Source: Acidocella sp. (GTDB lineage: Bacteria; Pseudomonadota; Alphaproteobacteria; Acetobacterales; Acetobacteraceae). From it: a DNA stretch of 38,679 bases. Each line of letters opens with the position of its first letter. The stretch's first letter is position 1. The translations under genes and the position numbers were made by a program. The stretch is from NCBI GenBank assembly GCA_026224875.1, contig JAMFRU010000079.1, forward strand, positions 1 to 38,679. Direction: 5' to 3'. Below the pieces are notes generated by a model. That model was not told the DNA's origin and searched no databases. It worked only from the letters and a program-made list of their open reading frames with translations. Positions 1 through 38,679 of the stretch are shown here, one piece after another.

Positions 1-164
1 CCCCCTCGACCCCCACTGGGCCTGAGGCCCAGACCCCATTAGTTTTAAAGAATTGAAAAGGGCCCTGCCATCTCGCTGTTTCAACAGTCGGAGGCAGGGC
101 CCTTTTCAATTCTTAAGCTATCGGGGGTCTGGGGCCTCAGGCCCCAGCGGGGGGTCAAGGGGGG
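1..164. repeat. Long imperfect inverted repeat (about 69-base arms)
   Basis: Bases 1-69 are largely complementary to about 93-164, around a roughly 23-base centre. The innermost part (GGCCCTGCC at 61-69 against GGCAGGGCC at 93-101, extending through AAGAATTGAAAAG) pairs perfectly. Each arm also contains its own short palindrome, GGGCCTGAGGCCC-like on the left and GGGGCCTCAGGCCCC on the right. GC-rich nested palindromes of this sort are common between genes in Acetobacteraceae. No coding potential is seen. Confidence 0.75.
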
Positions 165-177
165 CAGAGCCCCCTTG
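156..177 (-). terminator. Hairpin after the minus-strand operon
   Basis: CAAGGGGGG pairs with CCCCCTTG around a short AGAG loop. It lies a few bases beyond the stop codon of the carboxymuconolactone-decarboxylase-like gene. Read on the minus strand there is no clear U-run after it, so termination is inferred from position and stability only. Confidence 0.45.
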
Positions 178-182
178 CCTTT

Positions 183-557
183 TTACCTCTCCGATTCCAG
201 CTTGTTGAGCATGAGCTCGAATTCGACGGCTTTGGGGAAGCCTTGGAAGACGGCGAATTGGAGGATGAATTCGCGTAGTTCTTCCATGGTGATGTCGCCG
301 CTGTCCAAGGCCGCTTTGGCGTAGGTGCGCATTGCCGTGGTGGCACCTGCTGCCGTTACGGCGGAGAGGGTGATCCAGCGGCGGGAGCGGCGGTCTAATC
401 CGGGGCGGTTCCAGACCTCCGCGAAGATGAAGTTTTGCGCGGCCTGGGTGAGCGGGGTGGTGGGCTCGGCCTGGGCTTCGAAGCCCAGGACCTCACGAAA
501 CGTATCGCGGCCGCGCTGGCCGCGCTCCGTGTGCTCAGCGTGGGCTGGGTCAGCCAT
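183..557 (-). CDS. Carboxymuconolactone decarboxylase family protein
   Basis: This 124-residue protein matches the size and helical make-up of the carboxymuconolactone decarboxylase (CMD/AhpD-like) family. Residues about 45-115 carry the family pattern: a NRPGLDRRSRRWITLSAV helix followed by an Ala-rich helix and a FAVFQGFPKAVEF segment. The AhpD-type CxxC redox pair is absent, so it resembles PcaC-like decarboxylases rather than peroxidase partners. The start ATG overlaps the stop of the upstream enoyl-CoA hydratase (TAATG), indicating translational coupling. Its neighbours suggest a role in ring or side-chain catabolism, but the family is functionally broad and genuine 4-carboxymuconolactone decarboxylation is not shown. 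It is last in the operon. Confidence 0.85.
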   Translation of the reverse strand: MADPAHAEHTERGQRGRDTFREVLGFEAQAEPTTPLTQAAQNFIFAEVWNRPGLDRRSRRWITLSAVTAAGATTAMRTYAKAALDSGDITMEELREFILQFAVFQGFPKAVEFELMLNKLESER

Positions 558-1360
558 TATTTCTTGCCGCCGACATTGGTGAGATGCTTGCGCATGTTTT
601 CGCTAAAATGCGGCGACATCATCAGCGTGGCGTTGGCCATGCGTTCTACGTGGCGGGCCTGGTCGCGGCTTACGTCGTTGCAGAGCTCAATAGCGAGTTT
701 GGCGGTGCCCATTTGTTCGCCGTCGTTTTTGGTGAGGTGGCGGCAGAATTCCAGGGCGCGTTCCTGGAAGCCTTCATCGGGGAAGACTTCGTGGACCAGG
801 CCCATGATTTCGGCTTTGCGGGCATCGGCGACGAAATTGCCCATGACGAGGTAACGGGTCCAGTGGGTGCCGACGATGCGGGTGAGGCGGGAGACACCGT
901 TGGAGGCTGGGAGCGAGCCGAATTTGCTTTCCGGAAAACTATATTTGGCGGACTCGGCTGCGATGCGGAAGTCGCAGGAGAGCGACATTTCCAGCCCGCC
1001 GCCGACGCAGGTGCCTTGGTGGGCAACGACGAATGGTTTTTCGATATGCTCCATTTCGTCATAGATGCGCTGCATGCCGTTGAGCTGGCGCCGGTGGTTT
1101 TCGCGTATGGCGGAGCCTTTGGTGTAGTCCGGCGGCGCGCCGCCGCCCTGGCGCAGGTCTGCGCCAGCGGAGAAATAGCGGCCGGTGGCGCGGATCAGCA
1201 TCACCATCAGTTCCGGCGTGTCGCGGAAGCGGTGGACCGCGGCTTCAAAAATTTCCATCGTCTGGCGGCTCAGCGCGTTCAGTTTTTCGGGCCGGTTGAG
1301 CGTGCAGATGAGGATGGCGCCATACTCTTCGACGAGCATATGCGGGGCTTCTTCGGTCAT
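557..1360 (-). CDS. Enoyl-CoA hydratase/isomerase family protein
   Basis: A 267-residue crotonase-fold protein. Residues 20-70 hold the LNRPEKLNALS and FSAGADL motifs that form the CoA pocket and first oxyanion-hole element. Residues about 115-160 hold the second oxyanion segment, VGGGLEMSLSCDF, then FPESKFGSLPASNG. E124 and E144 sit where the two catalytic glutamates of enoyl-CoA hydratases lie, so hydratase activity is plausible; isomerase or lyase roles are possible in this superfamily. AAGGA lies 9 bases before the ATG. The gene is between the ferredoxin and the CMD-like gene and overlaps the latter by one base. The substrate is unknown. Confidence 0.92.
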   Translation of the reverse strand: MTEEAPHMLVEEYGAILICTLNRPEKLNALSRQTMEIFEAAVHRFRDTPELMVMLIRATGRYFSAGADLRQGGGAPPDYTKGSAIRENHRRQLNGMQRIYDEMEHIEKPFVVAHQGTCVGGGLEMSLSCDFRIAAESAKYSFPESKFGSLPASNGVSRLTRIVGTHWTRYLVMGNFVADARKAEIMGLVHEVFPDEGFQERALEFCRHLTKNDGEQMGTAKLAIELCNDVSRDQARHVERMANATLMMSPHFSENMRKHLTNVGGKK

Positions 1361-1451
1361 TTCTTTATATCCTTAATATGCAAATGCGGCCTCCGCAGCG
1401 CGCGGCGCGGCGGCTGGCGTCAAAATTTCATGGGCAGGCTGGTCCAGTTGT

Positions 1452-1652
1452 TCAGGCTTTATCGTCTTCGACGAAAATGATGCGTTCGGGGCAGGCGCGG
1501 GCGCCGCGGCGGGCCAAAGCTTCTTCGCCTGGCGGCACGTCGAAGCCTTCGATGGCGATATAGCCTGCGTCATCGAGCGGATAGAGGTGCTCGGCGACGG
1601 CGTGGCAGCGGGCGTTACCGGTGCATTGGGCCTTCTCGATACGTATTTTCAT
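1452..1652 (-). CDS. Small ferredoxin, single [3Fe-4S]-type cluster
   Basis: With the start at 1652 this is a 66-residue acidic ferredoxin beginning MKIRIEK. An in-frame start at 1721 would add 23 residues that do not look like ferredoxin. The cluster cysteines are C10, C16 and C54 in a CTGNARC...ACPERI arrangement, with non-Cys where the second cysteine of a CxxCxxC site would be. That three-cysteine pattern is typical of [3Fe-4S] ferredoxins serving cytochrome P450s and other monooxygenases. It is first in the ferredoxin/hydratase/CMD operon, 91 bases before the hydratase. No P450 or reductase gene is present in the window, so its partner must be elsewhere. The ribosome site is weak (AAAGA). 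Confidence 0.82.
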   Translation of the reverse strand: MKIRIEKAQCTGNARCHAVAEHLYPLDDAGYIAIEGFDVPPGEEALARRGARACPERIIFVEDDKA

Positions 1653-2272
1653 GGCAACATCTTTCAATACAGAGCGATTACGGCCGTCCCGGAAGTTTTT
1701 CAGACCGAGTTTATTAGACATATTTGCGGACCACTAGAGCCGCAACCGGGTGGAGCGATCAATTGCCTTTGGCGGAAATCGCCCCTGCGATTTGGTTTTG
1801 CGGCGGAATGGCAAATCCGCGCGTCACGACAAGCGTCACGGCAAGCGTCACGGCAAAGTGATTACCATGGCGGGCCTTGATTATTATGATGGTTTTTCAG
1901 TGGATTGTAGAATACGGCGCGCGGGCCGGCATGACAGCGGGAGCGGGGGAGCGGGCCGTGCGGCATATGCCGCGATGTCAGCGTGCCAGCGCCCAGCCGC
2001 GTCCGGGTGCTGAGGCCTGTCTCAGCACCCACAGATGGTTAGGACGGTGGTGTTACCGTGGGTTGGCGGTGCGCGGCGGTGGTCCGTCCGTATTTCTTGC
2101 GGTGCAGCGTAGGGGTTCGGCCAAAAGCCCCAGGAAAAATGCCGCGAAAATAGGCCTTGGGCCATGTTGTCAATAGCGCGGTCCTGATGCATGTAAGGGC
2201 GCAACGCTACGTCCAGCCTGTACGCAGATACGGGAACTGTAAGGTTGGACAATAAATTTAAGAAGAGCCTGA
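1653..2272. other. Intergenic region between divergent operons
   Basis: No convincing gene is present: open frames here lack ribosome sites and family-like composition. It should contain the divergent promoters for the ferredoxin operon (minus) and the Ycf48-like gene (plus), though I cannot point to clear -35/-10 pairs. The only distinct structure is the 12-base tandem repeat at 1821-1856. Confidence 0.5.
1821..1856. repeat. 12-base tandem repeat, three copies
   Basis: GCGTCACGACAA is followed by two copies of GCGTCACGGCAA, with one mismatch in the first copy. It lies in the non-coding stretch between divergent operons. It could be a regulator-binding array or a simple slippage product. Confidence 0.8.
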
Positions 2273-3439
2273 ATGGAAACTGACAAGATAATGCTGCACC
2301 GCCGGACTGTGCTTTCATCGCTTTTGGGTGGGTTTTTGGGTGCCGGGATTCTGGGTGCCGGCGTTGCCACCATGCTGGCAGTGCCGGCTCAAGCCGATGT
2401 GCCGCAGTATCCGCAGCTGGCCGAACCGGCTTTGCCGGTGTTGAACCTCACCCGGCTGTATTTCATCGCCGGTGCATCCGCCGGGTCGCGCGTGTTCGCC
2501 GCCGGCGAGCAGGGCGTTATCATCTATTCAGATGATGCCGGGCAGACATGGCACCAGGCGAAGGTGCCCGTGAGCGCCACCCTCACCTCCATTGCCTTTG
2601 CCAGCCCCAAAGTCGGCTGGGCCACCGGCGCGCTGGGCGTGATCCTCAAAACCGAGGATGGCGGCGTGACCTGGGTGAAGCAGCTCGACGGCGTTGGCGA
2701 GATCGCGCTGATGAACACGGCGACGCAGGCTTATGTCGCGGCACAAAAGCCTGGCGACGATGCGGCGGACCACGCCACGCGCCGCGCGCAGATTCTGAGC
2801 GGTCAGGGCCCGGACAAGCCATTTTTGTCGCTGCTGCCGGTGAGCGAGACCGAGATTTTTGCGTTCGGCACCTATCGTTTTGCCGAGCACAGCACCGATG
2901 GCGGCAAGACCTGGGTAGACTGGAGCATGAATATCGGCGACCCGGTTGCCCAGAATATCTATGGCGCGGCGGCGATCGGCGGGGCTTATTACCTCACCTC
3001 CGAAACGGGGCTGATCTTCAAATCGACCGATGGCGGCCAGACCTTCCCGCAGCTGACGCAGGTTAACGCCGCCAACCCCGCCACGCTGTTCGGTATTATG
3101 GATACCGGCGCCGGCGGCGTTCTGGCTTACGGTGTGGCAGGCGAGATGTATCTCAGCACCGACCAGGGCAAGACCTGGAACGCGGTGAATTTCCCCGGCA
3201 CGTCGAACGTGAATGCGGTGATCAGCCTGGCCAATGGCGCCTTGCTGGTGGCGGGCGATTCCGGCGGAGGCCTGTGGATGAGCAAGGACCATGGCAAAAC
3301 GTTCACCCTGATGCAGCGCAACCCGGTTATGGGCATTAACACGCTGCTGCCGACAGGGCCGGAAAGCTTCCTGATCCTGTCCAGCGTCGGCGTGTTTCCG
3401 GTTGATTTGTCTACGATGCAAGGGAAGATGCAAGGTTAG
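2273..3439 (+). CDS. Exported Ycf48-like / BNR-repeat beta-propeller protein
   Basis: A 388-residue protein with an N-terminal signal. R10-R11 precede a hydrophobic stretch (14-37) ending in AQA, so cleavage after A41 is likely; the RRTVLS context could be a weak Tat signal. The mature part repeats an Asp-box/BNR motif (SDDAGQTW, TEDGGVTW, STDGGKTW, STDGGQTF, STDQGKTW, SKDHGKTF), the hallmark of Ycf48/photosystem II stability factor HCF136-like propellers. In heterotrophs this family is not photosynthetic and is often encoded beside an MMPL-type RND transporter, as here 168 bases downstream. It is therefore probably a periplasmic partner of that transporter. AAGAAG lies upstream of the chosen ATG. 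Confidence 0.88.
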   Translation: METDKIMLHRRTVLSSLLGGFLGAGILGAGVATMLAVPAQADVPQYPQLAEPALPVLNLTRLYFIAGASAGSRVFAAGEQGVIIYSDDAGQTWHQAKVPVSATLTSIAFASPKVGWATGALGVILKTEDGGVTWVKQLDGVGEIALMNTATQAYVAAQKPGDDAADHATRRAQILSGQGPDKPFLSLLPVSETEIFAFGTYRFAEHSTDGGKTWVDWSMNIGDPVAQNIYGAAAIGGAYYLTSETGLIFKSTDGGQTFPQLTQVNAANPATLFGIMDTGAGGVLAYGVAGEMYLSTDQGKTWNAVNFPGTSNVNAVISLANGALLVAGDSGGGLWMSKDHGKTFTLMQRNPVMGINTLLPTGPESFLILSSVGVFPVDLSTMQGKMQG

Positions 3440-3496
3440 ACTTGTATGTTCCCGATGCGGGCCCGCGCGGGGAGCGGGGCCGCGTGCCATGGCGCT

Positions 3497-3544
3497 GCGA
3501 TGCCGTGGCACAGTGATGCCATGGCACGGTGATACTGTGACACG
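3497..3544. repeat. 16-base imperfect tandem repeat, three copies
   Basis: Units start at 3497, 3513 and 3529 (GCGATGCCGTGGCACA, GTGATGCCATGGCACG, GTGATACTGTGACACG). The middle unit contains the perfect palindrome TGCCATGGCA. The array occupies the gap between the Ycf48-like and RND genes and ends about 64 bases before the chosen RND start. A cis-regulatory role is possible but unproven. Confidence 0.75.
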
Positions 3545-3607
3545 CCCCCGCGATTGTTAACGAGACCGGGCCGGGGAGGCCCGGCGAAGAAGAGGAATTG
3601 GGTTAAG

Positions 3608-5995
3608 TTGGATAGACCAAGTACCGCACCCGTCATCGCCAACCTGGACGATTTCGATAAGGGGTCAGGATCCCTCGTCGAGCGCGTTCTGTTCAATAAT
3701 CGCCCGATCATCATGATCATCTGCGCGATCGCCACGCTCTTTCTGGGGTTTGAGGCGACGAAGGTCCGGCTATCGGCCGATTATTCGCAGATGATCCCGG
3801 TGCATCAATCCTATATCGTCAACTACCTCAACCATTATGACGATCTATCGACCTCTTCGAACGCCGTGCAGGTGGCGGTGGTCGCCAACAACGGCACCAT
3901 CCTGGATGCGCATTATCTGCAAGTGCTGCAGAATCTCAGCAGCGAGGTATATCTGCTGCCGGGCGTTAACCGCCCGTTCATGCAATCGCTGTGGAGCCCG
4001 CAGACCACCTGGCAGCTGGTAACGCCGGACGGCATTACCGGCGACCGCGTGATGGACCAGAATTATGACGGTTCGCCGGCCGCATTGCAGAAGGTGGCAA
4101 CGCATATTCAAAATGCCGGCATCATCGGCACGCTGGTCGGGCTCGATTATAAATCCTCGATGATCAATGCGCCGCTGTTGCTGAATGTGGGCGGGCAGCC
4201 GCTCGATTACGGCCAGCTGGCCAAGCAGTTCAACGAATTGCGCAAGAAATACAACAGCCAGGGTGTTACGCTGCACATCATCGGTTTCGCGATGGTCGTG
4301 GGCGACATGATCAACGGCATCGATGAGATTCTCGGCTTCTTCCTGGTCTCGATCATCATCACCACGCTGATGCTGTACTGGTACACGCGCTGTATACGCT
4401 CCACCGCACTTGTGGTGACCGCCTCGCTCACCGCCGTGGTGTGGCAGATGGGCATTCTGGCGCTGCTCGGCCTGGACCTTACGCCGTACTCCGTGCTGGT
4501 GCCGTTCCTGGTGTTCGCCATAGGCATGAGCCATGGCGCGCAGAAAATGAACGGCGTGATGCAGGATATCGGCCGTGGCACGCATAGGCTTGTCGCCGCG
4601 CGCTACACCTTCCGCCGCCTGTTCCTGGCGGGCTTTGTGGCATTGGTGTGCGATGCAACCAGCTTTGCCGTGCTGATGGTGATCCGCATCGGCGCGATCC
4701 AGCAGCTGGCGACGGTGGCGACCATCGGTGTGGCACTGCTCGTCATCACCAACCTCATCCTCATCCCGATCACGCTGAGCTATATCGGCGTGAACCCGCT
4801 GGCGGCCGAGCGCAGCCAGCGCACGGGCGTTAATTACACCAGCAAGCGCAACCCGGTCTGGGCATTCCTGGATTTGTTTACGCGTAAGCGCTGGGCGGCG
4901 GCGGCCATTGTGGTTTCCTTGGTGGTTGCTGGTGTCGGCTATTATGTCGGCCGCAATGTGCAGATCGGCGATCTCGACCCCGGTGCGCCGGAGCTGCGCC
5001 AGTCCTCGCAATATAATAAGGACAATGCGTTCATCATCCAGCATTATGCCGTCGGCAGTGATTCAATGGTGGTGATGGTCGATACGCCGCCTGGCAGCTG
5101 CCTGGATTACCCGACGCTCTCCACCTTGGACCGGCTGCAGTGGCAACTGCAGCAGATGCCGCAGGTGAAGTCGGCTTCTTCGGTGTCGTTGCTGGTGTCC
5201 TATATCGTGTCCGGCCTGACCGAGGGTTCGCCGAAATGGTTCGGGATCGAGCCGGATCCTGACCTGAATTATCAGACCCAGCTTGCCATGCCACGCACGG
5301 TGATGAATTTCGACTGCTCGTTCGTCCCGCTCAATATCTCGCTGGTGGACCATAAAGCGGCAACGTTGGATGCCGTGGTGAATGCTGCGCATGCGTTCAT
5401 CGTTGATCCGGCCAATCAAGGGCCCGGCTTCAAAATGTCGCTGCTGGGTGGCAATGCCGGCGTGGAGGCGGCAACCAACATCGTGGTGGCGCAGGCCAAT
5501 ACCATCATGCTGGTGCTGATCTACACGGTCGTCGTCATCTTCTGCTTCATCGCCTTTAAATCCTGGCGCGCGGTGCTGTGCGCCATCATCCCGCTGGTTA
5601 TCACCTCGATCCTGGCGCAGGCGCTGATGGTGTGGCTGCATATCGGCATCAAGGTGGCCACACTGCCGGTCTCGGCTTTGGGTGTGGGTATCGGCGTGGA
5701 TTACGCGCTCTATGTGCTGAGCATTCTGCTGCGCTTCCTGCGTGGCGGCCTGCCGCTCTCGGAAGCCTATTATGAGACGCTGATGTCCACCGGTAAGGTC
5801 GTGCTGTTGACCGGATTTACCCTGGCGCTTGGCGTGAGCACCTGGATTTTCGCGCCGATCAAGTTCCAGGCGGATATGGGGCTACTGCTCGCCTTCATGT
5901 TCCTGTGGAACATGCTGGGGGCGATGATTCTGCTGCCCGCGCTGGCCTGCTTCCTGCTGCCGCCCCGGCTGTTTGTGAAGCCGGCTGCTGAGTAA
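3608..5995 (+). CDS. RND superfamily transporter, MMPL type
   Basis: About 795 residues with the classical RND layout: one membrane helix near the N-terminus (LIMII-type segment before DYSQMIP), a large periplasmic loop, a bundle of five helices, then the same pattern repeated (helix around RKRWAAAAIVV, second loop, five C-terminal helices). Both halves have the helix-4 motif region (FAIGMSHGAQ, GVGIGVDYALYVL). The length and two-half structure fit single-chain MMPL/HpnN-type exporters or lipid transporters rather than tripartite AcrB pumps (about 1040 residues). The start is uncertain: TTG at 3608 has AGAGGA 11-14 bases upstream, and TTG at 3554 is the far alternative; no ATG precedes the first helix. 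Its pairing with the Ycf48-like gene suggests hydrophobic-substrate traffic across the envelope. Confidence 0.9.
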   Translation: MDRPSTAPVIANLDDFDKGSGSLVERVLFNNRPIIMIICAIATLFLGFEATKVRLSADYSQMIPVHQSYIVNYLNHYDDLSTSSNAVQVAVVANNGTILDAHYLQVLQNLSSEVYLLPGVNRPFMQSLWSPQTTWQLVTPDGITGDRVMDQNYDGSPAALQKVATHIQNAGIIGTLVGLDYKSSMINAPLLLNVGGQPLDYGQLAKQFNELRKKYNSQGVTLHIIGFAMVVGDMINGIDEILGFFLVSIIITTLMLYWYTRCIRSTALVVTASLTAVVWQMGILALLGLDLTPYSVLVPFLVFAIGMSHGAQKMNGVMQDIGRGTHRLVAARYTFRRLFLAGFVALVCDATSFAVLMVIRIGAIQQLATVATIGVALLVITNLILIPITLSYIGVNPLAAERSQRTGVNYTSKRNPVWAFLDLFTRKRWAAAAIVVSLVVAGVGYYVGRNVQIGDLDPGAPELRQSSQYNKDNAFIIQHYAVGSDSMVVMVDTPPGSCLDYPTLSTLDRLQWQLQQMPQVKSASSVSLLVSYIVSGLTEGSPKWFGIEPDPDLNYQTQLAMPRTVMNFDCSFVPLNISLVDHKAATLDAVVNAAHAFIVDPANQGPGFKMSLLGGNAGVEAATNIVVAQANTIMLVLIYTVVVIFCFIAFKSWRAVLCAIIPLVITSILAQALMVWLHIGIKVATLPVSALGVGIGVDYALYVLSILLRFLRGGLPLSEAYYETLMSTGKVVLLTGFTLALGVSTWIFAPIKFQADMGLLLAFMFLWNMLGAMILLPALACFLLPPRLFVKPAAE

Positions 5996-6005
5996 GGGTG
6001 CTGGA

Positions 6006-6029
6006 CAAGGGGGGCTTCGGCCCCCCTTG
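6006..6029 (+). terminator. Strong hairpin after the RND gene
   Basis: CAAGGGGGGC and GCCCCCCTTG form a perfect 10-base-pair stem closed by a TTCG tetraloop, 11 bases after the RND stop codon. There is no U-run. Position and stability favour transcript end formation. Confidence 0.7.
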
Positions 6030-6254
6030 CTCGTATAGGGCTGCTTGTACTGGACATGCGGGTAATCCCGGAACGCCATCTACAAGGCGGGAATGCAGCT
6101 TGGGGCTGGTGTTTATCGTGGCGACGATACCTCCCGCCCTTGCGAAAAGCGACGCTGTACCGGTTATGGGGTTGCCTTATAGCTTAAGAGATGGCAACCG
6201 CCGGGTGGCGGCAGATAAAATCATTCAATCGTCTCCAGGGTAGGATTGTTCGCG

Positions 6255-7481
6255 ATGACACAGGTTATGAAGGGTATTCGGGTACTTGAGGTGGCACAGT
6301 TCACCTTTGTGCCGGCAGCAGGCGGTGTGCTGGCCGATTGGGGTGCCGATGTCATCAAGATCGAGCATCCCGTGCGCGGCGATACGCAGCGCGGCTTCAT
6401 CAACCTGGGCGGCCAAAATTTGAACCCCCTGCGCAATGGCATGATGGAACACCCCAACCGCGGCAAGCGCAGCGTCGGTGTGGATATCTCGACCAAGGAA
6501 GGCCAGGAGGTGATCTATGAGATCGCCAAAACCGCCGATGTGTTCCTGACCAACTACCTCCCGGCCTCGCGCCAGAAGAACAAGATAGACATCGAGCACA
6601 TCCGTGCCGCCAACCCGAACATTATTTACGCCCGCGGCTCGGCCTATGGCGACAAGGGCGACGAACGCGAGGTCGGCGGTTTTGACGGCACCGCGTTCTG
6701 GACCCGCAGCGGCATCGCCCATGCGTTGACCCCGCCGGAAATTCCGGGCGTGCTCGGCCAGGTCGGGCCGGCTTTTGGTGATTCGATTGGCGCGATGTTC
6801 ACCGCTGGCGCCATCTCGGCGGCACTGTTCCACCGCGAGCGCACCGGCGAGGCGACTGAAATCGACAATTCGCTGATGAGCACGGCCTGGTGGGCCTGCG
6901 GCATGAGCATCATCCAGGCGATTGAATCTGGTGTTACGCCGCGCGCGGCCATGCCGAGGTCCGGTGCTTCGCCGGGCAACCCGTTCATGGGCAATTACAC
7001 CTGTGCCGATGGCGGCGTGATCAACATGTGTACGCTCACCCCCGGCCCCTATATCCGTGACTTCTTCAACCATCTCGGCCGGCCCGAGCTGGCCGATGAC
7101 CCGCGCTTCTCCGAGGCGCGCGCGCTTATGACCAATTGGGCGGCGGCCGCCGGGATTATCGTCGAGGCGTTCGGCTCCAAGCCGTTCACCTATTGGCGCG
7201 AGCATCTGCGGACCTACAAGGGCCAATGGGCACCGGCGCAGAGCATACTCGAGCTTGCCAGCGACCCGCAGGCGCTGGCCAACGACATGATCATCGAGGT
7301 CGAGGTTGTGGACGGCGGGCCGCCGATGAAGATTGTGCGCAACCCGATCCAGTTCAACCACGAGCCGGTGGTGACCACCCGCGCGCCGCAGGCCTCCGAA
7401 CATACCGAGACTTTCCTGATGGAACTTGGGATGGAATGGGATAAGATTGAGGCGCTTAAGGCGGCCGGCGCGATCGCTTGA
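6255..7481 (+). CDS. Family III CoA-transferase (CaiB/BaiF)
   Basis: 408 residues from ATG 6255, chosen because AGGA lies 9 bases upstream; TTG 6246 is the alternative. The N-terminal [20 protein letters not shown] and [15 protein letters not shown] are the family III hallmark. D176 in the AFGDSIGAM motif matches the catalytic aspartate that forms the aspartyl-CoA anhydride in formyl-CoA transferase. The enzyme would move CoA between an acyl-CoA donor and a free acid in the cytoplasm. It leads a run with the 97-residue protein, acyl-CoA synthetase and amidohydrolase, all close-spaced on one strand. The substrate cannot be read from sequence. Confidence 0.93.
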
Positions 7482-7519
7482 AGCGAGTGCTTAGTAAGAC
7501 CCAGATACGGAGAGAGACT

Positions 7520-7813
7520 TTGAAAGCCGGAATGAAACTGAAGAGTGCGGTGTGCGATACCGAGGTGCTGGTGGTGAAAGTGCCGGCTGCCGGGGTTCTG
7601 GCTTGCGGCGGCGCGCCGATGGTGGCCGAACGGGCTGCTGAGAAAGGGGTGATCGACCCGGCCTTTGCCGAGACCACCAAGATGGGCAAGCGCTATACCG
7701 ATGCCACGGCGACACTCGAAGTGCTGTGCATAAAGCCGGGTGCAGGCTCGCTGTCGCTGGACGGGGTTGCCTTGCACCTCAAGGACGCCAAACCGCTGCC
7801 ATCATCTGATTGA
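7520..7813 (+). CDS. Small protein of unknown function in the CoA operon
   Basis: 97 residues if TTG 7520 is used; GGAGAGAG (7509-7516) is correctly placed for it, whereas ATG 7532 would be 19 bases from that site. The sequence is mostly short beta-like segments (KSAVCDTEVLVVKVP, GVLACGGAPM) with two cysteines, C26 and C38, in the TTG numbering. It has no signal peptide or membrane helix. I do not recognise a named family. Its place 38 bases after the CoA-transferase stop and 12 bases before the synthetase start implies co-expression. It might be an accessory or ligand-binding subunit for one of these enzymes, but this is context only. Confidence 0.7.
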   Translation: MKAGMKLKSAVCDTEVLVVKVPAAGVLACGGAPMVAERAAEKGVIDPAFAETTKMGKRYTDATATLEVLCIKPGAGSLSLDGVALHLKDAKPLPSSD

Positions 7814-7825
7814 GGTTTTTGCCCC

Positions 7826-9313
7826 GTGGATATCTCCCTGCTTCTGAAAATGGCGGCCGATGCCGAGCCGGACCGTGTGGGTCTGACCTGCGATGGCCGG
7901 AACTGGACCTATGCCGAACTCTGGGCGGCGGCGACCGGGGCGGCGGTGCGGATTACCGCAAGCGGCTGCACCCATGTGGCACTGCTGGATACCGGCAGTG
8001 AGGCGGCACCGATTGCGCTGATTGGCGCGGCGCTGGCCGATGTGCCGTATTGCCCACTGAACTACCGGCTGGCCGATACGGATTTGGCCGGGCTGCTGGC
8101 GCGTATTGAGCCCGCGTTTATTGTGGGCGATATTTCCCGCGTGGCCAAACTGGCACCGGATGCCACACACAAAGTGTTTGCGCGGGAAGACTTCGTGAAG
8201 CAGGCCGAGGCTTCGGCTGAGCCGGAGCGTGAGGCTGGCGAGGGCGAAGGCATTGCCGTGCAATTGTTCACCAGCGGCACCACCGCGGCACCCAAGGCGG
8301 CGATCCTGCGGCACTCCAACCTTGTGTCCTATATTCTGGGCACGGTGGAGTTTGGCGCGGCGGAGCCGGCGGAATCTGTGCTGGTGAGCGTTCCGCCGTA
8401 TCATATTGCCGGGATCGCGGCACTGCTCAGCTCGATCTACGCGCTGCGGCGGATTATCCTGCTGCCCGCGTTCGACCCGAAAGTGTGGATCGATCTGGCG
8501 GCGGCGGAGAAGGCAACCAACGCGTTTGTGGTGCCGACCATGCTCTCGCGCATTGTCGAGGCGCTGGGCGATGGCAGCAATATGCCGGATCTGACGCATT
8601 TGAAGGCCATTGCCTATGGTGGCGGGCGCATGCCGCTGGAGCTGATTATCCGGGCGCTGGATCTGTTCCCGCAGGCAAACTTCGCCAATGCCTATGGGCT
8701 GACCGAAACCAGCTCGACCGTGGCAATTCTGGGGCCCGAGGAGCATCGCGCGGCACATGGCTCGGAAGATCCCGCGGTGCGGGCGCGTCTTGGTTCTGTC
8801 GGCAAGCCGCTGCCGACCATCGAGCTGGAAATCCGCGATGAGGATGGCAATGTGCTGCCGCCCGGCGAGGCCGGCGAGATTTATGTGCGTGGCGACCAGG
8901 TCTCCGGCGAGTATCGCGAGCGTTCCGCGCTGATCGCGGGCGGCTGGTTCCCGACGCGTGATGCGGGGTATCTCGACAACGAGGGGTATCTGTTCCTCTC
9001 GGGCCGGGCGGATGATGTGATCGTGCGCGGTGGTGAGAATATATCGCCGGGCGAGATCGAGGATGTGCTGCTGACCCACCCCTGCATTGCCGATGCGGCC
9101 GCTGTTGGCGTGCCCTCAAGCGAATGGGGCGAGGCGGTGGCGATCGTGATTTCGCTGAAGGGCGAGCACCCTGGCGACGCCGAGATCAAGACGCTGATCC
9201 GGGATCGGTTGCGCTCGTCGCGCGTGCCGGAGCGGATTCTGGTGGTGGAGGCGCTGCCGTATAACGAGATGGGCAAGCTGCTGCGCCGCGAGGTGCGGCG
9301 GTTGCTGGCCTAA
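7826..9313 (+). CDS. AMP-forming acyl-CoA synthetase / ligase
   Basis: A 495-residue member of the ANL adenylate-forming superfamily. Motifs in order: LFTSGTTAAPK (147-157, the phosphate loop), YGLTETSS, WFPTRDAGYLDNEGYLFLSGRADD, VRGGENISPGEIE, and the C-terminal YNEMGKLLRRE with catalytic K484. It should activate a carboxylic acid to its CoA ester via an acyl-adenylate. The start is GTG 7826, with GAGG about 10 bases upstream. It is slightly shorter than typical long-chain ligases, closer to aryl or medium-chain types, though specificity cannot be assigned. It is four bases from the following amidohydrolase, so the two are co-transcribed. Confidence 0.93.
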   Translation: MDISLLLKMAADAEPDRVGLTCDGRNWTYAELWAAATGAAVRITASGCTHVALLDTGSEAAPIALIGAALADVPYCPLNYRLADTDLAGLLARIEPAFIVGDISRVAKLAPDATHKVFAREDFVKQAEASAEPEREAGEGEGIAVQLFTSGTTAAPKAAILRHSNLVSYILGTVEFGAAEPAESVLVSVPPYHIAGIAALLSSIYALRRIILLPAFDPKVWIDLAAAEKATNAFVVPTMLSRIVEALGDGSNMPDLTHLKAIAYGGGRMPLELIIRALDLFPQANFANAYGLTETSSTVAILGPEEHRAAHGSEDPAVRARLGSVGKPLPTIELEIRDEDGNVLPPGEAGEIYVRGDQVSGEYRERSALIAGGWFPTRDAGYLDNEGYLFLSGRADDVIVRGGENISPGEIEDVLLTHPCIADAAAVGVPSSEWGEAVAIVISLKGEHPGDAEIKTLIRDRLRSSRVPERILVVEALPYNEMGKLLRREVRRLLA

Positions 9314-9317
9314 CCCC

Positions 9318-10694
9318 ATGCCCGCGCTGCTGATCCGCGGCGCTGAACTGCTACAGGGACGAGTTGCCGATATCCGCATCCGGGGGAACCTGGTTGCGGA
9401 TATTGGCGTTTTTGAACCCTGCGATGGAGAGCAGGTGATTGAGGCTGGGGGCGGGTTGTTGATCCCCGGGCTGCATGATCATCATGTGCATGTGGCGGCT
9501 ACGGCGGCCGCTATGGGCTCCGTACGATGTGGGCCGCCTGGGGTGGAGGATGCGGTTGGGCTGGCGGCGGTACTCGGGCAGGCCGGCGAGGGTTGGCTGC
9601 GAGGCATTGGCTACCATGAATGCGTGACCGGGGCGCTGATTGACCGGGAATGGCTGGATGCTGTGGCGCCGCACCGGCCGGTGCGGGTGCAGCATCGCAC
9701 CGGGCGGATGTGGGTGTTTAACTCCGCCGGACTGGAGGTTTTGCTGGCGGGCGGGGTGGCGCCCCCGGGGCTGGATGTGCGAACCGGGCAGTTGTTCGAT
9801 GATGACGGTTTTGTCCGCCGGGTGCTGGGGGGAACGCCGCCCTCGTTTGCGGCAGTGGGCACGGCATATGCGCGGTTTGGCGTGACCGGGGTGACCGAGA
9901 TGAGCCCGGGGAATGACGATGCCACCGCCGCCTGGTTTGCGCGTGAACATGAAAGCGGGGCGTTGCCGCAGCGGGTGGTGCTGGCGGGGCAGTTGGCACT
10001 GAGCCAAATTTCTGGCGTGACGCGGGGTCCGTTCAAAATCCATTTGCACGAGGCGCAGTTGCCGGAATTTGACGCGGTGGTGGGCTCGATTCAGGCGGCG
10101 CACCGCCAAGGCCGGGTGGCGGCGGTGCATTGTGTGACGTTGGCCGAGCTGGTGTTCACACTGGCGGCGTTGCGCGAGGCGGGGGTGATGCCGGGAGATA
10201 GGATCGAACATGCCTCGGTAACGCCGGATGAGCAGCTGCGGGAGATTGCGGCGCTGGGACTGGCGGTGGTGGTACAGCCAAATTTCGTGGCGGAGCGGGG
10301 CGATGCGTATCTGGCCGATATTCCGCCCGAGGATTGGCCGTATTTGTACCGTTTGCGGGCTTTCCGGGAGGCCGGTGTGGTGATGGCCGGGGGGAGCGAT
10401 ACGCCGTTCGGCGCGGCAGACCCTTGGGCGGCGATGGCGGCGGCGGTTTCGCGCCGGACCCGGGGGGGACAGATGCTCGGGGCGGAAGAGGCGCTGACGC
10501 CGGAGGAGGCGTTGGCCTTGTTTTTGGCTGATCCCGTGGAGCTGGGACGGATGCGTTACATCGCGGTGGGATCGCCGGCGGATTTATGCCTACTGGCTAA
10601 GCCATGGCAGGAGGCGCGGGAGTTTTTGTCTGCCGATCTCGTCAGAACCACGCTCATTGATGGGCGTATAGTATCCGAGCCTGAATTTCCGTAA
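9318..10694 (+). CDS. Amidohydrolase family protein (YtcJ/Amidohydrolase_3-like)
   Basis: 458 residues with the metal-dependent amidohydrolase layout: an N-terminal beta-sandwich strand pattern, LIPGLHDHHVHV with the HxH pair H56/H58 starting the TIM barrel, VHCVT and DRIEHAS histidine strands, GGSDTPFG with the late catalytic aspartate, and a C-terminal GSPADLCLL sandwich return. The family hydrolyses amides, lactams, imides or related C-N bonds. It lies four bases after the acyl-CoA synthetase and probably processes a precursor or intermediate of the same pathway. The local sequence is very G-rich. The substrate is unknown. Confidence 0.88.
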   Translation: MPALLIRGAELLQGRVADIRIRGNLVADIGVFEPCDGEQVIEAGGGLLIPGLHDHHVHVAATAAAMGSVRCGPPGVEDAVGLAAVLGQAGEGWLRGIGYHECVTGALIDREWLDAVAPHRPVRVQHRTGRMWVFNSAGLEVLLAGGVAPPGLDVRTGQLFDDDGFVRRVLGGTPPSFAAVGTAYARFGVTGVTEMSPGNDDATAAWFAREHESGALPQRVVLAGQLALSQISGVTRGPFKIHLHEAQLPEFDAVVGSIQAAHRQGRVAAVHCVTLAELVFTLAALREAGVMPGDRIEHASVTPDEQLREIAALGLAVVVQPNFVAERGDAYLADIPPEDWPYLYRLRAFREAGVVMAGGSDTPFGAADPWAAMAAAVSRRTRGGQMLGAEEALTPEEALALFLADPVELGRMRYIAVGSPADLCLLAKPWQEAREFLSADLVRTTLIDGRIVSEPEFP

Positions 10695-10977
10695 CGGGCC
10701 GGAAGCGGCGGTCTGCTTGCAGGTTAAAACGCTGCGAAACGGACATATGCTGAGCTGGCCCGCAATTCGCCGCCTGATGAGGCGGCCTGTCTTACATCCT
10801 GCCCGGGGTTTTGCACCGCCGCCCGATACATGCGGCACTGTGCATTGTGCCGGCTTTGGTTGCCGGTATATTTGTTGCTGGTATTTTGTTGCTGGATTGC
10901 ATTGGACCGATCGAATGGCATCGCGACCCGCCTCGTTATTTCCCCAGCAAGACCCACTGCCCGGCCAGGCTGGCCAT

Positions 10978-11943
10978 ATGTCAATGTTTTCGACTGACGC
11001 GGTTCCACCGCGTCAGCGTGCTGATTACTGGTATGGCACCGTGTTCCGCCGGCTCGACGCCACGGGCCGCCTGGAGGAGCGTCGCGCCCTCCAGGCACGT
11101 CTGCTGCGCCTAAGCGGTGATAAGGGGGCAGAACTGCTATGCCTGAGTGGAAATTCAGTCCAGGCGGAGCGCAGCATGCAGCGCTGTGCTCGTGACGGCG
11201 TCAATGATATTTCCATCGATTTCCTGGTGGCTGGGGCCGGAGTCACGCTTGGGCCCACCGGCGCGCAGCGCCTGCAGGTTGGTGACATGACCGTGCTCGA
11301 CTGTGCTCGGCCCGTTGCAATAGAGCGCGCGGATTTTCGCATCATCAGCATGTTCCTCCCCCGCGACCAGGTACAGGCCGTGGCCGGAGATCCTACCCGG
11401 CTCGCCGGGCAATTGCTGCCGTCCCAGGGGCTCGCCACATTGCTGCGCCACCATCTGCTGGCCACCCTCGGCCAGGCCGGCAACATGCTTCCCGCCCAGC
11501 GCGCCGTCGCCATCGGCGCCGCCCGGGATATGGCCCTGGCCATTCTGCATATGCAGGCTTCCCGCCAGCAGGCTTCACGCCAGGCCGCGCCAGAATATGT
11601 CGATTCAGGAACGTATCACGCGGCACTAGCAGTGATTTCCCGCAACTGCACCAATCCGGGCCTGTCACCACTGCAAATTGCTGCCGCCATAGGCTGTTCG
11701 CGCGCCACCTTGTACCGGGCTTTCGGCAAACAGGGCGAAACGGTCGCCGCCGCCATTTCACGTCTGCGTCTGGCCCATGCTGTCCGGCTGTTGTGCACGA
11801 ATGGCGATTCCCGCCTGTTGATCAGTAGCATATCGTATCAAAGTGGCTTTACCGATCATGCCTGTTTCACGCGTATGTTCAAACGCCAGTATGGCATGAC
11901 GCCGGGTGCAATGCGCCGCGACTGCGCCAGCCCCCGGCAGTAA
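10978..11943 (+). CDS. AraC-family transcriptional regulator
   Basis: About 321 residues from ATG 10978; ATG 10915 and 10984 are alternatives, and no start has a clear ribosome site. The N-terminal half (PPRQRADYWYGTVFRRL onward) resembles the AraC_binding_2 sensory domain. The C-terminal 100 residues form the double helix-turn-helix, with LQIAAAIGCSRATLYRAF and ISSISYQSGFTDHACFTRMFKRQYGMTPGAMRR matching the AraC signature closely. A tandem 15-base duplication in the linker gives QASRQ twice (11554-11583). It lies between the CoA operon and the Hint protein gene, so either could be a target; no operator is identified. Confidence 0.9.
   Translation: MSMFSTDAVPPRQRADYWYGTVFRRLDATGRLEERRALQARLLRLSGDKGAELLCLSGNSVQAERSMQRCARDGVNDISIDFLVAGAGVTLGPTGAQRLQVGDMTVLDCARPVAIERADFRIISMFLPRDQVQAVAGDPTRLAGQLLPSQGLATLLRHHLLATLGQAGNMLPAQRAVAIGAARDMALAILHMQASRQQASRQAAPEYVDSGTYHAALAVISRNCTNPGLSPLQIAAAIGCSRATLYRAFGKQGETVAAAISRLRLAHAVRLLCTNGDSRLLISSISYQSGFTDHACFTRMFKRQYGMTPGAMRRDCASPRQ
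11554..11583 (+). repeat. In-frame 15-base tandem duplication inside the araC-like gene
   Basis: CAGGCTTCCCGCCAG at 11554-11568 is followed directly by CAGGCTTCACGCCAG at 11569-11583, one mismatch. It encodes QASRQ twice in the linker between the sensory and DNA-binding domains. Confidence 0.85.
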
Positions 11944-12062
11944 AGCACAATGCCGGACATTGAGACGCTGGATCAAATGATGAGACGCTGAAGTCTGGCG
12001 GGCCATCTGCGGCACAATGTATTGCCACGGAGACTTCGTGACAAAGACGCAAAGGAACCCCC

Positions 12063-13544
12063 ATGTCCGACACATATCTCTATTCAGGTGCAACCTCTAG
12101 CGGTCTCGTGCTGAACAGTGGCGATACTGAATATGTCTATAATGGCGGTACCGCCGTCGGCACGACCGTCAACAGCGGCGGTGAGATCATCGTGGCCCTG
12201 GGGGGCGTGGCCACCAGCACCACCATTACCGGCGGCACGGCGCTCATCTCCGGCGGCACAGCAATCAACCTCACCATCAGCAATGGCGGCGTGAACGGGG
12301 TGATCGTGCAGTCTGGAGGCGTGCTGAGCAGCGGCACGATTCTGGCTGGTACCAATGCGAATATATCCGCCGGCGGCACGGCGATCGCCGTCACGGCTAA
12401 TGGTGCCGGGCTGGAGCTTTATGATTCCGGCATTGCCTCCGGCAGCATTGTCATATCGGGCGGGCATCTCGATATTTTCTCAGGCGGCACGGCCAGCGGC
12501 ACGCAGGTCGGTGGCAATGGGTATCAAAACATATCCTCCGGCGGCACCGCCGTGGATACCATGGTCAACGGGGGCGTACAGAACATCTACGCGGGCGGCA
12601 CGGCCATTGGCGTCACGTTGGACTACGGCTCTGAGGACGTGCATGGCGGCACGGCCAGTCATGTGGTCATCAATTATGATGGGCGTGAGACGGTCTCCTC
12701 CGGCGGCAGCGCCGCTTTCACCCAGATCAACGCCGGCGGCGTGCTGGCCATTTCCGGCGGCACCGCCACCGATACCACGATCGCGATCGGGGGTGCTGTG
12801 TCTATCGAGCAGATTGCCTATACTTCCGGCATGAGTGCCAGCATCAGCGGCGGCGAGCTGAATTTGCTCTCCGGCGGCGCCATTTTGTTCAGCCTGGCGG
12901 TTGATGGAAATTATGCGGGCGACACGTTCACAGTGACCTCGGACGACTATTCCGGTAGCGGCGCGTATATCACGGTGCTCTGCTTCTACCCCGGCACACA
13001 TATCGCCACACCGGATGGGGAAACCGTTGTGGAAGCGTTGCGCGCGGGCGGTCTGGTACGCACGGCGAATGGTCCGATGCAGGTGCTCTGGGTGGGGCAG
13101 AGCCATGTGCATATGCGGTTCGCCGATAAGCTCCGTGCGCTGCCTATCCGCATCACCGCGGGGGCGCTGGGTGACGGGCTGCCGGTGCGTGACCTGTTGC
13201 TCTCACCGGACCATGCGCTCTTCATCGATGGCATTTTGGTTCAGGCGGCGGTGCTGGTGAATGGGGTGAACATCTATCGCGAGCACGATGTGCCCGAGCA
13301 GTTCACCTATTATCATGTGGAGCTCGCCAGCCACGAACTGCTCTGGGCAGAAGGAGTGCAAACGGAAAGTTTCGTTGATAACGTGGACCGGATGCATTTC
13401 CACAATTGGGATGACCGCAATGCGCCAGCAGCGCCGATCCCCGAAATGCCCTATCCACGCGCGAAATCGCAACGCCAATTACCGGCATCGCTCAAGGCCC
13501 GTCTTGAGTGGTTGCGCCCGGCACTGGGAATCCAGCGCACGTAG
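12063..13544 (+). CDS. AIDA-type repeat protein with C-terminal Hint domain
   Basis: 493 residues; AAAGGA stands 6 bases before the ATG. Residues about 10-250 are Gly/Thr/Ser-rich repeats of 18-20 residues with recurring SGGTA-x(5)-V cores, like the passenger repeats of AIDA/autotransporter adhesins, which form a beta-helix. Residues 307-448 form a Hint_2 domain: CFYPGTHIATPDG starts with the candidate nucleophile C307, followed by LLLSPDHALFIDG and ending at H447-N448. Proteins with this arrangement are frequent in Acetobacteraceae and are usually considered secreted or surface-associated. There is no conventional signal peptide and no autotransporter barrel. Self-cleavage is suggested by the family but not proven. 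Confidence 0.9.
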   Translation: MSDTYLYSGATSSGLVLNSGDTEYVYNGGTAVGTTVNSGGEIIVALGGVATSTTITGGTALISGGTAINLTISNGGVNGVIVQSGGVLSSGTILAGTNANISAGGTAIAVTANGAGLELYDSGIASGSIVISGGHLDIFSGGTASGTQVGGNGYQNISSGGTAVDTMVNGGVQNIYAGGTAIGVTLDYGSEDVHGGTASHVVINYDGRETVSSGGSAAFTQINAGGVLAISGGTATDTTIAIGGAVSIEQIAYTSGMSASISGGELNLLSGGAILFSLAVDGNYAGDTFTVTSDDYSGSGAYITVLCFYPGTHIATPDGETVVEALRAGGLVRTANGPMQVLWVGQSHVHMRFADKLRALPIRITAGALGDGLPVRDLLLSPDHALFIDGILVQAAVLVNGVNIYREHDVPEQFTYYHVELASHELLWAEGVQTESFVDNVDRMHFHNWDDRNAPAAPIPEMPYPRAKSQRQLPASLKARLEWLRPALGIQRT

Positions 13545-13550
13545 GGTACA

Positions 13551-13592
13551 ATGCCTGAGGCATGGCACCGCCAACTTTCCGTTCTCAGGCAT
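13551..13592. terminator. Inverted repeat between convergent genes
   Basis: ATGCCTGAG (13551-13559) and CTCAGGCAT (13584-13592) form a perfect 9-base stem with a 24-base loop, 6 bases after the Hint gene stop and before the convergent hydratase stop. It may end both transcripts. No U-run is present. Confidence 0.4.
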
Positions 13593-13668
13593 CATCGGGC
13601 CGGCATCCAACGCCCAAAATGGGCGCAAGCCAGCCGTTGGAATAACTGGGCTTGTTATGAACGGAAAT

Positions 13669-14631
13669 TCAAGCTGCGATACTACCGGCGGATGGCTCGT
13701 CCATAATCGCGTCGATCAGGCCCCAGTCCAGGGCCTGTTTGGCGTTGATGCGTTTGCCCGAGAGCATCAAGGCGGCGGCGCGTTGGCGGCCGATGCGGCG
13801 GGGGATCGATACGCAGCCGCCGAAGCCGGGGAGGATGCCCATGCCGGTTTCGGGGAGCTGGAACCAGGCGTCCGGGCTGGCGGTGAGGCGGGCTGCGAAG
13901 GCGGCGAGTTCCAGGCCGGAGCCGACGCAGGCGCCTTGGATGTGGATGTCGTAGATTTCCGGGCGTTGGATCATCTGGTGGGCGGGCAAGGTGCGGGCGC
14001 GGATGCTGTGCGCCGCCACGGGGTCGGTCGTGGTGCCGAATTCCGCGAGGTCGGCGCCCATGCTGAAGCAGCGGCCTACGGTGCGGAGCCGTACGCGCTC
14101 GATGCTGGTGTCGAGCGTGGCCAAAGCGAAGGCATCAAAGAGGGCGTCGCGCATGGCGCGGTCTATGGCGTTAAGGCCGTTTGGGCGGTCTAGCAGGAGG
14201 TGGAGGGTGCTGCCCTCGCGTTGCATGTGCAGCGTGCCGGGCGGGAGCGGGGCGGCGGGGGGTTGCTGCGCCAGCCAGGCGGCGTGTTCCGCGCCAGCTT
14301 GCAGCATGGCGAAGGCGAAGGATTCCAAAGGCAAAGCGCGGTCTGGTGGCAGGTTTTCCGTGGCGCGCAGCAATTGCACCAACGTGGCGGCGGCGCGGGG
14401 GGCTTTTTCGATTTGGGCGGTTAGCGTGGCGAGGGGGATGGCGGCTTCGATGATGATGTCGGCGTGGCTTGCTTGTGGGTGCGCGGCGGGGCCGGTGGCC
14501 AGCACTGGAACGGCGGGCAAGGGCGTTAAGGGCTCGCTTTCCGGCCATGCTGCCAGATCGACGGTGACGTAGGGCCGCTCGTCGTCGCGCCAATCGGCGC
14601 GCAGCATCCAGGGGTGGAGGGCGTAATCCAT
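13669..14631 (-). CDS. Enoyl-CoA hydratase/isomerase with N-terminal extension
   Basis: 320 residues. The crotonase core starts near residue 135 (LHLLLDRPNGLNAIDRAM), with CFSMGADLAEF and IQGACVGSGLELAAFAARLTA; the pair of glutamates in GSGLELAA and QLPETGMG keeps both catalytic positions. The first roughly 130 residues are an extra domain rich in Ala and Pro, with a DIIIEAAIPLATL segment, that I do not recognise. It is divergent from a family III CoA-transferase that also has an unusual N-terminal extension, 60 bases between starts. The two probably act on the same thioester. The chosen ATG lacks a clear ribosome site. Confidence 0.87.
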   Translation of the reverse strand: MDYALHPWMLRADWRDDERPYVTVDLAAWPESEPLTPLPAVPVLATGPAAHPQASHADIIIEAAIPLATLTAQIEKAPRAAATLVQLLRATENLPPDRALPLESFAFAMLQAGAEHAAWLAQQPPAAPLPPGTLHMQREGSTLHLLLDRPNGLNAIDRAMRDALFDAFALATLDTSIERVRLRTVGRCFSMGADLAEFGTTTDPVAAHSIRARTLPAHQMIQRPEIYDIHIQGACVGSGLELAAFAARLTASPDAWFQLPETGMGILPGFGGCVSIPRRIGRQRAAALMLSGKRINAKQALDWGLIDAIMDEPSAGSIAA

Positions 14632-14691
14632 GCTGTGAGTCTAGCCGCAAGCATGGAGCGGGGACAGGGTTTCGCTTAAGCTTGGGGTGTG

Positions 14692-16011
14692 ATGCAGGGT
14701 TTTGAGCGTGAAGTTGTGGTGGAGGGGCTGGCGGCAAACCATGCCGCGGCGTTGCTGCGGCTGTTTGGCTTGGCTGCTGCGCCGGAGGTGGCCAGCGATC
14801 ATCCGGCGTTGGCCTGGCGGCGGGCTGGGTTGATGGCGGTGACGGGACGCGCTGATGGGCCCGGGCTGGTGGCGCCGGTGGCACTTATCGCGGCGGCGGA
14901 CGGTGCGTTGGCGGCGTTGCGGGCGGTGGCACCCGGCGCGGAACTGCCGGAAAATGGCACGTTGCTGCTGGGCGAACGGGCGCGGATGCTGGGGCTGACG
15001 CGGCGGGGGGCGATTTCGGCCAATGGTAGCTGCCGGTTGCTGGAAACGGCCAATGGCCGGGTCGCGCTTAATCTGCCGCGCGATGAGGATTGGGAGCTGG
15101 TGCCGGCTTTGCTGGGCGAGGCGGTGCTGCTTGGCAAAGCGGGGAATTGGACGGATTTGGCGCGTATTGCGGCAACCCTTCCCGTGGACGCGCTGCTGGA
15201 GCAGGGGCGGTTGTTGGGGCTGGCCATTGCGTTGGACCATGCCGTGCCTGCGCCGCCGCAGCCGTTCAGCATCGCGCGGCTTGGGGCGCCGCGCTTTAGC
15301 GAGGGGGCGCCGCTGGTGGTGGATTTATCCGCGCTTTGGGCCGGACCGTTGGCGGGGTCGCTGCTGGCTGCTGCTGGGGCGAGGGTGGTTAAAGTTGAGA
15401 GCACGCGCCGGCCGGATGGGGCACGGGGCGGAAATACTGCGTTTTATGATTTGCTGAATGCGGGCAAGGCGAGCGTCGCGCTGGATTTTACCAATGCAGA
15501 GGATGTGCGAATGCTGCGGCGGCTGGTGGGTGCGGCGGATATTATCATCGAGAGCGCGCGGCCCCGGGGCTTGGCGGGGCTGGGGATTGATGCGGCGGCG
15601 CAAGCGCTACGGGGGGCGACCTGGCTCTCCATTACGGCGCATGGCCGGGTGGGTGAGGCAGCGAACTGGATTGGCTTTGGCGATGACGCGGCGGTGGCGG
15701 GCGGGCTGACGGCGGCGATGCGGCAGGGCTGGGGCGAGAGCGTTTTCGCGGGAGATGCGATTGCCGATCCGCTGACCGGGATTACGGCGGCTTTTGCCGG
15801 CTGGGCGAGTTGGCGCGCCGGTGGCGGGCGGTTGATCTCGCTGGCATTGAGCGAAGTGGCCGCCCATGCATGTGGGCTATACGCGGCGAGAGGCGCGGAA
15901 CTACGGCACTGGCAGGCATTGGCCGCAGCCGATAAACTGCCGTTTTATGATCTGCGTATACCGCAAGGCGCGGCGCGGGCTCTGGGTGCCGATAATCTGG
16001 CCGTGCTATAA
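14692..16011 (+). CDS. Family III CoA-transferase with N-terminal extension
   Basis: About 439 residues (ATG 14692; GTG 14689 is possible). The CaiB/BaiF signature that normally opens the protein (VVDLSALWAGPLAGSLLAAAG, then ARVVKVES) begins only around residue 208. About 200 residues of a separate domain come first, and the later core is shortened. GDAIADPLTG (355-364) contains the likely catalytic aspartate region. It is paired head-to-head with the extended enoyl-CoA hydratase. The sequence is extremely G-rich, like the amidohydrolase and acyl-CoA genes nearby. The role is inferred as CoA transfer in the same catabolic route; the substrate is unknown. Confidence 0.85.
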   Translation: MQGFEREVVVEGLAANHAAALLRLFGLAAAPEVASDHPALAWRRAGLMAVTGRADGPGLVAPVALIAAADGALAALRAVAPGAELPENGTLLLGERARMLGLTRRGAISANGSCRLLETANGRVALNLPRDEDWELVPALLGEAVLLGKAGNWTDLARIAATLPVDALLEQGRLLGLAIALDHAVPAPPQPFSIARLGAPRFSEGAPLVVDLSALWAGPLAGSLLAAAGARVVKVESTRRPDGARGGNTAFYDLLNAGKASVALDFTNAEDVRMLRRLVGAADIIIESARPRGLAGLGIDAAAQALRGATWLSITAHGRVGEAANWIGFGDDAAVAGGLTAAMRQGWGESVFAGDAIADPLTGITAAFAGWASWRAGGGRLISLALSEVAAHACGLYAARGAELRHWQALAAADKLPFYDLRIPQGAARALGADNLAVL

Positions 16012-16287
16012 AAGATGCCCGCCGGCACAGCGATACACCGTGGCCGCCGCAACCATGCTGGCCGGCATGGAGGTGCCGAACACAGCGTTAACGCCGCCCG
16101 CAAGCGATTCGGGCACGGGCAGCAGCGTATTATTTGCACCAAGCATGGCGCAGCGCGCAGCAGGTGTCTCAGCCCAGGCCGGCCGCGCCGCCACAAAACC
16201 ACCAGCAATACCGGCATGAAAATCTTCATCCGGGCACGCCTCTGGGAGCAGTGGGGGGAGCAAATAGACAGAATTTGGGAAGGGCGG
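16012..16287. other. Gap with a possible decayed small secreted-protein gene
   Basis: No intact gene is supported. On the minus strand, ATG 16229 starts a signal-like MKIFMPVLLVV. In the neighbouring frame the text reads VAARPAWAETPAARC and continues to a stop near 16006, as if one frameshift broke a short exported protein ending in VYRCAGG. This could be chance. The rest is ordinary spacer before the tRNA-Ala gene. Confidence 0.25.
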
Positions 16288-16363
16288 TGGTGGAGCTAAG
16301 CGGAATCGAACCGCTGACCTCCTGCATGCCATGCAGGCGCTCTACCAATTGAGCTATAGCCCC
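16288..16363 (-). tRNA. tRNA-Ala (anticodon GGC)
   Basis: The minus strand folds into a full cloverleaf of 76 bases with encoded CCA: acceptor GGGGCTA with TAGCTCC (including the G3-T70 alanine identity pair), D-arm GCTC/GAGC, anticodon stem CCTGC/GCAGG with loop ATGGCAT, and T-arm GCGGTTCGAATCCGC. The anticodon GGC reads GCC, a frequent codon in this GC-rich genome. Confidence 0.97.
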
Positions 16364-16378
16364 TTGCCGTGGGAGCGG

Positions 16379-16408
16379 CATATAGACCGGGGTTGCCCAA
16401 CTGATCAA
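16379..16408 (-). promoter_or_regulatory. Possible promoter of tRNA-Ala
   Basis: On the minus strand TTGATC (16408-16403) and TATATG (16384-16379) are separated by 18 bases and lie 16 bases before the mature tRNA-Ala 5' end. This resembles a sigma-70 type promoter, each box matching consensus at about four of six positions. Confidence 0.4.
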
Positions 16409-16519
16409 GTGGGGGGTGGAACCTAAAGCGGATTATGTTAAGTCACCTCCCGCCGCCCGGCCTTCCGGCGGCACAACACGAGAGCCGCCCGGCTTACCAG
16501 GCGGCATCGCCAAAGCGTC

Positions 16520-16594
16520 GCCGGGTTAGCACAGTGGTAGTGCAGCGGTTTTGTAAACCGAAGGTCGGGGGTTCAAATCCCTCACCCGGCACCA
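16520..16594 (+). tRNA. tRNA-Thr (anticodon TGT)
   Basis: A 75-base cloverleaf with encoded CCA: acceptor GCCGGGT/ACCCGGC, D-arm GCAC/GTGC, anticodon loop TTTGTAA with anticodon TGT, and T-arm GGGGGTTCAAATCCCTC. The first anticodon-stem pair is a G-A mismatch. The nagA-murQ start is only 45 bases downstream with no obvious terminator or promoter in between, so read-through from this tRNA is possible. Confidence 0.96.
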
Positions 16595-16639
16595 GCCCCA
16601 CCTGGCACAGAAGCAAGCCGGGCACAGAAGCGAGAAAAA

Positions 16640-18652
16640 ATGATCATATCCGCCCCGCGCCTCTTCCTCGGTGAAACTTTTACAGGCCCCGGCGCCATCC
16701 GCATCGAGGATGGCGTGATCACGGAAATCCTGCCCGGCGAAACCCGTGGTGAAACAAGCGGCGACATCGTGCTCACCCACGGCTTCCTCTCCCCCGGCCT
16801 CATCGACATCCATAACAATGGCGCCTTCGGGGTGGATTGCGCCACCGCGACCCCCAATGATTGGGATGTATTCATCGCCGGGCTGCAGGCGCACGGCGTT
16901 ACCTCGGTCCTGCCCACCATCATCACCGCCCCACTGGCCGCCTTGCAGGAGGGCGCAAAAAACCTTGCCATCGCCATGGCCCGCCACGCCGGCATTCTCG
17001 GCCTGCACCTGGAGGGCCCTTTCCTGGCCCCGGAAAAACGCGGCGCGCACCAGCGCCACGATCTACGCCTGCCCGATACCACGGCCCTGGACGATATTCT
17101 CGCCCTGCCCGCTTTGCGCCTCATAACCCTGGCCCCAGAACTGCCCGGCGCCTTGTCCGCCATAGCGCGCCTGTGCACCGCCGGCATTCTGGTCTCGCTC
17201 GGCCATACGGCAGCGGATGCCGCCATCATGCGCGCCGCCGCCGATTCCGGGGCCAGCCTGGTCACCCATGTCTTCAACGCCCAATCCGCACTATCCCACC
17301 GTGCGCCAGGCGCGCCCGGGGTGGCATTGACGGACCCGCGCCTCTCCCCCTGCCTCATCTCCGACGGCGTACACGTAGACCCCACCCTCCTGGCGCTCGC
17401 CTTCAACGGCTGCCCCCGTGCCATCGCGGTTACAGACTCCATCCTCATCGCCGGGCTGGAACCAGGTGCCACCCGCCCCTTCGGCGGTGCCGCGGCCACC
17501 CTCGGTCCCCGCGGCGTGGGCCTGCGGCCAGACGGCACCATCGCCGGCGCCGGCATCATCCTGGATGAAGGCCTGCGCCGCCTCATCGCCGCCGGTGTGG
17601 CACCCCAAACCGCCTACGCCGCTACCACCTCCCGCCCGGCCGGCGCCCTGGGCCTGACAGATCGCGGCACCATCGCCCCCGGCATGCGCGCCGACCTCGT
17701 CTGGTGGTCGGATGATTTCCACCCCCAGCAGATCTGGACCGCCGGGCACAGCGCCCAGCCGCAAACCTCACCGCGCGGCACCGAATCCGCCCGCCCCGAG
17801 CTGGCCGATCTCGACGAGCGCCCGACCTTGGCCATCGTCAACGCCTTCCTCACCCAGGAGCAGGCCGCCCAACGCGCCCTTGCCAACGCCGCCCCCGCCC
17901 TGGCCCGCCTGGCCGATGCCGTAGCCGCCCGGCTGGCCGCAGGCGGGCGCCTCTTCTACGCCGGTGCGGGCACCTCCGGCCGCCTCGGCCTGCTCGACGC
18001 CGTGGAATGCGGCCCCACCTTCGGCATTGAAGATGGGCTGATTATCCCGCTGCTCGCCGGCGGCCAAACCGCCTTCATCAAAGCCGCCGAAGGCGCGGAA
18101 GACGACGAAGACGCCGCCATAGCAGCCCTCGACTCCCACGAGTTCAACGCCGGCGACGCGCTGGTCGGCATCGCCGCCTCCGGTACCACGCCGTTCACCT
18201 TGGCCGCCTTGCGCCATGCCGACGCGCTCGGCGGCATCACCGGCGCCATCGTCAACAACCCCGGCTCGCCCATGGCCCAAGCTGCCGACTACGCCGTGGA
18301 ACTGCTCACCGGGCCCGAAATCATCGCCGGCTCCACCCGCCTTTCGGCCGGCTCAGCGCAAAAAATCGCGCTCAACATCCTCTCCTCCACGGTGATGATC
18401 CGCCTGGGCAAAACCTACGGCCCGTACATGGTCGATATGCGCGCCAGCAACGTAAAACTCCGCCGCCGCGCCCTGAACATGCTGCAATCCATTTCCGCGG
18501 CCAGCGAAGACCACGCAATGCTTGCACTTACCGCCTGCAATATGCATGTTAAGCGTGCGGCTTTGATGCTGCTGCGTAAGCTTTCCGCACCTGAGGCGGA
18601 ACAAGCCCTCGCAGCCGCCTCAGGCTCACTTCGCCGTGCTCTGCGTTCTTAA
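16640..18652 (+). CDS. Fused NagA deacetylase - MurQ etherase
   Basis: One uninterrupted 670-residue frame. Residues 1-375 are N-acetylglucosamine-6-phosphate deacetylase: LSPGLIDIHNNG, LHLEGPF with metal ligand E125, SLGHT with H189, THVFNA with H210, and AVTDS with catalytic D266. Residues about 385-670 are N-acetylmuramic acid 6-phosphate etherase, a SIS-fold enzyme: AGAGTSGRLGLLDAVECGPT with E456, AAEGAEDDEDAA, IAASGTTPFT, and TRLSAGSAQKIALN. MurQ removes D-lactate from MurNAc-6-P to give GlcNAc-6-P, the substrate of NagA, so the fusion holds two consecutive steps of cell-wall recycling, with the later step N-terminal. All recognised catalytic residues are kept. Start ATG follows GAAGCGAG. 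No kinase or transporter gene is nearby. Confidence 0.95.
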   Translation: MIISAPRLFLGETFTGPGAIRIEDGVITEILPGETRGETSGDIVLTHGFLSPGLIDIHNNGAFGVDCATATPNDWDVFIAGLQAHGVTSVLPTIITAPLAALQEGAKNLAIAMARHAGILGLHLEGPFLAPEKRGAHQRHDLRLPDTTALDDILALPALRLITLAPELPGALSAIARLCTAGILVSLGHTAADAAIMRAAADSGASLVTHVFNAQSALSHRAPGAPGVALTDPRLSPCLISDGVHVDPTLLALAFNGCPRAIAVTDSILIAGLEPGATRPFGGAAATLGPRGVGLRPDGTIAGAGIILDEGLRRLIAAGVAPQTAYAATTSRPAGALGLTDRGTIAPGMRADLVWWSDDFHPQQIWTAGHSAQPQTSPRGTESARPELADLDERPTLAIVNAFLTQEQAAQRALANAAPALARLADAVAARLAAGGRLFYAGAGTSGRLGLLDAVECGPTFGIEDGLIIPLLAGGQTAFIKAAEGAEDDEDAAIAALDSHEFNAGDALVGIAASGTTPFTLAALRHADALGGITGAIVNNPGSPMAQAADYAVELLTGPEIIAGSTRLSAGSAQKIALNILSSTVMIRLGKTYGPYMVDMRASNVKLRRRALNMLQSISAASEDHAMLALTACNMHVKRAALMLLRKLSAPEAEQALAAASGSLRRALRS

Positions 18653-18740
18653 AAAAGCGCGCAATTAGGGCTGGCGGGGAACTTCGAATGGGTAAAGGGT
18701 GGAACGACGATTTTCTTGGGCCAAGAATTAAGGAATTACG

Positions 18741-19268
18741 GTGTCTGGCAAGTCTGACAAAATCGTCAGTTATGCGCGGCGGCTCGATGATTTCATCATC
18801 GACCGGCTGCTTCAGCCCGGCATCAACCGCGCCGATTGGTACTTCGGCCTAAACCTGCACGCCCTCGCCCGCGCCTGCACCGCTTTGGGTGCGGGCATCG
18901 GCCTCATCTGGGTGCATAAATACGACACCCCATTCACATCCGATTTCTGGCAGGACGTCCTCTGCCTCGCCATCATGGCGGCCGCCGCTTTCCTGCAAAT
19001 CCGCGCGCACGAAGGCCAGGCCCCGCGCCGCCCGGCTCTTGCTCCCGCCGTGCGCCTCACCGGCCTGCTCTGGCGCAGCCTGTGGCTGGCAGACCTCGCA
19101 CTCTTCCCCACACAATGGCCCGTCGAACAACACGGCGAACTGCTCGGCAACCTCATCTGGACCGTGCTGCTGGTGCTCCCCTACTGGATCATCTGCTGCC
19201 GCACCGCCCCGCCGCCGGAACGCCGCCACGCCGGCGTGTTACGCTTCGCAACCATTCCGGTGCGCTGA
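18741..19268 (+). CDS. Hypothetical membrane protein
   Basis: 175 residues from GTG 18741, chosen because AAGGA lies about 6 bases upstream. An amphipathic start (RRLDDFIIDRLLQPGINRADW) is followed by about three hydrophobic segments: around residues 45-60, 72-90 and 135-152. A short HEGQAPRRP stretch sits between the second and third. I recognise no family and see no catalytic motif. It follows nagA-murQ by 88 bases on the same strand and may be co-transcribed or independent. Confidence 0.65.
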   Translation: MSGKSDKIVSYARRLDDFIIDRLLQPGINRADWYFGLNLHALARACTALGAGIGLIWVHKYDTPFTSDFWQDVLCLAIMAAAAFLQIRAHEGQAPRRPALAPAVRLTGLLWRSLWLADLALFPTQWPVEQHGELLGNLIWTVLLVLPYWIICCRTAPPPERRHAGVLRFATIPVR

Positions 19269-19318
19269 CGAATCGGTAAAACTGTGGTTATCTTAAGCCA
19301 AACCACAGCGGAGCGTCT

Positions 19319-19759
19319 CTATGCCGGGGTCGCGGGCGATTGCTTCGCCATGATCGCGCCATGTATCTCTGCCGTCAGGTTGTTATTAAGCTCGATCAAT
19401 TGATGCACTTCAGCTTGAATCTTCAAGAGTGCTTCAGCATCATTGTAGGTTTGAAGCGCTTGTTTATCCGAAGCCGCGGCAGCTACCTTTTGACCAACCA
19501 TGATCACCGACAATAACACAAGCTGTAAGAATGTCTGGGCAACCCATGCGATGAGTGTTGCCACACCGCCCTTGATCGCTTCGGGTAAACTGACCAAAGC
19601 GATTGCGGCAAAGACATACGCGCACCACATAGTACCGACGGTACCGGTGATGAACACGGCAATGCGCCCGTTGAGCCCCACATGTTCATTACCGGTCACA
19701 TGAGGCCCATGGCTCTCGCGTTCCTTAAGCCGTAAATGGAGGAAATGTCTCGCATCCAT
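19319..19759 (-). CDS. Small two-helix membrane protein, DUF1003-like
   Basis: 146 residues from ATG 19759, preferred because AAGGA lies about 10 bases upstream; a TTG at 19822 would add 21 residues without a clear ribosome site. LNGRIAVFITGTVGTMWCAYVF opens the first hydrophobic hairpin. LIAWVAQTFLQLVLLSVIMVGQ forms the second helix with the Gln-rich end typical of DUF1003-related membrane proteins. A soluble helical tail follows (KVAAAASDKQALQTYNDAEALLKIQ, probably coiled). GC content is lower than in its neighbours. The function is unknown. It is on the same strand as, and downstream of, malate synthase G, about 160 bases away. Confidence 0.7.
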   Translation of the reverse strand: MDARHFLHLRLKERESHGPHVTGNEHVGLNGRIAVFITGTVGTMWCAYVFAAIALVSLPEAIKGGVATLIAWVAQTFLQLVLLSVIMVGQKVAAAASDKQALQTYNDAEALLKIQAEVHQLIELNNNLTAEIHGAIMAKQSPATPA

Positions 19760-19921
19760 CGCTTCGATATCCTTAGAGATTGCAGGAGCGTGTTCTGCCC
19801 GGTGTCCTGAAACGTTACTCAATGCCGTATTTTTTGGGGTTTGGCCATCTTATGTGGTGCCCAAAATTTCGAGACTGGCACTAACCGGCCTGCAGCCGTG
19901 ACCCCGGCGGACTTGCCGCTC

Positions 19922-22078
19922 TCAGCCCGCCGCTTTGGCCTCGCGGCGGCGGCGGGTTAATACAAACTCCGTATAGCCGTTGGGCTGGGCGCGGCCCTCG
20001 AAGACCAGTTCGCATGCACCTTTGAAGGCTGGGCCGTCGTATGCGGGCGCCATGGGTTTGTAGGCGGGGTCGCCTTCGTTCTGGCGGTCCACCACTATGG
20101 CCATGCGTTTGAGGGTTTCCAACACTTGTTTTTCTGTCACCACGCCGTGGTGCAGCCAGTTGGCGATGTGCTGGGAGGAGATGCGCAAGGTGGCGCGGTC
20201 TTCCATCAGCCCAACGTCGTGGATATCGGGCACTTTCGAACAGCCGACACCTTGGTCTACCCAGCGGACCACGTAGCCAAGCAGGCCTTGGGCGTTGTTA
20301 TCGAGTTCCTGCTGGATTTCCTCAGGCTTCCAGTTGATGCCGCCGGCCAGTGGAATGGTCAGCAGGTCGGAGAGTTTCGCGGGCTTGCGCGATTTCAGCT
20401 CATCCTGCCGCGCGGTTACATCCACCTGGTGATAATGCATCACATGCAGCGTGGCGGCGGTGGGCGAGGGCACCCAGGCGGTGTTGGCACCTGCGCGCGG
20501 ATGGGCGATTTTCTGCTCCATCATCGCCGCCATCTGGTCCGGTGCGGCCCACATGCCCTTGCCGATTTGCGCCTTGCCTTGCAGCCCGCATTCCAGCCCG
20601 AAATCCACGTTCCGGTCCTCATACGACTTTATCCAGGGCTGGGCTTTAATGTCGTTCTTGCGCAGGAACGCGCCTGCCTCGAAGGAGGTATGAATCTCAT
20701 CCCCGGTGCGGTCGAGGAAGCCGGTATTGATGAACACCACCCGGCTCTTGGCAGCCGCGATACAGGCTTTGAGGTTGGCCGAAGTCCGCCGCTCCTCATC
20801 CATAATCCCCATTTTCAACGTATTCGGCGCCAGCCCCAGCAGATGCTCCACAGCGCCAAACAGCGCATTGGCATTCGCCACCTCTTCCGGCCCATGCAGC
20901 TTGGGCTTCACGATATACACCGAGCCCGCCCGCGAGTTCCGCCGCGCCTCCAGATCATGCATCGCGATCAGCGAGGTGAGCACCGCATCGATCACCGTCT
21001 CGGGCAGGAAATTGCCCGCATCATCGGTAATCGCATCTGTCAGCATATGGTGGCCGACATTGCGCACCAGCAGCAGCGAACGCCCGTGCAGGATCAGCAC
21101 GGAGCCATCCGGCGCGCTGTATACCCGGTCCGGGTTCAGCGCGCGCTCGATGATCTTGCCCGCCTTCTCCACCGGTGCGGTCAGCGTGCCCCGCATCAGC
21201 CCCAGCCAGTTGCGGTACACCTCGACCTTATCCTCGGCATCCACCGCGGCCACCGAATCCTCGCAATCCATAATCGTGCTGATCGCAGATTCCAGCACGA
21301 TATCGGCCACACCCGCTTTATCGGTTTTGCCGATTTTGCTCTCGGGATCGATAATAATATCCGCATGCAGATTATGGTTCTTCAGCAGCACGCTCTTCAG
21401 CGCTGTCGCCTTGCCGGTATAACCCACAAACTGCGCGCCGTTCTTCAAGCCGACTTCCCCGGATTCAAGCACCACGGCGAGATGCCCATTCTGCACCTTA
21501 TACGCCTTGGCATCGGCATGGCTGCCATTGGCCAGCGGGAAATTCGCATCGAGAAACGCCCGCCCGCGCGCAATCACCGCCGCCGCGCGGGCCATGTTGA
21601 ACCCCTTACCGCGCGCGATTTCGCCCTCATCGGGCACCACATCGGTACCGTACAGCGCATCGTACAGGCTGCCCCAGCGGGCATTGGCGGCATTCAGCGC
21701 GTAACGGGCATTGGCCACCGGCACCACCAGCTGCGGCCCGGCGATATGCGCGATCTCGTCATCGACACGGCTGGTATCCACCGCAAACGCTTCCGGCTCG
21801 GGCTGCAAATACCCAATCCCGCGCAAAAACGCCTCATAGGCCACTTCATCCACCGGCCCTTTATGCGCGATGTGCCAGGCATCGATCTCGGCCTGCAGCT
21901 CATCCCGATGGGTCAGCAATGCGGAATTGCTCACGCTGTATTTCTGCAAAAGTGCCGCGAACCCTTCCCAGAACTTCGTCTCATCAAGCCCGGTGCCGGG
22001 CAACGCCTCGTCATTTACGAAATCGTAAAGCACGCCGGCAACGCTGAAGCCGTGCAGGGGAATACGGGTGGAGGGCAT
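19922..22078 (-). CDS. glcB: Malate synthase G
   Basis: 718 residues, the usual length of the monomeric G isoform (about 720) and longer than isoform A. It condenses glyoxylate with acetyl-CoA to give malate. Diagnostic stretches include [58 protein letters not shown] and [19 protein letters not shown], which contains the catalytic-base aspartate region. TAGGAG is placed 5 bases before the ATG. A terminator-like hairpin separates it from the upstream glycosyltransferase gene, so it is probably transcribed on its own. It serves growth on glycolate/glyoxylate or acetate; no isocitrate lyase or glycolate oxidase gene is in the window. Confidence 0.98.
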
Positions 22079-22150
22079 GCGGAACTCCTATCGGCGAAAA
22101 CTGTTGGTTCGGTGATGCCGCAAAGCAGCATGCAAAGGCAAGGCTCGTGG

Positions 22151-22168
22151 AAAAAGCAGCCGCTTTTT
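22151..22168 (-). terminator. Bidirectional-looking hairpin before glcB
   Basis: AAAAAGC (22151-22157) pairs with GCTTTTT (22162-22168) around a four-base loop, giving a T-run on both strands. It is 34 bases past the stop of the large glycosyltransferase gene and probably ends that transcript. Confidence 0.65.
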
Positions 22169-22202
22169 TGTAAAAAACCGGCACCAAAAAACTTTTAGTA
22201 AT

Positions 22203-25200
22203 TTAGAAATGCCCGAACACCTCAACCTGGTTCAGATGCAGAAAATCTCGCCCCAGCAGCGTCACCCGCACATAGCGCGCCCAGGCCGTGCCCGGGCCGG
22301 CCCACACCACCGGTGCCTCCACCGCCTGCCCGTCGCGTTTTTCGAGCACATCCACCCAACTGTCACCATCAATGGACACACGCAGCGCAAAATCCCGGAA
22401 CCGGCCACGCATGCCGTCGGTCGTGTTGATCACATGGATCTCGGTAATCGTGGCAATCGCGCCCAGATCCACCTGCCACCACGGATCATCCTCCATATCC
22501 GTATGGAAATGCCGCGCCCCATCCAGCACACCGTTCACCCCGCCGGCCGCATCCGCTTCCAGCGTGGCGGCGAACGAGTGCCGGCAATGCGAGCTTTGCA
22601 TCGCCTTTTTACCGCGGCTGATGTTATCGGCCCGGGTCGGGGTAACATCCCACGCCTCTAACCCGGTGCCCAGAACCGCGGCCCGCGCGCGCACGCTTTG
22701 CCAGAACCCGGCCAATCGCAAATCCTCAACCGCATTCACCTTTGCCAGCAACCCGGCAAACCCCGGCCCTTCGGCAACTTTCTTCCATATGCCCTGGCCG
22801 CTGAAATCGCCCTTCAGCCCGCGCGCGCTGCGCTCCGCATAGGCCTGTTCCGAACGAAAGCCGTAATGATGGATCACCGCCGTATCCAATAATTTGTCCC
22901 GGCGCGCCGGCTCGTTAACGAAGATTGCCGGCCGCGATGGAAAATCTTGGTAATAATCCAGCATCTGCTCGCCCAGCACATTTGCCGCTATCACCGCGCG
23001 GGGCAGCTTGGTGCCGATCTCGTGCCAGAACCCATGCGCCATACCGCGCAAGGTAAAGTCGATCTCCCCGACTACGGACGCGCGCGCGACGAATTTGGTA
23101 TAAGGGTGAATTTCCACCTCTCGCCGGGTGAAATTTTCCAGCACATTCCCCCCGGGCGGGGTTTTATGCCCATTGGGGCCAAAAAACACCCAGTTGAACA
23201 TCACGCATTCCACCTCGGGGCGGAAACGGCGCATGAAGCCGGCAATATCCATCCCCGGCGGCAGCCGCAAAAACTCGTCTATATCGAAAAACGCCACCCA
23301 TTCGGTCTCGGCCAGGCCGTGCCCCGCGAAATGCACATACATCTCATACTGCTGGCCTTGGTGTGCGTGGTGGCGGAAGGTAACGAACGGCGCCGCCCCC
23401 TGGGTGAAGGGCAGCACGCGCTCGTACAGCGCTCCGGGGTCGTCATCGTTGCAATACAGATAAATATGCTCGAACCCGAGCTCACGGTAGTAGCTGAGCC
23501 ATTCGACGATATACGGCGTCTCCCAGCGGGCGCAGGCGCAGATGGCGAAGCGGTACCGGGGCGGGGTCATCAGCGCGCGCAGCGCGTGCGCCCGGACGGC
23601 GAGCCGCGTATCCTCGACCTCATTTCGGTCATAAGCGGCAAAATCCTCAGGCGCCCGGCTGGTGTCCGGATAGCCGCGCGCCAGCTTCTCCCGCCAATGC
23701 GCGGCGGAGCGGGTGAAATAATGATTAAGCGCTCCGCCCGCATAGTCAGGGTCATGCGCGATCAGCCCCCCCTGCACATGGTCCCAGGCGATAGGCCTGC
23801 CGATGAGGTCCACATAACCGCCGCGCATCGCAAACACATGCGGGTTGGTGACCGCTTCCATCAGCGCCGGGCGGACAATCGATTTCACATGCCGGTTGGG
23901 CGGGAAATCCGCCCCGGCGCGCCGGGTAAAGGACTCGATCACCAGCCCGTCGGGCTTTTCCGCATGCCCGTTAGAGCCGAACATCGCCCAGGGCACCGCT
24001 ACGGCCGCCTCTGGCCGCTGCGCCAGCAGGGTTTTCAGGTTCAGCCCCTCATCCAGCCGCAAAAACTCGTCCGTGTCGAAAAACGCGAGCCATTCAAACT
24101 CAGCCGCCACCGCACGGGCAATCTGCTCATAGCCGCGCAGCTGGTAATCGGCGCCGCGATAGGCGTAGTCGAACACCCGCACATCGAGCCGGGGCGCCAT
24201 AGCCCGGGCAATCGCGGCGGTGCCGTCGGTCGAGGCATTATCGAGCAGGAACACGGTGTCGAACCCGGCGTAGAACTGCCAGGCCAGCCATTCGGCGATA
24301 TGCGCCTCCTCATTGCGGACGATGCCGACACAGCCAATTCTGCCGGTGACCTTATCGGCGCGCTCTGCTGCTGACTCTACCCTGGTGGATTGAGCCGCCA
24401 CCGCGGTCAACCCGGAAGCCGAGCTCGAAACGGCCCCATGCTGCGGAGCCCCACGCTTCGGAACAGCTGCAAACACCTCCAGCCGCCGCAAAAAATCCTC
24501 GGCCAACCGTACCGGGTCCACCATCTCGAAGTTATTTAAAAAACCTTGCCCGCCATGGGCCGGCTTGGTCTCCGGATCGTACACAAACACCGCCTCATTA
24601 CCGTTGGCCCGGTCAATGAGTAGCTGGTTCGACCACACTGTCCGCTCGTAATTAAGCACCAGCATGCGGCAGGCGGGGGTAAACAGGCTGGTGTGGAAAG
24701 CCGAGCCGATAAGCCCGCTGATCACCCGATTGTTGCGGAACAACCCAACCTGCTCGGCAAAACTTAGCGTCTCCGGCACGATGATTTTGACCCCGGCCCG
24801 CGCCAGCACCTCAGTAAACCGCGCCTCATTCACAAAATGCGAGATGCCGGCGCTTACATTCTGCTTGGTCAGATATACCGGCACATCGCTCATTGGCCCC
24901 AGCGGACCAGGGCAAAGCCCATCGCCAATCTCATTGAGCTTTCGCGCGAAGGCCTTGTAGACGAAACCCAGCTCTTCGATCGCCGGGGACGGCACGATCA
25001 CCTGGCCGAGCCGCACCGGCTCGTCGAATTTGACGAAATTTTCTAGCCCCAGCCCGCAAGCCTGGAAAATCGCGGCGGCAAAGGGCAGCGCGAACAGGCG
25101 CTCGACCGGCTCGAAATCATGGTACAGGATTTTGACGCCGCTCAGCCCCTGCGCCGGCCACGCCCATAACCGGCACAGCGTGTCGAGCAGAAAATGCCCG

Positions 25201-25496
25201 TAATGCGGGGTGTATCGCCCGAGATAAAAGAACGGCCCCGGTTGCAACGGCAGACCCGCCAGGCGCTGCGGGGTGTAGGGCACGGGGCCTGCCCGCTCGC
25301 GGGTGGGGCCGCGAAACCGCCCCGCCGCCTCCAGCAGCAGCCCATTGCCATCGTACAGCCCATGCGTGCGCACACTCCGCGCATCCTCGCCGGGGAAGAC
25401 GGGCATGTACAGAATGTCGTCAAAAACCCCGCAAACCGGGTCCGGCTCGTACAGCGTGGTCTTGCCGTGGATCCTGTCGCATTCCAGCAGGGCCAT
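22203..25496 (-). CDS. Multidomain glycosyltransferase: GT61-like, two GT-A domains, discoidin
   Basis: 1097 residues in one frame. Residues 1-345 resemble GT61/DUF563 enzymes (FYLGRYTPHYGHFLLDTL, then VISGLIGSAFHTSLF). A low-complexity linker (345-385) leads to a GT-A domain at 386-610 (CVGIVRNEEAHIAEWL; DTDE at 474-477; WAMFGSNGH). A second, related GT-A domain spans 648-885 (CACARWETPYIVEWL; DIDE at 738-741; WVFFGPNGH). Both fit Glyco_tranf_2_4/GT92-like sequences. Residues about 955-1097 are an F5/8 type C (discoidin) carbohydrate-binding fold (WWQVDLGAIATITEIHVIN ... ARYVRVTLLG). There is no signal peptide or membrane helix, so it is probably cytoplasmic and builds a surface polysaccharide. 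AGGGG lies upstream of the ATG. It is divergent from rne. Confidence 0.9.
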   Translation of the reverse strand: MALLECDRIHGKTTLYEPDPVCGVFDDILYMPVFPGEDARSVRTHGLYDGNGLLLEAAGRFRGPTRERAGPVPYTPQRLAGLPLQPGPFFYLGRYTPHYGHFLLDTLCRLWAWPAQGLSGVKILYHDFEPVERLFALPFAAAIFQACGLGLENFVKFDEPVRLGQVIVPSPAIEELGFVYKAFARKLNEIGDGLCPGPLGPMSDVPVYLTKQNVSAGISHFVNEARFTEVLARAGVKIIVPETLSFAEQVGLFRNNRVISGLIGSAFHTSLFTPACRMLVLNYERTVWSNQLLIDRANGNEAVFVYDPETKPAHGGQGFLNNFEMVDPVRLAEDFLRRLEVFAAVPKRGAPQHGAVSSSASGLTAVAAQSTRVESAAERADKVTGRIGCVGIVRNEEAHIAEWLAWQFYAGFDTVFLLDNASTDGTAAIARAMAPRLDVRVFDYAYRGADYQLRGYEQIARAVAAEFEWLAFFDTDEFLRLDEGLNLKTLLAQRPEAAVAVPWAMFGSNGHAEKPDGLVIESFTRRAGADFPPNRHVKSIVRPALMEAVTNPHVFAMRGGYVDLIGRPIAWDHVQGGLIAHDPDYAGGALNHYFTRSAAHWREKLARGYPDTSRAPEDFAAYDRNEVEDTRLAVRAHALRALMTPPRYRFAICACARWETPYIVEWLSYYRELGFEHIYLYCNDDDPGALYERVLPFTQGAAPFVTFRHHAHQGQQYEMYVHFAGHGLAETEWVAFFDIDEFLRLPPGMDIAGFMRRFRPEVECVMFNWVFFGPNGHKTPPGGNVLENFTRREVEIHPYTKFVARASVVGEIDFTLRGMAHGFWHEIGTKLPRAVIAANVLGEQMLDYYQDFPSRPAIFVNEPARRDKLLDTAVIHHYGFRSEQAYAERSARGLKGDFSGQGIWKKVAEGPGFAGLLAKVNAVEDLRLAGFWQSVRARAAVLGTGLEAWDVTPTRADNISRGKKAMQSSHCRHSFAATLEADAAGGVNGVLDGARHFHTDMEDDPWWQVDLGAIATITEIHVINTTDGMRGRFRDFALRVSIDGDSWVDVLEKRDGQAVEAPVVWAGPGTAWARYVRVTLLGRDFLHLNQVEVFGHF

Positions 25497-25959
25497 GGCG
25501 CTGCGTTTCCCCTAAACGATTAAAATTGCGTCGAAAAACCAGCGGGCATGCCGCGCGCCAACTCTGGCCTGAAACCTTGGAGCGAACAACCCATATGCGG
25601 CAGCCACTTGCGGGAACACGGGTTTTGGGTCATCTACTGTCATAGCTGCCTCGATATTGGCGGAGACCAGCCTTATGCGGCCGGTTCCACAGCCTGTTTC
25701 AAGCGGGCAGCACGAGTAGAAGACCAAAACTGCAAATCTGCGACCAAAAATGCAGCACAACCATCACGGCCGGGGTTCGCCCGGCAAGTTTAAGGACCGA
25801 TGACCGCTTTGCCTGCCAGAGCTTCCGATTTTGACCTGGTTAAGGCGCGCCGCGGTTCCGTCTCCCTGTTTTCATCACTTTTTCGCGCCGCCCCGGCTTC
25901 AAACCCCGCTCTGAGCATCCATGTTCGGGCCCCGGTTCTGCGCGCGCACCGGAGTTTTT
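25497..25959. other. Divergent intergenic region and rne leader
   Basis: About 460 bases without a supported gene. It must hold the promoters of the glycosyltransferase (minus) and rne (plus). A GC hairpin (GCCGGGG-TTCG-CCCGGC, about 25770-25786) lies in the presumed rne 5' leader. A long leader is known to mediate RNase E autoregulation in enterobacteria; whether that holds here is inference. Small open frames here overlap the rne start or lack protein-like composition. Confidence 0.45.
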
Positions 25960-28704
25960 ATGACCAAAAGAATGTTAATCGACGCCAGCCATGCGGAAGA
26001 AACCCGCGTGGTGATGCTGGATGGTACGCGGCTTGAGGATTTCGACGTTGAGACCGCCGGCCGCAAGCAGATTAAAGGCAATATTTACCTCGCGAAGGTA
26101 ATCCGCGTCGAACCCAGCCTGCAGGCTGCCTTCGTCGAATATGGCGGCAACCGCCACGGATTCCTGGCCTTTGGTGAAATCCACCCGGATTATTACCAGA
26201 TCCCCGTCGCCGACCGCCAGAAACTGCTGGCGCTGCAGGCCGAGGAAGAAGAAGCCCAATCGCGCGGCGATGGCCGCTCCGATGATCAGGACGAGTCCAC
26301 CTCTGAAGCCACGCTTGACGACACGCTTGACGAGATGCAGGCGGCCCAGCCGCTCGACATCAAGCCGATCGAGATCACCTTCGCGCCCCCGCCGGAAGGT
26401 GAGAGCCAGGGCGAGAGCCAGGCGCCCTCGCCCGGCATCATCGAGGCACTGAGCGAAGATTTCGTCCCCGAAACCGGCTTCGCACCCGATGCCGAAGCCC
26501 CGGCCGAAGCCTTCACCGGCGAAGCCGAGACCACCACCGATAGCGCCACCGACGACAGCACCATCGAAACCGTGGAATCCAACGAGGCGGTGGAAACCAT
26601 CTCCGCCGAGACCGATGACGGCCCCGCCCCCGAGCAGCTCGGCGGCGATGGCGATGACGCGGCCGAAGCCCGTGAGCGCCGCATGCGCCAGCGTTTCCTG
26701 CGCAACTACAAAATCCAGGACGTGATCCACCGCCGCCAGATCATGCTGATCCAGGTTGTGAAAGAGGAACGCGGCAACAAGGGCGCGGCCCTCACCACTT
26801 ACCTGTCGCTCGCCGGCCGCTTCTCCGTGCTGATGCCCAACTCCCCCACCGGTGGCGGCGTCTCACGCAAGATCACCTCGCAAGCCGACCGCCGCCGCCT
26901 GAAGGAAGCGATGCAGGAGCTGGACGTGCCCAACGGCATGGGCCTGATCGTGCGCACCGCCGGCGCCAACCGCCCCAAACCCGAGATTAAGCGCGATTGC
27001 GAATATCTGCTGCGCCTGTGGGACGATATCCGCGACAAAACCATGGAATCCTCAGCCCCCGCGCTGATCTATGAGGAAGGCAGCCTCATCAAGCGCGCCA
27101 TCCGCGATGTGTACACGCGCGACGTGGAAGAAGTGCTGGTGGACGGCGCCGAAGGCTTCCGCGCCGCGCATGACTTCATGCGCATGCTCATGCCGAGCCA
27201 CGCCAACAAGGTTCAGGCCTGGGGCGACGGCCAGCCGTTATTCTCCAAATTCCAGGTCGAAGCCCAGCTCGACGCCATGCTGAACCCCACGGTGCAGCTG
27301 CGCTCCGGCGGCTATATCGTCATCAACCAGACCGAGGCGCTGGTCGCCATCGACGTCAACTCCGGCCGCTCCACCCGCGAACGCAGCATCGAAGACACCG
27401 CTTTGCGCACGAACCTTGAAGCCGCCGAAGAGGCCGCCAAGCAGTTGCGCATGCGCGACCTGGCCGGGCTCATCGTCATCGATTTCATCGACATGGAGTC
27501 GCGCAAAAACAACGCCGCGGTTGAGCGCAAGCTCAAGGATTCGTTGAAACACGACCGCGCCCGCATCCAGGTCGGCTCCATCAGCCATTTCGGTCTCATG
27601 GAAATGTCGCGCCAGCGGCTGCGCCCCTCGCTCACCGAGGCCTCGCTGGTCACCTGCCCGCATTGCGCCGGCATGGGCAATATCCGCTCGCCCGAGAGTG
27701 CCGCGCTGCACATTCTGCGCGCCATCGAGGACGAAGGTGCGAAATACCGTGCCGCCGAAATCTCCGTGGTTCTGCCGCCGGAAATCGCGTTCTATCTGTT
27801 CAACCACAAGCGCGAGCGGCTTACCCTTATTGAGTCGCGCTACAACATGCGCGTCACCTTCACGCCGGATGGCGGGATGGCCGGCACGAATTTCCGCATC
27901 GAGCGCCTGCGCGCGCAAACCGCACCGCCGCCGGCGCCCACCCCCGTCCGCCCCGAGCGCCAGATTGCCGCTCCCGAGCCGGAGCTGGTGGAAGAGGAAG
28001 AGTCCGACGCCGAATCCGAGAACACGGATACCAATGAAGCTGGTACCAACGAAGGCGGCACCGCCGAGGAGAAGGCAGACCGCAAGCGCCGCCGCCGCCG
28101 CCGTGGCAAACGCCGCGACGACCGGCCCGCACCGGACGCCACCACCACCGCCGAGGCCACCGACGCCGAACTTCCCCCGGGCCTGGGCGAACAGCCCATC
28201 GCCATCGACTTCGTGCTGGAAGCAGCCCTTGAAGCCGCCCTCGGCACGTCCCCCGAGGAGCACACCGGCGGACTGGAAGCCGCGCTGACGGCCGCTCCCA
28301 CCCCGGAATCCGGCGATTTTGCTGAAGCGGCCCCCGCCGAAGCGGCGCCAAAACGCCGCCGCCCGCGCACCCGCCGCCGCCGTGACGAGCCCGCCGAAGG
28401 CGAAGCCCAGGCTGGAGCAGGGCCAGCCCCCGCGCCCGCTCCAGTGGTCTACACCGACATCGCGGATATTTTCGAAGCCGCCGAACGCGCCGAGGAGCTC
28501 GCCCGCGCCGCCCGCCGTGCCGCACCTGCCCCAGCTCCCGTGGCTAAGCCGGAAGCAGCAGTGTCAGAACCCGCCGCGCTGGAGCTGACCGCTTCCGCCG
28601 CAGCGCCGCAGCCCGCAGCCAAGCCCGCGCCGCTGGTACAACCCATCGTCCTTGGCGAAAGCGATCCAACGGCCGAGAAAAAACGCGGCTGGTGGCGCCG
28701 CTAA
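25960..28704 (+). CDS. rne: Ribonuclease E
   Basis: 914 residues from ATG 25960, with GGAG 5 bases upstream; the upstream ATG 25921 is out of place because alphaproteobacterial RNase E begins MxKRMLIDA. The S1 domain (KVIRVEPSLQAAFVEYGGNRHGFL) is interrupted by an acidic insertion of roughly residues 85-235. The catalytic DNase-I-like core has D465 (AIDVNSGRSTRERS) and D508 (IVIDFIDM), matching E. coli D303 and D346. C566 and C569 in TCPHCAG are the Zn-link cysteines that join dimers into tetramers. The C-terminal 250 residues are a disordered Ala/Pro/Glu-rich scaffold with an RKRRRRRRGKRR RNA-binding patch, ending EKKRGWWRR. It degrades mRNA and processes stable RNA. Confidence 0.97.
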   Translation: MTKRMLIDASHAEETRVVMLDGTRLEDFDVETAGRKQIKGNIYLAKVIRVEPSLQAAFVEYGGNRHGFLAFGEIHPDYYQIPVADRQKLLALQAEEEEAQSRGDGRSDDQDESTSEATLDDTLDEMQAAQPLDIKPIEITFAPPPEGESQGESQAPSPGIIEALSEDFVPETGFAPDAEAPAEAFTGEAETTTDSATDDSTIETVESNEAVETISAETDDGPAPEQLGGDGDDAAEARERRMRQRFLRNYKIQDVIHRRQIMLIQVVKEERGNKGAALTTYLSLAGRFSVLMPNSPTGGGVSRKITSQADRRRLKEAMQELDVPNGMGLIVRTAGANRPKPEIKRDCEYLLRLWDDIRDKTMESSAPALIYEEGSLIKRAIRDVYTRDVEEVLVDGAEGFRAAHDFMRMLMPSHANKVQAWGDGQPLFSKFQVEAQLDAMLNPTVQLRSGGYIVINQTEALVAIDVNSGRSTRERSIEDTALRTNLEAAEEAAKQLRMRDLAGLIVIDFIDMESRKNNAAVERKLKDSLKHDRARIQVGSISHFGLMEMSRQRLRPSLTEASLVTCPHCAGMGNIRSPESAALHILRAIEDEGAKYRAAEISVVLPPEIAFYLFNHKRERLTLIESRYNMRVTFTPDGGMAGTNFRIERLRAQTAPPPAPTPVRPERQIAAPEPELVEEEESDAESENTDTNEAGTNEGGTAEEKADRKRRRRRRGKRRDDRPAPDATTTAEATDAELPPGLGEQPIAIDFVLEAALEAALGTSPEEHTGGLEAALTAAPTPESGDFAEAAPAEAAPKRRRPRTRRRRDEPAEGEAQAGAGPAPAPAPVVYTDIADIFEAAERAEELARAARRAAPAPAPVAKPEAAVSEPAALELTASAAAPQPAAKPAPLVQPIVLGESDPTAEKKRGWWRR

Positions 28705-28729
28705 CCCAACCGCCGGCAAGCCCAAAAAA

Positions 28730-28758
28730 GGCGGCTTCATCAATCTGATGAAGCCGCC
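28730..28758. terminator. 13-base-pair hairpin after rne
   Basis: GGCGGCTTCATCA and TGATGAAGCCGCC form a perfect stem with a 3-base loop, 25 bases past the rne stop. An A6 run precedes it, so the U-run needed for an intrinsic terminator is on the minus strand, where no gene is apparent. It may still end or protect the rne transcript. Confidence 0.55.
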
Positions 28759-28910
28759 CACGGCCTTAAAAAAGACAATACGCAGCAAACCGATAGCTGC
28801 CCCGCGACGGCACAAACGGCGCCCCAACACCAGTTCACTTGAAAATCAAGCAAAATAGGCCAATCATAGGGCCGGGCCTTTTCGGCCCTCCTCAGGAGCG
28901 ATTGAAGTCC

Positions 28911-29693
28911 ATGGCTTTGAACCCGAATAATTCCTACCGCACCGTGCAAACCAGTTATGCCGGCGCTGACACCGCGGCACTCGACGCCGGCCTGCGCGCC
29001 TATATGCTGCGCGTATACAACTGGATGGCCTCCGGCCTGGTGCTCACCGGCATCGTGGCTTACGCCATCTTCGCCGTGCCGGCCCTGCACGCGGCTTTCT
29101 ATACCGAGCGCCTGAACGCCGCCGGCCAGCTGGTGGAAGCCCCCACCATCCTCTCCTACATCGCCATCTTCGCACCACTTGGCTTCGTCATGGTGCTGAG
29201 TTTCGGCGTGAACAAGCTCTCCACCACAGCGGCGCAATCCCTGTTCTGGGCCTTCTGCGCGGTCATGGGGGCAAGCCTTACCTCCATCCTCATGGTCTAT
29301 ACCGGCACCTCGATCGCCTCGGTGTTCTTCATCACGGCCGGCACTTTCGCGGGCACCAGCCTGTACGGCTACACCACCGGGCGTAATTTGAGCGGCCTGG
29401 GCAGCTTCATGATGATGGGCCTGATCGGCATCATCATCGCCTCGCTGGTGAATATCTTCCTGCATTCACCCGCCATCCAGTTCGCCATCTCCTTCCTCGG
29501 CGTGTTCATCTTCGTCGGCCTCACCGCCTACGACACCCAGCGCATCAAGGCCGATTACGTGCAATTCGGCTCCTCCTACGGGCCGGAAATGGCCAACAAG
29601 CGCTCGGTGTACGATGCCCTGCAGCTGTACCTGAACTTCATCAACCTGTTCATGTTCCTGCTGCAGCTCTTCGGCCAGCGGAACAACCGCTAA
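28911..29693 (+). CDS. Bax inhibitor-1 family membrane protein (YccA/YbhL-like)
   Basis: 260 residues from ATG 28911; AGGAG is 12 bases upstream. After a short polar N-terminus (LNPNNSYRTVQTSY) there are seven hydrophobic segments, the usual BI-1/TMBIM topology. GLTAYDTQRIK and the ending FINLFMFLLQLFGQRNN are highly characteristic of the bacterial branch, where the paired acidic residues on the last helices act in pH-sensitive calcium leak in studied homologues. It is an inner-membrane protein; its physiological role in alphaproteobacteria is not settled. It is followed 24 bases later by the ACT-domain gene. Confidence 0.94.
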   Translation: MALNPNNSYRTVQTSYAGADTAALDAGLRAYMLRVYNWMASGLVLTGIVAYAIFAVPALHAAFYTERLNAAGQLVEAPTILSYIAIFAPLGFVMVLSFGVNKLSTTAAQSLFWAFCAVMGASLTSILMVYTGTSIASVFFITAGTFAGTSLYGYTTGRNLSGLGSFMMMGLIGIIIASLVNIFLHSPAIQFAISFLGVFIFVGLTAYDTQRIKADYVQFGSSYGPEMANKRSVYDALQLYLNFINLFMFLLQLFGQRNNR

Positions 29694-29717
29694 TGGCCCG
29701 CGCTGAGATCAGCGCAA

Positions 29718-30236
29718 ATGTCTAACGTCGCGGCGGTCCTTACCTGCATCGGCCAGGACCGCCCCGGCCTCGTCAACGCCATCGCCGAACAAATCTCGGC
29801 GGCCGGCGGCAACTGGCTGGAAAGCCGGCTCGAACACCTCGCCGGCCAATTCGCCGGCATCGTGCTGATCCACGTAGCGGAAGACCGCATCCCCGCCCTA
29901 ACCGTCGCTTTGCAGGCGCTGCCGGGCCTAAGTGTGACCATCGCCCGCGGCACCACCACCACCGAACCGCCCCGCGAACCTTTGGTGCTGGAACTCCTCG
30001 GCCACGACCGCCCCGGCATCGTCCGCGACGTAACCCAAGCCATCACCCGCCTCGGCGTAAACATCGAGGAATTCTCCTCCTCAATCGAAAGTGCTCCTTT
30101 TACCGGCGAAGACATGTTCCGCGCCGTGCTGAAACTGGGCCTGCCGGAGCATGTGTCCAGCGACGAAGTCCGCCGCATCCTCGAAAAACTGGCCGATGAG
30201 ATCATGGTGGACATTCGCGCGGGTGCGGAAGTTTAA
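29718..30236 (+). CDS. GcvR-like regulator with two ACT domains
   Basis: 172 residues with two ACT domains: residues about 5-75 (LTCIGQDRPGLVNAIAEQI) and about 92-165 (LELLGHDRPGIVRDVTQAITRLGVNIEEF). The GxDRPG turn at the start of each domain is the amino-acid-binding element. This arrangement matches GcvR, which in E. coli binds glycine and restrains GcvA, the activator of the glycine cleavage operon. No gcvA or gcvTHP is in the window, so the assigned target is uncertain. The last 66 codons are duplicated 1.2 kb downstream as a truncated copy (31225-31421). Confidence 0.85.
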   Translation: MSNVAAVLTCIGQDRPGLVNAIAEQISAAGGNWLESRLEHLAGQFAGIVLIHVAEDRIPALTVALQALPGLSVTIARGTTTTEPPREPLVLELLGHDRPGIVRDVTQAITRLGVNIEEFSSSIESAPFTGEDMFRAVLKLGLPEHVSSDEVRRILEKLADEIMVDIRAGAEV

Positions 30237-30283
30237 GGCAGTTCCGGCACAATCAATCCTAAAAACCGTCCAAGGGAAACATA

Positions 30284-31120
30284 ATGAGCTATAAGACTCT
30301 GTTGGTGCATCTGCAGATTGGCCAGTCGAACCGAGCCGTGCTGGACGTCGCCCGCCAGCTTGCCGAAAAACATCAGGCCGCTGTTCTCGGTGTCGCAGCA
30401 CTTCAAAAAACCCAGAGCCTGCACGAGGAAGACAACGTCTTCTTCGCCAACCGTATCGAACAGAGCCGCCCCATCTACCAGGCCAAGATTGAAGCCACCG
30501 AAACGGAATTCAATACCGCTCTGCAGGGCATCGCCGATACCGAATGGCGGCATGGCGAAACCTACCACACTGTCGCGGAGCATCTGGCGGAGGAAGCGCG
30601 CGGCGCGGATCTGGTCATCGTCAGCGCCGACCAGCCGATGCAGACGCCCATTCAGTCCCATGAATTTCACCTGGCGGAGCTTGTGGCGCTCGCCGGCCGC
30701 CCCGTGCTCGGCGTGCCGAAGGCCCCATCCGCACCGCTGAGCTTTGCGCATGGCATGGTGTATTGGAAGGATACGGTGGAAACCCGCCGCGCCGTGGCCG
30801 GCGCTTTGCCGCTGCTCAAACAGGCCGACCGTGTCACGCTGGTGCAAACCGCCAGCGCGTCCGACCTGCGGGCCAAGCGCCAGCAGATGGATTTGGTGGT
30901 GCAATGGTTCAAGCGCCATGGCATAATCGTGGACCCGGTGGTGGTGGACTCCAGCGGCGACGACGCCACCCGCCTGCGCACCTTCGCGGCCGAGCTGAAA
31001 CCAGACTTCGCCGTCGCCGGCACCTACAGCCACAGCCGCGGCCTGCGCGAACGCGTCTTCGGCGGCGTTACCCGCGACATGCTGCGGCACATCGACCGCT
31101 GCGTGCTGCTGTCGCATTAG
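30284..31120 (+). CDS. Universal stress protein, tandem UspA domains
   Basis: 278 residues; AAGGGAAA precedes the ATG. It opens with the UspA strand KTLLVHLQIGQ. A first domain runs to about residue 140 (LVALAGRPVLGVPKA), and a second from about 150 ends in AVAGTYSHSRGLRERVFGGVTRDMLRH, corresponding to the G-x(2)-G-x(9)-G-S/T nucleotide-binding loop and the family's typical REWVFGG ending. The first domain lacks a clear loop of this type and is probably structural. It is a cytoplasmic stress-response protein, possibly ATP-binding. It sits between the intact GcvR-like gene and its truncated copy. Confidence 0.9.
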   Translation: MSYKTLLVHLQIGQSNRAVLDVARQLAEKHQAAVLGVAALQKTQSLHEEDNVFFANRIEQSRPIYQAKIEATETEFNTALQGIADTEWRHGETYHTVAEHLAEEARGADLVIVSADQPMQTPIQSHEFHLAELVALAGRPVLGVPKAPSAPLSFAHGMVYWKDTVETRRAVAGALPLLKQADRVTLVQTASASDLRAKRQQMDLVVQWFKRHGIIVDPVVVDSSGDDATRLRTFAAELKPDFAVAGTYSHSRGLRERVFGGVTRDMLRHIDRCVLLSH

Positions 31121-31131
31121 TTGGAAGAAGT

Positions 31132-31153
31132 GCAGCTTGTTTAAAAAAGCTGC
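31132..31153 (+). terminator. Hairpin after the usp gene
   Basis: GCAGCTT (31132-31138) pairs with AAGCTGC (31147-31153), 11 bases after the stop; a CTTTTT run follows 8 bases later. A plausible though not ideal intrinsic terminator. Confidence 0.5.
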
Positions 31154-31195
31154 GTCCTAACTTTTTCCTTGATGGGCTTTGAGCCACGCCCCTCC

Positions 31196-31226
31196 CACTG
31201 TCATTGCGAGCGCGGCGAAACAATCC
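31196..31226. repeat. Dispersed repeat fragment (TCATTGCGAGCG...CAATCC type)
   Basis: CACTGTCATTGCGAGCG followed by CGGCGAAACAATCC closely matches the dispersed element found between genes in many alphaproteobacteria, whose consensus contains TCATTGCGAG and GCGAAGCAATCC. It runs straight into the truncated GcvR-like copy without a gap. Confidence 0.65.
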
Positions 31227-31421
31227 ATCACCCGCCTCGGCGTAAACATCGAGGAATTCTCCTCCTCAATCGAAAGCGCCCCGTTCACAGGCGAAGACAT
31301 GTTCCGCGCCGTGCTGAAACTCGGCCTGCCCGAACATGTATCGAGCGACGAAGTCCGCCGCGTGCTGGAGCGGCTGGCGGATGAGATCATGGTGGATTTG
31401 AGGACAGCAGCCGAGGTTTAA
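31225..31421 (+). pseudogene. Truncated second copy of the GcvR-like gene
   Basis: The sequence encodes only the last C-terminal ACT-domain part (ITRLGVNIEEFSSSIESAPF to the stop). It matches residues about 109-172 of the intact gene at 29718-30236 with a few conservative changes (I to V, K to R, the end TAAEV). The first 52 bases (31225-31276) are identical to 30040-30091. After that most differences fall at third codon positions, which suggests the copy came from a gene that was under selection. The frame stays open upstream to a TTG at 31179 through the dispersed repeat, but no ribosome site is seen, so translation is doubtful. Confidence 0.8.
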
Positions 31422-31480
31422 GAAATAAGCAGCTTTTTGACCGAAAACTTTCGTATCTCAAATACAGCCGCATTGACGGT

Positions 31481-31523
31481 TTTGTGTCTGTAGGAGTTTC
31501 TGAAAAAACCCTACAGACACAAA
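31481..31523. repeat. Perfect 14-base inverted repeat in AT-rich spacer
   Basis: TTTGTGTCTGTAGG (31481-31494) and CCTACAGACACAAA (31510-31523) are perfectly complementary around a 15-base loop. The surrounding spacer (31422-31606) is much richer in A+T than the rest of the window and has no gene. An operator, origin-like structure or transposon remnant are all possible. Confidence 0.8.
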
Positions 31524-31524
31524 G

Positions 31525-31533
31525 TTATCCACA
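31525..31533 (+). promoter_or_regulatory. DnaA box (TTATCCACA)
   Basis: An exact match to the strong DnaA-binding consensus, one base after the 14-base inverted repeat and inside an AT-rich spacer. Only one exact copy was noticed in the window, so a replication origin is not supported; a DnaA-responsive regulatory site or a titration site is possible. Confidence 0.5.
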
Positions 31534-31606
31534 ACCTATTGATTTAACTATCAAAACGCTTGCTCTACACCTACTTTGGTGGCATACTGCCAACAGTTAA
31601 GGAGTG

Positions 31607-31680
31607 AGCCCCCAGCAGGACTCGAACCCGCGACCCCCGGTGTACTAGACCGGCGCTCTATCCAGCTGAGCTATGGAGGC
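31607..31680 (-). tRNA. tRNA with anticodon AGT (read as Thr)
   Basis: The minus strand forms a complete cloverleaf of 74 bases: acceptor GCCTCCA/TGGGGGC, D-arm GCTC/GAGC with loop AGCTGGATA, anticodon stem CCGGT/ACCGG with loop CTAGTAC, and T-arm GCGGGTTCGAGTCCTGC. CCA is not encoded and the discriminator is T. The anticodon AGT (codon ACU) is rare in bacteria, where Thr is normally read by GGT, TGT and CGT. G1-C72, C2-G71, G35 and U36 agree with ThrRS identity, while the D-loop GGATA looks like tRNA-Arg. It is therefore a divergent gene or a decaying copy. Confidence 0.75.
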
Positions 31681-31754
31681 GTCGGTGGCGGCTAAGTAGG
31701 AAACTACAGATCCCCCCGGCTAACGGATCGATCTTGTACGGGTGATGTGCTGCA

Positions 31755-32483
31755 TCACGCTTTTTCCTTTCCTACTTCTGTCTCGTGAGTACTCCCCAGC
31801 GCCCCCGCGCTGGGGTTCTCGGGTACCGCCGGAAACATTTGCTCCGCCTGCGGTCCGTAGAACCAAGTTTGCCCTTTCCGGTGTACTATTCCCTCTTGTG
31901 AAAGACGATAGAGGGTCATACCGACGGTTTTTTCGTGAACATGAAGCGAGTGGGCGCGTTCAATGTATTGGCGAAGCGGCAAAGACCGTTCGCCAATAGG
32001 TGCGATTTCTCTCAGGCGATTAAGTACAGCATCCTTGACCTTGGCCTGCCTTGCGGGCGCAGGTTCATCGGCGCCTAGCTCAGCTGAAGCTAGGGCTAAG
32101 CTCTTTTGCCCAAATTCCGCCAGCTTTTGGTCAGTTAGAGATCGAAGCCTTTCCTCAAATTCCACGGCACGGCGAAGCCATGATGAGGATTCGGCGGCAC
32201 TTCCACGTGTCCGAAAGTCCTCAGCTCGAGAGCGATACATTCGAATGCGATCACGAAGTTCGATTATCTCTGGATCATTTTCTAGAGGATCGAAAACAAT
32301 ACCAAAAAAATTGGCCGCCGCTTGGCATTCGGCCAATTCGCGCTCGATTTCGCGATCTCGGGTGGAAAGTTTTAACTGCTCTTCTCGTAAGCCACTTCGC
32401 TCGCGCAAAAGCCGATCCCGCTGCGCAAAAATCTTGGCAGCGGCTGCTTTTTGTAAATCAGAATCGAGCGTGGTAACAGGCAT
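31755..32483 (-). CDS. Hypothetical protein, coiled coil plus winged helix
   Basis: 242 residues; AGAAGG lies 5 bases before the ATG. Residues about 5-135 are charged, nearly continuous helix (REEQLKLSTRDREIERELAE, RSWLRRAVEFEERLR-like heptads), predicted as coiled coil. Residues about 150-215 look like a winged helix (VKDAVLNRLREIAPIG, KTVGMTLYRLSQEGIVHRKGQTWF), the last strand pair being the wing. I recognise no named family. The gene has lower GC and less biased codons than its neighbours and sits beside the unusual tRNA, suggesting horizontal acquisition. No integrase or partner gene is nearby. A DNA-binding role is inference from the fold. Confidence 0.75.
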   Translation of the reverse strand: MPVTTLDSDLQKAAAAKIFAQRDRLLRERSGLREEQLKLSTRDREIERELAECQAAANFFGIVFDPLENDPEIIELRDRIRMYRSRAEDFRTRGSAAESSSWLRRAVEFEERLRSLTDQKLAEFGQKSLALASAELGADEPAPARQAKVKDAVLNRLREIAPIGERSLPLRQYIERAHSLHVHEKTVGMTLYRLSQEGIVHRKGQTWFYGPQAEQMFPAVPENPSAGALGSTHETEVGKEKA

Positions 32484-32609
32484 ACCCGCCTTCTAAACAC
32501 CTCACTTCCGAAAAGCAATCAAAAATTGATGTCTTTTGTCACCCCTACGAAATTGATTTCTTTTCTGCGTTGCGCTCCCGTCTGGGACCAAACGCGATGG
32601 CACGTCGGT

Positions 32610-33512
32610 CTAGCGCCCAATCGCAGCCATAAACTCCGTCCACTCCCGCTTAGACAACCCCGACCCAGCCTGCTCAACAGCCTCGCCAGCCAAAATCTTG
32701 GTCAAACTTTCCATCATCTTCGCCGAGAACGTCACCGCCCCCAGCCGATAATCGCAGAACGCCTTATACGACAACGGCACCCAGGCCGCGGCCATCTCCA
32801 GCATCGCCTCGGCATAAACGCGTATCTCATACTGCGCATGCCCATCCGCCCGCAGCCGCAAAAACCCGAACAGATTGTGTAAATCCGTCTTCCAGTACCA
32901 TTGCGTATAGGTGTTGAGCGTCAAATTCATCCGCGCCAGCTCACGCGCCAGCCCAACCCCCTCGCCCAGCATTTCCTCATAATGCTCGTAAGTCTGGTCC
33001 GCATCCTGGCGCAGCAGCGTCAACACCCGCTCAGCCGTGGCCGCATCCAGCACCTCACCGCGCCCCTGCCGGTTGTCGGTGGACTGCGCCGCCATCTGCT
33101 CCGGCGAGGGCAGATAAAAATCCTTGTCCATAATCGAATACCGCGCCGAATACTCGTTCACATTCGCCGTGCGGTGGCGGATCCACTGGCGGGCCACAAA
33201 AATCGGCAGTTTCACATGGAATTTTATCTCGCACATCTCAAACGGCGTGGAGTGGTAATGGCGCATGAGGTAGCGGATCAGCCCCTCATCCTCCAGCGCC
33301 TTGCGCGTGCCCCGCCCGTAGGAAACACGGGCCGCCTGCACCACGGCGGCATCATCGCCCATGTAATCCACCACGCGGACAAAGCCGTGGTCCAGCACGG
33401 GCACGGCTTTAAACAGGTATTCCTCCAACGCCGGCACGGTCGGCCGCAGGGTGGAATGGGACGTATGGCGGGCGGCGTCGATTTCCGATGCCTGTTCTGG
33501 GGTCAGGGTCAT
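32610..33512 (-). CDS. thyX: Flavin-dependent thymidylate synthase
   Basis: 300 residues. [15 protein letters not shown] at 112-126 is the ThyX signature (RHRxxSxNExSxRY) with N117 in place of the usual Ser. The enzyme methylates dUMP to dTMP using methylene-tetrahydrofolate, FAD and NADPH and works as a homotetramer. Other family stretches are [24 protein letters not shown] and [25 protein letters not shown]. The C-terminus ([23 protein letters not shown]) is intact. The ATG lacks an obvious ribosome site. It is divergent from ssrA, starting about 45 bases from the presumed ssrA transcript. Confidence 0.97.
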
Positions 33513-33555
33513 AAAAGCAGTCTTTCACATTCCACGATTCGCACCTATATAGAGG

Positions 33556-33885
33556 GTGCTGGCTTGCCGGCTATGGTGATAAACGGTGCGTGGAATAAAC
33601 ATTGTGGACCCGGGGGCAGTACCCGGCGCCTCCACCATTATTCCTGGCGGACTTGATTCAGACTACGCAGCTAACGCTGCTTCGTCATCAGGACCGCTCG
33701 GAGCTATGGGGGCGAAATAGACTCGACACGTGTGGTAAAGACCCATCTTTTGCTCGGCATTGTACCGCCGTTATCGGGCTATACCTTAAATGCGAACGAT
33801 AATAACGTAGCATTCGCGGTCGCTGCCTAAACAGCAGCTAAGCGCGGTTCGGGGGGCACCGGGCAACAGAAGCCCCCCACTCGCT
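33556..33885 (+). ncRNA. ssrA: tmRNA, circularly permuted two-piece form
   Basis: The acceptor piece comes first. A T-arm CCGGG-GGCAGTA-CCCGG (33610-33626) runs into CGCCTCC, A and CCA ending at 33637. After a spacer with a GCAGC-TAAC-GCTGC hairpin, the coding piece starts at 33708 with GGGGGCG, which pairs with CGCCTCC over seven positions, including the G3-U70 alanine pair; GACTCGAC follows as the D-like domain. The tag frame at 33792-33830 reads ANDNNVAFAVAA then TAA. GGGGGGC/GCCCCCC downstream forms the last helix. This is the alphaproteobacterial permuted layout; it rescues stalled ribosomes with SmpB. Outer ends are approximate: a TATATA box at 33546-33551 suggests the 5' end. Confidence 0.93.
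33792..33830 (+). other. tmRNA tag reading frame
   Basis: Resume codon GCG, then codons giving ANDNNVAFAVAA and TAA. The ending AVAA is the ClpXP-type degradation signal. The opening ANDN is shared with other alphaproteobacterial tags. Confidence 0.9.
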
Positions 33886-33894
33886 CCCCACTCT

Positions 33895-34017
33895 CGAAAA
33901 CCTATTATGGTGAGTCGCATGGCGGTGATTTGTGAGCACCGGAGCGGAGCGTACGCTTGTACGTGAGCACCGGAGCGCAGCAAATCGCCGTCAGGCGGCC
34001 GCCATAATAGGTTTTCG
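33895..34017. repeat. Nested palindromic element with internal direct repeats
   Basis: The ends CGAAAACCTATTATGG (33895-33910) and CCATAATAGGTTTTCG (34002-34017) are perfect 16-base inverted repeats. Inside, GGCGGTGATTTG-like and CAAATCGCCG arms pair imperfectly. Inside those, GTGAGCACCGGAGCG occurs twice (33932-33946, 33963-33977) flanking GTACGCTTGTAC. It has no coding potential and lies exactly between the ssrA 3' end and the small-RNA terminator. It resembles a miniature non-autonomous element or a large REP-like unit. Confidence 0.85.
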
Positions 34018-34020
34018 GCG

Positions 34021-34049
34021 AAAAAAAAGGCGGCGCATAAAGCGCCGCC
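34021..34049 (-). terminator. Intrinsic terminator of the small RNA
   Basis: On the minus strand GGCGGCGC (34049-34042) and GCGCCGCC (34036-34029) form a perfect 8-base stem, with loop TTTAT, followed by T8 (34028-34021). This is the clearest intrinsic terminator in the window. It may also end ispF read-through. Confidence 0.9.
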
Positions 34050-34098
34050 AAGTTTAGGGAGGAAACGTCCAAGAAATAGGAGAGCAAGCTCATCCTAT
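34021..34098 (-). ncRNA. Candidate trans-acting small RNA, about 78 bases
   Basis: Read on the minus strand from 34098: a 5' hairpin ATAGGA-(T)-GAG-CTTG-CTC-TCCTAT closed by a stable CUUG loop, then an unpaired stretch TTCTTGGACGTTTCCTCCC containing an anti-Shine-Dalgarno CCTCCC, then the GC-rich stem GGCGGCGC/GCGCCGCC and T8. A TATAAT box lies 7 bases before the presumed start. This is the standard build of a Hfq-type alphaproteobacterial small RNA that blocks ribosome binding. A frame beginning MSLLSYFLDVSSLNLAALYA runs through it, so a coding role cannot be fully excluded. Homology to a named family is not claimed. Confidence 0.75.
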
Positions 34099-34104
34099 GG
34101 GTCA

Positions 34105-34110
34105 ATTATA
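34105..34110 (-). promoter_or_regulatory. -10 box of the small RNA
   Basis: TATAAT on the minus strand, 7 bases before the base where the 5' hairpin begins. No good -35 TTGACA-like hexamer is seen at 16-18 bases, so an activator or another sigma factor may be involved. Confidence 0.6.
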
Positions 34111-34256
34111 TACGGGAAGAATTCCTGCCGGGACACTCATGATTTCGCAGTGCAGCAATGAAGATTTGCTGTCCGCGATGTAATTTTTTACACACACACT
34201 ACCGGTTCCGGCGTCATACTGCAGTATCCACCCTCGTTTTGGGTCATCCGTTGATT

Positions 34257-34748
34257 TTATTCATCATCCGGAACCAGCACTATAACCGCCGCCTGCGCCG
34301 CTATGCCCTCGCCGCGCCCGGTAAAGCCCAGTTGCTCGGTGGTTGTCGCCTTCACTGAAATCCGGCTTTCGGCCACCCCCAAAAGCTCCGCCAGCCGCGC
34401 CCGCATCGCCGGCGCATGCGGCGTTATCTTCGGCCGCTCACATATAATAGTGATATCCGCATTGGCCAGCCTGCCGCCGCGCGCCGCAATCCGCCCCGCC
34501 GCATGCCGCAAAAACCGCGCGCTATCCGCATCTTTCCAGGTATTCTCACTCGGCGGAAAATGCCGCCCGATATCCCCCTCCGCCAGCGCGCCATAAATCG
34601 CATCGCACAAAGCATGTATCCCCACATCCGCATCCGAATGCCCGGCCAGCCCCTTCTCATGCGGCACATCCACGCCGCAGATGATCAATTTTCGCGCCTC
34701 GGCGAATGCATGCACGTCAAACCCGGTTCCGATCCGCGGAATCATCAT
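34257..34748 (-). CDS. ispF: 2-C-methyl-D-erythritol 2,4-cyclodiphosphate synthase
   Basis: 163 residues from ATG 34748 (AGAGGGG about 6 bases upstream); the longer frame from 34796 adds unrelated residues. It catalyses the fifth step of the MEP isoprenoid pathway, releasing [14 protein letters not shown] carries zinc ligands D11 and H13; [16 protein letters not shown] carries H45, the third ligand. [11 protein letters not shown] and [21 protein letters not shown] are typical, the latter being the CMP-contacting end. Many alphaproteobacteria encode a fused IspD-IspF; here only the F domain exists, so ispD must be elsewhere. It is divergent from dusB. Confidence 0.97.
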
Positions 34749-34853
34749 TTTTACCCCTCTTACGGGCAGATGTACGGTGTGCGCGCGAAGCGTCAACCTT
34801 TATGCTCAGTGGTCATTGCGCCTTGCCCGTCCCGGCTCTAATTTGCACAAATC

Positions 34854-35909
34854 ATGAGCAGTGAATTTTGTCCTATGATCAAACCAATTACTTTGGGCAG
34901 CGGTGCGCGCCGGGTCACACTGGCGCATCCGGTTATTCTTGCCCCGCTTTCCGGCGTTACCGACCTGCCGTTTCGGGCTCTTGTTAAAGAGCAGGGCGCG
35001 GGGTTGGTGGTGTCTGAGATGATCGCCTCCTGGGCCATGGTGCGGGAAAACCGCAATACTTTGCGCATGGCGGAGGTTGTCTCCGGCGGCGGCCCCTCCT
35101 CCGTGCAGCTTGCCGGGTGCGACCCCGAGGCCATGGCCGAGGCCGCGCGCATCGCTGTCGGCCTGGGTGCGGACCTCATCGATATAAATTTCGGCTGCCC
35201 GGTGAAAAAAGTGGCGATCGGCCAGACGGCTGGTTCCGCGCTGATGCGCGATGAGCTGCTGGCCGGGCGTATTCTGGAGGCCACCGCCCGCGCCGTGGAT
35301 GTGCCGGTGACGCTGAAAATGCGCATGGGCTGGGACCACCAGAGCCTGAACGCTCCCGCCCTCGCCCGTATCGCGCAAGAATCCGGCATCACCATGCTCA
35401 CCGTTCACGGCCGCACCCGCCAGCAATTCTATGAGGGCGTGGCCGACTGGGATTTTATCTCCCAGGTCAAAGCCGCCGTCAGCCTGCCCGTCATCGTCAA
35501 CGGCGACATCACCACCGAGCAAAAAGCAGCCGTTGCGCTCACCCGCTCCGGCGCCGATGGCGTGATGATCGGCCGTGGTTCCTACGGCCGCCCCTGGTTC
35601 CTGCGCCAGGTCATCTCCTACCTCACCACCGGCGAAACCCTCAGCGCGCCCGGTCTTTTGGAGCAAAAAACCATCCTTCTCCAGCATTACCGCGCCATCC
35701 GCGCCCATTTCGGCGAGGGCCCCGGTGTGCGGCTCGGCCGCAAGCACGTCTCCTGGTACAGCCAGGGCCTGCGCGGCTCGGCGGCCTTCCGCGCCGCCAT
35801 GAACCGTATCGATAATGGGCCGGCCGTCGAAACCCTGATCCACGAATTCTACGACCCGCTCATTGAACAGGGCGCTATCCGCCAGGATGAAATGGCGTTG
35901 GCAGCATGA
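34854..35909 (+). CDS. dusB: tRNA-dihydrouridine synthase (DusB/NifR3)
   Basis: 351 residues; ATG 34854 is used, ATG 34875 is possible. It is an FMN-dependent TIM-barrel enzyme that reduces uridines in tRNA. ILAPLSGVTDLPFRALVKEQGAGLVVSEM is the typical opening. C115 in DINFGCPVKKV is the catalytic cysteine, followed by LKMRMGWD, TVHGRTRQQFYEG, VNGDI and GADGVMIGRGSYGRPW (phosphate-binding). It is the classical first gene of the alphaproteobacterial nifR3-ntrB-ntrC operon; its stop overlaps the ntrB start (ATGA), so the operon is intact. No clear nitrogen-regulated promoter was seen upstream. Confidence 0.96.
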   Translation: MSSEFCPMIKPITLGSGARRVTLAHPVILAPLSGVTDLPFRALVKEQGAGLVVSEMIASWAMVRENRNTLRMAEVVSGGGPSSVQLAGCDPEAMAEAARIAVGLGADLIDINFGCPVKKVAIGQTAGSALMRDELLAGRILEATARAVDVPVTLKMRMGWDHQSLNAPALARIAQESGITMLTVHGRTRQQFYEGVADWDFISQVKAAVSLPVIVNGDITTEQKAAVALTRSGADGVMIGRGSYGRPWFLRQVISYLTTGETLSAPGLLEQKTILLQHYRAIRAHFGEGPGVRLGRKHVSWYSQGLRGSAAFRAAMNRIDNGPAVETLIHEFYDPLIEQGAIRQDEMALAA

Positions 35910-37051
35910 GCGGTTCCTTCAAAAAAGCCTTCAGCCTGGTCAAACGCACGCGGCAAAAGGAAATCCGGCTCGACCCCGCGCAAATCCTCGACGCCTTGCC
36001 TCTCGCCGTCGCCGTGGTGGACGAGCAGGACGTGTTCTGCGCCGTGAACTACGCGGCGGAGGAATTCTTCGGCGCCTCCAAAACCATGCTGCTCAACACC
36101 AACCTCTCCGAGCAGCTGCCCCTCGACCACCCCATCTTCCTGATGCTTGAACGCGCCCGCCGCGCCGGCGTCACCATCTCCGAGCATGATCTGAGTTTAG
36201 AGGGCCCGCGCATGGCGCGGCGGGGCTGCTCCGTTCAGGCCGCCCCGGTGCTGGACCACCCCGGCTGCGTCGCCATCACGTTTCAGGATGAATCCGCCGC
36301 CCGCACGCTCGACCAGCAAATGTCCGCCCGCAACGCCGCCCGCAGCATTACCGGCATGGCCGCCATCCTCGCCCATGAGGTCAAAAACCCGCTCTCCGGC
36401 ATTCGGGGTGCAGCCCAGCTCCTGGAAATATCCGCCCCCGCCGCAGACCGCGAGCTCGCCGTGCTCATCCGCGACGAGGCCGACCGCATCCGCGCCATGG
36501 TCGAACGCATGGAAACTTTTGGCGAGAAGAAACTCGAACGCCAGTCGGTCAACATCCACCGCGTGCTGGAGCATGTCCGCCGCCTGGCAGGCTCCGGCTT
36601 CGCCTCGCGCGTAAAATTCGTGGAAACCTACGACCCCTCGCTCCCGCATGTGCTCGGCAACCGCGACCAGCTCATCCAGGTGCTGCTCAACCTCGTCAAA
36701 AACGCCGCCGAGGCCATCGCCGGCACCGAGCGCCAGGACGGGGAAATCCACATCACCACCGGCTTCCAGCATGGTGTGCGCCTCTCGGCCTCGGCCGGGC
36801 GCACCCGCCCCAACCTGCCCATCTTCGTGGCGGTACGCGACAACGGCCCCGGCATCCCCGAGGACATCCGGCGCCATCTCTTCGAGCCCTTCATCTCCAC
36901 CAAGGCGACCGGCTCCGGCCTCGGCCTAGCTCTCGTGGCCAAAATCACCGCCGACCACGGCGGGCTCATCGACGTTGACAGCCGCCCCGGCCGCACCGAA
37001 TTCCGCATCCATCTGCCGGTCTACGAAGACCCAGAAGAAAGCAACAACTGA
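35906..37051 (+). CDS. ntrB: Nitrogen regulation sensor histidine kinase NtrB
   Basis: 381 residues. A PAS-like sensor domain spans about 25-130 (ALPLAVAVVDEQDVFCAVNYAAEEFFG). The dimerisation/phosphoacceptor helix has H157 in ILAHEVKNPLSGIRGAAQLL. The ATPase domain has the N box NLVKNAAEAI and the G boxes DNGPGIPEDI and GSGLGLALV. There are no membrane helices, as expected for cytosolic NtrB, which phosphorylates or dephosphorylates NtrC under PII control. The start overlaps the dusB stop by four bases. It is followed 18 bases later by ntrC. Confidence 0.96.
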   Translation: MSGSFKKAFSLVKRTRQKEIRLDPAQILDALPLAVAVVDEQDVFCAVNYAAEEFFGASKTMLLNTNLSEQLPLDHPIFLMLERARRAGVTISEHDLSLEGPRMARRGCSVQAAPVLDHPGCVAITFQDESAARTLDQQMSARNAARSITGMAAILAHEVKNPLSGIRGAAQLLEISAPAADRELAVLIRDEADRIRAMVERMETFGEKKLERQSVNIHRVLEHVRRLAGSGFASRVKFVETYDPSLPHVLGNRDQLIQVLLNLVKNAAEAIAGTERQDGEIHITTGFQHGVRLSASAGRTRPNLPIFVAVRDNGPGIPEDIRRHLFEPFISTKATGSGLGLALVAKITADHGGLIDVDSRPGRTEFRIHLPVYEDPEESNN

Positions 37052-37069
37052 TCCCATGCTGTTAAACAA

Positions 37070-38527
37070 ATGACCCTGCCCACCATCCTCATCGCCGATG
37101 ACGACCGCTCCATCCGCACCGTACTCACCCAGGCACTTGGCCGCGCCGGCTACCAGGTGCGCGCCACCTCCTCAGCCGCCACGCTCTGGCGCTGGGTGGA
37201 AGACGGCGAAGGCGATGTCGTGATCACCGACGTGCTGATGCCCGACGAGAACGGGCTCGACCTCATCCCCCGCATCCGCCGCATCCGCCCGGAACTCCCC
37301 GTTATCGTGATGAGCGCGCAAAGCACGCTGACCACCGCCGTGCAGGCCACCCAGCGCGGCGCGTTCGAGTACCTGCCCAAACCCTTCGACCTGGGTGACC
37401 TGCTCTCAGTGGTAGACCGCGCCCTGAAACAGCCCATCGCTTTGGGCCAGCAGCCCAAAGTGCCGGACCCGCACCCGGACGATAATCTGCCCCTCATCGG
37501 CCGTTCCCCGGCGATGCAGGAAATCTACCGCATCATCGCCCGCCTCACGACCACCGACCTCACCGTGATGATCAACGGCGAATCCGGTGCCGGCAAGGAG
37601 CTCGTCGCCCGCGCCCTGCATGATTACGGCCGCCGCCGCCAAGGCCCGTTCGTTGCCATCAACATGGCCGCCATCCCGCGCGAACTCATCGAGAGCGAAC
37701 TCTTCGGCCATGAGCGCGGCGCCTTCACCGGTGCCACCAACCGCCACGTCGGCCGCTTCGAGCAAGCCGCCGGCGGCACGCTCTTCCTGGACGAAATCGG
37801 CGACATGCCGCCCGAAGCCCAGACCCGCCTGCTGCGCGTGCTGCAGGAAGGCGAATACACCACCGTCGGCGGCCGCTCGCCCATCCGCGCCAACGCCCGC
37901 ATCGTCGCAGCAACCCATCGCGACCTGCGCGCCCTCATCCGCTCCGGCCAGTTCCGCGAAGATCTCTTCTACCGTCTCAACGTCGTCCCCATCCGCCTGC
38001 CCCCCTTGCGCGAACGCCCGGACGACATCCCCGTCCTCGCCCAGCACTTCCTCAACAAAGCCCAGGCCGAAGGCCTGCCGGTCAAAACCATAGACCAAGG
38101 TGCGATGGCCATGCTCTCGGCCTATCGCTGGCCCGGTAACGTGCGCGAACTGGAAAACCTCATCCGCCGCCTGGCAGCCCTGGTCCCCCAGCCCGTCATC
38201 ACCGAACCCATCCTCGCCCAAGAACTCGCCGATTACGTCATCGCCGAAGACCCAACCCCCAACGCCAGCAGCGACGACCCAGACACAATGGCAGCGGTCG
38301 TGGAACGCCACATCACCCGCCTCCTGGCCGCAATCCGCGAATCCGGCGAAGAAGGCGTCCTCTACGAACGCGCCCTGGCCGAACTAGAGCGTCCCCTAAT
38401 CCGCATGACCCTAGCCGAAACCCGCGGCAACCAAATCCGCGCCGCAGCCCTCCTCGGCCTAAACCGCAACACCCTCCGCAAAAAAATCCGCGAGCACGGG
38501 ATCGGTGTGCAACGGCGGGTGGGTTAA
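37070..38527 (+). CDS. ntrC: Nitrogen regulation response regulator NtrC
   Basis: 485 residues. The receiver domain (1-120) has the acidic pocket D10-D12, phospho-acceptor D54 ([12 protein letters not shown]) and the K of YLPKPFD. The sigma-54 AAA+ domain (about 143-370) has Walker A GESGAGKE, the sigma-54 contact loop GAFTGA (217-222), Walker [12 protein letters not shown] and the R-finger region. The C-terminal Fis-type helix-turn-helix is [21 protein letters not shown]. Phosphorylated NtrC activates sigma-54 promoters for nitrogen assimilation. The ribosome site is weak, consistent with coupling to ntrB. The ntrY/ntrX genes that often follow are not in the window. Confidence 0.97.
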
Positions 38528-38557
38528 GTATGGTTCCGGGTGTGGATAGTAAAAAGG

Positions 38558-38679
38558 CCAGGGCTCTGCCCTGGACCCGCCAAGGGCCGAAGGGCCCTTG
38601 GATCCCACCCGGGTTTGGGAAGGGGATGCCCTCCACACCATACGCGTTGAAAGCCCGTGCAGGGCATCCCCTTCCCAAA
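38558..38679. repeat. Cluster of three palindromes after ntrC
   Basis: Three perfect hairpins in a row: CCAGGGC-TCT-GCCCTGG (38558-38574), CAAGGGCC-GAAG-GGCCCTTG (38581-38600), and TTTGGGAAGGGGATGCCCT (38614-38632) with its exact complement at 38661-38679, the window edge. The last has 19-base arms, so the element may continue beyond the window. The first two probably help terminate the ntrC transcript; none has a U-run. Confidence 0.85.

Follow-up and report, generated by a model that had tools for sequence, protein, structure and literature searches.

The alpha-r8 small RNAs are described as carrying a single-stranded UUUCCUCCCU on the 3' side of a weak hairpin, together with a Rho-independent terminator; most single copies adjoin the FGase gene, additional copies lie elsewhere in genomes, and the characterised members named in the cited text are MmgR and SisA-D only (PMC12559287). 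MmgR of Sinorhizobium meliloti, the sole alpha-r8 copy described in that species, is a 77-nt, Hfq-dependent RNA that limits PHB accumulation and whose transcription is repressed by AniA (PMC7143759). The regulator, PhaR (AniA), bound the mmgR promoter in EMSA, with a motif given as WNWD2NYGCRNYGCRNH2WNW and a site placed 13 from the start (PMC12542648), while a looser PhaR consensus, GC-N3-GC, comes from a Bradyrhizobium study (PMC10888616). SisA of Caulobacter crescentus is reported to pair through the 10-mer upstream of the start codon and to repress a wide range of mRNAs together with Hfq (PMC12559287). A 2005 paper presented the corresponding Rfam family, RF00519 (suhB/mmgR), as probably a small RNA and noted a putative promoter and terminator, multiple copies in a genome and no particular neighbours (PMC1273637). 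In a 2010 survey the family appears among the cis-encoded antisense RNAs, and several matches are given for S. meliloti (PMC2873474). Its full Rfam name is 'Makes More Granules Regulator RNA (mmgR)'.

We compared with these systems an element on the minus strand of a 38,679-nt stretch of Acidocella DNA, referred to below as the window. Positions 34098-34021 score 51.5 bits with the RF00519 model, whose cut-off is 41 (E = 6.8e-8 over the entire window), and the alpha-r8 hallmark is present as an exact match between the 5' hairpin and the terminator.

Parts of the small RNA gene and its family

The gene was resolved into the following parts.

34021..34098, minus strand: predicted alpha-r8 (mmgR/SisA-type) small RNA of about 78 nt (RF00519 match, fold and model R1)
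34105..34110, minus strand: -10 box TATAAT, read from the sequence, with a weak -35
34076..34098, minus strand: 5' hairpin of 9 pairs and one bulge, with a CUUG loop in the window copy (fold, covariation)
34056..34065, minus strand: TTTCCTCCCT, the alpha-r8 10-mer, of anti-Shine-Dalgarno character (exact match)
34021..34049, minus strand: intrinsic terminator with an 8-bp all-G/C stem, a 5-nt loop and T8 (pattern search, covariation)

The ends at 34098 and 34021 were inferred from the start of the hairpin and the T-run, and 6 bases separate the -10 box from the hairpin start. CCTCCC occupies 34062-34057 within the 10-mer, the terminator stem-loop 34049-34029 and the T-run 34028-34021. Folding of 34098-34021 gave -28.8 kcal/mol (z = -5.0), a stability reached by none of 200 shuffled sequences.

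The sequence-only reading had proposed a separate small RNA gene comprising a -10 box, a hairpin, an anti-Shine-Dalgarno stretch and a terminator, and the above-cut-off RF00519 match, the fold and the covariation described below all support it; its minus-strand placement of TATAAT, hairpin, CCTCCC, 8-base GC stem and T8 proved correct on re-reading. The promoter stands in part. TATAAT is present, and a TATA-containing hexamer was found by pattern upstream in 35 of the 37 orthologs on the ispF side, but no sigma-70-like -35/-10 pair passed the pattern scan (1.0 expected), so the -35 is judged poor. Similarly, the proposed CUUG hairpin covaries as a hairpin, yet the CUUG loop itself occurs in only 12 of the 37 orthologs. 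CCTCCC had been taken as unpaired, which holds apart from a weak 3-bp helix (GGA/UCC) that, in the minimum-free-energy and consensus folds, involves three of the ten bases; in the centroids, two pairs of this helix are retained in one fold and none in another. What did not survive is the idea of a previously undescribed kind of RNA, the family being the known RF00519/alpha-r8.

The structure follows the family description, with the hairpin 5' of the 10-mer and the Rho-independent terminator 3' of it, although the hairpin is longer and lies further 5' than the helix of the RF00519 model. Of the four pairs of that short Rfam helix, only three form in the window RNA, one of the four being non-standard, and they compete with the longer 5' hairpin. 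The same divergence separates the window RNA from suhB of Agrobacterium tumefaciens: relative to the suhB model it has a reduced short 5' helix and, further 5', a longer hairpin that covaries, whereas the multiple copies, the lack of specific neighbours, the putative promoter and terminator and the core in unstructured regions are alike (PMC1273637). The closest likeness to MmgR lies in the 10-mer, the terminator and the PhaR/AniA-type promoter site (PMC7143759, PMC12542648, PMC12559287), and the two RNAs are of nearly one length; MmgR, however, has no sibling, and the window copy is one of several. In this respect Acidocella resembles C. crescentus, where SisA-D are sibling copies with an identical 10-mer, a hairpin and a terminator, one of them beside FGase (PMC12559287). 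The window copy is not beside FGase, the usual place of single alpha-r8 copies, and a second copy in the same genome is; we do not treat this adjacency as membership-defining because extra alpha-r8 copies are described elsewhere in genomes (PMC12559287).

On this sequence evidence the minus-strand element is a real small regulatory RNA of the known alpha-r8/mmgR/SisA family and not a new class. Other weak Rfam matches, among them SorX, SorY and GcvB, all fell under their cut-offs. A sub-cut-off RF00519 match was also obtained in an unrelated control genome, Thermus composti, so weak matches to this family can arise by chance. Literature searches on mmgR, RF00519, PhaR, Acidocella small RNA and Acetobacteraceae suhB/mmgR listed, by title or summary, no paper describing it for Acidocella; as a phylogenetic study of the alpha-r8 family from 2016 may have included Acetobacteraceae genera, we make no firm claim of absence. 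Within that scope, what is new here is the Acidocella-specific copy on the ispF/ssrA side and how widely the RNA is associated with a PhaR-type core; the family itself is known.

Copies, covariation and genomic neighbourhood

The copy in the window has the following neighbours.

33519..33881, plus strand: ssrA (alphaproteobacterial tmRNA), convergent neighbour (RF01849, 256.5 bits; ARAGORN)
34257..34796, minus strand: ispF (YgbB family), upstream neighbour, ORF limits (Pfam PF02542)
32610..33512, minus strand: thyX (Thy1 family), beyond ssrA (Pfam PF02511)
33895..34017, no strand assigned: imperfect palindrome, a dispersed repeat lying between ssrA and the small RNA terminator, outside the small RNA (repeat search)

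The 123-nt palindrome gave 22 rows in its own genome, two of which are the element itself on each strand, and it resembles elements of the MITE or REP type. Elsewhere in the window, ARAGORN placed a tRNA-Thr with anticodon AGT at 31606-31680, which is unusual, since bacterial tRNA-Thr seldom has A as the first base of its anticodon.

Three RF00519 matches were found in the genome of the window: the window copy (51.5 bits), a copy on contig C113 (45.9 bits) that is convergent with the FGase gene, in the canonical alpha-r8 place, and a copy on contig C4 (38.8 bits, under the cut-off). The C4 copy (L003 1501-1580) retains the full 10-mer, and a homolog of the gene that adjoins it also adjoins a copy in the congener locus L085. 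Across 61 genomes RF00519 was matched in 47, comprising all 37 Acidocella genomes and 10 of the 24 others. Loci were fetched for RF00519 matches above the cut-off, with the addition of L085 and some class-level loci below it. Among the 72 oriented loci, the ispF-side copy is represented in 37/37 Acidocella genomes, at one locus each, and the FGase-side copy by 26 loci; the nine left out (L003, L004-L007, L025, L083, L084 and L085) are class-level, have a flank without ispF or FGase, or are a third weak copy. In the genome of one family member, three tandem matches to the alpha-r8 model, about 250-270 nt apart, were observed at G117:C4:165033-165631 (first copy in L200).

The 37 ispF-side copies (32 distinct rows) maintain their structure, as 98.7% of 537 cells are paired and both partners have changed in 7 of the 17 pairs, the covarying stems that the sequence-only reading had put forward as a check. 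Double-changed cells number 41, against a mean of 12.1 in shuffled alignments and at most 2 when the structure was slid along the 37 copies. Both-side changes affect 5 of the 9 pairs of the 5' hairpin (97.5% of cells paired over the distinct rows) and 2 of the 8 pairs of the terminator stem (100% paired). A mixed alignment, A2, gave 8 pairs changed on both sides with 43 such cells and overlaps the first alignment in part; it combines all 26 FGase-side rows with 15 of the 37 from the ispF side, which were picked arbitrarily and leave out the gapped L021, so that its 100% pairing is flattered by the choice of rows. One of five pair measures, the number of further pair types, did not rise above the shuffles (11 versus 11.4; in A2, 11 versus 13.3). 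The 10-mer is present in all 37 ispF-side and all 26 FGase-side copies, and the 27-nt stretch around it is invariant in both sets.

It had also been suggested that the position next to ssrA is a conserved neighbourhood. This is so for thyX and ssrA, since a tmRNA was found in 18 of the 20 Acetobacteraceae thyX loci scanned with Rfam (80 fetched), but the small RNA was seen there only on Acidocella-type contigs. Model R1, built from the 37 ispF-side copies and matching the window at G000:C2:34021-34101, matched strongly at 3 of the 80 thyX loci (L104, L106 and L107), all on Acidocella-type contigs, and at none on other contigs among these 80, some of which (e.g. L105) end before thyX; the Acidocella thyX locus L108 had no match to R1. 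At the ispF-side loci themselves, ARAGORN detected a tmRNA in the fetched flank of 25/37. Some flanks are short or run into the end of a contig, but a few loci of full flank also showed no ssrA. The ispF/ssrA-side copy thus looks like a genus-level acquisition.

Elements upstream of the small RNA and a proposed link to PhaR

Two elements were recognised upstream of the -10 box.

34146..34154, minus strand: PhaR/AniA-type box TGCACTGCG, core YGCRNYGCR (published motif; conservation)
34179..34192, minus strand: palindromic element TGTAAAAAATTACA, upstream of the PhaR-type box (pattern, one mismatch allowed)

The box lies within an extended PhaR-type match, TGCTGCACTGCGAAAT, at 34142-34157 on the minus strand and is centred at about -52 from the hairpin start, further upstream than the S. 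meliloti mmgR site. Compared by hand with the published 21-mer the window copy has one mismatch, and it is absent from the genome-wide matches to that motif. A single YGCRNYGCR core is common by chance, with 37 in the window where 56 are expected; the weight of the box therefore comes from its conservation across copies. The core falls within the 118 bases upstream in 34 of the 37 ispF-side copies, compared with 58 of 518 other windows at the same loci, and in 33 of the 37 it stands 84-91 bases before the conserved small RNA core. No PhaR-type core was found upstream in L012, L014 and L016, and L008 has one only further up. On the FGase side the core precedes the conserved small RNA core by 84-88 bases in all 26 copies (45 of 326 other windows), and 17 of them carry a second core at 65-68 bases. 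The reversed motif, applied to the same upstream stretches, matched in 5/37 ispF-side and 1/26 FGase-side copies.

The association extends beyond the genus. Taking the best-scoring model matches in other Acetobacteraceae genera, of which 26 of 27 were left after L212, with no readable core, was dropped, a PhaR-type core was present upstream in 25 of the 26 readable loci, at more varied distances, as against 91 of 494 control windows and 2 of 26 with the reversed motif. In the class-level set of 19 loci, two of them without a readable core, 9 of the 17 readable upstream stretches contained the core, versus 13 of 165 windows and 0 with the reversed motif. The account of sisA-D on which we draw reports no common upstream motif (PMC12559287), whereas both main Acidocella copies have the PhaR-type core.

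Throughout the own genome, 29 sites matched the full 21-mer and 14 its reversed control, for which reason many of these matches may be chance. A pattern fitted to our own alignment gave 6 sites against 0 reversed; the published motif, which is the independent test, shows the weaker contrast. This genome has a PhaR gene (on C23) and two phasin genes (on C138 and C140), and a full-pattern PhaR site was located upstream of the C138 phasin gene and a core site 68 nt upstream of phaR; near the C140 phasin gene no PhaR-type core was found. A further full motif sits between two divergent ORFs on C39 (L090 1501-1521), one of which presumably resembles a LysR-type regulator. By its core only, the small RNA promoter carries a predicted box of the PhaR (AniA) regulon.

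Patterns resembling TGTAAAAAATTACA were found at nearly one distance in 13 of the 37 ispF-side copies and in none of the 26 FGase-side copies, the corresponding controls being 0 of 623 and 1 of 390 windows, respectively.

Proposed mechanism, alternatives and the distribution of PhaR

We consider it highly probable that the element encodes a trans-acting alpha-r8 RNA which, expressed from its own promoter, acts with the help of Hfq as a Shine-Dalgarno-masking repressor of several mRNAs and is under the control of PhaR. An RNA of about 78 nt would be transcribed and assisted by Hfq, and its UUUCCUCCCU would cover Shine-Dalgarno regions and lower the translation of several mRNAs, as for Caulobacter SisA; by analogy with mmgR in S. 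meliloti, control of the promoter by PhaR (AniA), a PHB-granule-bound regulator, would let the RNA level track carbon storage. An Hfq-assisted Shine-Dalgarno blocker is the most likely function because the 10-mer and the terminator are the same and the background is one with Hfq. The Hfq gene was found in all 36 Acidocella congeners; it was not found in the own genome, a draft that is 95% complete, and we put this absence down to the draft assembly. A loss of Hfq from this genome was considered and dropped in view of the congeners. That the RNA may regulate many mRNAs, as the sequence-only reading had suggested, is plausible by the SisA precedent. Duplex energy did not support a phasin mRNA as a target, for the predicted duplex with its start region (-14.9) is not special, 7 of the 38 ORF starts in the window giving lower values. 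From a box at -52 PhaR might act as a repressor or as an activator. MmgR limits PHB, while for the window copy, beside ispF and ssrA, no PHB effect is known.

The alternatives bear on the origin of the transcript, on the role of this copy and on its class. Since ispF lies on the same strand and ends at 34257, about 160 nt upstream, with no minus-strand terminator-like site found between and no good -35 for the small RNA, the RNA might instead be released by processing from the 3' end of the ispF mRNA and retained by Hfq. The interval that separates it from ispF, however, holds both the TATA-containing -10 of nearly all orthologs and the PhaR-type core at its nearly constant distance. The same layout is seen in the 26 paralogs on the FGase side, which are convergent with FGase; in the own genome this paralog has a divergent gene on its other side, so that no host mRNA is apparent there. 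We therefore regard processing from ispF as unlikely. Somewhat less likely still is that the window copy is a redundant duplicate of the FGase-side gene without a regulatory role of its own, a reading suggested by the presence of the FGase-side copy in the genus with an identical invariant core. Against it, the ispF-side copy has been kept, 27-nt core included, in every Acidocella genome, with compensatory changes in its stems and a conserved upstream box.

An affiliation with the AbcR (alpha-r15) or SorX/SorY-type RNAs in place of alpha-r8 is suggested by the weak SorX and SorY model matches (27.5 and 21.3 bits) and by the partial homology of AbcR RNAs to RF00519 (PMC7143759); SorX and SorY (RF02784 and RF02651) share with the window RNA a ACCUCCCU-like core 5' of the terminator. 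Such an affiliation appears very improbable to us, as both Sor scores are far under the family cut-offs of 46.6 and 111, respectively, and AbcR1 and AbcR2, which also carry an anti-Shine-Dalgarno motif, in an unpaired stretch, and bind Hfq, are longer (120 and 114 nt), have two such motifs to the single one of the window RNA, and are described in tandem near lsrB (PMC7143759). A 66-aa ORF, MSLLSYF..., also overlaps the small RNA, and codon-level conservation of this frame had been named as the observation that would speak for a small protein gene. No such conservation was seen in the 37 orthologs: taking in each the last start-codon match before the conserved core, the spacing between the start codon in the hairpin and the 10-mer takes every one of the three phases (21, 10 and 6 copies), the ATG is altered in three (TTG, CTG and ACG), and several frames end after 12-13 codons, while the RNA pairs are maintained as the frame is scrambled. 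Conservation thus identifies the element as an RNA gene and not a small protein gene, and we give the protein reading next to no credence.

For the proposed control by PhaR, the distribution of PhaR offers a further comparison. In 120 order-level genomes the small RNA model matched 54 and the PhaR family 54, the two sets being identical in a count uncorrected for phylogeny, and each is represented in 21 of 37 genera. The filters of the small RNA search over these genomes were the stricter ones, and weak matches can be missed with them; for the 66 genomes without a match, the 20 listed in each search agree. A small number of joint losses, or even a single one, may lie behind the identical sets. 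An evenly balanced proposal, to our minds, is that the Acetobacteraceae alpha-r8 RNA is an obligate PhaR output and that the Acidocella copy on the ispF/ssrA side, with its single upstream box, provides the genus with two differently tuned PHB-responsive Shine-Dalgarno blockers. If this is true, PhaR control would be ancestral to the alpha-r8 family and not a rhizobial peculiarity, and the co-distribution of the RNA with PhaR, should it survive correction for phylogeny, would suggest that in this lineage the role of these RNAs is linked with carbon storage. What was an anonymous intergenic stretch is now a named regulator, for which PhaR and PHB are a testable input and the blocking of Shine-Dalgarno sequences is a testable output.
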